From Thermoflexus hugenholtzii JAD2 (lineage in GTDB: Bacteria > Chloroflexota > Dehalococcoidia > UBA2979), in contig CAMDNW010000004.1 in assembly GCA_945903275.1 (NCBI GenBank), positions 1 through 64,000 of the forward strand: a stretch of 64,000 bases of DNA. Reading direction: 5' to 3'. Below, in pieces: positions 1 to 64,000 of this stretch. Within the stretch, counting starts at the first letter, position 1; each line of letters begins with the position of its first letter. A model generated the notes under the pieces. It saw only the letters and a program-made list of their open reading frames with translations, made no database searches and was not told the DNA's origin. The translations under genes and the position numbers were made by a program.

Positions 1-1
1 C

Positions 2-103
2 GTACTCGGCGAGGGCCTCGACAACGGTATGCGCCTCAAGGTCTGCTTCGATGACGACCCAGGTTCTGGACTACCCGTCATTCAGTTCGAGCCCGACGCC
101 TAA
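2..103 (+). CDS. C-terminal end of a DUF35/OB-fold protein (partial)
   Basis: Only the last 33 codons are in the window, ending at a TAA. The readable tail has a glycine-Leu-Asp-Asn-Gly-Met-Arg turn, a beta-strand rich in Val/Cys/Phe, and a closing Ile-Gln-Phe-Glu-Pro. This is how DUF35 acyl-CoA-associated OB-fold proteins usually finish. Such proteins pair with thiolase-like partners, and one lies just downstream on the opposite strand (1324-2514). A perfect palindromic terminator follows 20 bases after the stop. The assignment is an inference from a short tail; the N-terminal zinc ribbon that would confirm it is outside the window. Confidence 0.5.
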   Translation, partial: VLGEGLDNGMRLKVCFDDDPGSGLPVIQFEPDA

Positions 104-122
104 CCACTCGCCTATTCGCAAC

Positions 123-164
123 GAACGAAGCAGCCCGGCGCATATGCGCCGGGCTGCTTCGTTC
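123..164. terminator. 42-bp perfect palindrome, likely terminator
   Basis: A 42-base perfect inverted repeat centred on CAT|ATG, with no true loop and no T-tract. It lies between the end of the OB-fold gene and the start of the DedA gene. The arms are GC-rich and 21 bp long. It resembles the other long hairpins found after genes in this window. Confidence 0.7.
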
Positions 165-227
165 ACGCCGTAGGTACACCCCGACGCGCAGAAGAGCCAC
201 AATGGCAGCGAGGCATCTGGAGAGCGC

Positions 228-1316
228 ATGGCAGCCTGGTTCGCCGTACTGATGGAGCAGTTGGATTTCTCCCTCGACTCCACGGGGCTCGTCGCGATCG
301 CGCTGGTGCTCTTCCTCGAAGAACTTGGCGTACCCAGCCCGATTCCGGGCGACCTCATGATGCTGCTCGCTGGAGTGCTGGTCGCAGAGCGGCGCGCCTC
401 ACTCTGGTCGGTGCTGCTGGTGCAGGAAGCCGTGACCCTTGTCGGAGCCACGCTGCTCTACTGGATTAGCCGGCGAGCGGGGCGCCCGTTGGTGCTGCGC
501 TATGGCCGCTATGTCGCACTCGGCCCAGAACGGCTCGAACGGCTCGAGGAACAAATCCGGGGACGTGAAGTGGCGGCCATTTTTCTCGGTAGGCTCGTGC
601 CGGGCCTGCGCATCCTCACCGTGGTCGCAGCAGGCGTCGCAAATGTCGCATTCAGCAAATTCGTCCTGCCGATGGCGGTGAGCAGCTTCATTTATCTCAC
701 GATCTACACACTCATCGGTATGTGGGTTGGACCGCCGATCCTCCGGATGGTCTCCGGCTTCTCCGCCCCCGCAAGCATGATCTGGTCAGTAGCAGGCCTC
801 GTGACAGTCGCACTCACGATCCGTGCTCTGCGGCGCTCCGCATCCGTCACGCGCTCCATACCGCCACCGCTCGCAACACTCACAGGAGGGCTGCTGGCGG
901 GCCTGACAGGGCTGCTCGGCGCGAACGTAGCCGTTGGCATCCTCAAACTGGTTGCCCGATTATCTGGCGACACCGTTCGGCTTGGCATCACGCAGCCGCT
1001 TGAGGAACTCCACTTCATCCTGGCATGGCCGGTGTTCCTGCTTGCCGCCGTCGGCTGCGGACTCCTGCACCGTCAATTCCGGCTACGTCAGGTCGTCCCG
1101 ACGCTACGCCTGCTCGTCACAACCATCCTCCCAGCTGGGCTCACGCTCCTGCTGCTGGTGGAGCCGCTCCGCGACATGGCTGGCCCCGAGGCTCGTGAGA
1201 CATCGAGGACGCTGGTCGCCTCCACCGCAATCGTCCGCTGGGCGATCTTCGGGTTCGTCGTCGAACTATTACCGCTCCACGTCCCAGCGCGCGAGCACAG
1301 CTCGCGTCCAGCCTGA
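228..1316 (+). CDS. DedA family membrane protein with extra C-terminal membrane domain
   Basis: Residues about 10-165 form a DedA (SNARE-associated/VTT) domain. The first membrane helix carries the acidic FLEELGVPSPIPGD segment. Around residues 118-128 the protein has the GRLVPGLRIL motif, whose arginines are essential in the family. DedA proteins support membrane homeostasis, and some act as lipid scramblases or flippases. The protein is 362 residues, longer than the usual ~200; the extra C-terminal ~180 residues are hydrophobic and predict about four to five more membrane helices of unknown role. The ATG at 228 follows a GGAGAG ribosome site. The gene stands alone, convergent with the thiolase-like gene that begins 8 bases past its stop. 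Confidence 0.88.
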   Translation: MAAWFAVLMEQLDFSLDSTGLVAIALVLFLEELGVPSPIPGDLMMLLAGVLVAERRASLWSVLLVQEAVTLVGATLLYWISRRAGRPLVLRYGRYVALGPERLERLEEQIRGREVAAIFLGRLVPGLRILTVVAAGVANVAFSKFVLPMAVSSFIYLTIYTLIGMWVGPPILRMVSGFSAPASMIWSVAGLVTVALTIRALRRSASVTRSIPPPLATLTGGLLAGLTGLLGANVAVGILKLVARLSGDTVRLGITQPLEELHFILAWPVFLLAAVGCGLLHRQFRLRQVVPTLRLLVTTILPAGLTLLLLVEPLRDMAGPEARETSRTLVASTAIVRWAIFGFVVELLPLHVPAREHSSRPA

Positions 1317-1323
1317 GCCGCTC

Positions 1324-2514
1324 TTAGTCGCGCGCAAGAATCACCGTCGCCGCCGCGTGGTTGCCGCCGAGCTGCCCGCCGTTCCCATGCGCCACCGCGA
1401 GTTTCGCTCGTTTGCGCTGGGAAGTGGACTCACCGCGCAACTGACGCGCCGCCTCGATCAGCAGGAAAATGCCACGCATGCCGGGGTGGTTGGAGGACAG
1501 CCCACCACCGTCGGTATTCAGTGCGGGGCCGCGCTTCGCGTCGAATCGCAGACTGTTGTCACGCAGATAGTCCTTCACCTCGCCTTTCTTGCAGAAGCCG
1601 AGGTCTTCGAGGATCGTCGCCACCGTGATCGTGAATGAGTCGTAGATCATGGCAACATCGATGTCTTCTGGCTTCACGCCAGCCATGCCAAACGCAGGCG
1701 GGCCGCTCTGCGCCGCCGCGCTGGTGGTGATATCGCCGCCGTTCTCTCGGTACTTCGTCGCCTCACCCGTCCCGACGATCCAGACGGGCTTCTTCCGCGT
1801 GTCTTTCGCGACATCCTTGGAGGCGATTACGACCGCGCCACCGCCATCAGACACCATGCAACATTCGAGCAGGTGCAACGGGTCGGCGAGAATCCGGGAC
1901 TCGATGACATCCTCCACAGTAATCTCGCGCACTCCTTCGAATGCGAGGTCGGTCATCGCCTGCACGGCCTCCGGATTCCGCATGGCATGTGCGCGCGTCG
2001 CTACTGAGATACGCGCGAGGTCTGCAGAGGTCGTCCCGTACTGGTGCATATGCCGGTGCGCCACCATCGCGTAGCCCGCGATCAGCGTCATGCCGTACGG
2101 CTCCTCCATATTGTTTTGCCAGTTGGGTGAATTGCCGCCGGTCGCACCACCCGTCCCGATCGCACGCCGGCCAGATGCCGCGTTCGAGCCGTATGAGAGC
2201 ACTGCCACCTGCGCCCGTCCCGCCGCGATGTCACGCAGAGCATGTGAGGCATGGAACTCATACGACGACCCGCCAGTTGTCGTTGTATCGATGATGCTCG
2301 GATGAATGCCAAGGTAGGCGGCCAACCCCAGCCCACCGCCGCCCTCGCCTTCGTTGGCGTCGTAAATGGCGTCCACGTCCTGCAGGCCAAGGCCAGCGTC
2401 CTCAAGCGCCCTGCGGATCGACTCGATCTTAATCTGCATCGCGGAGCGACCGGGGGCGACCCGCAGGGGGTACTCGTGAATCCCAACGATCGCCGCTTGC
2501 TTACGCTTGGGCAT
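1324..2514 (-). CDS. Thiolase-like (lipid-transfer/SCP-x type) protein
   Basis: A 396-residue thiolase-fold protein. The start is the ATG at 2514, seven bases after an AGAGGAG site; longer upstream reading adds unlikely sequence. The N-terminal strand (AAIVGIHEYPLR) and the Ala-Gly-rich helices match the acetyl-CoA acetyltransferase superfamily. The position that normally holds the nucleophilic Cys reads GGSSYEFHASHAL, without Cys. The C-terminal motif is LNTDGGGLSSNHPG, which keeps a His-Pro. This is typical of the lipid-transfer-protein branch (Ltp1/Ltp2/ChsH-associated), whose members often do retro-aldol or other acyl-CoA chemistry instead of thiolysis. The upstream partial DUF35 gene could be its partner, but that gene is on the opposite strand. 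Confidence 0.82.
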   Translation of the reverse strand: MPKRKQAAIVGIHEYPLRVAPGRSAMQIKIESIRRALEDAGLGLQDVDAIYDANEGEGGGGLGLAAYLGIHPSIIDTTTTGGSSYEFHASHALRDIAAGRAQVAVLSYGSNAASGRRAIGTGGATGGNSPNWQNNMEEPYGMTLIAGYAMVAHRHMHQYGTTSADLARISVATRAHAMRNPEAVQAMTDLAFEGVREITVEDVIESRILADPLHLLECCMVSDGGGAVVIASKDVAKDTRKKPVWIVGTGEATKYRENGGDITTSAAAQSGPPAFGMAGVKPEDIDVAMIYDSFTITVATILEDLGFCKKGEVKDYLRDNSLRFDAKRGPALNTDGGGLSSNHPGMRGIFLLIEAARQLRGESTSQRKRAKLAVAHGNGGQLGGNHAAATVILARD

Positions 2515-2746
2515 CACGCACTCCTCTGCCGTCGCCTCGCTGCGTTTTCGTGATACGCCTGTCACAATCGAGGTGTCAACGGCACCTACAAGGATCGCGG
2601 CGGCGGCGCGATTGACCAGCATCGGCGATACAATATATTCAGTCCGGCAACGGGGCGGGCGAAACCCTGCTCCCGCCCGCTGGCTGATGTTATGGCCCCC
2701 ATAATCGTATGTTTGCGCCAACGGCACTCCGCCGACCCGCGCAACG

Positions 2747-3592
2747 GTGAGATACGGTCGGACACCGGAAGTTGGATGTCGCAATCTGCGAGGATGCGAA
2801 CGGAGGACTGCCCTGCGAATCGGTATCGTTTCTGACATCCACTGTGACGTGGTCGCATTTAAGCGGGCCCTTGAGGAGCTGGGGCAGATCGACATGCTCC
2901 TTGGCGCAGGTGACTGGGTGCTCCAATACCGCTTCTCGAACGAGATTTACGACATGATCCGCGACTACAACATCATCGCCGTCCGCGGGAATCACGACAT
3001 GGCGGTCGCCGGCCCTGGCGGTGTCATGCTACGCGCCTCTGGAAATATCAACGCGGAGAACCTTGAGCGCCTCAACAACATGCCAGCAGTGGTTGAATTG
3101 CACATCGAGGGCAAGCGTTTGCTGATGATGCACACCAGCCGCCTCGACCCCACCGGCGGCGGACGCGACCTCGGTGGCGCCGCGATGGGCAAAGTCGTGC
3201 ATCACTATCGAGAGAACGGTGGCTCCTTCGGCCAGATCTCGGCCGATGAAGCATTGAACGCTGGTAACTCCATCCTCACCGACAACTACGTCATGGGCAT
3301 TAACGCTAAGCCTACAAACCCCGGTCAGGTCTTCATCGTCGCGCAGGACGATGGATTCAAAGAGCACAACATGGGGGATCTACCTGAAGTCGATGCAGAT
3401 ATCCTAGTCGTTGGACACACCCACCAGCCGGTGATTGACCAACAAGGAACCCGTCTAGTTGTGAACCCTGGATCCCTCGGCCAACCGCGCAACCCGGCGT
3501 TCCCGCACCGCCGCACCTATGCCATCTTGGACACGAAAGACTGGTCAGCGACCATAGGCGAGTTCCACCAGCAGACCTACGACGAGTCATAG
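2747..3592 (+). CDS. Calcineurin-like metallophosphoesterase
   Basis: All five signature blocks of the superfamily are present: SDIHCD near the start, GAGDW, RGNHD, MMHTS and VVGHTHQP, followed by a VNPGSLGQPR segment as in the YfcE/MJ0936 type. A soluble phosphodiesterase or phosphatase dependent on two metal ions is expected; the substrate is unknown. Start choice is uncertain. The longest frame opens with GTG at 2747 but adds about 22 unconserved residues and lacks a clear ribosome site. A CTG at 2813 gives the canonical beginning RIGIVSDIH and sits six bases after GGAGG (2802-2806). The protein is 281 residues from 2747, or about 259 from 2813. Confidence 0.88.
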   Translation: MRYGRTPEVGCRNLRGCERRTALRIGIVSDIHCDVVAFKRALEELGQIDMLLGAGDWVLQYRFSNEIYDMIRDYNIIAVRGNHDMAVAGPGGVMLRASGNINAENLERLNNMPAVVELHIEGKRLLMMHTSRLDPTGGGRDLGGAAMGKVVHHYRENGGSFGQISADEALNAGNSILTDNYVMGINAKPTNPGQVFIVAQDDGFKEHNMGDLPEVDADILVVGHTHQPVIDQQGTRLVVNPGSLGQPRNPAFPHRRTYAILDTKDWSATIGEFHQQTYDES

Positions 3593-3704
3593 GCCGCATA
3601 CGGCGAGTAAGTAGTCCGAGGCAGGGCCAGCGTCCCACCTCGTTGATCAATAGGGTAGGGGAAATCCCCCTTCGAGCGGGTAGGATGGCCGCCTGCCGAA
3701 CCCG

Positions 3705-4336
3705 TTGAGCCTCCGAGGCCGCCCAACGTATCCGGACACGCTCACTCCGATCGAGTGGGCCGTGTTGCATCTGGTTCGCCACGGCCTCGACAACCACCAG
3801 ATCGCCCGCGCCCGCCACACCAGCGTGGAGGCGGTGGAGTTCCATCTCCGCAATATCACGAGCAAGGTCGACGCCCGTGGGCGTACGGCCTTGCGGCCCT
3901 GGGACGGCATCCCCGCACTGCTCCGTTCGGCTGTGAAGGAGACGACGATGACGACCGATGGCCTCGATATCCAGAACCTGAGACAGGTGCATGTCGGCAT
4001 CAAGGATGTCGACCCAGTACGTCGCGATAGAACGCGACGTACTGGGTCTCAAACACTTGTTCACTTTCGGTTCACTCGTGTTCTTCGACCTCGACGGCGT
4101 CCGGCTCTTCCTGAGCACGCCCGAGAATGGCGAGTGGCAGCCCTCGTCTGTGCTGTACCCGCGTCCCCGACATCCACGCTGCCCACCGGACGCTCGATGG
4201 CCAGGGCGTCACTTTCGAGTCCGCGCCGCACCTGATCCATTGCCACGAATCGGGCCTGGAAGAGTGAATGGCCTTCTTCCATGACACCGAAGGCAACATG
4301 CTCAGCCTGATGTCACAAATTCAGCCGACAGCCTGA
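3705..4336 (+). pseudogene. Decayed LuxR-HTH / VOC (glyoxalase-fold) fusion gene
   Basis: The first ~75 codons, from a TTG at 3705, encode a LuxR-type helix-turn-helix (RGRPTYPDTLTPIEW, then LDNHQIARARHTSVEAVEF). A VOC domain follows (LRQVHVGIKDVD, RDVLGLKHLFTFG, FFDLDGVRLFLS, FFHDTEGNMLSLMS). It is spread over different frames. Lesions seen: a one-base shift at about 4011-4018 inside a perfect inverted repeat; residues IE where Phe-Tyr is expected; an extra C near 4157 in the CCGCGTCCCC stretch; and an in-frame TGA at about 4264 where Trp would restore a GLEEWMAFFHD block. HTH-VOC fusions of this form are known in related bacteria, to my recollection. The gene is clearly non-functional as written, unless sequencing errors explain everything. 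Confidence 0.75.
4011..4048. repeat. 16-bp perfect inverted repeat with 6-nt loop
   Basis: GACCCAGTACGTCGCG (4011-4026), loop ATAGAA, then its exact reverse complement (4033-4048). It lies inside the VOC-domain remnant at the site of its first frameshift. Replacing the loop by its own reverse complement TTCTAT turns residues I-E into F-Y, giving the VOC consensus AFYRDVLGL. Confidence 0.9.
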
Positions 4337-4406
4337 ATGGTCGCTTAACGCTTCTACCTCCGCCCAGGGTTATCCTATACACGGCGGGTAGAGGGTCTGG
4401 GGCACC

Positions 4407-5924
4407 GTGATAATACGCACGGTTGGTCTGCGTGTCCGGCTACTCACCATCGCGCTGGTGATGGCTCTTCTGGTTCCCGTGCAGTCGGTCGAAGCTGCCT
4501 CAGCGCCGACACAGGCCGCTTCGGCGATATCACGCAGCACCACAGTGCTTACGGTTGGCTCTACGGCAGTCGTCCGCGCCGATGGCGAGTGCGTGCGCTT
4601 CCGGGAGGGTCCCTCACTTGCCTCCCGGCAACTCACCTGCCTGCGGGAAGGCACTTTAGTCACCGTCCTCGGCGGGCGGATACAAGCGGATGGCTACTGG
4701 TGGCAGCGCATCCAGTGGGGAGCCCTGTCCGGCTGGGCAGCCGATAACTTCCTCGTCGAGAGCAAAGACGCAGCCGCTGCGCCCGCGTCATGCCTAGCCA
4801 CCCCAGCGACGATACCGCCCGCGGTAGTCACACCACGCATACCAACCCTCAGGGGAGGATTGCCGCAGGCCGGAGGGTTCGGCATGGCCGTTTGGAGTGG
4901 CGGCCTCACGTCTGCCATCGCCACGGCTGCTGAGGCCGGTGGCTGCCACCTGAGTGCGGTCTGGGTATCCCAAGATGACGGCGGACTACTCGGCTTTGTC
5001 TTCGGCGCACCCGACATCGTGAACCGTGCGTGGCTCGACCGATTCCCGGGCGACGTACCCGGTGGAACGCCGGTGATTACCGCCTGTGGGGGACCGAGCA
5101 GTAGCGCAGTCATCCTCAGCAACCTTGATGTGATCGTCCCCGCACCCTGGGGCATCGCCCCGATCTCCGTCCGGTCGATGGTGCCGCCGGCGACCAGCGC
5201 CCGTTCGGTCGTCGTCTTGGATGACGCATCGGGCACTGTGATGTATCAGAAGGAGGGGCGCACCGCACTCCCGCCTGCCAGCCTTACCAAGATCGTCACG
5301 ACGGTGCTCGCGGTCGAGCGTGGCAACCTCGATGACTGGGTACAGGTCGAGGTCGACGGCGCTCATCTGCAACGCACGACAGACAGCACGATCATGGGAC
5401 TGCGGCCCGGTGACTGCTTCCGGGTGCGCGACCTGCTCTACGGGACGATGTTGCCTTCTGGTAATGACGCAGCACTGGCTGTCGGACGATACGAAGGCGG
5501 CTCGGACGCGGCATTCGTCGCGCAAATGAACAGCCTGCTCAATCGCTTGGGGTTGCGCGACAGCCGCTTCAAGAACCCGCACGGACTGAGCGAGGACGGC
5601 CATGTCGCATCCGCGTACGACCTTGCGATGCTGACGCGCTACGCTATGACTCTGCCGGACTTCGTCACGATCGTGGGCGCGAAGCAGTGGCAGGCGCAGG
5701 GATCGCGCACGATTCCGCTGCGAAACGTCAATGCATTTCTGTCCAGTTATCCTGGCGCCGACGGCGTAAAGACCGGATTCACGGAAGAAGCAGGACGTAC
5801 GCTGGTTGCCTCGGTCACGCGCAACGGCCGCCGGGTATACGTGGCAGTCATGAACGCCCCAGAGCGCGAACGCGACGCACAGGTGCTCTTCGACTGGGCG
5901 TTCGCCAACTTCATCTGGCCCTAG
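4407..5924 (+). CDS. SH3b domain / D-alanyl-D-alanine carboxypeptidase (peptidase S11)
   Basis: This exported cell-wall enzyme trims the terminal D-Ala of peptidoglycan stem peptides. The start is GTG at 4407. A signal peptide covers residues ~1-32 (LLTIALVMALLVPVQSVEA). A bacterial SH3 domain follows at ~50-115 (GECVRFREGPS, WQRIQWGALSGWAADN), likely for wall attachment. The C-terminal half is a penicillin-binding protein of the DacA type with all catalytic motifs: SxxK (PPASLTK), SxN (LPSGNDAA) and KTG (DGVKTGFT). A middle segment of ~130 residues between the SH3 and S11 domains is unassigned. It stands alone with short gaps on both sides. Confidence 0.92.
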   Translation: MIIRTVGLRVRLLTIALVMALLVPVQSVEAASAPTQAASAISRSTTVLTVGSTAVVRADGECVRFREGPSLASRQLTCLREGTLVTVLGGRIQADGYWWQRIQWGALSGWAADNFLVESKDAAAAPASCLATPATIPPAVVTPRIPTLRGGLPQAGGFGMAVWSGGLTSAIATAAEAGGCHLSAVWVSQDDGGLLGFVFGAPDIVNRAWLDRFPGDVPGGTPVITACGGPSSSAVILSNLDVIVPAPWGIAPISVRSMVPPATSARSVVVLDDASGTVMYQKEGRTALPPASLTKIVTTVLAVERGNLDDWVQVEVDGAHLQRTTDSTIMGLRPGDCFRVRDLLYGTMLPSGNDAALAVGRYEGGSDAAFVAQMNSLLNRLGLRDSRFKNPHGLSEDGHVASAYDLAMLTRYAMTLPDFVTIVGAKQWQAQGSRTIPLRNVNAFLSSYPGADGVKTGFTEEAGRTLVASVTRNGRRVYVAVMNAPERERDAQVLFDWAFANFIWP

Positions 5925-5990
5925 CGCGCTTCGGCGGGCGCCACCATACCATTAAGCGATGACGCCACGCGCGCCACACACCGAGACTAT

Positions 5991-7448
5991 ATGACGGCCC
6001 AGCGGACGCTTGTACTTGCATGTGCAGGCGCATTGCTCACCGCGCTCTACGCCACCGCCTCGATGCGCATGCCGCTCATCGCCTACTTCCACTCATCCCA
6101 GACCACCGTCGATTTCGTCCATATGCTCGGGCCCGGCTGGCAGTGGCCAACGGTGCTGTATCTCACGTTCGTGGGCGCGGCCTTCGCCTTATATGCCGCC
6201 GCGCTGGCAGTAGTGTGGCAAGGGATACGAATACCAAGGCTCGCCCTCTTCGGCTTCCCGGTGCTCTTCGCGCTGGCGCTGATGCCAATGTACCCGCCGA
6301 CCGCCGTCGACATGTTTCACTACCACGCACTGGGGCGGGCGTTCTGGGTCTTCGGCGCGAACCCACTCACCACACCGCAGGGGACATTGCCGTACCCCAT
6401 CGGGATGTCATGGGCTGACTTGCCATCGCCTTACGGCCCGCTCTGGTCGCTACTGGTTGCGCCGGCCTCGGTGCTTCCGGGCGAGCACTTCGAGGCGGGA
6501 CTGTTGGCATTCAAAGCGATGGCGGCGCTCTCTTACCTCGGCTGCGCGGCGCTGATCTGGCGGACCGTTTGCGCCACGCGACTCGGTGAGGAAAGCCTCG
6601 CGGTCGTGCTGTTCGCTTGGAATCCATTTGTGCTGCTGCGTACCGTCGGCAACGGCCACAACGACCTCTGGATGCTGCTCTTCGTCCTGCTGGCCTTTGA
6701 GACCGCCCGACAGCGCCGTTGGACGCCAGCCGTGTTATTCCTCACGCTCTCCGTAGTGCTCAAGTTTGCCAGCGCGCTTCTGGGGCCGCCGCTCCTGCTG
6801 TACATCTGGACGCACTCATCCGGCACCCGGCGCGAGCGTCTCGCACTGCTCGGGAGCGCGCTTGCGTGTGCCTTTGCCATCGCGCTCGCGGTCTACGCAC
6901 CGTTCTGGGCGGGCCTTGATACGTTTAAGGGACTGCTGCTCCAGTCGCGGCTGATGATTACCTCGACGCCCGTACTGCTCGACGTGCTATTCGCCCGCGT
7001 GCTTGATGCCGTGACCGCCGCCGAGATGGCCCGCGTGCTCCCAACGGCGGTGTTTCTCGTGCTGTATGTCGCGCTCGTGCGGCAGGCCGGTCAGTCGTTC
7101 GCGCATCTTGTCGTATTCTCGTTCACCATCCTGTTCCTGTACCTGTTGCTGGCCACGTCGTGGTTTCGGCCGTGGTACATGCTCTGGCCGGTTACGCTTG
7201 CCGCGCTGCGCCCACGCAGTTGGCTAGCACCGACGCTACTCTCAATCACCATAGCAGCCTCCGTTCCCGACCTCGTCGAGCAGTTCCGGGGTTACTGGCC
7301 GTGGCTTGCGCCATACGAGCGAGCCATCGCCGCACCGATCCTGCTCGCGTTCCTGCCGCCACTGATCGTCTGGCTTGTCGGTGTCTTCCGACACGATGGC
7401 TGGGGTCTCGATGCCCGCCCCGACATCGAGGAGGCCGTGCTCGGCTAG
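5991..7448 (+). CDS. Polytopic glycosyltransferase, GT87/MptB-like
   Basis: An integral membrane protein of 485 residues with about eleven to twelve predicted helices. After the first helices there is an extracytoplasmic loop with VDMFHYHALGRAFWVFGANP, and a second loop with SPYGPLWS. These are the layout and motifs of polyprenol-phosphate-sugar-dependent mannosyltransferases (GT87, MptA/MptB, PIG-like), where the acidic residue at the end of the first loop is catalytic. Transfer of a hexose from a lipid-linked donor to a lipid or wall glycan outside the membrane is inferred. The ATG at 5991 begins 66 bases after the carboxypeptidase stop, so co-transcription of two envelope genes is plausible. 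Confidence 0.75.
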   Translation: MTAQRTLVLACAGALLTALYATASMRMPLIAYFHSSQTTVDFVHMLGPGWQWPTVLYLTFVGAAFALYAAALAVVWQGIRIPRLALFGFPVLFALALMPMYPPTAVDMFHYHALGRAFWVFGANPLTTPQGTLPYPIGMSWADLPSPYGPLWSLLVAPASVLPGEHFEAGLLAFKAMAALSYLGCAALIWRTVCATRLGEESLAVVLFAWNPFVLLRTVGNGHNDLWMLLFVLLAFETARQRRWTPAVLFLTLSVVLKFASALLGPPLLLYIWTHSSGTRRERLALLGSALACAFAIALAVYAPFWAGLDTFKGLLLQSRLMITSTPVLLDVLFARVLDAVTAAEMARVLPTAVFLVLYVALVRQAGQSFAHLVVFSFTILFLYLLLATSWFRPWYMLWPVTLAALRPRSWLAPTLLSITIAASVPDLVEQFRGYWPWLAPYERAIAAPILLAFLPPLIVWLVGVFRHDGWGLDARPDIEEAVLG

Positions 7449-7539
7449 CCGATTTGCACAGCGCTCGCGATGCCTTCACCATGCGCGAGGCCACCGGCGA
7501 CACCGGCGTACCCCGCGCTCTCGATAAAGGCAGGGCAGA

Positions 7540-7935
7540 ATGATCGCAACACCGTCTGACGGAAACGCTCCCGGGATTCCGGAACTCACTGGCCCGATCG
7601 AAGAACTTGCCGATAGTCTTCGGTTTATCGATGAACTCGTTGGGGACGGCGACACCGCCGACACCGGCCAGCGCGTCAGCGTGCATTACACCGGCTGGCT
7701 CACCGATGGCTCCTCGTTCGACTCGTCACGAAACTCGGGCAGGCCGTTCACGTTCGGCCTCGGTGGTGGCGAGGTGATTCAGGGCTGGGATCGAGGCGTC
7801 GCTGGGATGCGCGTCGGCGGCAAGCGACGCCTGATCATCCCCGGCGACCTCGGGTATGGCGCGCGAGGTTATCCGGGCGTGATCCCGCAGAACGCGACCT
7901 TGATCTTCGACGTGGAACTACTCGCGACTGGCTAG
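7540..7935 (+). CDS. FKBP-type peptidyl-prolyl cis-trans isomerase
   Basis: A compact 131-residue cytoplasmic FKBP with no signal peptide. The conserved order is visible: [19 protein letters not shown], then [40 protein letters not shown], and the final [10 protein letters not shown]. Aromatic and acidic active-site positions (Tyr in HYTGW, Phe-Asp in SFDSS, Trp in GWD) are kept, so a working prolyl isomerase is expected. Its TAG overlaps by four bases the stop of the convergent alpha/beta-hydrolase gene. Confidence 0.95.
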
Positions 7936-8897
7936 CCGTCGCGCTCGACGACATCGAGGAACGGTCGCAGCGCGTCAAGGAACCCCGGCGTGTTCTGCGT
8001 GTGGACGTTGTGCCCGCACTTCGCTACCTCCGCGAAATGGCCTTGCGGTAATGCTTCTGCAAAGGCCTGCGCCTCGGGCGGCTTCACGATGTTGGAGTGT
8101 TCGCCCCGGATCACCAGCGCGGGGCAAGCGATCACCTTCACGTCTCCCAGCGTGACCTGACTCATCGGCGTGCCGCCCTGACGGGTTTCACGCTCGTGCA
8201 GAACGCGGTCGGACTTGCTGACCAACTTGCCGTCGGCACGGCGGAACAAGTTGTAGCGCGCCGTCCGTTCCATATGCTCGACCGGACGGAACGGGTCATA
8301 CTTTCGCACCCGCTCCACAAAGTCCTCGATGCGGTCGAACTCGATGTTCTCGCGCATGAACTCGCGTATTTCGCGCCCACCCTCACCGCTCCGCACCGGA
8401 GCGATATCGACGAAGACGACGGCTCGCGGCAGTTCGGGACGCTGCATCGCCACCTGCATGGCGACCCCGCCACCCATCGAGTGCCCCATGACGAGCGGGT
8501 GCACGAGTCTCTGTTGGTCAATGAATGCGAGGGCATCCTCGGCCATCGCCTGCCGCGAATAGTCCTGGTCACGCGTCCATTCGCTGTCACCGTGTCCCCG
8601 CTGGTCGAGCGCGAAGACGTGGTAGCGGTCAGCGAGGTGCAGGCTCACCAGATCCCATGAGTGCGAGGTCTGGTTTACGCCGTGGAGCAACAGCACTGGC
8701 GGTGCGGCCGGATCGCCCCATTCGAGGAAATGCAGCCGCTCGTGCCGGACGACGGTGTTCCGAGAGACGTACCGGGACGGCATCGAGTGTGCGATACCCA
8801 GTTCACGGGCGCTCGTCAGCAGGCTCGTCAGTTCGTCCGACGCCAGCAGGTCGAGGGGTTCCAGCCCACCCGCGACCTGGTTCAGATGCTGCTCCAT
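7932..8897 (-). CDS. Alpha/beta hydrolase
   Basis: A 321-residue soluble hydrolase. The ATG at 8897 follows a GAGGAGG site, so the longer upstream reading was rejected. Motifs: an oxyanion region [15 protein letters not shown], then [10 protein letters not shown], the nucleophile elbow GHSMGGG (Ser), a later acid in the [10 protein letters not shown] region, and a C-terminal His in [10 protein letters not shown]. This order matches the haloalkane dehalogenase/epoxide hydrolase/C-C hydrolase branch. The substrate cannot be told from sequence alone. Confidence 0.88.
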
Positions 8898-8993
8898 CCG
8901 GGCCTCCTCACGTCCGGCGGGATTCCTGCCGGCGACGCCGCGATGATACGCCTGCCCTCGCGCTACCATACGAAGGCAGCAGAGGGCGAGCCG

Positions 8994-9441
8994 ATGGCTG
9001 AGATCACACGGGCAATGCGCGGCGACCGCCGGATCTGGTACGGCTGCTCGGGCTGCTCCTTGCGCAGGAGACTGAGTACCAGCCGGACGTGAAGAAGCAG
9101 GAGCGCGGGCTGAACTTGCTGCTCAACTCGCCGGAATCCGCGTCTATTTTTGTCGCCCGTGAGCGCGCGCGGTAAGGCGATCGGCATGGTCACGCTGCTC
9201 TACACAGTCAGCACCGCCGAGGGCAGCCAGACCTGCTCGCTCGAAGACATGATCGTCGACCCGAACATTCAGAGCGGCGGGGCTGGCTCACAGCTCATGT
9301 TGCGCGCCATCGAGTACGCGCGCGCGAGGGATTACCCGGATCACCCTGCTCACCGACGGCGATAACGAGCGTGCAATGCGCTTTTACGATCGTCACGGCG
9401 TTGTGGCGTCGGCGATGCGCCCGATGCGGCTGCATTTCTAG
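8994..9441 (+). pseudogene. Frameshifted GNAT acetyltransferase gene
   Basis: Joining three frame changes restores a typical GNAT protein of ~148 residues: MAEITRAMRGD, then LVRLLGLLLAQETEYQPDV, IFVARER, GMVTLLYTVSTAEG, LEDMIVDPNIQSGGAGSQLM, TLLTDGDNERAMRFYDRHG, and a final MRLHF before TAG at 9439. The breaks fall near 9036, 9168 and 9332. The acetyl-CoA loop (normally Q/RxxGxG/A) is recognisable as QSGGAGS. Three separate indels in 450 bases argue for a true pseudogene. Its end overlaps the stop of the UspA-like gene on the other strand by four bases. Confidence 0.75.
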
Positions 9442-10136
9442 CGGCTTCCGGCCTCGGAACGCAGCACGAGCAGCAGTCCGCCGACCACGACCGTGTAGAC
9501 GACGAGCGCTACCGCATCGTTCAGCAAGAAGCCCCGGTTCACGGTGAGCGCCAGTCCGAGGCCACCCGCGAGATAGAGCGCCATCAAGGCAAGCACTGGC
9601 AGCATCTGACGCCGCGACGGTACTACGTCTTCCGTAGGCGATGGAGCCAGACGCGTGCGCTCCCACCACACTGACAGCCTAGGCATCCGCGGCGCACGAG
9701 TCCGCTTCCACGGATCTCGCAGCCCAACGTGAAAGTGGAACACGGGAAGCATGGCGCGCTCTTCGATATGCGTCCGCAGGTCGCCGCCTAGCCAAGCGCG
9801 CAAGCCCGGCCGGGGCGTGCAAAGCACGATCGCGTCGTAGGTGTCCGGACGCCGCCGTAGTTCATCCTCCGCCGCCATCAACGGCGAGCCATCGCCGGTG
9901 ATCGTCCGGGCGAGATATATCCCAGCAGCCTCAAGCCGAGTGCGGGCAGCGTGAGCGTGTGCCATCGCTGCGATTTCGAGTTCGGGAGTGTGGCCACTGA
10001 GATGCCGGAATGGGTCGGTGGCCGTGACCAGCAGCGTGCAGGCAGCGGCGGTGTCGTCACGCGTGATGCGGCGCAGACACGTGACGAGGTCGGCACGGTC
10101 GGCGGTGCCATGGGCGATGACAAGGTAGTGGGCCAT
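9438..10136 (-). CDS. UspA-like nucleotide-binding domain with C-terminal membrane helices
   Basis: The 232-residue protein has an N-terminal alpha/beta domain of ~150 residues. It begins with a hydrophobic strand and loop (YLVIAHGTADRADL), has a central helix rich in Ala (AAMAHAHAARTRLEAAG), and a strand DAIVLCTPRPGLRAWLGGDL. This pattern resembles the universal stress protein/HUP fold, though the classic GxxGxxxxxS phosphate loop is not clear. Residues ~180-225 form two membrane helices, a less common arrangement that would tether the domain to the membrane. Function unknown. Confidence 0.6.
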   Translation of the reverse strand: MAHYLVIAHGTADRADLVTCLRRITRDDTAAACTLLVTATDPFRHLSGHTPELEIAAMAHAHAARTRLEAAGIYLARTITGDGSPLMAAEDELRRRPDTYDAIVLCTPRPGLRAWLGGDLRTHIEERAMLPVFHFHVGLRDPWKRTRAPRMPRLSVWWERTRLAPSPTEDVVPSRRQMLPVLALMALYLAGGLGLALTVNRGFLLNDAVALVVYTVVVGGLLLVLRSEAGSR

Positions 10137-10167
10137 CGATGGCTACCTCTGCCGGATACGTACGCGC

Positions 10168-10494
10168 CTAGCGCAGCAGCGAGTAGTCCGTCGGGTTCAG
10201 GATGTCGGAGCGGATGTGGGCGACGAGCGGGCCATTGACCTCCGACTCCTCGCGCGCTTTTTGCCACTCGGGCGACGCGCCGAAGGCGGCGAACTCGCGG
10301 TCACGTGTCTCCTGATCGGGCCAGCCAAGCATGTAGATCAACTGGTCGCTCGGCCCGCCGTGTTTGTAGGTCCAGAACCCGACCATGTTCCAGCCGCGCG
10401 CTTCCCAGATCTTAATGGTGTGGTCGCGGAACCGGCGGTTCAGATCCCCAAGCCGGCCCGGCATCGCTGTGTACGTCCGCAGTTCGAAAATCAT
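10168..10494 (-). CDS. NIPSNAP family protein
   Basis: A 108-residue ferredoxin-like (dimeric alpha/beta barrel) protein. It opens with the family hallmark MIFELRTYTAMPGRL and continues with YMLGWPDQETRDREFAAF and a final strand ending near the C terminus. The ATG at 10494 follows GAGGAGG, making it a better start than the upstream ATG at 10512. NIPSNAP domains are widespread and have no agreed biochemical role. It sits just downstream of the MBL-fold hydrolase on the same strand and is probably co-transcribed. Confidence 0.88.
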   Translation of the reverse strand: MIFELRTYTAMPGRLGDLNRRFRDHTIKIWEARGWNMVGFWTYKHGGPSDQLIYMLGWPDQETRDREFAAFGASPEWQKAREESEVNGPLVAHIRSDILNPTDYSLLR

Positions 10495-10511
10495 CGTCGC
10501 CTCCTCTGGCA

Positions 10512-11180
10512 TTACCGCGCTTGCTTGCTCAACCAGTCAAGGACGTATGGATTGTGTTCTCGTTCGAAGCCGATTGTGGTTTGCTCCATATGCCCCGGTA
10601 ATACCACCGTTTCACCGGGCAGCGGTAGTAGCCGCTCTACTATGCTCCGCAGTTCCTGATCGAAATCTCCACCCGCGAGGTCGGTGCGGCCAATCGAGCC
10701 CCGGAACAGGGTATCGCCACTAAAGAGCAGCCCTTCGCTGAGGTAAGAAACGCTGCCCTGAGTGTGGCCGGGCGTCTCGATCACGCGCAGTTGGAGGCCC
10801 GCAACCTCAATGTGCTCGTCGTGGCACACGATGCCGTCCGGCTCCGGCGGCGCGTCGAGCACATCGAGGCCAATACGCTCCGCCATGCGCTGCCAGCCGT
10901 GGCGGACGAGGTCATGGTCAGCCTCGTGCAATACAAAACGGGCGCCGGTCGCCCGTTGCACCCCAGCCACCGCGAGAATGTGGTCGCCGTGCCCGTGCGA
11001 GTTGGCGATGAGTTTGATCTGCACGCCCATGTCGCGCGCCAGCGCCAGAATCTCGTCCGGTTCATCGCCGGGGTCGATGCAAATCGCCTCGCCAGTCTGG
11101 CGACTACCGACGATCCAGCAATTTTCCTCGAACACACCGACGACAATGCCGCGCACCAGTAACTCGTTGACGACTTCCAT
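10512..11180 (-). CDS. MBL-fold metallo-hydrolase (glyoxalase II-like)
   Basis: Zinc-dependent hydrolase of ~222 residues. The metal motif is NSHGHGDHILA, followed by a distant His in TPGHTQGS, an Asp in FSGDTLF and a His in LPGHMEQTT. This is the full ligand set for two metals. The short form and the GSIGRTDLAGGD segment are typical of the YcbL/glyoxalase-II-like subgroup, which hydrolyses thioesters. ATG candidates lie at 11192 and 11180; the latter gives the natural MEVVNELLVRGIVVG beginning. Lies between UDG and NIPSNAP genes on the same strand. Confidence 0.88.
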   Translation of the reverse strand: MEVVNELLVRGIVVGVFEENCWIVGSRQTGEAICIDPGDEPDEILALARDMGVQIKLIANSHGHGDHILAVAGVQRATGARFVLHEADHDLVRHGWQRMAERIGLDVLDAPPEPDGIVCHDEHIEVAGLQLRVIETPGHTQGSVSYLSEGLLFSGDTLFRGSIGRTDLAGGDFDQELRSIVERLLPLPGETVVLPGHMEQTTIGFEREHNPYVLDWLSKQAR

Positions 11181-11212
11181 ACTCGCCACCATCGGCTCAG
11201 GGCACCGCCTCG

Positions 11213-11884
11213 TCAACTCTCGCCGAGGAGCGCACGGGCACGGGTGAAGATAGCGTCGAACATCGGCTCAGTGAGGCGGCCAGTGAAGGTGTTCTGCTGG
11301 CTGGGGTGGTAGGAACAGAGCAGCCTTCCGCCGTCTGGCAGGGCCGCCTCGGCGCCATGGGCGAACTGCGGCCTCGGTCGCAGGCCGAGGGAGCCCGCCA
11401 CGGACTCGGCAGCGAAGCCACCAAGCGCCACAACCACGCGCCGCTGGGTGAGCAGCGCCAGTTCGCGGTCTAGGAACGGTGCACATGCGCGGCGCTCTTC
11501 GGATTCCGGGCGATTGCCTGGCGGCGCGCAACGCACGGCGGCAGTGACGTACGCATCGATGAGATGAAGGCCATCGTCGCAATGTGTGCTCGTAGCCTGA
11601 CTCGCGAAGCCAGCACGATACATCGCACGATAGAGCCAGTCTCCCGATCGGTCGCCGGTGAAGATACGGCCCGTACGATTACCGCCGTGTGCCGCAGGTG
11701 CGAGTCCGACGACAACCAGTCGTGCGCGCCCATCACCGAAGCCTGGCACCGGCTTGCCCCAGTACGCCTCGTCGCGATACGCGGCGCGCTTCTCGACCGC
11801 CACTTGCTCGCGCCAGTGCACGAGGCGCTGGCAGCGCGCGCACGCGATCACATCCGACTTGACATGAGCGAGCGAGTCGGTCAC
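11213..11884 (-). CDS. udgB: Family 5 uracil-DNA glycosylase (UdgB type)
   Basis: Removes uracil, and in this family also hypoxanthine and other deaminated bases, from DNA. Key features: four cysteines for the Fe-S cluster (CARC early, single Cys in VRCAPPGN, and Cys in ACAPFLD); motif I GLAPAAHGGNRTGRIFTGD, diagnostic of family 5; and motif III SYHPSQQNTFTGRLT. The motif-I position that is a catalytic Asp or Asn in other UDG families is Ala here, as usual for family 5. Length 223 residues is normal. The gene reads toward the MBL hydrolase; an 8-bp tandem repeat lies 20 bases upstream of its start. Confidence 0.93.
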   Translation of the reverse strand: MTDSLAHVKSDVIACARCQRLVHWREQVAVEKRAAYRDEAYWGKPVPGFGDGRARLVVVGLAPAAHGGNRTGRIFTGDRSGDWLYRAMYRAGFASQATSTHCDDGLHLIDAYVTAAVRCAPPGNRPESEERRACAPFLDRELALLTQRRVVVALGGFAAESVAGSLGLRPRPQFAHGAEAALPDGGRLLCSYHPSQQNTFTGRLTEPMFDAIFTRARALLGES

Positions 11885-11903
11885 TGCCTGATAGCGTATC
11901 AGC

Positions 11904-11983
11904 GTTGCCGCGTTGCCGCGTTGCCGCGTTGCCGCGTTGCCGCGTTGCCGCGTTGCCGAGTTGCCGAGTTGCCGAGTTGCCGC
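11904..11983. repeat. Ten-copy 8-bp tandem repeat (GTTGCCGC/A)
   Basis: Ten head-to-tail copies of an octamer: six GTTGCCGC, three GTTGCCGA and a final GTTGCCGC. It fills most of the gap between the uracil-DNA glycosylase start (minus strand) and the response regulator (plus strand). It lies in the 5' region of the glycosylase, so copy-number change could shift its promoter spacing. No coding meaning is supported. Confidence 0.95.
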
Positions 11984-12192
11984 GACGCGACGCGATAGCC
12001 TAGAGTCTCTTCCAGTCCGCGCGGGCTAGCGGCTGCTCGCGCGTCAGGACGAAACAGCCGGGTAGTACAGACACACATACCCGGCGGTATGCGGTGACCA
12101 ATCCGAGGGTGATGGGTGCGCAAGCGACAGCAGCATGACATGCACGCCCACGCGGCCACGGCCGCGCGCAAAGGAACGTGCGAGAGGACAGC

Positions 12193-12912
12193 ATGACAAC
12201 GCGCACGCCACTCGTGCTGGTAGCCGATGCTGACACGAATGTGACGGAACTCGCACGGCGCGAACTGAAGCGGCATGGTATCCGCGTCGTCGCGGCAGCA
12301 AGCGGCGAGCGCGCTTTGCGCGTCGCCGAACAGCAGCGCCCAGACTTGGTTTTGCTCTCGACCACGTTGCCCGGAGTACCGGGACTGGAAGTGCTGCGGC
12401 GGCTGCGCGCGCAAGGGCCGCTCCCGGCGATTCTGATCGCAGCGAGTAGTGGCGTAGGCCGGCCGACACGCAATCTCAGTCACGGCGATGTGCTGACCCG
12501 GCCGTTCACAGGCGCCGACTTGACCGCGCGGGTCGTCGAGGCGCTCGGAAAGGCCCCGAGCAGCCTCGCCAGCCGGGTCACGGTGGGCGGGCTGGACATT
12601 GACTTGGAACACCGCACTGCGGCCCGTGACGGGCACGAAATCGCCCTCACGCGCACCGAATGGGCGCTGCTAACCTACCTTGGACACAGCCTCGGTCAGA
12701 CACTTACGAGCGGCGACATTCTCAGCGAGGTGTGGGGGCCAGAGTACCGCGACGACCTCCAGTTTCTGCGCGTGTGGATCTCCCGGCTGCGCTCGAAGCT
12801 TGCGGCGGGGACGACCATGTCCACGATCCGTACTGTCCACGGTGTCGGCTACGCCTTCGACCCGGAAGTGGCGCAGCAGCACGTGACGATGCGAGTCGCT
12901 GTCACGCGCTAA
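12193..12912 (+). CDS. OmpR-family response regulator with degenerate receiver
   Basis: The 239-residue protein has an N-terminal receiver-like domain (1-115) and a C-terminal winged helix (~130-228: LTRTEWALLTYLG, DDLQFLRVWISRLRSKL, TVHGVGYAF). The DNA-binding half looks intact. In the receiver the phospho-acceptor Asp is missing: PDLVLLSTTLPG has Ser where Asp is expected. The acidic pocket reads VADAD, one acidic residue short of the usual pair. The conserved Lys is Arg (LTRPF). Control by phosphorylation is therefore unlikely, and no histidine kinase lies nearby. The ATG at 12193 follows GAGAGGA. Confidence 0.88.
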   Translation: MTTRTPLVLVADADTNVTELARRELKRHGIRVVAAASGERALRVAEQQRPDLVLLSTTLPGVPGLEVLRRLRAQGPLPAILIAASSGVGRPTRNLSHGDVLTRPFTGADLTARVVEALGKAPSSLASRVTVGGLDIDLEHRTAARDGHEIALTRTEWALLTYLGHSLGQTLTSGDILSEVWGPEYRDDLQFLRVWISRLRSKLAAGTTMSTIRTVHGVGYAFDPEVAQQHVTMRVAVTR

Positions 12913-12943
12913 CCCCTCCACTCGGTCGTACATCATGCGAACC

Positions 12944-13813
12944 TCAGCCGGTGTGTACCGCGTGCCCGCCGAACTCACGCCGCAACGCCGCCAGTACCCG
13001 GTTCGCGAACGAGTTGTCGTCGCGCGATTGAAAGCGATTGAAAAGCGCAAGTGTGATGACATCGAGCGGCACGCCGCGCTCGACGCCTTCCTGCACCGTC
13101 CAGCGGCCTTCGCCGGAATCGTCGACGACGCCACGGATATCATCAAGATCCGCATTAGCAGCGAACGCCTGCTCAGCGAGTTCCAGCAGCCACGAGCGCA
13201 CCACGCTGCCGTGCTGCCAGAGGCCGGCGATGCGTTCGAGGTCGAGCTGGGTGTCGTAGGCGCGGAGCAGGGCGAAGCCCTCGGCGTAGGCCTGCATCAG
13301 ACCGTACTCGATGCCGTTGTGCACCATCTTCACGAAGTGACCGGCGCCGACAGGGCCGACGTGTAGCCAGCCACCTTCTTCGACAAGCGCCTCGAACAGC
13401 GGGCGAGCGAGCGCAATCGCCTCGCCCGAGCCGCCGACCATCACGCAGTAGCCATTGCGCTCGCCCCAGATGCCACCCGACGTGCCGGAGTCGATGAAGT
13501 GCATGCCGCGTTCGGCCAAGGCCGCGCCGCGACGGATCGAGTCCTTATAGTTGCTGTTGCCACCATCGATGAGCACGTCGCCCGGCGAGAGGAGTCCGGC
13601 GAGAGTCGAAATCGTCGCATCGGTTGCCGCTCCGGCAGGCACCATCACCCAGACCGCGCGTGGCGCGGCAAGGCGCGCCACCAGCGTCGGGAGGCCGTCG
13701 ACGTCGCGCCGGGCGGCATCCTCGTCGTAGGCGACGACCTCGTGTCCTGCTGCCTGCCAGCGCGCGCGGATGCCCCCGCCCATGCGCCCGACTCCCACCA
13801 GACCGACTTGCAT
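12944..13813 (-). CDS. gnd: 6-phosphogluconate dehydrogenase, decarboxylating (short GndA type)
   Basis: Oxidises 6-phosphogluconate to ribulose-5-phosphate and CO2 with NAD(P)+ in the pentose phosphate route. The N-terminal Rossmann motif is GLVGVGRMGGGI. The substrate-binding blocks IDGGNSNYKDS, DSGTSGGIWGERNG and GHFVKMVHNGIEYG (catalytic Lys and following Asn) are complete. At 289 residues it belongs to the short ~300-residue class common in Chloroflexota and cyanobacteria, and not to the 470-residue form. Start is the ATG at 13813; the longer frame upstream is poorly conserved. Confidence 0.95.
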   Translation of the reverse strand: MQVGLVGVGRMGGGIRARWQAAGHEVVAYDEDAARRDVDGLPTLVARLAAPRAVWVMVPAGAATDATISTLAGLLSPGDVLIDGGNSNYKDSIRRGAALAERGMHFIDSGTSGGIWGERNGYCVMVGGSGEAIALARPLFEALVEEGGWLHVGPVGAGHFVKMVHNGIEYGLMQAYAEGFALLRAYDTQLDLERIAGLWQHGSVVRSWLLELAEQAFAANADLDDIRGVVDDSGEGRWTVQEGVERGVPLDVITLALFNRFQSRDDNSFANRVLAALRREFGGHAVHTG

Positions 13814-13983
13814 CGCCCTACCCCCCCGGGCGGCTACTTGCCGCCATACTGCCAACGGTTACCGGGCCATCGCATGAGGCGCGCTCCGGCGCTCAAGATA
13901 TGCGACTTGCATGATCGGCGCTGCACGGGCAGAGTCTCCGGGGCCGGTGCGCCATCGCGCCCCGCGTCCGAAGGGAGTCTCCG

Positions 13984-14769
13984 ATGCCCGTTGACGCAGG
14001 CCTCGTCCTGATCCACGCGTTCCCGCTCGATTCCTCCATGTGGGGGCCACAGGTGATGGCGTTCCGGCATGACCTGCCTGTACTCGCCTCGGACATGCCC
14101 GGCTTCGGCGGCACGATGGATGCCGGAGCGGTGATGGGGATGGAGGCAGCGGCAGATTACGTCGCGTACAACATCCGCTTCGCGGAAATGAACAAGGCGG
14201 TGGTGGTGGGCCTGTCGATGGGTGGCTACATCGCGCTGGCGTTCGCGAAGAAGTACCCGCACCTACTCGCAGGGCTGGTGCTGGCGAACACGCGCTCCGG
14301 CGCGGACGCAGACGCCGCGAAAGAGAACCGCAAGGCGCTTGCCGCACGGTTGCGTGCCGAGGGGACAGGCTTCCTCGCGGACTCGCCGCCGCCGCTATTG
14401 TCGGCGAACGCGCCTGCGGCGCTTCTCGAGCGCGTGAAGGCCACGATCCGGCGTCAGCCAGCCGAAGCGATCGCTGCTGCGGCACTTGGCATGGGCGAGC
14501 GGCCCGACCTGACCCTAGAGCTGGCGAACATCAAGGTGCCGACGCTCGTCATCACCTCGACTGGAGACACGCTGATCCCGCCGGACGTGTCGAAGCCGAT
14601 GTCGGAGCAGATTCCGGGCGCGCAGCTCGCGGTGATCGAGGGTGCGGGACACCTCAGCAACCTAGAGGCGACGGATGAGTTCAACCGGCTGCTACGGGAA
14701 TTCCTGAAGACCTGCGACATTGACCTCACACTGGGCGGCACGTCGCCCGGCGGCGAGGCGCGCGGCTGA
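13984..14769 (+). CDS. Alpha/beta hydrolase
   Basis: A 261-residue hydrolase. The chain starts with a strand and LIHAFPLDSSMW, the oxyanion region. The nucleophile elbow is VGLSMGGYIAL (Ser), then VLANTRSGADAD, a late acid in TSTGDTLIP, and a C-terminal catalytic His in EGAGHLSNLE. Best general match is the 3-oxoadipate enol-lactonase/YcdJ-like branch. The ATG follows a GGAGTC site. A hairpin terminator lies 28 bases after the stop. Confidence 0.9.
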   Translation: MPVDAGLVLIHAFPLDSSMWGPQVMAFRHDLPVLASDMPGFGGTMDAGAVMGMEAAADYVAYNIRFAEMNKAVVVGLSMGGYIALAFAKKYPHLLAGLVLANTRSGADADAAKENRKALAARLRAEGTGFLADSPPPLLSANAPAALLERVKATIRRQPAEAIAAAALGMGERPDLTLELANIKVPTLVITSTGDTLIPPDVSKPMSEQIPGAQLAVIEGAGHLSNLEATDEFNRLLREFLKTCDIDLTLGGTSPGGEARG

Positions 14770-14796
14770 CCTCAACCTTCGGTCACGAGTAGGAAT

Positions 14797-14822
14797 GCAG
14801 CGCCGGAGTGATCCGGCGCTGC
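14797..14822 (+). terminator. Hairpin terminator after hydrolase gene
   Basis: Arms GCAGCGCCGGA and TCCGGCGCTGC, perfectly paired around the loop GTGA, located 28 bases after the alpha/beta hydrolase stop. Only a weak T-rich tail follows. Confidence 0.65.
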
Positions 14823-14883
14823 GCTGTTCTGACCGTGCCCTACTGCGCTCGCTGCCACGATTGCTGGCTGCAAGGAGCAGGCG

Positions 14884-15335
14884 ATGACCGACATCCAAAC
14901 CGTCCTAGGCCCCGTCCCGCATGACCAACTGGGGCTGACACTCGCACATGAGCACCTGTTCGTGAACTCAGCGGGCATGCGGCAGCATTACCCGTGGCAA
15001 CACCTGCTGGGGCCGCTGCGCGAGATGTGCTTCGCGCTGCCGGAGGCAAACGAGACGATTAACTTCGGTATTCCGTGGTTCCGCGCGGGGAAGGGGCCGT
15101 TCGGGAACTTCGGCGTCGAAGACGACAGGCCGAGGATCGCATCCTAGGCGGCGCCGATGGCGCGGGAGCAGTTGCTCGAAGACGAGCGGTTCTTCCCAAC
15201 GCCGTACATGCACCACAACGGGTGGCTCACGCTGCGCCTCGATGGCGAGATCGATGGGGCGAAGTCGAGAATCTGCTGCTCGACAGTTACCGGCAGCAGG
15301 CCCTCAAGCGGATGGTGAAGGCGCTCGACGGGTAG
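14884..15335 (+). pseudogene. Chimeric pseudogene: phosphotriesterase N-terminus joined to a MmcQ/YjbR-like remnant
   Basis: The first ~38 codons match the start of phosphotriesterase-family proteins (TVLGPVPHDQLGLTLAHEHL with the HxH metal pair, then HYPW). From about codon 43 the sequence switches to a MmcQ/YjbR-like protein: LREMCFALPEANETINFGIPW, then LLEDERFFPTPYMHHNGWLT, LRLDGEID, and LLLDSYRQQALKRMVKAL before TAG at 15333. The second part is itself broken, by an in-frame TAG at about 15145 and by loss of one T near 15254 (GATGGGGC where GATTGGGGC would keep Asp-Trp-Gly-Glu). This looks like a deletion fusion of two neighbouring genes followed by decay. Confidence 0.7.
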
Positions 15336-15341
15336 CGGCGG

Positions 15342-16298
15342 CTACGCCTCGCCAGTCAGGAAGCGTCGCGGGGTCTCGCGCATAATCGTGTCGACCTGAG
15401 CCTGGGTGACGCCGAGTTGCAACAGGCCGGGGACGGCGATCCTCGTGACAAACGACATGCCTTCGGGCTGGCGGGCGAGGTAGGCGTTGGTCGCGTTGGG
15501 GTCGCCCGCCTTATGCCACGACGTTACCCAGCCGTCGTGGCCGAGCATGACCTTGTCGCCCCAGCCGCGGTCGATGAGCGCCTTCACGGTGGCATTGCGC
15601 TGTTCCCATGTCGGGCGTGGCGCGCGACCTGGGTAGCGATCCATCGAGAGGTAGACGCCCTCATTCAGCAGCGACTCGAGGTAGTCGATGTCGGTGGAGT
15701 CGGCGGAGTGGCCGATAGCGATGCGATCCATCGGCGCGCCTTCCTCTTTGAAGATGCGTACCTGTGTAGTGCCCATCTGCATGGAGGCGTTGTGGTGCGA
15801 GGAGATCGGGACACCAGTGCGCTTACAGGCGCGAGCGGCGGCGCGGAGGATACGGATGTGCGCCTCAGTGAAGCCTTCGATATCGTTGGCGACTTTGATG
15901 GCGCCGGCACGCACGGAGGTGTTGCCGATGCCTTTCTCGATCTCGCGTACGAAGATGTCGGCGGTGGCATCAATGTCGCGCTCCATGATGGAGCGGGGCG
16001 GGTCACGCCATATGCCGGTGCCGGCGATGATGTGGATGCCGGTGTCTCTAGCGGCGTCGATCATGAATTCGATGTCGCGACCGAGGTCAGGAGTGGTGAG
16101 GTCGATCATCGCATCGACACCCTGGGACTTGAGTTGCTTGAGAACGGCGCGGGCGTCGTCGAGCGTGCGCTGGCGGTCATAGAGCCACGGGTAGTGCTGC
16201 ACGTCTTCGCCGTTGCTCACGATGATGTGCTCGTGCGAGAGCGTCGCGCCGAGGTCGCTCGCCTCGATGTCACCGAGGACGGTCGGAATCTTTGCCAT
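15342..16298 (-). CDS. Phosphotriesterase-family metal-dependent hydrolase
   Basis: TIM-barrel amidohydrolase of 318 residues. Metal ligands are in place: HxH at residues 22-24 (LSHEHI), the bridging Lys in GAIKVAND, His in SSHHNA, His in IGHSADSTD, and Asp in MLGHDGW. This is the ligand set of the phosphotriesterase/lactonase/resiniferatoxin-binding family. Substrate is unknown; many relatives are lactonases. It converges with the chimeric pseudogene, whose first part came from a related gene. The ATG at 16298 follows AGGGGGT. Confidence 0.9.
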   Translation of the reverse strand: MAKIPTVLGDIEASDLGATLSHEHIIVSNGEDVQHYPWLYDRQRTLDDARAVLKQLKSQGVDAMIDLTTPDLGRDIEFMIDAARDTGIHIIAGTGIWRDPPRSIMERDIDATADIFVREIEKGIGNTSVRAGAIKVANDIEGFTEAHIRILRAAARACKRTGVPISSHHNASMQMGTTQVRIFKEEGAPMDRIAIGHSADSTDIDYLESLLNEGVYLSMDRYPGRAPRPTWEQRNATVKALIDRGWGDKVMLGHDGWVTSWHKAGDPNATNAYLARQPEGMSFVTRIAVPGLLQLGVTQAQVDTIMRETPRRFLTGEA

Positions 16299-16334
16299 TG
16301 GATACCCCCTCTGCTACGGGGGCATCCTAGCGGA

Positions 16335-16535
16335 TCACCACCAGCCCGCCTTGTGCATCCAGCCTTCGTGCGCCCAGCCTCGGATGCCAGCCTTGGCCAG
16401 GCGTTCCATGTGGCGGCCGCAGAGCCAGAGGGTCAGGCGTTCCTGATCCTCGGGAGTCGGAGGTCGCCAACGGGCGATGGCGACCTCCTCGCGGGGGCGC
16501 TGGGTACAGAAGGTACAGCGGTCGCCTTCGGCCAT
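16335..16535 (-). CDS. Small CxxC protein
   Basis: A 66-residue protein starting MAEGDRCTFCTQRPREEV. It has a CxxC knuckle near the N terminus and a second Cys-x-x-His in LWLCGRHMER, which could complete a zinc site. The C terminus is Trp- and His-rich. It begins 20 bases after the crotonyl-CoA reductase stop on the same strand, with an AGGCTT-type weak ribosome site, so it likely belongs to the same transcript. No function is recognised. Confidence 0.6.
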   Translation of the reverse strand: MAEGDRCTFCTQRPREEVAIARWRPPTPEDQERLTLWLCGRHMERLAKAGIRGWAHEGWMHKAGWW

Positions 16536-16554
16536 CTGACGAAGCCTTTCGCTG

Positions 16555-17799
16555 CTAGGGCATCTCGGTCATGCCGGGGCGCGGGGCGTTCACAAGGATG
16601 GCCATGTTGCCGGGGGCGTGGCGGTTCTCGTACATCGCCTGATGAGACTCGCCGACCTGGTCGAAGGTATAGGTGGCCGAGAGGCACGGGTCGATGCGGC
16701 CGGCGGCGACGAGGTCGTTGAGTGCGGTGCACTGTTCAGTGTTGGCGAAGTGGGAGCCCTGGAAGCGCTTCTGGCGCATCCAGAGGTAGCGGAGGTCGAC
16801 ATCGGCGTTATAGCCGGAGGTACCGGCGCAGATAACGACCATGCCGGAGTTGTCGGCCATGAAGATCGACGTGGGGACGGTAGCCTCGCCGGGGTGCTCG
16901 AAGACGATCTTGGGCGACTTGCGCTCGCCGAGGACTTCCCAGAACTTCGCGCCGAAAGCTCGGGCACCGGTCATCCATTTGCCGAAGGCGTCGGCATCGT
17001 CGATGTCAGGGAGTCGACCCCAGTGGTCGAAGTCACGGCGGTTAATGACACCCTTCGCACCGAGCTGGATGCAGTACTCGGCACGCTCCTTCTCGGAGAC
17101 GACGGCGATGGGAATGCCACCCATCTCTTTCACGATCTGGATGGCCATGGTACCGAGGCCGCCCGCGCCGCCCCAAACAAGCACCGGATCACCCGCATGC
17201 ACAGTATGTGGCGGCCAGCCCATCAGCATGCGGTAGGCGGTGGCGCCGACGAGCATGTAGGCAGCAGCGGCTTCCCACGAGAGGTGCTTGGGCTTGGGGA
17301 AGCACTGGTAGTGGTCGACGAGCGCGAACTGAGCGAAAGAACCCCAGTTCTCCTCGTAGCCCCAGATCTTGTTAGAGGATGAGGTGATCGGATCGGCACC
17401 GGCCTTTATGTCTGGTGCTTCTTCATCCCACATGGCGCAGGAGAGAACGACCTCATCGCCGACCTTCACGTTCTTGACCTGGTCGCCGACGGCCCAGACG
17501 ACGCCTGAGGCATCAGAGCCGCCTATGTGGAAGTCTTCGGTCGCACCCTGGCGCTGGCGGGCGCCGATGACGTTCACGGGCTTGCCGAGGGCGGCCCAGA
17601 CGTTGTTGTAGTTGGTGCCAGCGGCCATCACGTAGACCAGCACCTGCATGGGGCCGGGCGTGGGCACGGGGATTTCCTCGATGGCGAAGGCGTCGCGCGG
17701 CTGGCCGAATCGTTCGGCGCGGATGACGCTGGCGTGCATGCGTTCCGGTACTTCGCCCAACGGGGGCACTTCACCGAGCGCGTAAATCTCTTTTGCCAT
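16555..17799 (-). CDS. ccr: Crotonyl-CoA carboxylase/reductase
   Basis: An NADPH-dependent medium-chain reductase (enoyl-thioester reductase type) that reduces crotonyl-CoA with capture of CO2 to give ethylmalonyl-CoA. The family signature is clear: [12 protein letters not shown] (the Asn that holds CO2), [13 protein letters not shown] (the Phe/Glu pair position reads Tyr-Glu here), the NADP-binding [13 protein letters not shown], and the late His in RFQGSHFAN. The N-terminal 25 residues ([14 protein letters not shown]) are also typical. Length 414 residues is normal. No other ethylmalonyl-CoA pathway genes are in the window, so whether it serves acetate assimilation or extender-unit supply is open. 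Confidence 0.93.
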
Positions 17800-17958
17800 C
17801 GTGTTTCACCGTCCCCCATGCGTGCGGAAATCGATCGGAAGCGCCGTGAAATGGGGCGCAGACCGCCGGTATCCTACCACGCAGCCCGCACAGGGCCTCA
17901 CATGGTTCATTGTGAGGGCTGCAAATCATGGGTTTCTCGATCCAAATGTCATGTGCCT

Positions 17959-17990
17959 CAGCAATTGGTTTCAGGTGAAACTAATTGCTG
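17959..17990. promoter_or_regulatory. AT-rich dyad upstream of ccr
   Basis: CAGCAATTGGTTTC and GAAACTAATTGCTG form 14-bp arms with one mismatch around the loop AGGT. It sits 160 bases upstream of ccr and about 120 bases after the Nudix stop, inside an AT-rich island (about 17925-18085) that contrasts with the GC-rich flanks. It may be an operator of ccr or a terminator of the Nudix gene; there is no T-tract. Confidence 0.4.
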
Positions 17991-18108
17991 ACAACAGTGA
18001 ACATTTATTCTGTTTCGTGGTTGGTTGAGTGCACCTTGCGGGGTGATTTTAGAATTGAGCGATTTAGTAAGGTTTCTTAGGAAGGATAGCGGGACGGGCG
18101 GGGAGGGT

Positions 18109-18576
18109 TTAGAGGGTGTTGACCCAAGCGGCGAGGCGGGCGGGGAGGGCGTCCGGGTAGAGGAGGTAGGTGGAGGCGAGCACTTCGGGGAGGGGGAGCC
18201 AGAGGGCGGTGAAGGGGTGGCCGGACTCGTCGGCGGTGATGGGGTCGAGGGTGGTGGGCTCGTGACCGGGGGCGGGGACGCAGAGGTACTCGAAGACGAC
18301 CTCGTGGCCGGGACGGCCCTGGTAGGTGAAGTGGTTTTGGACGACGCCGAGGGGGGCGCGCACCTCGATGGTCATGCCGGTCTCTTCGCGGAGTTCGCGG
18401 GTGGCGGCGGCCTCGGCAGTCTCGCCGAATTCGACTTCGCCGCCGAGGGGGCGGTAGAAGGTCTGCTGCTTGACGGTGTCGAAGCCCTGCGCGGCAAGGA
18501 TGTGGTCGCGGTAGAGGAGGACGGCGAGGACGAGGACGCGGATGCGCTCGGGGGGTGGGGGCGGAGTGGTAGTCAC
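18109..18576 (-). CDS. Nudix hydrolase
   Basis: A 155-residue Nudix protein. The Nudix box is complete: GGEVEFGETAEAAATREL followed by REETGM, matching Gx5Ex7REUxEExGU. Upstream strands (LVLAVLLYRDHILAAQGFD) and the PLGGEVE entry are typical. It hydrolyses a nucleoside diphosphate linked to another moiety; the substrate is unknown. The start ATG at 18576 is followed by a proline run, which is common in this class. Confidence 0.92.
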   Translation of the reverse strand: MTTTPPPPPERIRVLVLAVLLYRDHILAAQGFDTVKQQTFYRPLGGEVEFGETAEAAATRELREETGMTIEVRAPLGVVQNHFTYQGRPGHEVVFEYLCVPAPGHEPTTLDPITADESGHPFTALWLPLPEVLASTYLLYPDALPARLAAWVNTL

Positions 18577-18585
18577 GCAGGGAGT

Positions 18586-18840
18586 CTACGCGCCGAGTTT
18601 CTTGCGAACCTGATCCTCGACCACGACCTGCTGGCTGTTGGACTGCGCGCTGGCAGAGACGAGGTTCTCCGGCTGGGCAGAACCACCGAGTCCGTCCGCA
18701 GCAATGTGGCCTCAGTCGAACCCAGCAGCGGCCTGCGGCGGCAGGGCGATGATGCGGTTGGGCCCCGCCACCCATCGGGGCGAGGTTGGTGGCATCGCTC
18801 GCACCGCCGAGGGACTGCGCCATGAGGTGGCCAGCCTCGG
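18586..18840 (-). pseudogene. Possible remnant of a GHxxAxxLGG-type nuclease domain
   Basis: On the minus strand two pieces in neighbouring frames share a motif: EAGHLMAQSLGGASDATNLA (about 18840-18780) and, after an in-frame TGA, GHIAADGLGGSAQPENLV continuing to QQVVVEDQVRKKLGA and a TAG at 18586-18588. The pattern GH[LI]xAxxLGGxxxxxNL resembles the beta-beta-alpha metal finger of secreted or polymorphic-toxin endonucleases (DNA/RNA non-specific endonuclease-like). No start or intact domain is present. Remnant status and family are inferred from short motifs only. Confidence 0.35.
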
Positions 18841-18915
18841 AGGGGGAGAGGTGGCGATGGGACGGAGGATCGGTGTAGGTTCGGGCGGGCCCGATGTGAG
18901 AGATGGAGGGTAATG

Positions 18916-19323
18916 ATGCCGAAGTTGGTTCCGGTGGCAGATGAGTTGAGCAAGCCGTTCTGGGATGCGGTGAACGAGCGGAAGTTAGTCGTGCAGCAGT
19001 GCAGAGCATGCAACGCGTTGCAGTACCCGCCGCGGCCTCGATGTCAGGACTGCGGGGGCGAGAGTCTGGGGTGGAAGGAGACGAGCGGGCGGGGGCACAT
19101 CCTAGAGTTCGTAGTGTTGCAGGACAGCCATATCCCGTACCGGGCGCCGGACCAGCCGTTCAACCTAGCGGTGGTGACGCTGGACGAGGAGCCGCGCATC
19201 AACTTCTTCGCGAACATGCTAGGGATTGCGCCGTTTGAGGTGCCGGTGGGGGCCGCGGTGGAAGTGATATTTGAAGAGGTCGCGCCGGGACAGTTGATCC
19301 ACGAGTGGAAGGTCGCCGAGTAA
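18916..19323 (+). CDS. DUF35 zinc-ribbon/OB-fold protein
   Basis: A 135-residue acyl-CoA-associated OB-fold protein. The N-terminal rubredoxin-like knuckle has Cys29, Cys32, Cys43 and Cys46 (CRACN, CQDCG). The C-terminal OB fold shows FVVLQDSHIPYR and VPVGAAVEVIFEEV. DUF35 proteins form complexes with thiolase-like proteins; ChsH2-Ltp2 of steroid side-chain degradation is the best known pair. The next gene is exactly such a partner, 47 bases downstream. Two tandem ATGs lie at 18913 and 18916; the second has better spacing from GGAGGG. Confidence 0.92.
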   Translation: MPKLVPVADELSKPFWDAVNERKLVVQQCRACNALQYPPRPRCQDCGGESLGWKETSGRGHILEFVVLQDSHIPYRAPDQPFNLAVVTLDEEPRINFFANMLGIAPFEVPVGAAVEVIFEEVAPGQLIHEWKVAE

Positions 19324-19370
19324 CACGACGGCGAGCCTCGTGATCCGGAACGCGTGAAAGGGACGAAGCG

Positions 19371-20711
19371 ATGACGACGGTAGACAACAGCTGGAAGCGC
19401 GACCGCGAGGGCCTGGGCGTGTGGCCGCACCGCGGCAAGGTGGCGATCGCGGGCTGGGGTATGTCGCCGGTGGACCGGCGGTGGGACGGCGTATCGATGG
19501 ACCGGACGCTGGGGGCGTTCGCGATCCTCGCGGCGATGCGGGCGCTGGAAGATGCGGGGCTGAAGCCGGAGGACGTGGACGGGCTGTTGCAGTGCCCGAA
19601 CAACATGGCGGGGGCGGCGAGCGGGAGTTCGGCCTCGTGGGGGCCATCGCGGCCGTACTTCGCCGCGCCGTATGACTCGGAAGATGGCCTGACGATCGTC
19701 ACGAACAAGTGGATCGTGAACAACTGGCCGGAGCTGAACGCGAACAAGAACCTGACGTACATCCCTGACAGCGTGCCGGACATCGGCGAAGGCCTCGGCA
19801 TGGCGGCGCAGGCGGTAGCCGACGGCAAGTGCAAAGTGGCGCTGTACATCTATACCGCGAACAACCTCGAAGGCCGGTACCGGCGAGGCGAAGGGAACGC
19901 GGTGCAGAATCGCGCCGAGGGGCCAGCGCAATGGAACGCGCCGTGGGGTGCGAATGTGATCGACTTGCAGTTGTTCAGCACGATCCCGTTGCGGCAGTAC
20001 CTGCGGAAGTACAACGCAACGTGGGACGAGTTGATGGCGCCGATGATCCTGAACGAGCACCGGAACGGCTCGATGACTTCGTGGGGGTTCTACTCGACGA
20101 ATGAGGCATCGGGACTGACGTACGAGGACTACACGAACGCGCGGCCGATCACGTGGCCGGCGAAGATCTGGGACTACGACCGGCCAGTGAATGCGGTGGG
20201 CGCCTTTGTGGTGACGAGCGGAGAGCGCGCGCGGGACTTGAAGCAGAAGCCGGTGTACGTGCTGAACCACAACGCGGGCGGCCTGGGCGGAGCGCGCAGT
20301 AGTCACATGACGATGGACGAGTGGGAAGCAGGCATGGCTAAGATCGCCCGTATGGCCTATGAGGGTTCGGGGTTGCAGCCGAAGGACATCGACATCTTCA
20401 ACCCGTACGACGGGTTCTCACCGTTCCTGCCGTTCTCGCTGGAGGCGTTCCAGTGGCACGGTGTGGGGAAGGGCGAGGCGGCGGACTTTGTGAAGGGTGA
20501 CATCCGCGTAGAGGGGGCGCACCCGCTGCATTCGGGCGGAGGCAACCTCGGGAACGGGCGTACGCGCACGGCGATGTACATCGACAGTATTCAGCAGTTG
20601 CGAGGTCAGGCCGGGGCACGCCAAGTCAGTGTGAAGGCGGAGACTGCGATCGCGGGGTACGCGCCGGCGCTGACGCCGTGGTACCTAGTGCTGGCGAATA
20701 GTCCGGATTAG
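19371..20711 (+). CDS. Thiolase-like protein (Ltp2/aldolase-type), partner of DUF35
   Basis: A 446-residue thiolase-fold protein. It opens with KVAIAGWGMSPVDRR and has ALEDAGLKPEDVDGLL, the first thiolase helix pair. No Cys is visible where the nucleophile should be. The C-terminal catalytic His block is replaced by SGGGNLGNGRTRTAMY, lacking the GHP triplet. Such changes are known in retro-aldolases like Ltp2, which act with a DUF35 partner, so carbon-carbon bond cleavage of an acyl-CoA is a reasonable inference. RBS and spacing from the DUF35 gene fit one operon. A strong hairpin terminator follows 35 bases after the stop. Confidence 0.85.
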   Translation: MTTVDNSWKRDREGLGVWPHRGKVAIAGWGMSPVDRRWDGVSMDRTLGAFAILAAMRALEDAGLKPEDVDGLLQCPNNMAGAASGSSASWGPSRPYFAAPYDSEDGLTIVTNKWIVNNWPELNANKNLTYIPDSVPDIGEGLGMAAQAVADGKCKVALYIYTANNLEGRYRRGEGNAVQNRAEGPAQWNAPWGANVIDLQLFSTIPLRQYLRKYNATWDELMAPMILNEHRNGSMTSWGFYSTNEASGLTYEDYTNARPITWPAKIWDYDRPVNAVGAFVVTSGERARDLKQKPVYVLNHNAGGLGGARSSHMTMDEWEAGMAKIARMAYEGSGLQPKDIDIFNPYDGFSPFLPFSLEAFQWHGVGKGEAADFVKGDIRVEGAHPLHSGGGNLGNGRTRTAMYIDSIQQLRGQAGARQVSVKAETAIAGYAPALTPWYLVLANSPD

Positions 20712-20745
20712 CGACTGCGGCCGTCGCGGCCGAGTGTGAACCGTG

Positions 20746-20785
20746 ACATCGCGCCCACCCCGGACTTCCGGGGTGGGCGCGATGT
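20746..20785. terminator. 40-bp near-loopless hairpin terminator
   Basis: Two perfect 19-bp arms (20746-20764 and 20767-20785) separated by only CT. It follows the thiolase-like gene by 34 bases. It is GC-rich, with no T-tract on either side. Confidence 0.75.
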
Positions 20786-21159
20786 GGTTGTGGGTGAGGC
20801 CGTGGTGGGGTTGATATCGGTGAGCATCGGTGCGGTGTGTTTGCTCGGTGGCGTGGCGTGCGGTGGTGAGTGGTGAGTGCAGATAACGAAAGCGCATACC
20901 GCGCTCACGCGCTCAGTGCATATCTCAAAAGAGCGCGTTGATATCGCGGGCTAAATCGGCGGCGGCTAAGGTAGCCACGGCCAGCATCGCTAGACAGCTA
21001 GCCCATGCGATCGGCTGCGAGCGGAGCGCGTTAGCGAGGCGGTCGCACTGGCTAAGCAGGATCGCGCCTCAGCCGAGCACGATGGTGTGACGTGCGCGAG
21101 TCTTCCAGAGTCACCCTCACACCACCCCTCCTCAAGGGGGAGAGCGAACACGAGCAACA
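20786..21159. other. Intergenic stretch, no intact gene
   Basis: No supported gene. On the minus strand a frame ending at a TGA (20925-20927) reads WASCLAMLAVATLAAADLAR, which looks like a membrane helix with a basic tail. The frame is closed upstream by another TGA with no usual start codon between, so a remnant is possible. Near 21120-21140 there is a CCACCCCTCCTCAAGGGGGA stretch of the low-complexity kind also seen near 22760. Confidence 0.5.
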
Positions 21160-22728
21160 TCAGGCGCGGATGGTGACGTTGACGCGGTGGTAGCCGGTGG
21201 CGGCGTTACGGAGTGGTGGGGCGTCGATTCCGATCTGGGGTTCGCCGCGAGCGTTGGTGGCGCGAACCTCGATGGTGTAGGCGCCGGGCTCGGCGTCCCA
21301 TTCGACGACCCACTGACGCCATGAGGTGCCGGAGAGGGCTTCGCTGAGGCGGGCAGGGATCCAGTTGGGCTTCGGGTCGCGCGCGGCGCGGGCGCGGACG
21401 TTGACCTCGACGGCACCGATGCCTTTGTCGCCAGCCCAGGCGACGCCGGCTATGGGGAGGCGGCCGGCGGTGAGGGTCTGGCCACGCTGGGGGACATCGA
21501 TGCGAGACTGGGTGATGATCGGGGATTCTTTGTCCCAGCCACGTTCGATCCAGTAGGCGTCGTAGGCCTCGAAACGGGTGAGTTCGATCTCGGAGAGCCA
21601 CTTGGTGGCGGAGACGTAGCCGTAGAGGCCGGGGATGACGAGGCGGGCGGGGAAGCCGTGGTCGACAGGGAGCGGCTCGCCGTTCATGCCGACGGCGACC
21701 ATCGAGGTGCGGCCGTCGAGCGCGACGTGCGTAGGGAAGCCGACGGTGAAGCCGTCGGTGGCGCGGCCGACGATCTGGGATGCGCCAGACTGCACGCCAG
21801 CGCGCTTGAGGATGTCGGCGAGCGGGACGCCTCGCCAGACGGCGTTGCCGACGAGGTCACCGCCGACCTCGTTGGAGACGCAGGCGAGGGTGATGACTTC
21901 TTCGATGGGGGGCATGGCGAGGAGTTCGGCGAAAGTGAGCTCGTAGGGGCGGTCGACCATGCCGGTGATGCGCAACCGCCACGTGCTCGCGTCGATGCGG
22001 GGGACCGTGAGGGCGGTGTCGATGCGATAGAAGTCTTTGTTCGGCGTGATGAGCGGGGCGATGCCGGGCACCTCGATACCCGCGCGGGTGGAAATGAACT
22101 TGCCGTCGAGCGGGGAGAAGACGATGGCTTGCCGTTGCGCCTCGACATCGACGGCGGGGCCGATGAGGAAGCGGCCGGTAACAGCGGCGGCGGCGGCCCC
22201 GCCAGCGGTGGCAGCAGCGTAGGTGAGGAAGCGGCGGCGACCGGCGACACCGCGGCCGGGGAGTGGCAGGAGCGTGGCTACAGGGCACGCGGGGGCCTCG
22301 GGAGTGACGGCGGCGAGGAGGGCGCGGAGGGTGAGCAGGCCGGCGATGGAGGCAGCGGTGGCGACGAGCGAGGCGACGAGCAGCGAGGTGGCGGGGTCGC
22401 GGATGGCGGCGGCGATGCCGAGCGCACCGAAGGCGGCGAAGGCGATCTGGCCGACGCGGGGACGGCGAGCGGCCAGCGGGCCGAGGAGGGGGCCGATGAC
22501 GAGGGTGACGAGGGTGACGGTGACGAGCAGGAATGGTTTGTCGTTGGTGCCGAGGGCATCGATGGCCTGTTTGATGACAGCGCCGGGGGTGTTGTCGACG
22601 ACGACATCGGCGACAGCGATGACGAGGGAGGTTGCGCCGAGGAGGGCGGCGGCGAGTTCGGCAACGCCGAGGGCGAGAGCGGCGGCGAGGAGGCCGACGA
22701 GCATCTGGAGCGTGCGGGTACTGTTCAT
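21160..22728 (-). CDS. Membrane-anchored molybdopterin oxidoreductase (SUOX/YedY type)
   Basis: Residues ~1-150 hold about four membrane helices. A twin-Arg-like stretch RRRFLTYAAATAGG at ~175 precedes another hydrophobic segment. From ~210 the sulfite-oxidase-family Mo domain starts: DFYRIDTALTVPRIDASTW, then ITLACVSNEVGGDL with the Cys that coordinates molybdenum, GHGFPAR-like (PVDHGFPARLVIPGLYGY), KWLSEIEL, and a C-terminal Ig-like dimer domain. The reaction is an oxygen-atom transfer; the physiological substrate is unknown. ATG at 22728 chosen, since the longer frame runs into a dispersed repeat. Confidence 0.9.
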   Translation of the reverse strand: MNSTRTLQMLVGLLAAALALGVAELAAALLGATSLVIAVADVVVDNTPGAVIKQAIDALGTNDKPFLLVTVTLVTLVIGPLLGPLAARRPRVGQIAFAAFGALGIAAAIRDPATSLLVASLVATAASIAGLLTLRALLAAVTPEAPACPVATLLPLPGRGVAGRRRFLTYAAATAGGAAAAAVTGRFLIGPAVDVEAQRQAIVFSPLDGKFISTRAGIEVPGIAPLITPNKDFYRIDTALTVPRIDASTWRLRITGMVDRPYELTFAELLAMPPIEEVITLACVSNEVGGDLVGNAVWRGVPLADILKRAGVQSGASQIVGRATDGFTVGFPTHVALDGRTSMVAVGMNGEPLPVDHGFPARLVIPGLYGYVSATKWLSEIELTRFEAYDAYWIERGWDKESPIITQSRIDVPQRGQTLTAGRLPIAGVAWAGDKGIGAVEVNVRARAARDPKPNWIPARLSEALSGTSWRQWVVEWDAEPGAYTIEVRATNARGEPQIGIDAPPLRNAATGYHRVNVTIRA

Positions 22729-22757
22729 GGTGCTAGAAACGGTACAGCAGCGGGGGG

Positions 22758-22870
22758 CCTCACCCCCAACCCCTCTCCCCAAGAGAGAGGGACCGGAGCC
22801 AGCAGCCATTTCTGGTGGCGCGCGTAGTGCGGTGGCCCGTTCGTGGTTCGGCAGGCTCACCACGAGCGGG
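22758..22870. repeat. Dispersed low-complexity repeats
   Basis: Two common repeat types lie side by side. At 22758-22790 there is a CCTCACCCCCAACCCCTCTC run followed by its weak inverted partner AGAGAGAGGG. At 22838-22870 a 33-nt unit around GGTTCGGCAGGCTCACCACG forms an imperfect hairpin. The second unit recurs at 37318-37350 with three differences. Confidence 0.75.
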
Positions 22871-22908
22871 AGTGAGTGACGGCAGCACGCGAGCAGCGCG
22901 AAGACTGC

Positions 22909-23994
22909 TCAGCCTTCGCGCTGCTCGCCGGGGCGTTGAGGGTGGGGGTAGGGGTGGCGGCGGGTGATGGGTGCGCCGACCTCGGTGGGGGCGGAGGCGA
23001 GGACGGTGTCCCACCAGGCGAGGAGGCGATCCTCGGCGGGGTAGTCAAACTCCTCGGGCTTGAGATGGTTGCCTTCGCCGTCGATGACAGGCGGGTGGGC
23101 GATGAGGTAGTCGAGAGTCTCGCGCATACATGCCTCGGGGGTGACGGTGTCGATGTAGCCGAGGTCGGTCTTGGCCTTGAGGTTGGAGAGCAGGTTGTGG
23201 GCGCGGGGGCCGCCGCCACCGGGGAGGGCGCTGAGCGAGCCGACGCCGGGTGCGGGCAGCACACTCCAGGGGATATCGACATACTCGAATTCGTAGCCGA
23301 GCAGGCGGGCTGTCATGCTCGTCCATTCGCGATAGGTGAACTGGCGATCATCGGCGGCCTGGTAGACCTGACCGCCGGCGACCTCGGGCTGTTCGATGGC
23401 GAGGCCGATGAGGTGGGCGGCGTTGGGGGCGGCGCAGCGGGTGGAGAGGCCGAGTCCGCCGCCGGGCATGAGCCAGCGAGTGCGGCCGTCGCGCGTGCGC
23501 TGAATCACGTGCCACTCGGGGACGAGGATGCTGTACGGGCCGTAGACGTAGGGATAGCGCACGACGGTGGAGACGTAGTGGCCGTCGGTGTGGGCACGCA
23601 GGACGACCTGCTCGGTCTCGACCATGCGCGCGACGAGGTTGTTGGGGGCTTCGACGTAGCCGTCGGCCTCGATGCCGGGGACGCCGGGGAGGCGGCGGAG
23701 GACGGGAGTGCCGCCGATGGTGATGAGGCGGCCGGTCTTGCCGATGAGGGCCTCAGCGAGGAGGCGGATGCGCCCGTAGGTGGCGATGACGAGGTCGAAG
23801 CGGCGGCCGTCGAGATCATGCGCGATGGTTTCGGCGAAGTGGGGTTCACCGTGGATGTGTTCGAGGGTCTCAATCCCAGGGACTTCGTGTTCGCCTCGGT
23901 GGTAGATGGTGACGTCGAAGCCGCGGCGCTGGACTTCGCGGACGATGGGAAGGCCGGTGGCGGCGGTGCCACCGACGATGAGGGCAGTAGGCAT
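22909..23994 (-). CDS. NAD-dependent epimerase/dehydratase family protein
   Basis: Extended short-chain dehydrogenase of 361 residues. The N-terminal nucleotide loop is ALIVGGTAATGLPIV (GGTxxTG form), followed by IYHRGEHE for cofactor choice. The mid-region has RYPYVYGPYSILVPEW, holding the usual Tyr near a Pro-Tyr-x-Tyr-Gly-Pro block. The strict YxxxK pair is not obvious, so redox activity is not certain. The C-terminal tail (TRRHPYPHPQRPG) is unconserved. Between a molybdoenzyme and glnD, with no operon link visible. Confidence 0.82.
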   Translation of the reverse strand: MPTALIVGGTAATGLPIVREVQRRGFDVTIYHRGEHEVPGIETLEHIHGEPHFAETIAHDLDGRRFDLVIATYGRIRLLAEALIGKTGRLITIGGTPVLRRLPGVPGIEADGYVEAPNNLVARMVETEQVVLRAHTDGHYVSTVVRYPYVYGPYSILVPEWHVIQRTRDGRTRWLMPGGGLGLSTRCAAPNAAHLIGLAIEQPEVAGGQVYQAADDRQFTYREWTSMTARLLGYEFEYVDIPWSVLPAPGVGSLSALPGGGGPRAHNLLSNLKAKTDLGYIDTVTPEACMRETLDYLIAHPPVIDGEGNHLKPEEFDYPAEDRLLAWWDTVLASAPTEVGAPITRRHPYPHPQRPGEQREG

Positions 23995-24047
23995 GTGGCG
24001 CGTACTTCCTGCATGTGGAGGCGGAGTGGATAGCCCGGAGTCTAGCC

Positions 24048-26366
24048 CTAGTTGGCGTCGAGGGAGGTGACAGCTTCGATGATGCGGGTGCGGAGGCGGA
24101 GGATTTCGTCGGGGGCTTCGATGCGGCGGCCGTTGTTGCGGCGGACGTAGAAGGCGTCAACCACTTCACGGCCGATGGTGTCGACTTTGGCGACGTGGAT
24201 GTCGAGAGCGAGGCTGTGCATGGTGCTGGTGATGGCGTAGAGGAGGCCGAGGCGGTCGGCGGCGGTAACCTCGACGATGGAGTAGGCATCGGAGCCGACG
24301 TTGTCGACGGTGACGGTGGTGGGGATGGAGACGAGGGGCGTGCCGACGTAGGCGCGGCGCGTTTCGGCTAGGCGCTCACCGATGGGGAACTGCCCGGCGA
24401 GGGCTTGCGGGACAGCCTCGAAGACGCGCGACCAGCGGCGGTCGTCGATGCCGTGGCCGAGGCCGTCACCGACGTACATGACCTGCATGGCGACTCCGTC
24501 GTCGCGGGTGAAGGCGACGCCGCCGAGGACGGTGACGTTGTGGACGGCGAGCGTGCCAGCGACGAGCGAGAGGATGCCGGGGCGGTCAGGGGTGATGATG
24601 GTGAGGCGATCCACGTCACCGACACGGTCATGTGCGGTGGCAGTGGCGCCGGCAGCCTCCGCGATGAGGGCGAGGTGATCGCCGATGACACCGGGTGGGG
24701 TGCTGAGGAGGTACGAGGGCGGGAGGCTGCGCAGGTGCTCACCGACGACTGAGCGCGAGAAGCGATCTTCGAGGGTAGTGATGGCCTCGCGGTAGAGGCG
24801 TGCGGCAGCGGACTCGGGGCCGGCGGCTTCGAGGACATCGAGCGCGCGGAGGTAGAGGGTGCGCATGAGTTGCGCTTTCCACGCGCTCCAGACATCGGGT
24901 CCGGAGGCGCGAGCGTCGGCTACACCCAGGATGTAGAGCAGGCGCAGCGTACGTGCGTCGCCAGCGGCCTGTGCGACCTCGCGGACAACGCGCTCGTCGG
25001 CGATGTCACGACGGGTGGCGATGGTAGGCAGCAGTAGATGATGCAGCACCACAGCGGTGAGGCGGCGGGCAGCTTCCGGATCGAGACCGACGCGGGCGCC
25101 GAAGCGTTCGGTGATGACTGCACCGACGTGGGAGTGGTCGCCTTCGTGGCCTTTGCCAATGTCATGCAGTAAGGCGCAGAGCAGCAGTTCGTCATGGTCG
25201 GGGAGTTCGGAGGCGACCTGCGGGGTGGCAGTCTCCTCAAGGTTCTCGGCAGTGGCCAGACGTGCCTCGACGACGGTGCGGAAGGAGTGAATATCAGCGG
25301 GGTGACGGTGGAAGGGGGCGATGTGAGGGAGGGCGCGGAGGACTTCCCATTCGGGGAGCAGGCGGTCGAGCCACGGCGCTTTCGGCAGCGGATCGAGATC
25401 GCCGGGGACGGCGGCGCGGAGCAGCATCCGAAGGCGTTCGAGATCATCGGCGGGGTCGTGGCGCTCCTCGACGCGGGCGGGGGGGCGACGCCAGAAGGCG
25501 GAAAGCCAGCGCGGACGTTCTTCGACGGCGCCGCCGAAGACGCGGGCCGATTCGGCATCGACGACACGCATCGCCTCAAAGACGCGCCGGAAGCAGTCCG
25601 TGCGATTGGTGTTCACGATCTCAGCGACCTCGGTGACAAGATCCTGACGGAGGCGGTCGTTGGGGCGCTCGCTGAGGGCGTGCAGGGCATGGCGGGTGGC
25701 CAGGAGCGTCTCGTTAGCGGCGGCGAGCCAGGGCGAGAGGACGGGAGGCTCGACACCCTCGGCGATGGCATCAGCAGTGGCGACCCAGTGCGCCCACTGG
25801 AGATCGCGGAGGCCGCCGCGGCTGGTCTTGATGTCCGGCTCTTGCAGTTGCCACGGCTCGGCCTCGACGAGATGGACGCGGCGCTGGCGCAGTTCGGCGG
25901 TCATGCGGATGCGTTCGCGCTGCACCATGCGACGGCGCGCCTCGAGAAAGCGGGTGAAGGTATCGAGGTCGCCAGCGATGCAGCGAGCGTCGAGGAGCGA
26001 GGTGTAGGTCTCGACGTTGGCGCGAGCGGACTCGATAGCGTCGGCGATGGTGCGAACGGAGTGGCCGACCTTCAGGCCGGTGTCCCAGAGGGGGTAGAGG
26101 ACGGCGTTCGCGCCGTCCGAGGGGACGGTGGGGGAAAGCACCATGATGTCGATATCGGAGTGGCGGCATTGCTCGCGGCGGCCGTAGCCACCGAGGGCGA
26201 CGAAGACGAGGCCGTGGCGGGCAACGGGGGCGGCGAGAGCGCGGATGCCGTTGTCGAGAGCGTCGGCGAGGAGGCGGAGCGCCTCGTGGCCACGAGAAGC
26301 GGAGGCGCGCACCGATTGCCCGGTGCGCGCCTCCAAGAACGGCTCAAGTGCCGCTGCAGGGCTCAT
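24048..26366 (-). CDS. glnD: Bifunctional [protein-PII] uridylyltransferase/uridylyl-removing enzyme
   Basis: Senses glutamine and modifies the PII protein. The order of domains in 772 residues is standard: nucleotidyltransferase (VALGGYGRREQ...HSDIDIMV, residues ~55-80), a helical GlnE-like linker, an HD domain (CALLHDIGKGHEGDHSHVG, ~420-440) for deuridylylation, and two C-terminal ACT domains (ITPDRPGILSLVAG and VTAADRLGLLYAI). All catalytic motifs are intact. ATG at 26366 is preferred; the longer frame overlaps glnK. It is the last gene of glnK-glnD, starting seven bases past the glnK stop on the same strand. Confidence 0.95.
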   Translation of the reverse strand: MSPAAALEPFLEARTGQSVRASASRGHEALRLLADALDNGIRALAAPVARHGLVFVALGGYGRREQCRHSDIDIMVLSPTVPSDGANAVLYPLWDTGLKVGHSVRTIADAIESARANVETYTSLLDARCIAGDLDTFTRFLEARRRMVQRERIRMTAELRQRRVHLVEAEPWQLQEPDIKTSRGGLRDLQWAHWVATADAIAEGVEPPVLSPWLAAANETLLATRHALHALSERPNDRLRQDLVTEVAEIVNTNRTDCFRRVFEAMRVVDAESARVFGGAVEERPRWLSAFWRRPPARVEERHDPADDLERLRMLLRAAVPGDLDPLPKAPWLDRLLPEWEVLRALPHIAPFHRHPADIHSFRTVVEARLATAENLEETATPQVASELPDHDELLLCALLHDIGKGHEGDHSHVGAVITERFGARVGLDPEAARRLTAVVLHHLLLPTIATRRDIADERVVREVAQAAGDARTLRLLYILGVADARASGPDVWSAWKAQLMRTLYLRALDVLEAAGPESAAARLYREAITTLEDRFSRSVVGEHLRSLPPSYLLSTPPGVIGDHLALIAEAAGATATAHDRVGDVDRLTIITPDRPGILSLVAGTLAVHNVTVLGGVAFTRDDGVAMQVMYVGDGLGHGIDDRRWSRVFEAVPQALAGQFPIGERLAETRRAYVGTPLVSIPTTVTVDNVGSDAYSIVEVTAADRLGLLYAITSTMHSLALDIHVAKVDTIGREVVDAFYVRRNNGRRIEAPDEILRLRTRIIEAVTSLDAN

Positions 26367-26373
26367 GCCGCGA

Positions 26374-26721
<348 letters not shown>

Positions 26722-27972
26722 TTACTCCGACATCACGTAGGACTGCTCTTCGTGCATTGAGAGGTCGACGCCGCGGCGCTCGTCCGTCTCGCTGATACGC
26801 AGCCCCATGGTCACGTCAATAGCCTTCGCCAAGATCCACGTTACGACGAAGGAGTACACGGCCGCGACCGCAACGGCGATCGTCTGAGCGATGAGTTGAT
26901 CCATCCCGCCGCCAAAGAGCAGGCCATCCTTGGTGAACGAGTTGATGGCGTTCTGGCCGAGGAATCCGATGGCTAGCGAACCGAGGATGCCGCCGACGAG
27001 GTGCACCGCGAGGACATCGAGTGCGTCGTCGACGTTGAGCTTGAACTTGATCTGGAGGGCGAGGTAGCAGACGGCACCCGCAAGCGCGCCGATGAGCATG
27101 GAGCTCATGGGGCCGACAAAGCCGGCGGCGGGAGTGACCGCGACGAGACCAGCGACCGCGCCAGAGGCGAAGCCGAGGGTGGTCGCCTTGCCGCGGGTCA
27201 TGTGCTCCATCAGCGCCCAGACGGTGCCAGCGGTGGCCGCCGCGATCTGCGTGGTAATGAAGGCGTTGGCCGCGAGCCCGTTGGCGCCGAACGACGAACC
27301 GGCATTGAAGCCGAACCAGCCGAACCAGAGCATGCCCGCGCCGAGCAGGGTCAGCGGGAGCGAGTGCGGCCGGATAGCCTCGCGGCGGAAACCGAGGCGC
27401 GGGCCGAGCACGAGGATGACCGCGAGAGCGGCAGCACCGGCGTTGATGTGAACGACGGTGCCGCCCGCGAAGTCGACTGCGCCAAGCTTGGCGAGAAAGC
27501 CGCCGGCGTTCCATACCCAGTGGGCCATGGGGGCGTAGACGACGATCGACCAGATGGCGACAAAGACCGCCCACGCGGTGAACTTCATGCGTTCGGCGAT
27601 GGCGCCGGAGATCAGGGCCGGAGTGATGATGGCGAACATCATCTGGAAGACCATGATCACGGTGTCAGGGACGGGGACGGCGTGAATGGCGCCGGCCTCT
27701 TCGCCTTCAGCAAAGACGCTTTCGACGCCTTTCAACCCGACGAAGTCGAGGCCGCCGAGGAAGCCTCCACCCATGTCGGGAGCGAACGCGAGGGAGTAGC
27801 CAACGATCACCCAGGTGATCGTGACGATGCCCATCGCGATGTAGTTTTTCATCAACATGCCAAGTACGTTCTTGGCCCGCACCATGCCGCCGTAGAAGAA
27901 GGCCAGTCCCGGCGTCATGAAAAGCACCAGTGCAGAACTGATCAACATCCACGCGGTATCGCCCGAATTCAT
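26722..27972 (-). CDS. amtB: Ammonium transporter
   Basis: Trimeric ammonium channel of 416 residues with eleven predicted helices. Hallmarks: MTPGLAFFYGGMVRAKN at the first helix, the twin-His pore (one in AGGTVVHINAG, the other in VLAVHLVGG), WFGWFGFNAGS, and the cytoplasmic tail after ETDERRG that contacts PII. The ATG at 27972 follows a strong GGAGGAGGAG site. First gene of amtB-glnK-glnD; the A-rich upstream stretch (28036-28070) probably holds the promoter. Confidence 0.96.
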   Translation of the reverse strand: MNSGDTAWMLISSALVLFMTPGLAFFYGGMVRAKNVLGMLMKNYIAMGIVTITWVIVGYSLAFAPDMGGGFLGGLDFVGLKGVESVFAEGEEAGAIHAVPVPDTVIMVFQMMFAIITPALISGAIAERMKFTAWAVFVAIWSIVVYAPMAHWVWNAGGFLAKLGAVDFAGGTVVHINAGAAALAVILVLGPRLGFRREAIRPHSLPLTLLGAGMLWFGWFGFNAGSSFGANGLAANAFITTQIAAATAGTVWALMEHMTRGKATTLGFASGAVAGLVAVTPAAGFVGPMSSMLIGALAGAVCYLALQIKFKLNVDDALDVLAVHLVGGILGSLAIGFLGQNAINSFTKDGLLFGGGMDQLIAQTIAVAVAAVYSFVVTWILAKAIDVTMGLRISETDERRGVDLSMHEEQSYVMSE

Positions 27973-28327
27973 AGCTCCTCCTCCTCGGACTTCCGCTGCT
28001 TGATGGCGCACAGCATGTCTCGCGGCTGTTTCTCTCGATTTACATTCGTGTTTCGTTTTTGTTGCGCTGGCGGACTGATTACGACCTCACCCCGCGCCGG
28101 GCCCCCGCTCCCGCTCTGTTTTATGCGGGTTTCGCCACGGAAGGGCGGGGTGCGGCAGCCAGAAGGCACATGGATGTTGAGTGTCTCCGCTCGCCCTTCG
28201 ACAGGCTCGGGGTGAGCGGATGGAGGATTCGGCCTAACGCGGTGAACGGAAGGAATAGCCGGGTTGCGTGCGTTGGGGTGCGCGGCCACACTCTGGACGC
28301 TTCTCCCCGATGTTTGAGGGTTGCTGC
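27973..28327. other. Divergent intergenic region between amtB and dam
   Basis: No gene supported. An AT-rich part (about 28036-28080) is the likely amtB promoter zone on the minus strand. At 28186-28220 there is an imperfect hairpin around CTTCGACAGGCTCGGGGTGA, a repeat type frequent in GC-rich genomes. A GC-rich segment reaches the methyltransferase start. Confidence 0.5.
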
Positions 28328-29224
28328 ATGGCGACTGTTGCCGCCTCGATTCGAAGCGCGTTGGGGCCTGTTGCTCCGCGGCCGTTCCTGAAGTGGGCGG
28401 GGGGGAAGGGACAGTTGGTACCGGTGCTGCGACCGCTGGCACCGGCGAGCATTGGGACGTACTTCGAGCCATTCATTGGGGGTGGGGCGCTGTTCTTCGC
28501 GCTGATGGTCGATCCGGGCCGGCGTCCGGAACGATCAGTGCTGAGCGACCTGAACGCCGACCTGGTGCAGACGTATAAGGCGGTGCAGGGGTCGCTCACA
28601 CGGCTGCTGAAGCGACTGGGGGAGTTAGAGGCGGAGTACCTGAGCCTGAATAACGCGGGGCGGGAGGCAATGTACTACCGGATGCGGGCATCGCGGCCGC
28701 GCGCAGGCGGCGAGGTGGCGGCGCGGGTAATCTTCCTGAACAAGACGTGCTTCAACGGGCTGTACCGCGTGAACCGGCAAGGCGAGTTCAACGTGCCACA
28801 CGGGCGGTACAAGACGCCGCGCATCTGTGACCGGGAGACGCTGACGGCGGCCTCGAAGGCACTACGCGGAGTGGAGGTGCGCCACGCGGATTTTGAGGCG
28901 GCGTGTGCGGAAGCGAAGCGTGGGGACTTTGTGTACTTCGACCCGCCGTTCCATCCGCTGTCGGCGACCTCGAGTTTTACGGCGTACACGGTGGCGGACT
29001 TCGGGGAGGCGGAGCAGATGCGGCTGAAACGGTGCGTGGACGACCTGACGCGGCGCGGGGTGGCGGTGCTGGTATCGAACTCGCCGCATCCGTGGATCCG
29101 CGGGGGGTGGGAGTTCGCAGGGTACCGAGTGGAGGTCGTGAGCGCGCGACGGGCGATCAACTCGAAGGCCGATCGGCGGGGGCCGATCGGCGAGTTGGTG
29201 ATCACGAACGATGTGGGTGCATAG
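28328..29224 (+). CDS. dam: Dam-type DNA adenine-N6 methyltransferase (orphan)
   Basis: Class alpha D12 methyltransferase of 298 residues. Motif I/X region: RPFLKWAGGKGQLVP, then FEPFIGGGALFFAL; SDLNADLVQTYKAV; FLNKTCFNGLYRVNRQGEFN; and catalytic motif IV as DPPF (VYFDPPFHPLS) instead of the more usual DPPY. A late VLVSNSPHPWIRG follows. The layout is that of Dam/DpnIIA enzymes that act at GATC, but the target is not shown by sequence. No restriction endonuclease is adjacent. ATGs at 28310 and 28328 are possible; the later one fits the family start. Confidence 0.9.
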   Translation: MATVAASIRSALGPVAPRPFLKWAGGKGQLVPVLRPLAPASIGTYFEPFIGGGALFFALMVDPGRRPERSVLSDLNADLVQTYKAVQGSLTRLLKRLGELEAEYLSLNNAGREAMYYRMRASRPRAGGEVAARVIFLNKTCFNGLYRVNRQGEFNVPHGRYKTPRICDRETLTAASKALRGVEVRHADFEAACAEAKRGDFVYFDPPFHPLSATSSFTAYTVADFGEAEQMRLKRCVDDLTRRGVAVLVSNSPHPWIRGGWEFAGYRVEVVSARRAINSKADRRGPIGELVITNDVGA

Positions 29225-29232
29225 AGGTGCAG

Positions 29233-29751
29233 ATGAGCGAACTGCACGAGTGGCGGGCGAACAAGAACGAGTATTTCGCGATGGACCGGAACGCGCCGCT
29301 GACCGCGGAGCAGCAGGCGGTGTTCCGCGGGTTGCAGTACTACCCGGAGCGCGCGGACCTCGTGTTCCGGGTGACGCCGGAGGTGTTCGACGACCTCGAA
29401 ACGGTGGAGATGCAGACGAGCACGGGGCACACGGCGCTGTATACGCGGTGGGCACAGGTGCGGTTCGAGGTTGGCGGGCAGGCGGCGGCGCTGACGGTGT
29501 TTCGCGACCCGACGATGGGGCATCTGTTCCTGCCGTTCGCGGACGTGAACGCGGGCGGCGAGACGTACGGGGCGGGGCGGTATTTGGAGCCGGTGTTCTT
29601 CGATGACGGGCGGCTACAGGTGGACTTCAATTACGCGTACAACCCGTACTGCGCGTACAACGACCAGTGGTCGTGCCCGATTCCGCCGCCGGAGAACCGC
29701 CTAGATGTGGCGATTGAGGCGGGGGAAATGACGTGGGAGAGCGGGCACTGA
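29233..29751 (+). CDS. DUF1684 protein
   Basis: The 172-residue protein has the family's most conserved block near the end: YNPYCAYNDQWSCPIPPPEN. Before that come WRANKNEYFAMDRNAPL and GRYLEPVFFDDGRLQVDFN. Function is unknown; the fold is predicted beta-rich, soluble. The ATG at 29233 follows GAGGTG and lies eight bases after the methyltransferase stop, so co-transcription is likely. Confidence 0.92.
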   Translation: MSELHEWRANKNEYFAMDRNAPLTAEQQAVFRGLQYYPERADLVFRVTPEVFDDLETVEMQTSTGHTALYTRWAQVRFEVGGQAAALTVFRDPTMGHLFLPFADVNAGGETYGAGRYLEPVFFDDGRLQVDFNYAYNPYCAYNDQWSCPIPPPENRLDVAIEAGEMTWESGH

Positions 29752-29827
29752 GGATGGCCCCTTCAACGCGTTCGCTGCCGTGTCGACTTCAGCGGCGATA
29801 TTCGGGAGAACGATCACCGCGCGATTG

Positions 29828-30355
29828 TTAGCACGGTCGAGGACGATCTCGCTGGTGGGCGGCGGACTCGTGGGCGAGTAGCCAGCGTTTGCGATCGAGG
29901 CCGGAGGCATAGCCGGTGAGGGCACCGCTCGAGCCAACGATGCGGTGGCAGGGGACGACGACGGCGATCGGGTTGTGGCCGACGGCCTGGCCGACGGCGC
30001 GCGAGGCAGTCGGCTGGCCGATGGCACGGGCGATGTCGCCGTAGGAGACGGTCTCGCCGGGGGCGACATCGAGGAGGGCATGCCAGACCATGCGCTGGAA
30101 GAGCGTGCCGCGCGGGGTGAGGTGCATATCGAAGGTGAAGGCGCGGGCTTCGAAGTAGTTGCGGAGCGCCTCGACGGCCTCGCGGGCAAGGCGAGGGGCG
30201 GGGATGGCAGGCTCGGCGGCGTCGAGCGCGAGGAGCGCAGCGTAGTAGGCCTCGTTGCGGTCACCATCGATGAACTCGACACGGTGTATGCCCTGCGCGG
30301 AGCCGCCGATGAAGACGTCACCAAGGGGCGTGGGGAGGATGTCGTAATACGCCAT
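29828..30355 (-). CDS. ogt: Methylated-DNA-protein cysteine methyltransferase
   Basis: Suicide repair protein that moves the alkyl group from O6-alkylguanine to its own Cys. The active site VVVPCHRIVGSSGALTGY and the DNA-reading helix PTASRAVGQAVGHNP are intact. The short N-terminal ribonuclease-like domain is of the Ogt type without an Ada part. Length is 175 residues from the ATG at 30355. A proline/arginine tail at the end (QRDRPRPC) is unusual but harmless. It is convergent with the DUF1684 gene. Confidence 0.93.
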   Translation of the reverse strand: MAYYDILPTPLGDVFIGGSAQGIHRVEFIDGDRNEAYYAALLALDAAEPAIPAPRLAREAVEALRNYFEARAFTFDMHLTPRGTLFQRMVWHALLDVAPGETVSYGDIARAIGQPTASRAVGQAVGHNPIAVVVPCHRIVGSSGALTGYASGLDRKRWLLAHESAAHQRDRPRPC

Positions 30356-30453
30356 CGTGATGCCTCCGTGGCGGTATGGCTGGATACTAGCGCGTGCGGC
30401 GTCTGCTAGGCTCGCCGCGCTGATTCGCACCTGACCACTGTTGGAGAATCGCC

Positions 30454-31506
30454 TTGCCCACGTTCGCACCTGCCACGCTCACGGAATACGTCGCCCGCAT
30501 CTTCGAGGCCGCTGGGACGCCTGCGGCGGACGCGCAGACGGTCGCAGCGCACCTGGTGGAATCGAACATGCTGGGACATGACTCGCACGGCGTGATCCGG
30601 GTCGAACGGTATGTGCGGGACATTGCGGGCGGGCGGATCAAGCCAGGAGCGCCGTTCACGATCGAGAAGCAGAGCGCGACAACGGCGGTGATCGACGGCG
30701 GGTGGAACTTTGGGCAGGTAGTGGCACGCGACGCGACGGCGCTGGCGATCGAGCAGGCGCGCGCCTCGGGTGTCTCGATTACAGTGGCGCACCAGTGCGG
30801 GCACGTGGGGCGGTTGGGCGCGTACTGCGAACAGATCGTGCAGGCGGGGATGCTAGGGATCGCGATGGTGAACAACCACGGCGGGAGCCAAGTGATGACG
30901 CCTCCAGGCGGGATCGCACGGCGGTTGTCGCCGAACCCGATCGGGGTGGGCATCCCGACGAGTGATGCGGACGCGCCGATCCTGTTGGACATGACGACCT
31001 CCGTGGTGGCCGAAGGGAAGTTGCGCGTCTCGCGGAACAAGGGCGAGGCGGTGCCGGAAGGGTGGATCGTCGACGCCGAGGGACGGGGAAGCACCGACCC
31101 GAACGCGTACTACGCGACACCCAGCGGGGCGATCTTGCCGATGGGCGGAGCATCGTCGTACAAGGGGTTCGGCCTCGCACTCGTCGTCGAGGCATTGGCG
31201 GGGGCGCTGTCGCCGGCGGGGACGAGCCGCGTGAACGGCCCCAGCGGAGCGAACGGGCTGTTCGTGATGGCGATCGACATCGCGCACTTCCGGCCGGTAG
31301 ACGAGTTTGGCGCGACGATCAGCGGGCTGATCGACTATGTGCAGTCGCCGCCGCTGGCACCAGGAGTCGACCACATTGTGATCCCCGGCGAGCCAGAGCG
31401 GAACGCGCGGAAGTCGCGGGCGGCGGCGGTGAGCATCGACGATGAGACGTGGCGGCAGACCACGGAGGCAGGCGCAAGCGTGGGCGTGCAGGCGCTCGCG
31501 GTCTAG
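30454..31506 (+). CDS. Ldh2-family malate/L-lactate dehydrogenase
   Basis: NAD(P)-dependent 2-hydroxyacid dehydrogenase of the MDH2/Ldh2/ureidoglycolate family, 350 residues. Recognisable parts: LVESNMLGHDSHGVIRVERYV at ~35-55 with the catalytic His pair, HQCGHVGRLGAYCE, NNHGGSQVMTPPGG, and SSYKGFGLALVVEALAG. The precise substrate (malate, lactate, sulfolactate or ureidoglycolate) cannot be called. The TTG at 30454 follows GGAGAA and is the natural start. It lies 15 bases before the MscS gene, same strand. Confidence 0.9.
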   Translation: MPTFAPATLTEYVARIFEAAGTPAADAQTVAAHLVESNMLGHDSHGVIRVERYVRDIAGGRIKPGAPFTIEKQSATTAVIDGGWNFGQVVARDATALAIEQARASGVSITVAHQCGHVGRLGAYCEQIVQAGMLGIAMVNNHGGSQVMTPPGGIARRLSPNPIGVGIPTSDADAPILLDMTTSVVAEGKLRVSRNKGEAVPEGWIVDAEGRGSTDPNAYYATPSGAILPMGGASSYKGFGLALVVEALAGALSPAGTSRVNGPSGANGLFVMAIDIAHFRPVDEFGATISGLIDYVQSPPLAPGVDHIVIPGEPERNARKSRAAAVSIDDETWRQTTEAGASVGVQALAV

Positions 31507-31521
31507 CGCGAGACTGTCGCG

Positions 31522-32433
31522 ATGCCGGACGTGCAGGGCCGCCGACTGATCAGCGCGTTGATGCGTGCGTTCTGGTTGCCGATCGCGCTGTTGCTCGTGA
31601 TGGCGTTCGTGTTCGCAGCGATACACCGGCTGGCGGCGCTCGAAGATTACCGGGTCAGCACCGACCGTGTGTCGGGCGCGGTCGCGATCGGGCTGGGCGC
31701 GCTGCTGGTGCAGCGGTTCACCTCGGCGGTGCTGGAGTGGGCGGCGCGCGGCGCCCCGAGCGCGGTAGGCGGGCCAGTGGGGCACGTGCTGCCGCTAGCG
31801 CGGCGCGCGTTGAGCGTCGCGATCTTCGTGATCGGCATCCTGCTGGTACTCGATCAGTTGGGCGTGTCGATCAGCCCGTTGCTTGCTGGCCTAGGGATCA
31901 GCGGTATCGCCGTGGCGCTGGCGTTACAGCCGCTGCTGACGAACTTCTTCGCGGGGTCATACGTGCTGTCGGACAGTTCGATCCGCGTGGGCGACCACAT
32001 CATGTTGCAAGGCGGGCCGAGCGGGCACGTAGAAAGCATCGGCTGGCGCGCGACGCGGCTGCGTGACAACGACGGGACGACCTCGATCATCGTGCCGAAC
32101 GCGACGCTGGCGGGGGCGACGGTCTCGAACTTCGGCAATGGCGGAGTGACGCTGGCGACGGTAACGATGGCGCTACCACGCGGTGCAGACCTGAATGCGA
32201 TCGAGACGGCGGCGGGTGAGGGGTTGACCGCGCTGGCGGAGGAGAGCGTGCTCGCGATCGCCTCGGAGCCGGTGGTGGTGCGCTTCACGGGTGTGAGCGG
32301 GGAGCAGGTGATGGTGCTGCTGGGCGTGCGAGCGCGCAGTCAGGCCGATGTGCCCGCGCTGACGCACGAGATTGTGAAGCGCGTCGTGCCGCGGCTCAGC
32401 GGCCTCGCGACCGCATCGACGATGCCGTCCTAG
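31522..32433 (+). CDS. Mechanosensitive ion channel (MscS family)
   Basis: Small-conductance mechanosensitive channel of 303 residues that releases solutes on osmotic downshock. There are three membrane helices before the pore: residues ~17-35, ~52-70 and ~90-112. The pore helix is Gly/Ala-rich (LLAGLGISGIAVALALQPLL) and leads into FFAGSYVLSDSSIRVGDHI. The beta domain has GHVESIGWRATRLRDNDGTT and IIVPNATLAGATVSNF, the defining MscS signature. It is likely co-transcribed with the upstream dehydrogenase. Confidence 0.94.
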   Translation: MPDVQGRRLISALMRAFWLPIALLLVMAFVFAAIHRLAALEDYRVSTDRVSGAVAIGLGALLVQRFTSAVLEWAARGAPSAVGGPVGHVLPLARRALSVAIFVIGILLVLDQLGVSISPLLAGLGISGIAVALALQPLLTNFFAGSYVLSDSSIRVGDHIMLQGGPSGHVESIGWRATRLRDNDGTTSIIVPNATLAGATVSNFGNGGVTLATVTMALPRGADLNAIETAAGEGLTALAEESVLAIASEPVVVRFTGVSGEQVMVLLGVRARSQADVPALTHEIVKRVVPRLSGLATASTMPS

Positions 32434-32451
32434 CGTACTCAGTCTGTCCAC

Positions 32452-34140
32452 TCAGGGGACGGCTACAGATATCACCGACGCGGTAGGTGTTGCCGTTGGC
32501 GTGGCGTTGGCTGTAGGCGTGGCGGTGGGGGTTGGTGTCGCAGCCGGTGTGGGCGTTGTAACAACGATAGGGGTCGCAGTGGAACGCGGCGGTTCGGTCG
32601 GGCGAGGCGTGGGCGGCAGCGTGGGCACAACCGTCGGGCGTGCGGTGGGCGTAGCCGGCACTGTTGGCACGGCGGTGGGGCGCACTGTCGGCGTGCGCGT
32701 CGGCGTCGCGGTGGGAGTGCGCGTGGGAACAGCGGTACGAGTGGGTACCGGGGTGCGCGTGGGGCGCACCGTCGGCACGGGCGTTGGCGTCGGCGTACGG
32801 CCTTGCTTGCGGAGCACCTCGACCGCACGCTCCGCCATCTTCGCAGTGACAACGACCTTCTCCTGCAGGACGGTGGCGCGCGAAGCGGGTTCGGAGACCG
32901 TGACGGCAGCAACGGCCGTGACCGGAGCAGCCCCAGTAGCAGCCGGGGCGAACGTGCGTGCCGCCGGTGCGGCGACTTGTAGTTTGACGGTGAGCGACTC
33001 GGCCTGAGCGGACAGTGAGACTTTGCGTTCGGCGCCACCGATGTTCAGCACTACCTCGCCATCGCCGTCCGCGATACGGCGGAGGATGAGCGTGTACTCA
33101 CCCTCGGGTATGTCGCGGAGGTTGATGCGCTGCGTGCCGATGTCGGTGCCGGTATTCAGCGCGCCGGGAATCTGCTGGAGCGTGATACCGGACGGGAGCG
33201 TGCCGGTGGCGCGGCCATTGGGGCCAATGAGCGAGGCGACGAAGGGAGCATCGACTTTGACCTCGGTACGGGAGGCCTGCGCGAACGCGACGGGCGCGGG
33301 CGTGACCACGATGTGCTGGCGGGCACTGGCGACCTCGCCGGACGCGACAGCGAGGCGGTGCGTGCCGGCGACGACCTCAACGAGACCTTCGGCGGTGCTC
33401 ACGACGGTGGCGCCGGAGGCGATGGTGGTCTCGAAAACTGTGCCGTGGGCGTAGACCGTGGCGTCCATGGTGCGGACGGTGAAGGAGGAGCCGGGGCGGT
33501 CATCGGCCGCTATCTGATGCCAGAGGCGGCCGCTCACCTGGTGCAGCGCGATCTCGCGCGTGCCGTTGCTGCGGGCGCGCTCGATGGTGAGTTCGGTGCC
33601 CGGTTCGACGGCGACGGTGCTGCCGTCGATGAAGGTGAGCTGCGCGCGGCCATCGCTGCCGGTGCGGAGGTGTGCGCCTTCGGTGAGCGTGGCGCCATCG
33701 GTGAGCGTGGCCCAGTTGCCGCCCTGCGAACGCTCTACCTGACCAGAGAAGACGGTGAGCGTGGCGGCCTGAGCGATGGTGGCGTCGCGGCCGAGCGAGA
33801 TGGCGAGCGCGATGACGGCAACCGCAGCGGCAGGCGCGAGCAGCAGCGCGCTGCGGCCAGCGACGCCGATGAGTCCGGAGAGCCGTGCGAACGGGTCACG
33901 CCAGAACGACGGGGACTGTTGCGGAGTCGTGCGGAGTGCTGCCATGAAGCGGGCACGGGCCAGCGGATCGGGGGCAGCCTGCAGGGCAAGGCCTCCAGCG
34001 GCGGTGGCGGTACGTAACAGCGACTCGAGTTCAGCGGCGTGCTGCGGCCACTCCGCGAGGCACTGCTCGACAGTGCGGCGGCCGGCGCGCACATTGTCGA
34101 TGCACTGGTCGAGAACGAGATCGAAGCGGGAGCGGGTCAT
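32452..34140 (-). CDS. FecR-domain protein with anti-sigma-like N-terminus and Pro/Thr-rich tail
   Basis: The 562-residue membrane protein appears to be the partner of the ECF sigma gene it overlaps. Residues ~1-60 form a small cytoplasmic helical region (QCIDNVRAGRRTVEQCLAEW), as seen in Chloroflexota anti-sigma factors. One membrane helix follows at ~98-118 (ALLLAPAAAVAVIALAISLG). A FecR domain is at ~135-240 (GQVERSQGGNW, LTEGAHLRTGSDGRAQLTF, VYAHGTVFETT), then an Ig-like segment. The last ~110 residues are a low-complexity TPTPT/RPT run, likely an extracellular stalk. Start ATG overlaps the sigma gene stop (ATGA). Confidence 0.85.
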   Translation of the reverse strand: MTRSRFDLVLDQCIDNVRAGRRTVEQCLAEWPQHAAELESLLRTATAAGGLALQAAPDPLARARFMAALRTTPQQSPSFWRDPFARLSGLIGVAGRSALLLAPAAAVAVIALAISLGRDATIAQAATLTVFSGQVERSQGGNWATLTDGATLTEGAHLRTGSDGRAQLTFIDGSTVAVEPGTELTIERARSNGTREIALHQVSGRLWHQIAADDRPGSSFTVRTMDATVYAHGTVFETTIASGATVVSTAEGLVEVVAGTHRLAVASGEVASARQHIVVTPAPVAFAQASRTEVKVDAPFVASLIGPNGRATGTLPSGITLQQIPGALNTGTDIGTQRINLRDIPEGEYTLILRRIADGDGEVVLNIGGAERKVSLSAQAESLTVKLQVAAPAARTFAPAATGAAPVTAVAAVTVSEPASRATVLQEKVVVTAKMAERAVEVLRKQGRTPTPTPVPTVRPTRTPVPTRTAVPTRTPTATPTRTPTVRPTAVPTVPATPTARPTVVPTLPPTPRPTEPPRSTATPIVVTTPTPAATPTPTATPTANATPTATPTASVISVAVP

Positions 34141-34790
34141 GGGACGCCTCCCATCGCATCGACTTCGCGGCGGAGGGCGCGGAGGGCGCGCAGTTGGAGC
34201 CCACGTACGGTGACTTCCTTGCGGCCCATGATCTCGCCGATCTCAGCAGCGGACTTTTCCATGATGAAACGGAGCACGAGTACCTCGCGGTGGTCGGCGC
34301 TCAAGCGCCGGAGTGCGGTTTCTAGATAGCGGCGGCGCTCGTTGGCGAGCACGCTCGCCTCGGCTTCAGCAGGTTCGGCACGGTCGACGCCTTCGAGGCC
34401 AGTCGTGTGGCGGCGGGTGCGGAAGTGGTCGACCATTTGATTGTGTGCCATGCGGTAGAGCCACGATTTGAACGGAACATTGCGTTGCTCGTATCTGGAA
34501 ATCGCCTGCCATGCCTTCAGGAACACTTGTTGGGTGAGATCCTCCGCGGTGTCCCGGTCGCGGACGTGGTTCACCAGATAGCGGAGTATCTCCGGCTGGT
34601 AGCGGTCGTACAGTCCACCGAACGCCTCGGCGTCACCGTCCTTCGCGAGCAGGACGAGGCGGTCAACAGCTTCCCGCTCAGCGAGTGCACCGGCCTGCGC
34701 CGAGAGCGCGTCGCTGGCATCCAATGATCTCAACGATGCAGTGCCTCTCCCGTTACGCGCCCACTTCACCATACGGGAAGCGAGGGGCAC
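34137..34790 (-). CDS. ECF RNA polymerase sigma factor
   Basis: Sigma-70 family extracytoplasmic-function factor of 217 residues. Region 2: AFGGLYDRYQPEILRYLVNHV, DTAEDLTQQVFLKAWQAI, and the -10 binding VPFKSWLYRMAHNQMVDHFR. Region 4: LSADHREVLVLRFIMEKSAAEIGEIMG with the HTH. The stop overlaps the FecR-type gene by four bases, so the two are translationally coupled and form a sigma/anti-sigma pair. GTG at 34790 is the longest start; an ATG at 34772 is also possible. Confidence 0.94.
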   Translation of the reverse strand: MPLASRMVKWARNGRGTASLRSLDASDALSAQAGALAEREAVDRLVLLAKDGDAEAFGGLYDRYQPEILRYLVNHVRDRDTAEDLTQQVFLKAWQAISRYEQRNVPFKSWLYRMAHNQMVDHFRTRRHTTGLEGVDRAEPAEAEASVLANERRRYLETALRRLSADHREVLVLRFIMEKSAAEIGEIMGRKEVTVRGLQLRALRALRREVDAMGGVP

Positions 34791-34852
34791 GAATAGGTGG
34801 GGCGCCCGAGGCCGGGGCGTCTCACCCTGTCCAGGAGGGGGCCAGCGCCGCG

Positions 34853-35073
34853 TTAGCGAGCAGCGACAGGCTTCAGCATCTGTGGGCGCTTGCTAGCGTC
34901 GCGGCCGCGCTCAGACTGCTTGTCGCGCCGTTCGATATCTTTTTCCTTGCTGATGGCGGTCAGATCCCCGGCGAGGATGCGGCGGCAGAGTTCGACGCGC
35001 TGGCGGCGGAGACAAGGCCGCCGCTCAGGACGACGGTGAGCAACGAGGGAATGAGCAAGCGGTTCCAGTGCAC
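34853..35073 (-). pseudogene. Small exported-protein gene with one frameshift
   Basis: A perfect AAAGGAGGTG site (35080-35087 complement) precedes a GTG at 35073. That frame gives MHWNRLLIPSLLTVVLSGGL plus VSAASASNSAA, a textbook signal peptide, then stops at 34960. One base away, another frame carries on with DLTAISKEKDIERRDKQSER and ends at a TAA (34853-34855). Joining the two gives ~72 residues with a signal peptide and a charged tail. Either a one-base indel broke the gene or the read has an error near 34965. Function unknown. Confidence 0.5.
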
Positions 35074-35208
35074 TCAGCACCTCCTTTGGAATTGGTGTCG
35101 GGCGTTAGAACGCGGCGCAGCGGGAAGTGTTCGGCACTCCGAGCGGGGCAGATATCAAGAAGCCGCCTCGTTTGCACAAGACGGTTCCTGAAGGTGGAGC
35201 CGGTATGG

Positions 35209-36264
35209 CTAAGGGTAGGTGGGGCCGCGTTCGAGGCCGACGCGGGGGTCGAGGCCAAACATGAGGTTCACGTTCTGCATCGCGGTGCCGCTCTGGCCCT
35301 TGAGCAAGTTGTCGATGGACGACATCACGACGGCGCGGCGGCCGTCGGGAGAAGTCTGCACTGAGATATCGCAGTAGTTGGAGCCAGCGGTGCCCTTCAA
35401 CGTGGGGGGCGCGTCGAGAATACGGACGAAAGGCTGACCCGCGTAGAACTCACGGTAGCGGGAGAGGAGCACCTCCCGCGTGACGGAGCGGGCGAGGGTT
35501 ACGTGCATGGTGCACAGGATGCCTCGGGTAGTACCGAGAAGGTGCGGGACGAAGTGCACGGAGACTTTCTCGCCGGAGAGCGCGCCGAGGGTCATCTCGG
35601 TCTCGGTGACGTGCTGGTGGTTGAAGACACGGTAGGGGACGACGTTGTCATTGAGATGCGAGAAGTGCTGGAGCGGTCCGGGTTTCTTGCCTGCACCGGA
35701 TGAGCCGGTCAGCGCGTCGACAACGACTTCGTTACCGGAGACAAGTTTGTCGGCAAAGATCGGGGCGAGGCCGATGATCATGCCAGCGGCGAAGCAGCCG
35801 GGGTTGCCGACGATGGCAGCTTGGGCGATGCGGTTGGAGAAGAGTTCCGGGACGCCGTACGCGGAGCGGCCGAGGAGTGCCTCGGTGGGGTGGGCGGGGT
35901 CGGAGATCGACGGGTGCGCGGTGGCGTACTCGGCGTACTGCTGGGTAGTGGCGAAGCGGAAGTCGCCGGAGTAGTCGATAAAGCGGATGCCGGCGTCGGC
36001 AAGCGCCGCGGCATAGCCCATCGAGACGCGGTCGGGCGTGGCGAAGATCACGACATCGCAGTCGGTACCGATGGTGGCGGCGTCAGGGGCCTGTACGACC
36101 ATTTCGCAGCGACTGGCGAGGTGCGGGTAGACCTCATCGATGCGGCGGCCGGCATCGTCACGGGCGACAAGCGAGGTGACCTCGAAGTTGGGGTGGCCGA
36201 GCAGCAGTTCGAGGATGCCGAGGCCGCCGTATCCAGTCGCGCCGACGAGTTGTGCTCGGTACAT
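35209..36264 (-). CDS. argC: N-acetyl-gamma-glutamyl-phosphate reductase
   Basis: NADPH-dependent reductase of arginine biosynthesis, 351 residues. The N-terminal loop GATGYGGLGILELLLGHP, the catalytic Cys in AIVGNPGCFAAG and the His in VPHLLGTTRGI (after SVHF) are present. The C-terminal VMSSIDNLLKGQSGTAMQN is the standard ending motif of the family. The ATG at 36264 follows GAGGTG; the longer frame adds ~55 unconserved residues. No other arg genes are in the window. Confidence 0.96.
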   Translation of the reverse strand: MYRAQLVGATGYGGLGILELLLGHPNFEVTSLVARDDAGRRIDEVYPHLASRCEMVVQAPDAATIGTDCDVVIFATPDRVSMGYAAALADAGIRFIDYSGDFRFATTQQYAEYATAHPSISDPAHPTEALLGRSAYGVPELFSNRIAQAAIVGNPGCFAAGMIIGLAPIFADKLVSGNEVVVDALTGSSGAGKKPGPLQHFSHLNDNVVPYRVFNHQHVTETEMTLGALSGEKVSVHFVPHLLGTTRGILCTMHVTLARSVTREVLLSRYREFYAGQPFVRILDAPPTLKGTAGSNYCDISVQTSPDGRRAVVMSSIDNLLKGQSGTAMQNVNLMFGLDPRVGLERGPTYP

Positions 36265-36446
36265 GGGGGCACCTCTAGGAGCGTTGAAGCCGCCACCGTC
36301 CCTGATGCTGTGGCGGTGTAATGGCTGAATGGAGTGACAGGATAGGCGAGGATGAGTTAGGGATAAAGCATCCGGGGGCGGCTGGAGCGCTCCCCGCCGC
36401 CCTCTGGAGACCGACGGGGTCCACAACAATTTAAGGATTTGAATTT

Positions 36447-36500
36447 ATGAGAACATTAGTCTCCCGGACGGACAGCTCCTCTCGAAAGAAGAACCGATGA
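36447..36500 (+). CDS. Possible 17-residue leader peptide
   Basis: ATG at 36447 follows AAGGA by ten bases and encodes MRTLVSRTDSSSRKKNR. Its TGA overlaps the start of the next gene in an ATGA. Such an arrangement suggests translational coupling. The case rests on position only; it could be chance. Confidence 0.3.
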   Translation: MRTLVSRTDSSSRKKNR

Positions 36501-36952
36501 CCATCCGAACGAAAACCCCGAACCTGTTGGACAACCCGCCGATCCCCGTGCAGGCCAAGCTTGCCGCCGCATGGACCAGCTTCATGTTCCTTTACATCTA
36601 CGTGGACTACTTCCACCTCTACAAGCCTGGCAGCATCGACGACATTAGGGCCGGCATCGTCTTCGAGTTAGACATCAGCCCGACGTTCTTGACCACGGTC
36701 CTCGCGTTGGTCGCGATCCCGACCCTAATGGTGATGCTCTCCATGACGCTGCCCGCCCGGGTGAACCGCGCCACGAACCTCGCCGTGGCATCGCTGTACA
36801 TCCCCGTCACGGTGTTCAACACGGTAGGGGAGTCCTGGGACTGGGCGTTCTTCTACGGCCTCTCCATCGGAATCGAAGTGCTGCTCTTGGCCTTCATCCT
36901 GCGCTCCGCCTGGGCATGGCCCCGCGGTGCTGTATCGAGTGAAGTTTTGTGA
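36497..36952 (+). CDS. DUF6326-like small membrane protein
   Basis: A 151-residue protein with four predicted helices. After a short cytoplasmic start, PVQAKLAAAWTSFMFLYIYVDY leads into helix 1, followed by HLYKPGSIDDIRAG, helix 2 and 3 (TTVLALVAIPTLMVMLSMTL; NLAVASLYIPVTVFNTVGE), and a final helix near the end. This matches DUF6326. Function unknown. Its codons and surroundings are less GC-rich than neighbours, and it lies beside a nuclease remnant and a dispersed repeat, so recent gain is possible. Confidence 0.75.
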   Translation: MTIRTKTPNLLDNPPIPVQAKLAAAWTSFMFLYIYVDYFHLYKPGSIDDIRAGIVFELDISPTFLTTVLALVAIPTLMVMLSMTLPARVNRATNLAVASLYIPVTVFNTVGESWDWAFFYGLSIGIEVLLLAFILRSAWAWPRGAVSSEVL

Positions 36953-37014
36953 TCCCAAAAAGCATATTCCCAACTATCTGGGTCATGTTCTTTTTCGCAC
37001 ATTTAGCTCCAGCT

Positions 37015-37258
37015 TTAACTTGCGCTGCTGCTTCCGAGGTGGTCCTCCAAATAGTCGATGAGCGTGTCCTCGGGCTCCGCGTCCAGCAGCACGACTAAGG
37101 AGGGCGTCATGTGGACCAACAAAGTAGCGGTATTCATACAGCTGTCCGACGGCCTGTCGGATCGCTAATCCCGGATGGGTATGCCGCGTGGTCTTGGCGG
37201 CGACGATTACCGAGTTCGTGCCGCTGAGGAGCATGTCCAACGGGTGCCTGCTGCTACC
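37015..37258 (-). pseudogene. C-terminal remnant of a nuclease-like protein
   Basis: The minus strand reads TNSVIVAAKTTRHTHPGLAI then RQAVGQLYEYRYFVGPHDAL, and after a one-base shift near 37105 continues VVLLDAEPEDTLIDYLEDHL to a TAA at 37015-37017. The A[IL]RQAxGQLxEYRYF helix followed by a hydrophobic strand is typical of the end of PD-(D/E)XK-like or DUF3883-like nuclease modules found in restriction genes. No N-terminal half exists; the 5' side abuts a dispersed repeat at 37318-37350. A truncated, frameshifted fragment. Confidence 0.55.
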
Positions 37259-37317
37259 ACACATGGTAACGGGGACAGAACGGTGGGCAATGTGAGGGTC
37301 AGTAGCACGTTCATGGT

Positions 37318-37350
37318 TCGGCAGGCTCATCACGAGTGGGAAGTTGCGAT
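37318..37350. repeat. 33-nt dispersed repeat, second copy
   Basis: Matches the unit at 22838-22870 in 30 of 33 bases (core GGTTCGGCAGGCTCATCACG). It lies between the nuclease remnant and clpS. Confidence 0.8.
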
Positions 37351-37382
37351 CATGGCAAGCGAAGCACTTCGGAGGCGGCGTG

Positions 37383-37697
37383 TTAGACAGCCTCGATGGT
37401 GGCGGTGAGGCCGAAGGTCTTGAGGCGATCGCGGTAGAGTTCGGCTCGTTCGAGGGGGCAACGGATGACCTCGGCCTGGCCGTTGTTGTGGGCTTCGAGC
37501 ATGATTTCGGCGGCGCGCTCGGGGGTGAGTTCGGGGACGCTTTCGAGGAGGGCGTGGATGACGTGGCGCATATCGTTCACGTCGTCGTTGTGGAGGATGA
37601 CGCGGTAGGGCGGGAGCGTCTCGGTGATGGGCCGCGTCGTGGGCGCGGCGGTGGTGCCGGGTGGTGGGGCAGTGGTTGATGTTGATGGAACTGGCAC
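37383..37697 (-). CDS. clpS: ATP-dependent Clp protease adaptor ClpS
   Basis: N-degron adaptor for ClpAP/ClpCP, 104 residues from GTG at 37697. The N-terminal ~38 residues are a flexible Pro/Thr run (TTAPPPGTTAAPTTRP). The core has PPYRVILHNDDVNDMRHVIHAL, with the Asn-Asp-Asp that binds the substrate N terminus, then EIMLEAHNNGQAEVIRCPLE and AELYRDRLKTFGLTATIE. The motif is intact. The real start is uncertain; longer starts run into the nhaA promoter. A second, divergent ClpS-like gene lies at 40672-41019. Confidence 0.92.
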   Translation of the reverse strand: MPVPSTSTTAPPPGTTAAPTTRPITETLPPYRVILHNDDVNDMRHVIHALLESVPELTPERAAEIMLEAHNNGQAEVIRCPLERAELYRDRLKTFGLTATIEAV

Positions 37698-37778
37698 GAA
37701 CGGGATAGTAACGCGGGTGCGTCGTACTGGCGGTTTGGTAGGGTATCCGGGAACAGCCCAACGACTTCGGAGTGCGAT

Positions 37779-39128
37779 ATGACCACCTGGCGCCCGGCCC
37801 CGATCTCGCGCCTGATGCAGCCGTTCAACGACTTCGTACACACGGAGTCGGCGGGCGGGGTGGTGCTAGTGCTGGCGTCGGCTGTGGCGCTCGGATGGGC
37901 GAACTCGCCGTGGTCTCACGTGTACGAAGCGATCCTGCACGCACACATCGTGGTGGATGTTGGCATCTACCGGATCGATGAGCCGGTGCATTACTGGGTG
38001 AACGACGTTGTGATGGTGCTGTTCTTCTTCCTCGTGGGCCTAGAGATCAAACGTGAACTGACGGTGGGCGAGATCAACTCGGTGCGGCGAGCGGTGGTGC
38101 CGCTGGCGGCGGCGTTGGGCGGAATGATTGCGCCGGTCGCTATCTTCTTCCTGATCGTGGGCGACCCGGCGGCGCAACGGGGTTGGGGCGTGCCGATGGC
38201 GACGGACATCGCGTTCGCGCTCGGAGTGACGGCACTGCTAGGGCCTCGGGTACCAGTGGGGCTCAAGGTGCTGTTGCTGGCGCTGGCGATCTTCGACGAC
38301 ATCGGCGCGGTCGCGGTGATCGCGGTCGCGTACACGGAGTCGCTAGCGCTGCTGCCACTCCTCGTGGTGATGTTGATGCTGGCGGCGATGTGGGGATGCT
38401 CGAAGGGGGGAGTGCGCTCGATTAGCGTGTACGCGGTGCTGGCGATTCCGGTGTGGATCGCAGCACGCGAGTCAGGGGTGCATCCCACGCTGCTCGGTGT
38501 GGCGTTCGGGCTACTAACGCCGTGGGAGTCATGGCAGCACCCAGAGCGATTCGCTGCGGAGGCCGACGAAATACTGACGGAACTACGTGTGAGCACAGGA
38601 ACCGCAGACGAGCGACGCGCGCAGACGGAGACGGTGCTGCGATTGCGCGGACTGTCTGCGGAGGCGGTCGCGCCGCTGGATCGCATGGAAGAGACGCTGA
38701 CGGACTGGGTAGCGTTCCTGATCGTGCCGCTGTTCGCGCTGGCGAACGCGGGGGTGGACTTACGGGGCGGCGTCCTCGGCGAGGCGGTGAGTTCGCCACT
38801 GGCGTGGGGCATCGCGGCAGGGCTGCTGATCGGGAAGCCGGCAGGCATCGTGGCGGCGACATGGATTGCGGTACGCCTAGGCGCGGAGTTGCCAGCGGGG
38901 GCGACGTGGCGGGGCATACTGGGCGTGGGGGCGGTCGCGGGCATCGGGTTCACGGTGGCGCTGTTCGTATCGCAGCTGGCATACACGGATGCGGGGCTAC
39001 TAGCGCAATCGAAAGTGGGTATCTTCGCTGGGTCACTGGTCAGCGGGGTGGTGGGATATCTGCTGCTGCGATCGCTGCCGTCAGGGAACGCCGAGCGTCC
39101 GCGCTTGCCACGGATTGATACTCGTTAG
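37779..39128 (+). CDS. nhaA: Na+/H+ antiporter
   Basis: Inner-membrane exchanger of 449 residues with twelve helices. Features: FNDFVHTESAGGVVLVLASA at the first helix, NDVVMVLFFFLVGLEIKREL, MATDIAFALGVTALLG (ion-site Asp), ALAIFDDIGAVAVIA (the paired Asp-Asp), and the late LFALANAGVDL and GIGFTVALFVSQLAY. The C-terminal ~60 residues after the last helix are short. ATG at 37779 chosen. It is divergent from clpS. Confidence 0.95.
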   Translation: MTTWRPAPISRLMQPFNDFVHTESAGGVVLVLASAVALGWANSPWSHVYEAILHAHIVVDVGIYRIDEPVHYWVNDVVMVLFFFLVGLEIKRELTVGEINSVRRAVVPLAAALGGMIAPVAIFFLIVGDPAAQRGWGVPMATDIAFALGVTALLGPRVPVGLKVLLLALAIFDDIGAVAVIAVAYTESLALLPLLVVMLMLAAMWGCSKGGVRSISVYAVLAIPVWIAARESGVHPTLLGVAFGLLTPWESWQHPERFAAEADEILTELRVSTGTADERRAQTETVLRLRGLSAEAVAPLDRMEETLTDWVAFLIVPLFALANAGVDLRGGVLGEAVSSPLAWGIAAGLLIGKPAGIVAATWIAVRLGAELPAGATWRGILGVGAVAGIGFTVALFVSQLAYTDAGLLAQSKVGIFAGSLVSGVVGYLLLRSLPSGNAERPRLPRIDTR

Positions 39129-40675
39129 GTCTCGTCGCGCATACCGGCGATCAGGACGGCGCGCTGGAGTTTGCCGTTGGCGGTGCGGGGGAGCGAGGCC
39201 AGTACGCGGTACTCGTGGGGCTGCTTATAGGCGGCGAGCGTCGCGGCCATGTGCATGCGGAGCGCGGCTTCATCGATGACCACGCCAGACTCGGGGACGA
39301 AGCAGGCGGTGACGAGAGTCTTCTCGGCGTCGAGGGAACGGCCGACGACGGCGACCTCGGCAATGCCGGGGTAGGCAGCAAGGACAGCCTCGATCTCGAC
39401 TGGTGAGAGCCGGTAGCCGAACGACTTGATGAGATCGTCGGCGCGGCCCTGGAACCAGACGTAGCCGTCGGCATCGATGACGGCGCGGTCGCCGCCGATG
39501 AACCAGTCGCCACGGAAGGCGGCGGCATCCTCAGCGGGGCGACGCCAGTAGCTGAGCATGAGACCGGGGTCAGAGCGGTGGACGGCGAGCAAGCCGGGTT
39601 CGCCGGGCGGGAGCGGCGTCTCGCCTCGATCCGCGCGGCCTTCGATGTCCTCCGGGAGAATAGCAATGCGGCGGCCGGGCTGGGGCTGGCCCGCGGAGCC
39701 ATCGCGGACGGGCACAGCGGGGCCTGACGATATATAGGTGCTGATCTCGGTCATACCGAGCGACTCGTAGAGCGGGAGGCCGGTGCGGGCGCGCCACTCC
39801 TCAGCGACAGCGGGGGTGAGGGCTTCGCCAGCACAGAGGCCGTGGCGGAGCGACCGGAGATCGGCGGCCTCGGGCTGACCGTACTTCAGCAGTTGGCGGT
39901 AGACGGTGGGGACAGCAGTGAACACCGTCACGCCATGTGCCTCGATGATCGCGGGCCAGGCAGCGGGTTCAGTGCCGGCGGCGGCGAGGATGGCGTGGGC
40001 ACCGGCGCACCACGGATCTATCAGGCCGACGCCGAGGGTATACGACCAGTTGAGCGTGCCGGCGTGCAGCGTCACATCCGTGGGGCCGAGGTCTTCCCAG
40101 GCAGGGCCGCGCATGGCAGCACGCCCGCGCAAGACCCGCTGCGCGTGGAGGACGCCCTTAGGGCGGGCGGTGGTGCCGGAGGTGTACAGCATGTACGCGG
40201 CGTCCTCGGCGTACGTCTGGGGGAGCACGTCACGACCGTCGATGCGGGCGAGGTCGAGTTCGCGGACGACGAGACCGGCGAAGCCTTGCAGGCGGCGATC
40301 ATCGGCGGTGATGAGGGCGTGGGCCTGCGAGTCATCGGCGAGGAACGAGGCTTCCTCATCGGTGAGTTGAGGCGAGGCGGGGATCGGGACAAGGCCGGCG
40401 AGGTTCGCGCCGAAGAAGGCGAAGGCGTAGGAGGGCGAGTGGGGAAGGCGGACGAGCACGCGGTCGCCGGGTGCGAGGCCACGCGCGAGCAGACCGCGAG
40501 CGATGCGCTGCACCTCGGCCCAGACTGCGCGGTAGGTCCAGCGGTCGACACGGTCGCCATCGATGAACGAGAAGGCGTGGCGAGCGGCGGTCGCAGGATC
40601 CTCGGCACGGGCCGCGAGACACTCGCGGGCTAGGTTGTAGGGGTCGCGGCGTGCCTCGATCACGAGGTTGGTCAC
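39125..40675 (-). CDS. Acyl-CoA ligase (benzoate-CoA ligase-like, AMP-forming)
   Basis: ANL-superfamily enzyme of 516 residues that activates a carboxylate with ATP and loads it onto CoA. Motifs: AYMLYTSGTTARPKGVLHAQ (P-loop), LYESLGMTEISTYI, WFIGGDRAVIDADGYVWFQG (with the adenylate-binding Asp), and the C-terminal RTANGKLQRAVL with the catalytic Lys. The substrate pocket cannot be read; the layout resembles benzoate/acetate-type ligases. The stop overlaps the end of nhaA (convergent). Its ATG overlaps the stop of the second clpS gene by four bases, so the two are coupled. Confidence 0.9.
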   Translation of the reverse strand: MTNLVIEARRDPYNLARECLAARAEDPATAARHAFSFIDGDRVDRWTYRAVWAEVQRIARGLLARGLAPGDRVLVRLPHSPSYAFAFFGANLAGLVPIPASPQLTDEEASFLADDSQAHALITADDRRLQGFAGLVVRELDLARIDGRDVLPQTYAEDAAYMLYTSGTTARPKGVLHAQRVLRGRAAMRGPAWEDLGPTDVTLHAGTLNWSYTLGVGLIDPWCAGAHAILAAAGTEPAAWPAIIEAHGVTVFTAVPTVYRQLLKYGQPEAADLRSLRHGLCAGEALTPAVAEEWRARTGLPLYESLGMTEISTYISSGPAVPVRDGSAGQPQPGRRIAILPEDIEGRADRGETPLPPGEPGLLAVHRSDPGLMLSYWRRPAEDAAAFRGDWFIGGDRAVIDADGYVWFQGRADDLIKSFGYRLSPVEIEAVLAAYPGIAEVAVVGRSLDAEKTLVTACFVPESGVVIDEAALRMHMAATLAAYKQPHEYRVLASLPRTANGKLQRAVLIAGMRDET

Positions 40676-41019
40676 GGTGCCCGCTCGACGACGGCGGACA
40701 TCGAGCCTTTGCAGTGGGCGATGCGGGGATCGGCGCCGTGGCCGTGCACCTGGGCCTGATGGCGGGTGACCTGATCGTGCGACGCCGTCTCCACGATCAC
40801 GCGCCCTTCGGAGTCAACGATGCAGGCGAGGGTGTATGCCTTCTCGGTCTCGTAGCCGAAGACAGTTGCCAGCATCTCGATCACGTAGGCGTAGGTGTGG
40901 TCGTTATCGTCAAGAAGAATGAGATGGTGGAGCGGCTCATGGATGGGTTCGGCAGCGGCGCGGCCGACCTCGTGACGGCGGTCGGGGGTGGTGCGGGTGG
41001 GGAAGGAGGGGAGGGTCAC
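40672..41019 (-). CDS. ClpS-like adaptor, divergent paralogue
   Basis: 115 residues from GTG at 41019. The core fits ClpS: HHLILLDDNDHTYAYVIEML, then VFGYETEKAYTLACIVDSEG, and a conserved tail QVHGHGADPRIAHCKGSMSA. The tail with His/Cys and SMSA is seen in a ClpS-like group with longer C termini. The residues that read the N-degron differ from those of the 37383 copy (DDND vs NDD). It is coupled to the acyl-CoA ligase gene, an odd partnership. Function as an adaptor is inferred. Confidence 0.82.
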   Translation of the reverse strand: MTLPSFPTRTTPDRRHEVGRAAAEPIHEPLHHLILLDDNDHTYAYVIEMLATVFGYETEKAYTLACIVDSEGRVIVETASHDQVTRHQAQVHGHGADPRIAHCKGSMSAVVERAP

Positions 41020-41142
41020 GGCGTCATTGTGCCCCCAAGGCCTGTGGCGCGGCTATCGGCGCTGGACTCCCGCACTGTGACTAGCACGTTTACACTCACG
41101 TCAGGCGCAACGAGTAGCGCAGGGACGATAGGACGATTCACG

Positions 41143-42159
41143 ATGGCGACACCGCCCCCGCTGGGCGTGATTCTGACGGGCGGCATGGGTACGCGGCTGC
41201 AGCCGCTGACGCCCGACCTCCCGAAGGCGATGGTGCCCCTGCTGAACCGGCCACTGATCGCGTACGGCCTTGACCTGCTGGCGGGGATGGGGCTGCGCGA
41301 ACTGGTGGTGGTGGTCGGCGGGAGCGACGAACAGACCGGGCCGTGCGCGCTGGAGCACACACCTCCAAGGACGACGGTCTCGCTAGCAGTCCAGCTGGAG
41401 CCAAATGGGCCGGGGGATGCGGTAGCGAGCGTGGGTGACGCACTCAACGCGCGTCCGGTGGTGGTGCTGGCGGTGGACACCGTGCTACGCGGTGCCGATT
41501 TGCGCGATCACCTCGATGCGTTTATCGCGAGTGGGGCAGCCGCGTGGCTACCGCTGGCGTTCACCGACCGGCCGAAGGAGATGGGGATCGCCGAGATCGA
41601 CGGCGACCGGATCGTGACCCTCGAGGAAAAGCCGCAAGAGCCGCGGTCGAACCTCGCGTGCATAGGGCTGTGGCTGCTCGCGCCGGAAGCGGTGGAGCGA
41701 GTGCGGCGGAATTCAACGATCAACTCCAAGGGCGAATCCGACCTGACCGGCACGATTGCGACGATGCTGAACGAGGGCGCACACATCGGCGGGCGGTCAT
41801 TCGCGGGGCAGTGGCTGGACTGCGGATCGCTGGTTGGTTTGTTACAGGCGCAGTCAGCGCTGCTGGAGGACGTACCGCCGATGACGTTCGCGGCATCGGG
41901 GAGCGCGGCGCACGGCGAAGTGCGTACGGAGTCCTTGGTGCATGTTGCCGGCTCGGAACTGCGCGGGCCGGTGCTGCTGGGCGAGGACGTGGAGATCGAG
42001 GACTGCGTGCTGGGGCCAGAAGTGGTCATCGGGGCCGGGGCGAGGCTGCGCGGAGTGCGTCTAGAGCACGCGCTGGTCGCACCGGGCGCACAGATCGAGG
42101 GCGGCGAGCACGCCGCGGTGGTGGTCACCACGAAGGGCGCGATCGTGAGCGCTGGGTGA
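41143..42159 (+). CDS. Sugar-1-phosphate nucleotidyltransferase
   Basis: A 338-residue nucleotidyltransferase joined to a left-handed beta-helix tail. The N-terminal signature is ILTGGMGTRLQPLTPDLPKA with the GxGxRLxPLT pyrophosphorylase loop, followed by VVLAVDTVL, EEKPQEPRSN and a late GQWLDCGS. From ~245 on, hexapeptide-like repeats appear (GPVLLGEDVEIEDCVLGPEV). It makes an NDP-sugar such as GDP-mannose or dTDP-glucose; the specific sugar is not decided. It overlaps the next gene by four bases. Confidence 0.88.
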   Translation: MATPPPLGVILTGGMGTRLQPLTPDLPKAMVPLLNRPLIAYGLDLLAGMGLRELVVVVGGSDEQTGPCALEHTPPRTTVSLAVQLEPNGPGDAVASVGDALNARPVVVLAVDTVLRGADLRDHLDAFIASGAAAWLPLAFTDRPKEMGIAEIDGDRIVTLEEKPQEPRSNLACIGLWLLAPEAVERVRRNSTINSKGESDLTGTIATMLNEGAHIGGRSFAGQWLDCGSLVGLLQAQSALLEDVPPMTFAASGSAAHGEVRTESLVHVAGSELRGPVLLGEDVEIEDCVLGPEVVIGAGARLRGVRLEHALVAPGAQIEGGEHAAVVVTTKGAIVSAG

Positions 42160-43295
42160 CGGGAGCCGTCGATCTTGACGCGGATGTCGTGATCGCCGGG
42201 GCGGGTGTCATCGGTCTGGCGGTCGCCGCGGAACTGGCGCACACGCACTCGGTGGTGGTGCTGGAGCGCAACGACTCGTACGGCCTCGAAACGACGGCGC
42301 ACAACAGCGGCGTCGTGCACGCGGGCATTTACTACCCGACAGAATCGTGGAAGCACCGGCTGTGCCTCGCGGGGAACGAGGCGCTGTATGCGTGGTGCGA
42401 GCAGTACGGAGTCCCGGCGCGACGCACCGGCAAGTTGATCGTCGCGCTGGCGGGCGACGCGGCGGACGGCCTCGATGTTGTACGGGAGCAGGCACGACGG
42501 AACGAGGTGCCGGGAATGCGACCGCTGACAGCGGCGGAGGCACATGTACTCGAACCTGCGGTGCCAGCGACGGCGGCGCTGTTCTCCGAACGGTCAGGGA
42601 TCGTCGATGCGCTGGCGTTCACGCGGTCGCTGGAGGCGGTGGCGCGAGAGCGCGGGGCACTGGTGGCGTACCGGCACACGGTCGAGCGTGCGACACGCAC
42701 GGGGGATGGCTTCCGCTTCGACGTGCGCGACCCGGAGGGGGACGCGGCGGTGCTGCGCGCCTCGATGTTTGTAAACGCAACGGGGCACGGCGCGCCGAGA
42801 CTGGCATCGATGCTCGGCTACCCGCTTGACGGCGAGGAAGGCGTGCCGCGACTGCGGCAGGTGATGAACCGGGGGCGGTACTACGACGTGATTGGGAGCG
42901 AGGCGGCGCGGACCGTCTCACACCTCGTATATCCATTGCCGCGACCGGCACTGGAAGGGCTGGGCGTGCATCTCACGCTCGACATGGACGGCGGGCTACA
43001 CCTCGGGCCGGACACAGAGTGGCTGAGTGAGGATGCGGTGCTGGACTACCGAAACGACGAGGTGAGGCGCGCGGCGTTCCTCGATGCGGGCCGGCGGCTA
43101 CTGCCGGGGCTGCGGGATGACGAGATCGCGCCGGGGCAGGTGGGGTACCGGCCGAAGCTTTCGGGGCCGGGCGAGCCGGAGGCGGACTTCCTGTTGTGGC
43201 ACGACCGGGGCTACGTCCACCTCGGCGGGATCGAGTCGCCGGGGCTGACGGCGTCGTTGCCGCTGGCCACGGCAGTAGCGGCGATGCTGCGCTAG
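42156..43295 (+). CDS. FAD-dependent oxidoreductase (L-2-hydroxyglutarate oxidase-like)
   Basis: A 379-residue DAO-family flavoenzyme. The FAD loop is DVVIAGAGVIGLAVAAELA. The substrate loop holds TTAHNSGVVHAGIYYPTESW, a hallmark of LhgO/YgaF-type proteins, as is the C-terminal GGIESPGLTASLPLA. The enzyme is expected to oxidise an alpha-hydroxy acid, probably L-2-hydroxyglutarate, and pass electrons to quinone or oxygen. The GTG at 42156 overlaps the upstream stop (GTGA), giving coupled translation. Confidence 0.9.
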   Translation: MTGAVDLDADVVIAGAGVIGLAVAAELAHTHSVVVLERNDSYGLETTAHNSGVVHAGIYYPTESWKHRLCLAGNEALYAWCEQYGVPARRTGKLIVALAGDAADGLDVVREQARRNEVPGMRPLTAAEAHVLEPAVPATAALFSERSGIVDALAFTRSLEAVARERGALVAYRHTVERATRTGDGFRFDVRDPEGDAAVLRASMFVNATGHGAPRLASMLGYPLDGEEGVPRLRQVMNRGRYYDVIGSEAARTVSHLVYPLPRPALEGLGVHLTLDMDGGLHLGPDTEWLSEDAVLDYRNDEVRRAAFLDAGRRLLPGLRDDEIAPGQVGYRPKLSGPGEPEADFLLWHDRGYVHLGGIESPGLTASLPLATAVAAMLR

Positions 43296-43332
43296 CCGTG
43301 CGAGCCTCGTAGGCTGCGTGCGGGAGCACACG

Positions 43333-43449
43333 ATGATCGAAGAGCCCGGCAAGTACTACTGGAAGTGGCTGGCGGTGGGAGCAGGCCTGCTGATCGTGTA
43401 CGCGATTGAGAGCACCGTGCGGTGCGGCTGGCCGTTCGGCTGCCTGTGA
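43333..43449 (+). CDS. 38-residue single-helix membrane protein
   Basis: A small gene reading MIEEPGKYYWKWLAVGAGLL then IVYAIESTVRCGWPFGCL. It has one membrane helix at ~13-27 flanked by charges and two Cys near the end. The ATG follows GGGAGCACACG, an acceptable ribosome site, and its TGA overlaps the GTG start of the methyltransferase (GTGA). Position between two genes in the same operon and coupling argue that it is real. Function unknown. Confidence 0.65.
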   Translation: MIEEPGKYYWKWLAVGAGLLIVYAIESTVRCGWPFGCL

Positions 43450-44501
43450 CGTTCGACCCGGCGACGCACGGACTGATGCCGACTGCCGTTGAACGATGGC
43501 TGTGCGAGCGCGTGCTGCCGGAATGCCTCGATTCCGCGCGCGGGTTGTACGAATTGATGCCTCGGCAACGCGGGCAGTTGCCGTTCGTCGATGTGCCATA
43601 CGACGCGTTCAGCGAATCACACTGGGCGGAGGCGACGCGGATCGCGGACTACGCGGCACACGCGCCGGATGGGGCGCGGTGCGTGCTCGACATCGGGCCG
43701 GGGGATGGCTGGCCTGCCTTGCCAGTGGCAGCGATGCGGCAAGACCTCGATGTGGTGGGGGTGGATCCATCGCCAGTGCGGGTGCGGGTGTGCACGACGA
43801 ACGCGGAACGCCTTGGGCTTGCGAACGCGCGGTTCGTGGTGGGGGATGGGGCGCGGCTGCCGTTCGGCGATGCGACGTTCGACCTCGTGACGGCCGCGTC
43901 GTCGATCGAGGAGGCGAGCGAGCCTGAGGCGGTGCTCGCGGAGTGCGTGCGCGTGCTGCGGCCGGGCGGAGTATTGCGGGCGTCGGCGCAGGACTGGCGG
44001 CTGGGCGTGCCGGGGTTCGAGACGATGATGCTGTGGGAGGGCGCAGGGACGCGCTTCTATACATACGTGCGGCGCGTGCAGGAGCCGGCGATCGAGCGGC
44101 GGTACACGGTGGGGCTCGACGGCAGCGACGAGGCGGTGCGGCTGCATACGGAGGCGCTGATCGAGGTGGCGGCGGGGCGACGGGTGTATGGCGAGACGTT
44201 GTTGTCGGAGAGCCTCGGCGCGGAGCTCCTCGAACGGTTCGCGCCGCACATCGTGCAGGCGAACGTGGTGGAAATGCAGCGGTGGAGCACGCCAGCGTTC
44301 GTGGAGGCGCTGCGGCGGACGGGGTTTCGCGAGGCGCGGGCGACGGTACACGCGGGCGAACTCGGACGACGGTTTGCGCGGGGGGTGCTGGCGCGGGGGA
44401 CGATGACGGAGTTTGCGCCACTGTTCGCGGAGGCGACGAGCGCGCTGGGCGGCCTCGCGGGATCGCAAGTGGGTGACGCGATGGTGACCGCCATTCGGTA
44501 A
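43446..44501 (+). CDS. Class I SAM-dependent methyltransferase
   Basis: A 351-residue methyltransferase. The SAM-binding loop is CVLDIGPGDGWPALPVA, followed by VVGVDPSPVRV (motif II acid), VGDGARLPFGDATFDLVTAA and CVRVLRPGGVLRASAQDW. The last ~130 residues are an additional helical domain with no clear match. Target unknown. The GTG at 43446 is preferred over the 43422 start, since it overlaps the mini-protein stop. Confidence 0.88.
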   Translation: MTFDPATHGLMPTAVERWLCERVLPECLDSARGLYELMPRQRGQLPFVDVPYDAFSESHWAEATRIADYAAHAPDGARCVLDIGPGDGWPALPVAAMRQDLDVVGVDPSPVRVRVCTTNAERLGLANARFVVGDGARLPFGDATFDLVTAASSIEEASEPEAVLAECVRVLRPGGVLRASAQDWRLGVPGFETMMLWEGAGTRFYTYVRRVQEPAIERRYTVGLDGSDEAVRLHTEALIEVAAGRRVYGETLLSESLGAELLERFAPHIVQANVVEMQRWSTPAFVEALRRTGFREARATVHAGELGRRFARGVLARGTMTEFAPLFAEATSALGGLAGSQVGDAMVTAIR

Positions 44502-44627
44502 GGCTGCGGTACCAGCAGCGCGGGTCAGATGTGCGGCGGGGGACGGAGCGCGTACTGCGTTGATGCCGGCTGCGCCTTGGGGACAGGCTTCACCACGGCA
44601 GGGAGTGAGGGCGGTGGCAGAGCGGAT

Positions 44628-44810
44628 CTAGCGGAGGAAGACGGCGAGGGCGCTGGCTATGAAAACGACAAGGAGGAAGGCGAGGGTGGCGCGGTAGATG
44701 AGGCCATAGGCGGAGCGCCGGGGCGGATCCCAGTTTCCGTAGCCGGCTTCTTCGGTGAGGTCGGGGTCGAAGTCGCCCTCGTAAGACTCGCGCCAATCGG
44801 GATTGGTCAT
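44628..44810 (-). CDS. 60-residue single-helix membrane protein
   Basis: Acidic N-terminal half (MTNPDWRESYEGDFDPDLTE) followed by NWDPPRRSAYGLIYRATLAF and a membrane helix to the end (LLVVFIASALAVFLR). The polar-then-helix plan suggests a small membrane subunit, N-in. No strong ribosome site is seen before the ATG at 44810, so it may be leaderless. It lies on its own, convergent with the methyltransferase and divergent from IMPase. Function unknown. Confidence 0.6.
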   Translation of the reverse strand: MTNPDWRESYEGDFDPDLTEEAGYGNWDPPRRSAYGLIYRATLAFLLVVFIASALAVFLR

Positions 44811-44879
44811 GGAGGGAGGGTAGAGGGCGCGGGGTGAGCGGGGAACGGCGCGGGGATGCGGGCGGGGTATCCTGCAGGG

Positions 44880-45785
44880 GTGACGAACACCTCGACGGAC
44901 ATGCTGGCGGAGATCGAAGATCTGGCGGTCGAACTCGCGCACCTCGCGGGGGCAGAGATCACAGACACGCTGGGGCGCGAGATCGTGGTGGAGTACAAGA
45001 GCGAGCCGCGGAACGCGGAGACGGCGCCAACAAATCCGGTGTCCGAGGTCGATCGCGCGGTGGAGCAGTTGATCCGCACACGAGTCGCGGAACGGTTTGC
45101 AGGCCACGCGGTGATCGGCGAAGAAGACGACGTACAGCCCGACCCGGCGATCGAGTATTTGTGGGTGATCGACCCGGTAGATGGGACGACCAACTTCGTG
45201 AATGGGTTCCCGCTATTCGCGGCGTCAATCGGCGTGTTGCATCGTGGCGTGCCGGTGGTGGGGGCGATCTGGTGCTCCACGAGCCACGAGTTGCGCTCGG
45301 GGGTGTACCACGCACGTACAGGCGGGGCGTTGCTGTTCGAAGGGCACGAGGTGCCGGCCAGCAGACCGAGCACGGGCGTACGGCGGCGGCTGGTGGCGCA
45401 GCCGGGTGGGGCACCGGGACGCCTCGCCCAGTGGGACACGCGGGTGACGGGATCGACGGCGATCGAGTGCGCGTTCGTCGCGGCAGGCATCTTCATGAGC
45501 GGGGCGTTCTTCGGGCCGTACGTATGGGACGTGGCGGGCGGGGTGGTACTGCTGAAGGCGGCAGGCCTCGAAGTGTGGGAACTGCGGCGAGGCGAGTGGC
45601 GGCCGTTCGAGCGGTTCGAGGCGCCAGCGACGGTGCGGGGGAACCGCGCGCCAACGCTGCGCGACTGGCGGCAGGCGCTGGCGATTGGGACGAGCGAGGC
45701 AGTCGCACCGACGCTACGTGACCGGCGGGGACGGATGTGGCGCTACCGCGCACGGTTCCGCCGGTTCGTGATGCGGTTCCTATAA
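44880..45785 (+). CDS. Inositol monophosphatase family protein
   Basis: A 301-residue Mg-dependent phosphatase. Motifs: VIGEEDDV (GEE), LWVIDPVDGTTNFVNGFPLF (DPxDGTTNF), and YVWDVAGGVVLLKAAG near the end (WDxAGG). The middle stretch SGVYHARTGGALL is normal. The residue range 240-300 is Arg-rich and unusual. Substrate could be inositol-, histidinol- or fructose-bisphosphate. The GTG at 44880 is chosen (VTNTSTDM); a preceding CAGGGG is its ribosome site. Confidence 0.9.
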   Translation: MTNTSTDMLAEIEDLAVELAHLAGAEITDTLGREIVVEYKSEPRNAETAPTNPVSEVDRAVEQLIRTRVAERFAGHAVIGEEDDVQPDPAIEYLWVIDPVDGTTNFVNGFPLFAASIGVLHRGVPVVGAIWCSTSHELRSGVYHARTGGALLFEGHEVPASRPSTGVRRRLVAQPGGAPGRLAQWDTRVTGSTAIECAFVAAGIFMSGAFFGPYVWDVAGGVVLLKAAGLEVWELRRGEWRPFERFEAPATVRGNRAPTLRDWRQALAIGTSEAVAPTLRDRRGRMWRYRARFRRFVMRFL

Positions 45786-45813
45786 GGAGATCAGTAGGCG
45801 CGCTCAGCATCGA

Positions 45814-46566
45814 TCAGACGAGCGGCCAGGGGGCACAGCGCCACGGGTACATCTCCGGCAGTACGGGATGCGAGCGCATGGCATCGGCGCGCTTGAGCAG
45901 CGCGGCGACCTCGGCGGGATGGAGCAGGCCGCGGAAGGCTGCGCTGCCTTCGTCTTCGGAGGCGATGCAGGACTGGACACGGTCGATATCGGCGAGCAGC
46001 GTAGCGGGAACCTCGGTGTCCGCGAAGTCCCAGACGACGGTGCGGAGTTTATCGATGCGATGGAAGCAGAGGGCGTTGTCGATGCCCCAGATGCGCTGCT
46101 GAGGGCCGAGCAGCAGGTGGCCGCCTTTGCGGTCGGCGTTGTTGGCGATGAGGTCGAAGACGGCGATACGGACGAACTGATCGCGGTACGCCTCGTCACC
46201 ACGCAGGTTGAAGTAGTGGTCGTCCGGGTCGTGGTCGATGAAGAGTTGCATGGAGCCGATACCGCGCGGGCCATCGCGCTCGACGACGGGCGGGATGATG
46301 TCCCAACCGAGCAACGTGGAGAGTTCGCGCGCAGCCACCTCACGACGATGGAGGGTGCCATAAGGGAAGTCGGAGAGCGCGGCTTCCCCAGCGACGGGTT
46401 TGTAGACACCCAGGCCTTCGCCGTACTCGGGGTGCGAGAGGTCAGCGAGGAAGACGTAGTTCGACGAGTCGTAGAGCAGACGGAGTTCGGTGATTTCGGA
46501 CTGAGCGAGCGCATCGAGTACATGTGCGTCACCGGGCAGCCAGGGGTTGGTGAACTGCAGCTCCAT
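45814..46566 (-). CDS. SCO1664-family protein (PI3/4-kinase-like fold)
   Basis: A 250-residue protein of the SCO1664 family, related to PI3/4-kinase folds. The parts line up with the family: VLDALAQSEITELRLLYDSS, FLADLSHPEYGEGLGVYKP, DFPYGTLHRREVAARELSTL, DLIANNADRKGGHLLL and the metal-site-like RIWGIDNALCFH. The last motifs (NxxDRKxGH, GIDN) correspond to the kinase catalytic loop. In actinobacteria the gene lies with DUF3090 genes; here its neighbour is a DehI-like gene. Function unknown. Confidence 0.88.
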   Translation of the reverse strand: MELQFTNPWLPGDAHVLDALAQSEITELRLLYDSSNYVFLADLSHPEYGEGLGVYKPVAGEAALSDFPYGTLHRREVAARELSTLLGWDIIPPVVERDGPRGIGSMQLFIDHDPDDHYFNLRGDEAYRDQFVRIAVFDLIANNADRKGGHLLLGPQQRIWGIDNALCFHRIDKLRTVVWDFADTEVPATLLADIDRVQSCIASEDEGSAAFRGLLHPAEVAALLKRADAMRSHPVLPEMYPWRCAPWPLV

Positions 46567-46595
46567 ATGGCGATTGTAGTCCCGCACGCTGCTGA

Positions 46596-47390
46596 CTACG
46601 GACGAGGCGGGAGCAGGCGCCCGGTGATACCGAGTCCAGCGCGCATGGCGGCACAGTGTATGAGCATGGCAGCGGTCTCCGGCAGCGCGGCATCGAGGGC
46701 CACACGAGCCTCGGAGATGGCGGAGTCGGTCAGGCCCGCGCGCTGGAGAGTATCGACGCTGGCCTCGAGCGGTACAGCGAGGAAACGGCTGGCGGAGCGG
46801 GCGTAGTAGTAGAAAGCGCGGGCGCGGCGGCGGAGCGGCGGGAAGGCCGCGAGGTGCTGGAGTTCGGGCCAGACGGCATCGAGGTAGCCGGGGGTCGAGG
46901 CGACAGCGCGATAGAGATCGGGCGCGACAGGCGTTTGGAGCTCGGCAGCGACCTCTGGTAATGGGGCGGCATCGGGAGGCGCGAGGGTGATGACGGTCGC
47001 GAGGTGGGCAGTCTCGCGGGGCGAGGTGATACGCGGTTCGACACGGCCCTGCCCGCCGACGCGCGGGCAGTCGAGCGCCTCGACGAGCGCGGCGCAGATG
47101 AGGAGGGTCTGTGGCTGGAGAGTGTGGAAGAGGTCGAGCGTGGCCGCGACGGCATCGAGCGTTGCGGGCGTGAGGATGTCGGCTGGCTCGTAGGACTCGG
47201 CGATGGCCTCGGTCGCCATGTCGGCCATGTAGTGCGCGCTGTCGCGGAAACCAGCGGTCTCGACGGAAGGGGCGAGTTGCGGCCAGACGACGGCGAGCAG
47301 ACCGGTGCGATCGAGCGCCTCGAAGACCGTGGGGAGGTGCCGCGAGCGGAGGGCGGCGGTGACCTGCTGCGGCAGTGGGTATGCGGTCAT
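46596..47390 (-). CDS. DehI-type 2-haloacid dehalogenase-like protein
   Basis: An all-helical 264-residue protein with two similar halves, each with a Pro-rich turn before a Trp-Pro (LLAVVWPQLAPSVETAGFRD; DAVWPELQHLAAFPPLRRRA). That two-repeat plan and AAMRAGLGITGRL in the C terminus fit the group I 2-haloacid dehalogenase (DehI) family. True dehalogenase activity is not assured: many family members with no haloacid role exist. It starts 30 bases before the SCO1664 gene, same strand, and both are likely one transcript. Confidence 0.72.
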   Translation of the reverse strand: MTAYPLPQQVTAALRSRHLPTVFEALDRTGLLAVVWPQLAPSVETAGFRDSAHYMADMATEAIAESYEPADILTPATLDAVAATLDLFHTLQPQTLLICAALVEALDCPRVGGQGRVEPRITSPRETAHLATVITLAPPDAAPLPEVAAELQTPVAPDLYRAVASTPGYLDAVWPELQHLAAFPPLRRRARAFYYYARSASRFLAVPLEASVDTLQRAGLTDSAISEARVALDAALPETAAMLIHCAAMRAGLGITGRLLPPRP

Positions 47391-47703
47391 GATCCGAGCA
47401 TATCGCCGGAGGGGCACTAGGTCGCAACGATGCGATCCGATGTGCGGTCGCCGTCATCAGCCTGCCGCCGAGCGGGGCTGGGTGCAGCATGGCCAAGTGC
47501 GCGGACGAAGGAGCGCAGTAGGCGAGGGGGGCGGCGGCCTCGGTAATGTCGATGGGCATCGGTGCTGGTCTCCCACGGGGATCATCTGGTGGCAGGGGTC
47601 GGAGGAGATGGGAGTAACCCGGAGGGGAATCTGATTAGGGGTTTATTCAAGTTTGTAGTTGTGTTACGGTCTCGTGGCTGGTGGGGGTGGTTCGGAGTGA
47701 CGC
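47391..47703. other. Intergenic stretch, no supported gene
   Basis: Short GC-rich frames exist on the minus strand but none has a ribosome site or recognisable domain. The T-rich part at about 47640-47670 (TTTATTCAAGTTTGTAGTTG) is a plausible promoter zone for the secreted protein gene that starts at 47704. Confidence 0.5.
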
Positions 47704-48678
47704 GTGCACCGCACGCTCCGCTGGGCCGGACTGCTCGCCATGCTCTCGTTCGTCGCTACATCCCTCCCCGGGGCGACGAGCGCGGCTACGGCACCGAGCA
47801 CGCCCGCGAGCGTTGCGGCTGCACCGTTGCCCATCGTGCCGCCTGTCCCTCCTCTCGATAACCCCTCTTTCTTTGACGACGCCCCACCCGCCCAGTCGCG
47901 GCGGTTGGTACTGGACGGCGCGCAGTTGATCGCGATTTACGGGCATCCGGGCGTGCCCATCATGGGGCTACTCGGTAAGCACGACCCCGAAGGGGCCGCG
48001 CGCGAGGCGAAACGGCTGGCTGCGGAGTGGGACGACGCGAACGGGCCGGAGATGGGTGCGGTGGGCGCGCTACACTTGATTACTTATGTAGCCCAACCGA
48101 CGCCGATGGCGGATGGCTCGTACCTCGCACGGATGACGGCCGAGGAGATCGCCCCCTACCTTAATGCCGCGCGGCGGCATGGGCTGCTGCTGATCCTGGA
48201 TATACAGATCGGGATGGGCGACCCGCTGGCGGAAACGCAACGGCTTGTCCGGTTCCTACGAGAGCCGGACGTGCACTTGGCGCTCGACCCGGAGTTCGCG
48301 ATGCACGCCGTTGGCGGGCGGCCTGGACAGCGCATCGGTAGCCTAGACGCGACGGATGTGAACCGGGTGCAGCAGTACCTCGCGGGGCTCGTTGAACGGG
48401 AGGGGTTGCCGCCGAAGGTGCTGTTGCTGCACCAGTTCATGGCAAGCATGTTGACCGGCACAGAGTGGTACGAAGATCTGCCCGAGGTCGCGCGCGTGAT
48501 CGACATGGACGGGTGGGGCAACGAGGAAGTGAAGCTGGCGCACTACGCGATGTACTCGCTTGCCTCGTACGCGCAACGGCCGGCAATCAAGCTGTTCTAC
48601 GAGTGGGACGAGCCGGTGCTCACACAGGAGCGGCTGCTTGCATTGCCGGTGGTGCCGGAGGTCGTGATCTACCAGTAG
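47704..48678 (+). CDS. Conserved secreted protein
   Basis: A 324-residue exported protein. Residues 1-27 form a signal peptide (LRWAGLLAMLSFVATSLPGA) followed by a Pro/Ala linker to about 70. The mature domain opens with IAIYGHPGVPIMGLLGKHDP and carries LLILDIQIGMGDPLAETQRL, HLALDPEFAMHAVGGRPGQR and PPKVLLLHQFMASML, evenly spaced strands that suggest a TIM-barrel-like fold. Conserved Asp-Pro-Glu and His-Gln could be catalytic. A family with these motifs exists in actinobacteria and Chloroflexota without known function. GTG start at 47704. Confidence 0.75.
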   Translation: MHRTLRWAGLLAMLSFVATSLPGATSAATAPSTPASVAAAPLPIVPPVPPLDNPSFFDDAPPAQSRRLVLDGAQLIAIYGHPGVPIMGLLGKHDPEGAAREAKRLAAEWDDANGPEMGAVGALHLITYVAQPTPMADGSYLARMTAEEIAPYLNAARRHGLLLILDIQIGMGDPLAETQRLVRFLREPDVHLALDPEFAMHAVGGRPGQRIGSLDATDVNRVQQYLAGLVEREGLPPKVLLLHQFMASMLTGTEWYEDLPEVARVIDMDGWGNEEVKLAHYAMYSLASYAQRPAIKLFYEWDEPVLTQERLLALPVVPEVVIYQ

Positions 48679-48804
48679 AACGCGACGATCATGTAGGTCT
48701 CCATTCCGTATGTACTGAGACTTACGCGCACGGCAGATAGACACGGGGGCACTGCCTGCCGTTACAATGTCGCCCGCAACAGTAACTGTGGCTGACGAGG
48801 CTAG

Positions 48805-48835
48805 AGAGCCCGGGGATGTCTCCGGGCTCTTTTTT
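48805..48835 (+). terminator. Intrinsic terminator/possible attenuator before CaCA gene
   Basis: Stem AGAGCCCGG/CCGGGCTCT (48805-48813 and 48822-48830) with loop GGATGTCT and a run of T. It is the only textbook U-tract terminator in the window. It ends 16 bases before the first possible start of the exchanger gene. A TACAAT at ~48770 upstream suggests a separate short transcript, so attenuation of the exchanger is possible. Confidence 0.8.
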
Positions 48836-48851
48836 GTATCTCACCGCAGCT

Positions 48852-50108
48852 ATGAATACGGAGGCACCTTCGTTGGCAAATCAGACCGGTGGCTCGATGT
48901 GGCCGCTGATCTTCGGCGTGACATCACTCTCGATCCCCGCGCTGTTGCTCCGGTTCAGCGGCACGCACCTGGGCATTGTGCCCGATACGGCCATCTATGG
49001 CCTAGCAATCATTTCGGCGGCGTTCTTGCTGGCGTGGGCGGCGGAAGCGGCGGAAGTCGACATTTCGCAGGGCCTCGCAGTCGCGGTGGTGGCGCTGATC
49101 GCGGTGCTGCCGGAATACGCGGTGGACATGGCGTTCGCGTGGAAGGCAGGGGAAGACCCTGCGTACGCGCCGTACGCGGTGGCAAATATGACCGGCGGAA
49201 ACCGGCTGCTGATCGGAGCGGCGTGGCCGTTCCTGTTCTTCCTGTTCTGGCTGCGCGCTCGGAAGTCCGTGCTGCGGCTGGAACGCGGACACGCCGTCGA
49301 AGTCGTCGCACTCACGGTAGCGACCGCATACTCATTCATCCTGCCGTTCAAGGGCGAGATCGCGCTGTACGACACAGTGATCCTAGCCAGCATCTTTGTT
49401 GTGTACGTCTACATCATCGCGAAGGCTCCGACCGAAGAGCTTGAGCTGAACGGGCCCGCGCTCAGCATCGGCATCCTACCGAAGCGGCAGCGGCGCACGG
49501 CGATCATCGGGCTGATGGCGTACGCCGCGACGGCGATCATCGCTTCCGCAGAGCCGTTTGCCGAAGGCATGGTGCATTCAGGCACGCAACTTGGGATCGA
49601 CGAGTTCCTGCTGGTGCAGTGGCTTGCACCGCTAGCGTCCGAGTCGCCGGAGTTCCTGTTCGCAGGCATCCTGGCGTGGCGAGGACGAGCGTCAGTCGGC
49701 ATGGGGGCGCTGCTGTCCTCGAAAGTAAACCAGTGGACGCTGCTGATCGGCGGTCTGCCGATCGCCTACTCGCTGTCGAGCGGCGAGGTACTAGCACTCC
49801 CGATGGATGCGCGGCAGAGCGAAGAAGTGCTGCTGACGGCGGCGCAGTCGGCATTCGCGGTGGCAGTGCTGATTACCCTGTCGATCTCCGCGGTTGAGGC
49901 GGGGCTGCTGTTCGGGCTGTTCGCGCTGCAACTGTTCGTGCCGGAGTGGAGGCTGGAGGTCGCGTACGCGTACCTCGTGCTGGCCGCAGTGATCGTGGTG
50001 CTGCACCGCCGCGAGATCGGGCCGCTGCTCCAGATGGCGCGCACGCCGCACGCGGATATCCGACACAGTGGCGAACCCGCGGAACACGGAGCGAGTGCCG
50101 GACACTGA
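48852..50108 (+). CDS. Sodium/calcium exchanger (CaCA superfamily) membrane protein
   Basis: About 418 residues, ten to eleven helices, with two inverted Na_Ca_ex halves. The alpha-repeats read VALIAVLPEYAVDMAFAW (residues ~85-105) and LASESPEFLFAGILAWRGRA (~255-275), each with the polar Pro-Glu ion site. A cation/Ca2+ antiporter is expected; ion choice is unknown. The ATG at 48852 has no ribosome site; a TTG at 48873 lies eight bases after GGAGG and may be the true start. A U-tract terminator lies just upstream. Confidence 0.87.
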   Translation: MNTEAPSLANQTGGSMWPLIFGVTSLSIPALLLRFSGTHLGIVPDTAIYGLAIISAAFLLAWAAEAAEVDISQGLAVAVVALIAVLPEYAVDMAFAWKAGEDPAYAPYAVANMTGGNRLLIGAAWPFLFFLFWLRARKSVLRLERGHAVEVVALTVATAYSFILPFKGEIALYDTVILASIFVVYVYIIAKAPTEELELNGPALSIGILPKRQRRTAIIGLMAYAATAIIASAEPFAEGMVHSGTQLGIDEFLLVQWLAPLASESPEFLFAGILAWRGRASVGMGALLSSKVNQWTLLIGGLPIAYSLSSGEVLALPMDARQSEEVLLTAAQSAFAVAVLITLSISAVEAGLLFGLFALQLFVPEWRLEVAYAYLVLAAVIVVLHRREIGPLLQMARTPHADIRHSGEPAEHGASAGH

Positions 50109-50158
50109 AGTATAGCGGCGCTGCTACCGAGCCGAAGCCAACAGAGCAGCATGTGCTA

Positions 50159-50196
50159 AGTCAGGAGGTCACACTCGCGAGTGTGACCTCCTGACT
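50159..50196. terminator. 38-bp perfect palindrome between convergent genes
   Basis: Perfect 19-bp arms meeting at TCG|CGA with no loop. It is placed between the ends of the exchanger (plus) and glycosyltransferase (minus), so it could stop transcription from both sides. Confidence 0.75.
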
Positions 50197-50312
50197 GTTC
50201 CCGCTAGATCGTTGCGACTGAGTAGCGCGCACTTCGGGACGTCAGCCGACTCGGCGATCTTCCTTCCGGATCGCGATCATGCGGTGGGCGCGGAGGCGAG
50301 GCGGCTTCGTGG

Positions 50313-57559: not shown

Positions 57560-59968
57560 CTAGGCGAGTTTTGCGCTCCGCAGGCGGAGCGAGTTCGCCA
57601 TGACCGATACGGACGAGAGCGCCATCGCGCCGGCGGCGACGATGGGGTTAAGGAAGCCGCGCGTGCCGAAGATTGGGCGCAGCCACGAGGGCACGGTAGG
57701 GACGATGTGGTCAGCGTCGTGCGTGGCGTGGGCGGCGTCGACGGCCTCGAAGGCGGAAATGTCGCCGAGCCAGACGGTGAAGATGAGGTAGCCAAGGCCG
57801 GCGGCAAATGGGATGAGCAGGACGTTGTAGCCGAAGGCCCAGGCGAGGTTCTGGTACATGGTGCGCATGGTGACGCGGCTGATGGTCATAGCAGTGGCGA
57901 CGCCATCGAGATTCGGGCGCATGAGTGTGACGGGGGCGGTCTCCACCGCGACATCGGTACCAGTGCCTATGGCGATGCCGATGTCGGCGGCGGCGAGGGC
58001 GGGGGCGTCGTTGATGCCGTCGCCGACCATCGCAACGACGCGGCCCTGCGCCTGTTCCTGCTGGACGAGCGCAGTCTTCGCCTCGGGCAGGACGCCGGAG
58101 ACGACACGGGTGATGCCGACCTGCCCGCCGACAGCGCGAGCGACGGCATCCTGGTCGCCGGTGAGCATGATGACCTCGACACCGGCGCGGCGAAGGCGGG
58201 CGACGGCGGGGGCGGAGGTGGGGCGGATGCGGTCGGCGACGGCGATTACGCCGACCGCGACGCGGTCGATAGCGACGAAGAGCGGCGTCGCGCCTCGGGA
58301 GGCGACACCGGCAGCGAGACGTTCGAGCGGCGGGGCGGCGACACCGAGCAGGCCGGCGTTGCCGACGAGGATGCCGTGGCCGTCGATGGTTGCGGTGATG
58401 CCCGCACCGACGACAGCGCGGAAGGTCTCCGGCCAGACGAGGTCAAGGTTGCGGCGCTCGGCCTCGCGGACGATGGCGGCGGCAACGGGGTGCTCAGAGC
58501 CGCGCTCAGCGGAGGCGACGAGGCGGACGAGGTCGTCGGCTTCGAAAGGCACATCGGGGAGGAGGGTGACCGAGACGACCTCGGGGTGACCCTCGGTGAT
58601 GGTGCCGGTCTTGTCGAGCATGACAACATTGATGTGCTGCGCGCGTTCGAGGGCGACGGCGTCGCGGATGAGTACGCCGTGGCGCGCGCCGAGGCCAGTA
58701 CCGACCATGATCGCGGTGGGTGTAGCGAGGCCGAGTGCGCAGGGGCAGGCGATCACGAGCACGGTGATCGCATTGAGCAGGCCGAGGGTGAGCGCAGGCT
58801 CGGGGCCGAAGAGCCACCAACCGAGCAACGTCAGTAGCGCGACCACAAGGACAGCAGGGACAAAGACCGAGGCAACGGTATCGGCGAGTTGCTGGATAGG
58901 CGCCTTGGAGGTCTGGGCGTCCTCGACGAGGCGGGTGATGCGGGCGAGTGCGGAGTCCGCGCCGACGGCGGTAGCGCGGACACGGAGCAGGCCGGTAATG
59001 TTCATGGCGCCGCCGAAGACAGATGCGCCGGGCTGCTTCTCGACCGGAAGCGACTCGCCGGTGAGCATCGACTCATCGACGGCGGAGGCGCCATCGATGA
59101 CCTCGCCGTCGACGGCGATCTGCTCGGCGGGACGGACGAGGACGATGTCTCCGGGCTGCACGGCGGCGATGGGAATCTCGAACTCCGTGCCGTCCTCGAT
59201 AATGCGGGCGGTGCGGGGGCGGAGCGCAATGAGGGCGCGGACGGCCTGCGAGGTCTGGCCCTTCGCGCGGGCCTCGAGCAGGCGGCCGACGAGCACGAGA
59301 CCGATGATCGCGGCGGCGGCATCGAAGTAGACGGCGTGGGAGAGGCCCGCGATGCCGCCGAAGACCTGCGGAAGGAACGTCTCTATGGTCGAGAGCAGAT
59401 AGGCGGCGAAGGTGCCCATCGAGATGAGCGTATTCATGTCGGTCGTGCCATGGCGGAGCGACTTCCAGGTGGCGACGTGGAAGCGCCAACCAGCCCAGAA
59501 CTGTACGGGTGTGGTGAGCAGAAAGAGCGCGGGGTGCAGGGTACCCATTGGCAACGGTTCAAAGCCGGGCAGGCGCCCCGATTCCATCGTGACCATCGCC
59601 ACGGCGGCGACGACAAGGGCGAAGGCAGCACGCAGCCGTAGGTCCCGCACCTCGGACTGGCGTTCGGCCTCAAGGCGGTCAGTGGTGGTGAGGTCGTCTT
59701 CATCCGCACCGGGGACGAGCAGGCGGTAGCCGGCGCGGCCTACGGCGGATTGAAGGGCTTCGACAGCCGAGGCGGCGTCACCGTCCGGGGCTGGGGAGAA
59801 CGTGACCATCGCCTCCTCGGTGGCGAGGTTCACGGCGGCGCGCGCGACCCCAGGGACGCTAGTCAGCGCCTTTTCAACTCGGCGGACGCAGGAGGCGCAG
59901 GTCATGCCCTGCACGCCGAGGCGCAGCACGGCGGGCTGACTCGGGGGACGCTCAACTGTAGTGGCCAT
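57560..59968 (-). CDS. copA: Copper-exporting P-type ATPase
   Basis: P1B-type ATPase of 802 residues that drives Cu+ out of the cell. One N-terminal HMA domain with GMTCASC (Cys24, Cys27). Eight predicted membrane helices. The actuator loop has LTGES, the ion-binding helix has [15 protein letters not shown], the phosphorylation site is [10 protein letters not shown], and [17 protein letters not shown] is the hinge. All catalytic parts are intact. In an operon with HMA/Cys-cluster protein, csoR and the YHS gene. Confidence 0.97.
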
Positions 59969-59992
59969 GACGTTGCCTCTTTGCTAGGTGGG

Positions 59993-60259
59993 CTACTTGT
60001 TGGCGAGCGCGTAGAGCTCGACGAGTTCGTCGATGACGCGGTCGCTCTCGCCAGCCTCGATGCCCTCGACGACGCAGCCTTGGAGGTGACCGGAGAGCAG
60101 TTTCGCCTCGAGTTTCTCGATGGCGCGGCGGATGGCATAGGTCTGCTTCAGGACATCCACGCAATACTGATCCTGCTCGACCATCTTGCGAACCCCGGCG
60201 AGGTGACCCTCGATGTAGGCGAGGCGCTTGAGCGCATCGTGCTGGGTCATGTGTTCCAT
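59993..60259 (-). CDS. csoR: CsoR-family copper-sensing repressor
   Basis: 88-residue four-helix repressor. Copper ligands Cys33, His58 and Cys62 are present (DQYCVDVL, SGHLQGCVV), the order that marks CsoR as opposed to RcnR or FrmR. Binding of Cu+ would release DNA and de-repress the cop genes. Its ATG overlaps by one base the stop of the upstream HMA gene; copA follows 24 bases later. A matching operator candidate is at 60894-60914. Confidence 0.94.
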   Translation of the reverse strand: MEHMTQHDALKRLAYIEGHLAGVRKMVEQDQYCVDVLKQTYAIRRAIEKLEAKLLSGHLQGCVVEGIEAGESDRVIDELVELYALANK

Positions 60260-60864
60260 CAGTGGTGGCCTCCAGAGGGCGGCATATCGAGCGAGAGCAC
60301 GGACGGGGCGGCGGGATTGGTCATGCCATGCTCAGCGCTACGCGGGGTAGCGAGGGCGACCTCGAGGGGCTGGCCCCAGGGCATCGTCACGGTCTGCACG
60401 TCGACGGGGTGGTAGCCGGCCATGTCGCCGAGCGCAGTCTTCAGGCGGTCGGCGACATGCGCGCCGACAAGCATCTGACGGCCACAGCAGCAGGACTCAG
60501 GGGCCTGTTCAGGCTGCGAGCGGTCGAGGGCGAAACCGGCGTAGCAGGAGCACGGACAATCGTAGTTGAGATCCGCGCCAGCCTCGGTGCGGGTGACGGT
60601 ATATGCGGGATGGCTGGGGCCGTCCTCGGCGGCAGCGGGGGCGGCGTCAATGTCCGCTGCATCACCAAGCGGGTACTCCTCGGCAGCGAGGGCGGCGGTG
60701 ACGGCGTCGAGGACGGCACCAGAGGCGACCTCGATATTGAAGCGGCGGGCCTCCCATGAGCCGTCGATGAAGCGTGCGCCGGGTGTGGCGTCGACGGTCT
60801 TGCGGATCGTCTCGATGCAGTGTTCGCAGTGGATGGCGGGCGCGTAGAGCGTGAGTTGCGGCAT
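60259..60864 (-). CDS. HMA-domain protein with Cys cluster, first gene of copper operon
   Basis: 201 residues. The N-terminal HMA domain binds metal by Cys13-x-x-Cys16 (PAIHCEHCIETI). A linker rich in Ala/Asp follows. Then comes NYDCPCSCYAGFALDR and, 12 residues on, PESCCCGRQMLVG; together six cysteines in a tight group. The end is His-rich (SGGHH). Such double metal-site proteins may store or deliver copper to CopA. ATG at 60864 follows GGAGG. Its start lies 30 bases from the putative operator. Confidence 0.85.
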   Translation of the reverse strand: MPQLTLYAPAIHCEHCIETIRKTVDATPGARFIDGSWEARRFNIEVASGAVLDAVTAALAAEEYPLGDAADIDAAPAAAEDGPSHPAYTVTRTEAGADLNYDCPCSCYAGFALDRSQPEQAPESCCCGRQMLVGAHVADRLKTALGDMAGYHPVDVQTVTMPWGQPLEVALATPRSAEHGMTNPAAPSVLSLDMPPSGGHH

Positions 60865-60893
60865 TGGCGTGGTACCTCCTTCGCAAAGAGTGT

Positions 60894-60914
60894 ACCCCAC
60901 CCCCCAGGGTGGGT
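60894..60914. promoter_or_regulatory. Putative CsoR operator
   Basis: CCCACCC-CCCA-GGGTGGG is a perfect 7-bp dyad flanked by A/T (TACC and GTCT), located 30-50 bases upstream of the copper operon start. GC-rich dyads with ACCC/GGGT halves are usual for CsoR. The match is from the sequence pattern; binding is not shown. Confidence 0.55.
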
Positions 60915-60995
60915 CTGGTGCGCTGGCGAACTCCGAAAGCGGCAGGGACACAGAAGCGCCGCGGAGTGCGCGGCGTTATTTCTGCTGAGTGGGTG

Positions 60996-61041
60996 CCCGC
61001 GACCCTAGGTCGCCGAGGCCTCGGCGACCTAGGGTCGCGGG
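60996..61041. terminator. 46-bp perfect palindrome, terminator of the KAPAK peptide gene
   Basis: Perfect 23-bp arms centred on AGG|CCT without loop, starting seven bases after the stop of the AAKAPAK peptide gene (minus strand). It is the longest hairpin in the window and separates that gene from the copper operon. Confidence 0.8.
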
Positions 61042-61048
61042 GGACGCC

Positions 61049-61135
61049 CTACTTCCTCTTGGCCGGAGCCTTGGCCGGAGCCTTGGCCGGAGCCTTGGCT
61101 GCTGTCTTGGCAGCGGGCTTCTTCGCAGCGGGCAT
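61049..61135 (-). CDS. 28-residue Lys/Ala/Pro peptide (histone H1 tail-like)
   Basis: The small gene encodes MPAAKKPAAKTAAKAPAKAP then AKAPAKRK. It has 9 Lys and 1 Arg, and no acidic residue. The three APAK repeats are typical of H1/HU-type tails that neutralise DNA or RNA. An AAGGGA site lies eight bases before the ATG, and a 46-bp terminator follows seven bases after TAG. These two signals around such a short frame are good evidence that it is expressed. Function unknown. Confidence 0.7.
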   Translation of the reverse strand: MPAAKKPAAKTAAKAPAKAPAKAPAKRK

Positions 61136-61192
61136 GTGCGTGTCCCTTCAACGAGAACCTATGTGGTTTGGGCTGGCCAACCCTTGAGCAAA

Positions 61193-61221
61193 AGTATATG
61201 CAGCGATCACTGTAGGGAAAG
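61193..61221 (-). promoter_or_regulatory. Possible promoter of the KAPAK peptide gene
   Basis: On the minus strand TATACT (61193-61198) is a good -10. A weak -35 (CTTTCC) is 17 bases before. The predicted leader is about 50 nt. The surroundings are AT-rich relative to the genome. Confidence 0.35.
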
Positions 61222-61291
61222 AAGGCTGATGCGATTTCTGGAACTTTTTTCGTGCTGTTCGCGACGACTACACCGACGCGAACAGCATGCG

Positions 61292-62090
61292 TCAGCCGCC
61301 CGACCAGTGCGTGAACGCATCGAGCATGAGAACAAGGCACTTCACGCTGCCGCCCGCTTTGATGAACTCATCGGTGGGCGTCTCGACGGCGTGGAGGCCG
61401 AGGCGGACGAGTGCCTCGGCAGTCTTGGGACAGCCGGTGTTCATCACGACAGCGTCGCCGATGACGAGTGCGTTGCAGGCGAAGCGGGCGGCCTCGGCAT
61501 CCGGCACGGCGACTAGGTCGGGGAAGTACTGCTGGATGAGGCGCGAGACTCTGGCGTAAAGACGGGCGGGTAGTAGAGCGCACGCCCGCCGCCGAGCGGG
61601 CAGAAGCAGGTGTCGAGATGGTCGTAGCGTTCGTCGGCGAGTTCGAGGCGGACTGCCTCAGTGTCCAGCAGTTCGTCGAGGTGGCCGAGCACGCGGTACT
61701 CGGTGCGGAAGCGGTAGCCGGCGAAGACAGCAGCGCCGGCGGGAAGGACATCACCCTCGCCTTCCCAGTAGTGCGGTTCGTGGATCGGCGTAGTGGTGTA
61801 GCCGTGGGCCTCAAACCATTCGGTGAAGAGAGCCTCCTCGGTCTGTCGCTCGGAGAAACGAAAGTTAGCGGGGATGAAGCGGCGGCCGGCAACGCCGGTG
61901 TCGTTGCCGGTGAAGGTCATATCAGGAACATCAGGGCCCTGGGGGACGCACTCGACGTCAGACCGAGGTTGAGCAGGGCGCCTTTGAGGGCGCGCCACTG
62001 TTCGAGGATACGCGGGCCGGAGACCTGATCGGCGCGGCGCATCCACGGATTGATCTCGTAGGCGATGGTGAAATGGAGCGGCTCGCACAT
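61292..62090 (-). pseudogene. Frameshifted amidinotransferase/DDAH-type gene
   Basis: Reading through two one-base shifts gives ~265 residues: MCEPLHFTIAYEINPWMRRA, then (shift near 61965) DVECVPQGPDVPDMTFTGND, HEPHYWEGEGDVLPAG, HLDTCFCPLGGGRALYYPP, then (shift near 61560) LIQQYFPDLVAVPDAEAARF and VMNTGCPKTAEALVRLGL, ending with IKAGGSVKCLVLMLDAF. The active residues of the guanidine-group-modifying family (Asp/Glu in EGEGD, His in HLDT, Cys in GGSVKC) are all kept. The enzyme would be an N,N-dimethylarginine or ornithine-related hydrolase. The retained active site means recent inactivation or sequence errors. Confidence 0.75.
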
Positions 62091-62161
62091 CAGAACGTGA
62101 CTGGTCACCGAGCCTCCCGAGGCGGCGGGATCAGAACAGCCGCCCCCTCTATACTGCGCCC

Positions 62162-62809
62162 GTGCTCTCTCACACGTTCTCACACCCCGGCAGCGAAGGG
62201 CTGGTTCCCACGCTGATTGCCCTGCATGGGTACGGATCGCACGCCTACGACCTAGTGGGCCTTGCGCCGATGCTGGCGGGCGGGCGGCTGTTGGTGATCT
62301 GCCCGCAGTCACCGCACCGCATTGAGGCGGACGTGGTGGGGTACTCGTGGGCGGAGGGTGACGTGGACGGCCGGACAGCGGCATCGAGCATCGCCACATC
62401 GGCGCAGCAAGTGCTCGCGTTCATGGATACAGCGGTGCAGCAGTACCCGATCGACCCGGAGCGGCTGGTGCTGCTGGGGTTCAGCCAGGGCGGGATGGTG
62501 GCGGCACACGCGGCACTGACGGCACCGGGGCGCTTCGCGGGCCTCGTGCTGCTTAGCACGACGACGGACGAGGAGCGCATGGGCAAGTTACCGGTGTCGC
62601 CGGAGGCGAAGCGGCTGCCGATTCTGATCCAGCACGGGGCGAGCGATCCCACGATCCCGATCATCGAGGCGTTCTCGACCTCGATGCTGCTGCAGGGGCA
62701 GGGCTTACAGGCGGAGTTGCAGCAGTTCCCGATGCGGCACGAGGTGTCACTGGAGAGCGCCGAGTCGCTGTCGAACTGGCTGGCCAAGGTGCTGCGGATG
62801 CCGGAGTAA
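62162..62809 (+). CDS. Phospholipase/carboxylesterase-family hydrolase
   Basis: 215-residue serine hydrolase of the YpfH/carboxylesterase type. Features: TLIALHGYGSHAYDLVGLAP (oxyanion), LVLLGFSQGGMVAAHAAL (nucleophile Ser), LIQHGASDPTIPI (acid) and a His in PMRHEVSLES. The substrate is a short ester. GTG start at 62162, within 70 bases of the divergent amidinotransferase start. Next gene ispH starts 60 bases after the stop. Confidence 0.9.
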   Translation: MLSHTFSHPGSEGLVPTLIALHGYGSHAYDLVGLAPMLAGGRLLVICPQSPHRIEADVVGYSWAEGDVDGRTAASSIATSAQQVLAFMDTAVQQYPIDPERLVLLGFSQGGMVAAHAALTAPGRFAGLVLLSTTTDEERMGKLPVSPEAKRLPILIQHGASDPTIPIIEAFSTSMLLQGQGLQAELQQFPMRHEVSLESAESLSNWLAKVLRMPE

Positions 62810-62868
62810 CCGCAGCCGTCTCGTACAATCATTCGCAGCAGCCGTTCAGAATCGCTCGCGGAGGACAG

Positions 62869-63786
62869 ATGCCTCACACGCTCTTACTGGCTCAGCCTCG
62901 CGGCTTTTGCGCGGGTGTGGTGCGGGCGATCGACGTGCTGGACGAGGTGCTCGACCGCGAGCCAGCACCGGTCTACGCCTTCCATGAGATCGTCCATAAC
63001 CGGCACGTAGTTGATGGCTTCCGGGCGCGAGGCGCGGTGTTCGTCGACAGCCTCGATGAGGTGCCGGAGGGCGCGCGGATTGTGTTCAGCGCACACGGCG
63101 TCTCACCGGAGGTGGTGGCGGAGGCGCACCGGCGGCAGCTGCGGGTGATCGACGCGACATGCCCCCTTGTGACCAAGGTGCACCTCGAAACCAAGAAAGC
63201 GGCGAAGGACGGGTACGACGTGCTGCTGGTGGGGCACCGCGGTCACGACGAGGTGGTGGGGACACTGGGCGAAGCGCCGGACCGGACGACGATCATCGAT
63301 TCGCCGGCCGAGATGGCCTCGCTACCGCGGCGCGAGCGGCCGGTGTTCGTGGTGACTCAGACGACGCTTTCGCTGGAGGATACGGCGCAAGTGATCGACG
63401 CGATCCGTAGCGAGTACCCCGACGCGCAGGTGCGGAACGACATTTGCTACGCGACGACCAACAGGCAGATGGCGGTGCGGACGATTGCAGAGCGCGCCGA
63501 CCTTGTTCTGGTGGTGGGTTCAAGCAATTCCAGCAATTCGGTGCGGCTACGTGAAGTGGCCGCGAGCATGGGGAAGCCAGCGTACCGCGTGGACGGCATC
63601 GAGGAGATCGACCCGGCATGGTACGAGGGTGTGGGCGTAGTAGGGCTGACGGCGGGTGCCTCGGTGCCGGACGAGTTGTTGGAGCCGATCATCGAGGATC
63701 TACGGCGACGCGGTGTAACTCGGGTGGAGCCGGTGGTGGTGGCGGAGGAGACAATCGTGTTCCAGCCACCTGATGCGAGCGCGTAG
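62869..63786 (+). CDS. ispH: 4-hydroxy-3-methylbut-2-enyl diphosphate reductase
   Basis: Last step of the MEP isoprenoid pathway: reduction of HMBPP to IPP and DMAPP by a [4Fe-4S] enzyme. The three cluster cysteines are at QPRGFCAGVVRAID (Cys14), DATCPLVTKVH and RNDICYATTNRQ. Also EIVHNRHVVDGFR and the Ser-Ser-Asn-Ser-Ser-Asn binding loop VGSSNSSNSVRL, and GLTAGASVPDELL near the end. At 305 residues, full length. Shows that isoprenoids come from the non-mevalonate route. Confidence 0.97.
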   Translation: MPHTLLLAQPRGFCAGVVRAIDVLDEVLDREPAPVYAFHEIVHNRHVVDGFRARGAVFVDSLDEVPEGARIVFSAHGVSPEVVAEAHRRQLRVIDATCPLVTKVHLETKKAAKDGYDVLLVGHRGHDEVVGTLGEAPDRTTIIDSPAEMASLPRRERPVFVVTQTTLSLEDTAQVIDAIRSEYPDAQVRNDICYATTNRQMAVRTIAERADLVLVVGSSNSSNSVRLREVAASMGKPAYRVDGIEEIDPAWYEGVGVVGLTAGASVPDELLEPIIEDLRRRGVTRVEPVVVAEETIVFQPPDASA

Positions 63787-63805
63787 GCCGACGACGTGGC
63801 AGTAG

Positions 63806-64000
63806 TTAGCGGATGACGTAGCCGACGCCGCGGACAGTGGCGACGACATCGGGTACGCCGGCATGCTTGAGTTTGCCGCGGAGGCGCGAGATGTGGGGCT
63901 CGACAAAGTTGCGAGAGCCGAAGGTCTCGTAGCCCCATACGGCCTCGGAGATGACATCGGTGGAGAGCACCTCGCCGCGGCGGGTCAGCAGCAGGCGAAG
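63806..64000 (-). CDS. OmpR/PhoB-type winged-helix regulator (C-terminal part)
   Basis: The last ~64 codons of a DNA-binding domain run off the window edge: LLTRRGEVLSTDVISEAVWG, then the recognition helix region RNFVEPHISRLRGKLKHAG and a final VRGVGYVIR before TAA at 63806-63808. This is the usual end of a two-component response regulator. The receiver domain, if present, lies outside. It is convergent with ispH. Confidence 0.92.
   Translation of the reverse strand, partial: LRLLLTRRGEVLSTDVISEAVWGYETFGSRNFVEPHISRLRGKLKHAGVPDVVATVRGVGYVIR

What the first reader, a model, noticed from the sequence alone, without database searches (positions are those of the whole stretch)
60996..61221. A complete gene for a 28-residue AAKAPAK peptide
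An AT-rich promoter-like region, AAGGGA site, a 28-codon frame of Lys/Ala/Pro repeats and an adjacent 46-bp palindrome form a full unit. The product looks like a detached histone H1/HU tail. Stand-alone basic tails of this size are rarely annotated because they fall below length cut-offs. It could coat DNA, buffer nucleic acid charge or act as an antimicrobial-like peptide.
Basis: partly seen in the sequence, partly recalled or inferred. Interest (0 to 1): 0.6.

Follow-up and report, generated by a model that had tools for sequence, protein, structure and literature searches.

The report
Conserved tail-only lysine-alanine-proline mini-protein
A tiny 28-residue protein made almost only of lysine, alanine and proline is a real gene, kept in at least 21 related uncultured Chloroflexi-type genomes as its own transcription unit, and it most likely sticks to DNA or another polyanion like a histone-H1 tail that has lost its body.

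Summary
On the minus strand of 61049-61135 lies MPAAKKPAAKTAAKAPAKAPAKAPAKRK, with an AAGGGA ribosome site 7 nt upstream, a TATACT box at 61193-61198 and a perfect 46-bp palindrome (60996-61041) 7 nt after the stop. It is not chance. Similar free-standing peptides of 22-47 residues occur in 21 of 44 genomes of the same taxonomic family (8 of 17 genera). A strict codon pattern finds one such locus per genome and none in the 349 genomes sampled from the rest of the class. Most members keep lysines at positions 5, 6, 10, 14, 18 and 22, with Ala/Pro/Ser/Thr interchanging between them. Between genera, changes fall 515/108/1108 on codon positions 1/2/3. All have an NTG start (13 TTG, 4 GTG, 2 ATG, 2 CTG) after a ribosome site. 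Nearly all are followed by a strong hairpin whose sequence differs between genera. The gene sits in one of two conserved neighbourhoods. In the larger group the next gene converges on it, so it is not an attenuator leader. Pfam and NCBIfam have no accepted model for it. It works most likely like the KPAA tails of AlgP/PhaF or histone H1, as a nucleic-acid or polyphosphate-binding peptide. That function is inferred, not shown.

The parts
61049..61135 (-). 28-codon gene MPAAKKPAAKTAAKAPAKAPAKAPAKRK (9 K/R, no D/E), stop included
   Evidence: frame, lysine spacing and codon-position bias conserved in relatives
61143..61148 (-). AAGGGA Shine-Dalgarno-like site, 7 nt before the ATG
   Evidence: AAAGGA/AAGGGA/GAGGA-like site upstream of the start in all 21 members
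61174..61198 (-). Conserved promoter/leader element TATACT...GGGTTGGCCA (TATACT at 61193-61198)
   Evidence: pattern found once each in G000, G001, G009, G010, always at this locus, none in the other 40 family genomes; alignment
60996..61041 (.). 46-bp perfect palindrome, predicted hairpin terminator 7 nt after the stop codon
   Evidence: downstream region MFE -51.9 kcal/mol, z -3.7; hairpins of different sequence at the same position in relatives
60890..60915 (.). CsoR-operator-like palindrome in front of the CopZ-like gene; marks the start of the next transcription unit, not part of the peptide gene
   Evidence: sequence; similar CCC..GGGG element seen upstream of the CopZ-like gene in G001, G009 and G010
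60259..60951 (-). Conserved downstream neighbour: HMA-like copper chaperone (CopZ-like); likely start 60864
   Evidence: (HMA E 3e-4, below the curated cut-off)
59993..60259 (-). Conserved neighbour: CsoR-type metal-sensing repressor
   Evidence: (PF02583)
61292..62108 (-). Upstream neighbour: DDAH-like gene, split by two frameshifts in this window (upper limit approximate)
   Evidence: tblastn pieces in three frames

Best explanation
It is a real, vertically kept gene for a free-standing, presumably disordered, strongly cationic mini-protein. Its tetrapeptide repeat is KPAA/KAPA-like, with a lysine every fourth residue and a basic C-terminal cluster. It is transcribed from its own promoter and ended by its own hairpin terminator. 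Shown here by sequence: the gene anatomy, the coding conservation, the two conserved neighbourhoods and the independence from downstream genes. Inferred: the peptide binds DNA (or RNA/polyphosphate) electrostatically along the phosphate backbone, as the KPAA tail of AlgP/PhaF and the tail of histone H1 do, and so helps compact or neutralise the nucleoid or condense polyanions, alongside a tailless HU.
For: 21 members in 8 genera of the family. Between-genus codon differences at positions 1/2/3 are 515/108/1108, i.e. the lysine pattern is kept while Ala/Pro/Ser/Thr interchange. NTG start and ribosome site kept in all, despite indels in the leader. Hairpin downstream in all 20 members with enough downstream sequence, with sequences differing between genera. 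Microsynteny: Lon-HAD-(MTase)-peptide-IMPase-GlcD in 16 genomes, and esterase-(DDAH)-peptide-CopZ-CsoR in 4. AlgP paper PMC9239181: KPAA-repeat peptides bind DNA in vitro, and the KPAA domain is needed for polyphosphate granule spacing. Own HU lacks a tail.
Against: No transcript, proteomic or binding data. Twenty-three of 44 family genomes gave no member; some are incomplete MAGs, and the patterns require AAR lysines and fixed spacing, so true absence is not shown. Net charge is only about +9, so binding at physiological salt could be weak. A DNA target is not distinguished from rRNA or polyphosphate.
Confidence: 0.62

Rival explanations
1. A ribosome-bound small basic peptide (works like bTHX or a ribosomal-protein extension) that neutralises rRNA.
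For: Size, charge and free-standing gene resemble small basic ribosomal peptides (general knowledge).
Against: No Pfam or NCBIfam match to a ribosomal family; no ribosomal or translation genes seen next to any member examined; found in only part of the family.
Confidence: 0.15
2. A polyphosphate- or granule-binding peptide (AlgP/PhaF-like role) rather than a nucleoid peptide.
For: The KPAA repeat of several members is the AlgP repeat, and AlgP organises polyphosphate granules (PMC9239181).
Against: No N-terminal domain to connect a granule with DNA; presence of polyphosphate kinase or PHA genes in these genomes was not tested.
Confidence: 0.15
3. A leader peptide with attenuator hairpin controlling the next gene (CopZ/CsoR in the window).
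For: Short ORF followed by a hairpin and, in g1/g6, a same-strand gene.
Against: In the 16 members of the other neighbourhood the next gene, where present on the contig, is convergent. The CopZ-like gene has its own CsoR-operator-like element after the hairpin. Amino-acid pattern and C-terminal lysines are conserved throughout.
Confidence: 0.03
4. Exported antimicrobial or bacteriocin-like peptide.
For: Cationic and short.
Against: No hydrophobic face or leader sequence; no transporter or immunity gene nearby; conserved next to housekeeping genes.
Confidence: 0.03
5. Spurious low-complexity ORF.
For: Low complexity; 12-nt tandem repeat in the DNA.
Against: Conserved frame, start, ribosome site, terminator and synteny in 21 genomes; third-position-biased changes.
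Confidence: 0.02

Closest known systems
AlgP (AlgR3) and PhaF of Pseudomonas, KPAA-repeat C-terminal domain
   Same: Tetrapeptide K-P-A-A repeats, lysine every fourth residue; members such as MAATKKPAAKPAAKPAAKPAAKPKKK are made of the same repeat
   Different: AlgP is 352 aa with a 124-aa helical N-terminal domain and about 25 perfect repeats (PMC9239181); here only the repeat exists, as a 22-47-residue protein
Chlamydial Hc2 and other bacterial H1-like proteins (Pfam PF07382)
   Same: Lys/Ala/Pro-rich; length varies by repeat number
   Different: Hc2 is 165-237 aa (PMC2848022); the 28-aa peptide has no Pfam or NCBIfam match, whereas a second, 70-aa protein of this genome passes the PF07382 cut-off
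HU with a basic C-terminal tail (mycobacterial HupB type)
   Same: Tail composition (from general knowledge)
   Different: No HU domain in the peptide; the HU of this genome has no such tail
Eukaryotic histone H1 C-terminal tail
   Same: Composition, presumed disorder, basic end
   Different: No globular domain; no evidence of descent

Membership tests
AlgP/PhaF KPAA proteins | KPAA-type tetrapeptide repeat with a lysine every fourth residue | tested here: met
   K at 5,6,10,14,18,22 in most members; perfect KPAA repeats in g7/g16, KAPA/KPAA variants in the window peptide
AlgP/PhaF KPAA proteins | N-terminal helical or phasin-like domain | tested here: not met
   whole protein is 28 aa; in-frame stop five codons upstream
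Hc2 / bacterial H1-like (PF07382) | Match above the curated cut-off | tested here: not met
   none for the 28-aa peptide; 42.1 bits vs cut-off 40 for the separate 70-aa protein
HU/IHF family (PF00216) | HU domain | tested here: not met
   (no match); the only HU found in the genome is elsewhere
Ribosomal peptide bTHX or other ribosomal protein | Match to a ribosomal family model | tested here: not met
   no ribosomal model up to E = 1
Attenuator leader peptides | Followed by a same-strand regulated gene in all homologues | tested here: not met
   convergent IMPase gene next to the members of the second neighbourhood
DNA/polyanion-binding peptides | Binding to DNA, RNA or polyphosphate | not testable with these tools
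   no binding assay

The most novel reading that the evidence does not exclude
A new family of 'tail-only' architectural peptides: a bacterial family keeps a free-standing 22-47-residue H1-tail-like protein, working in trans beside a tailless HU, with selection on lysine spacing rather than on sequence.
Probability: 0.45. Interest if true: 0.7.

Novelty: new variant of a known kind. Interest (0 to 1): 0.55.

Why it matters
Basic Lys/Ala/Pro tails are known as appendages of HU, AlgP, PhaF or H1-like proteins. Here the tail alone is a conserved gene with its own promoter and terminator, short enough, and mostly TTG/GTG/CTG-started, to be missed by gene finders. If it binds DNA or polyphosphate in trans, it is close to a minimal natural chromatin-tail protein and a test of whether lysine spacing alone is functional.

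Tried and rejected
Rfam scan of the region: only weak microRNA-model matches to the palindrome, far below the gathering scores, rejected. Sigma-70 scan: no promoter. Conserved structure of the 5' leader: MFE z-scores +0.8 to -1.7, no support. PDB sequence search: no hit. Profile-HMM search of the class at E <= 0.001 recovers only 4 genomes, probably because composition correction hides low-complexity hits; DNA codon patterns worked better. DDAH genes of genera g9, g13, g14 and g15 have no Lys/Ala/Pro-rich frame just downstream. Literature search for the repeat strings returned mostly unrelated words; the few papers holding KPAAKPAAK are on trypanosomes. Structure prediction was not run: a 28-residue low-complexity chain would give no usable model.

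Full report
Observation. The minus strand of 61049-61135 encodes MPAAKKPAAKTAAKAPAKAPAKAPAKRK, with AAGGGA 7 nt before the ATG, an in-frame stop five codons upstream, TATACT at 61193-61198, and a perfect 46-bp palindrome at 60996-61041, 7 nt after the stop. The predicted RNA folds far better than shuffled sequence (z -5.0).

Relatives at the same locus. BLAST and profile searches of the 44 held genomes of the family found the peptide in the same-genus genome G001 and in G009 and G010 of another genus. ZH-chloro-G3 is mentioned in connection with the JG30-KF-CM66 freshwater Chloroflexi in PMC6169038; placing the window in that group is my inference. The leader element TATAMTT-N(2-8)-GGGYTGGCYA occurs exactly once in each of these four genomes, at this gene, and nowhere else in 44 genomes. 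Start codons are ATG, GTG, TTG, TTG at the same aligned site. In the five comparisons that involve the window or G001, the first 22 codons show no second-position difference. The same-genus genome G002 (76% complete) gave no match to the peptide or to the CopZ-like gene.

A wider family. A codon pattern for KK(xxxK)4 hits 12 genomes of this family and none of the 349 genomes sampled from other families of the class; the reversed control hits once in 393 genomes. A relaxed pattern and inspection give 21 free-standing members of 22-47 aa in 8 genera: g1 2/3 genomes, g5 1/2, g6 2/2, g7 6/6, g9 5/5, g13 1/2, g16 3/3, g17 1/1. Lysines sit at 5, 6, 10, 14, 18 and 22 in all but three (G008, G012 and G033, which are shifted or differently spaced). 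All end in a basic cluster. Composition is 41% Ala, 33% Lys, 16% Pro, with no acidic residue. In 18 members aligned without gaps, between-genus differences at codon positions 1/2/3 are 515/108/1108 (pairs are not independent). Starts are 13 TTG, 4 GTG, 2 ATG, 2 CTG; the two CTG starts are assigned by alignment.

Transcription unit. All 20 members with enough downstream sequence have a predicted hairpin soon after the stop (MFE -31 to -53 kcal/mol in 75 nt; z -0.6 to -3.7), with sequences that differ between genera. Four of the 7 long perfect inverted repeats in the window lie at or close to the 3' ends of crudely called genes, as terminators would. After the hairpin, in front of the CopZ-like gene, there is a CsoR-operator-like palindrome (60890-60915), so the copper genes look like a separate unit.

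Synteny. Sixteen members lie in Lon-HAD-like-(cupredoxin-like)-(methyltransferase)-peptide-[convergent inositol monophosphatase]-GlcD; two contigs (G012, G019) end before the downstream genes. Four lie in esterase-(DDAH)-peptide-CopZ-CsoR; G008 has the esterase 3.6 kb away and a LOG-type gene (PF03641) downstream. The cupredoxin-like and HAD-like names are from inspection; Pfam gave no match for either. The convergent neighbour in the larger group excludes an attenuator leader as a general explanation.

Mechanism. The repeat is that of the AlgP/PhaF KPAA domain, whose peptides are reported to bind DNA and which positions polyphosphate granules (PMC9239181). I therefore infer an electrostatic DNA/polyanion-binding mini-protein. 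This genome's HU is 92 aa without a basic tail, so the peptide could act as a tail in trans; this last step is speculation. It is not a member of AlgP, Hc2 or HU families by their defining features, although it may work like their tails.

Limits. No expression or binding evidence. Non-detection in 23 family genomes is not proof of absence, because MAGs are incomplete and the patterns demand fixed spacing.

Noticed in passing
window 61292-62108 (-): The DDAH-like gene upstream is split over three frames by two frameshifts (near 61540-61570 and near 61957); pseudogene or assembly error not resolved. Intact relatives exist in G009 and G010.
   Followed up: partly
L030 1221-1430 (-) (G000:C3:32221-32430): Second free-standing Lys/Ala/Pro protein of the same genome, 70 aa, MATTRSTAAKKPATRKPAAKK..., passes Pfam HC2 (PF07382) and is followed by a long hairpin; similar free-standing 106-112-aa proteins occur in genus g9.
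   Followed up: partly
leaders of g7, g9 and g16 members (e.g. L115, L117, L121): The sequence CCCATGGG recurs about 50 nt upstream of the start codon in most members of these three genera; role unknown.
   Followed up: no
window 123-164, 20746-20785, 50159-50196: Other long perfect palindromes without a U-run; the latter two follow the 3' ends of called genes, which suggests U-less hairpin terminators in this lineage.
   Followed up: partly
L016, L021: Dephospho-CoA kinase-like ORFs carry long Lys/Ala/Pro tails in other genera of the family.
   Followed up: no
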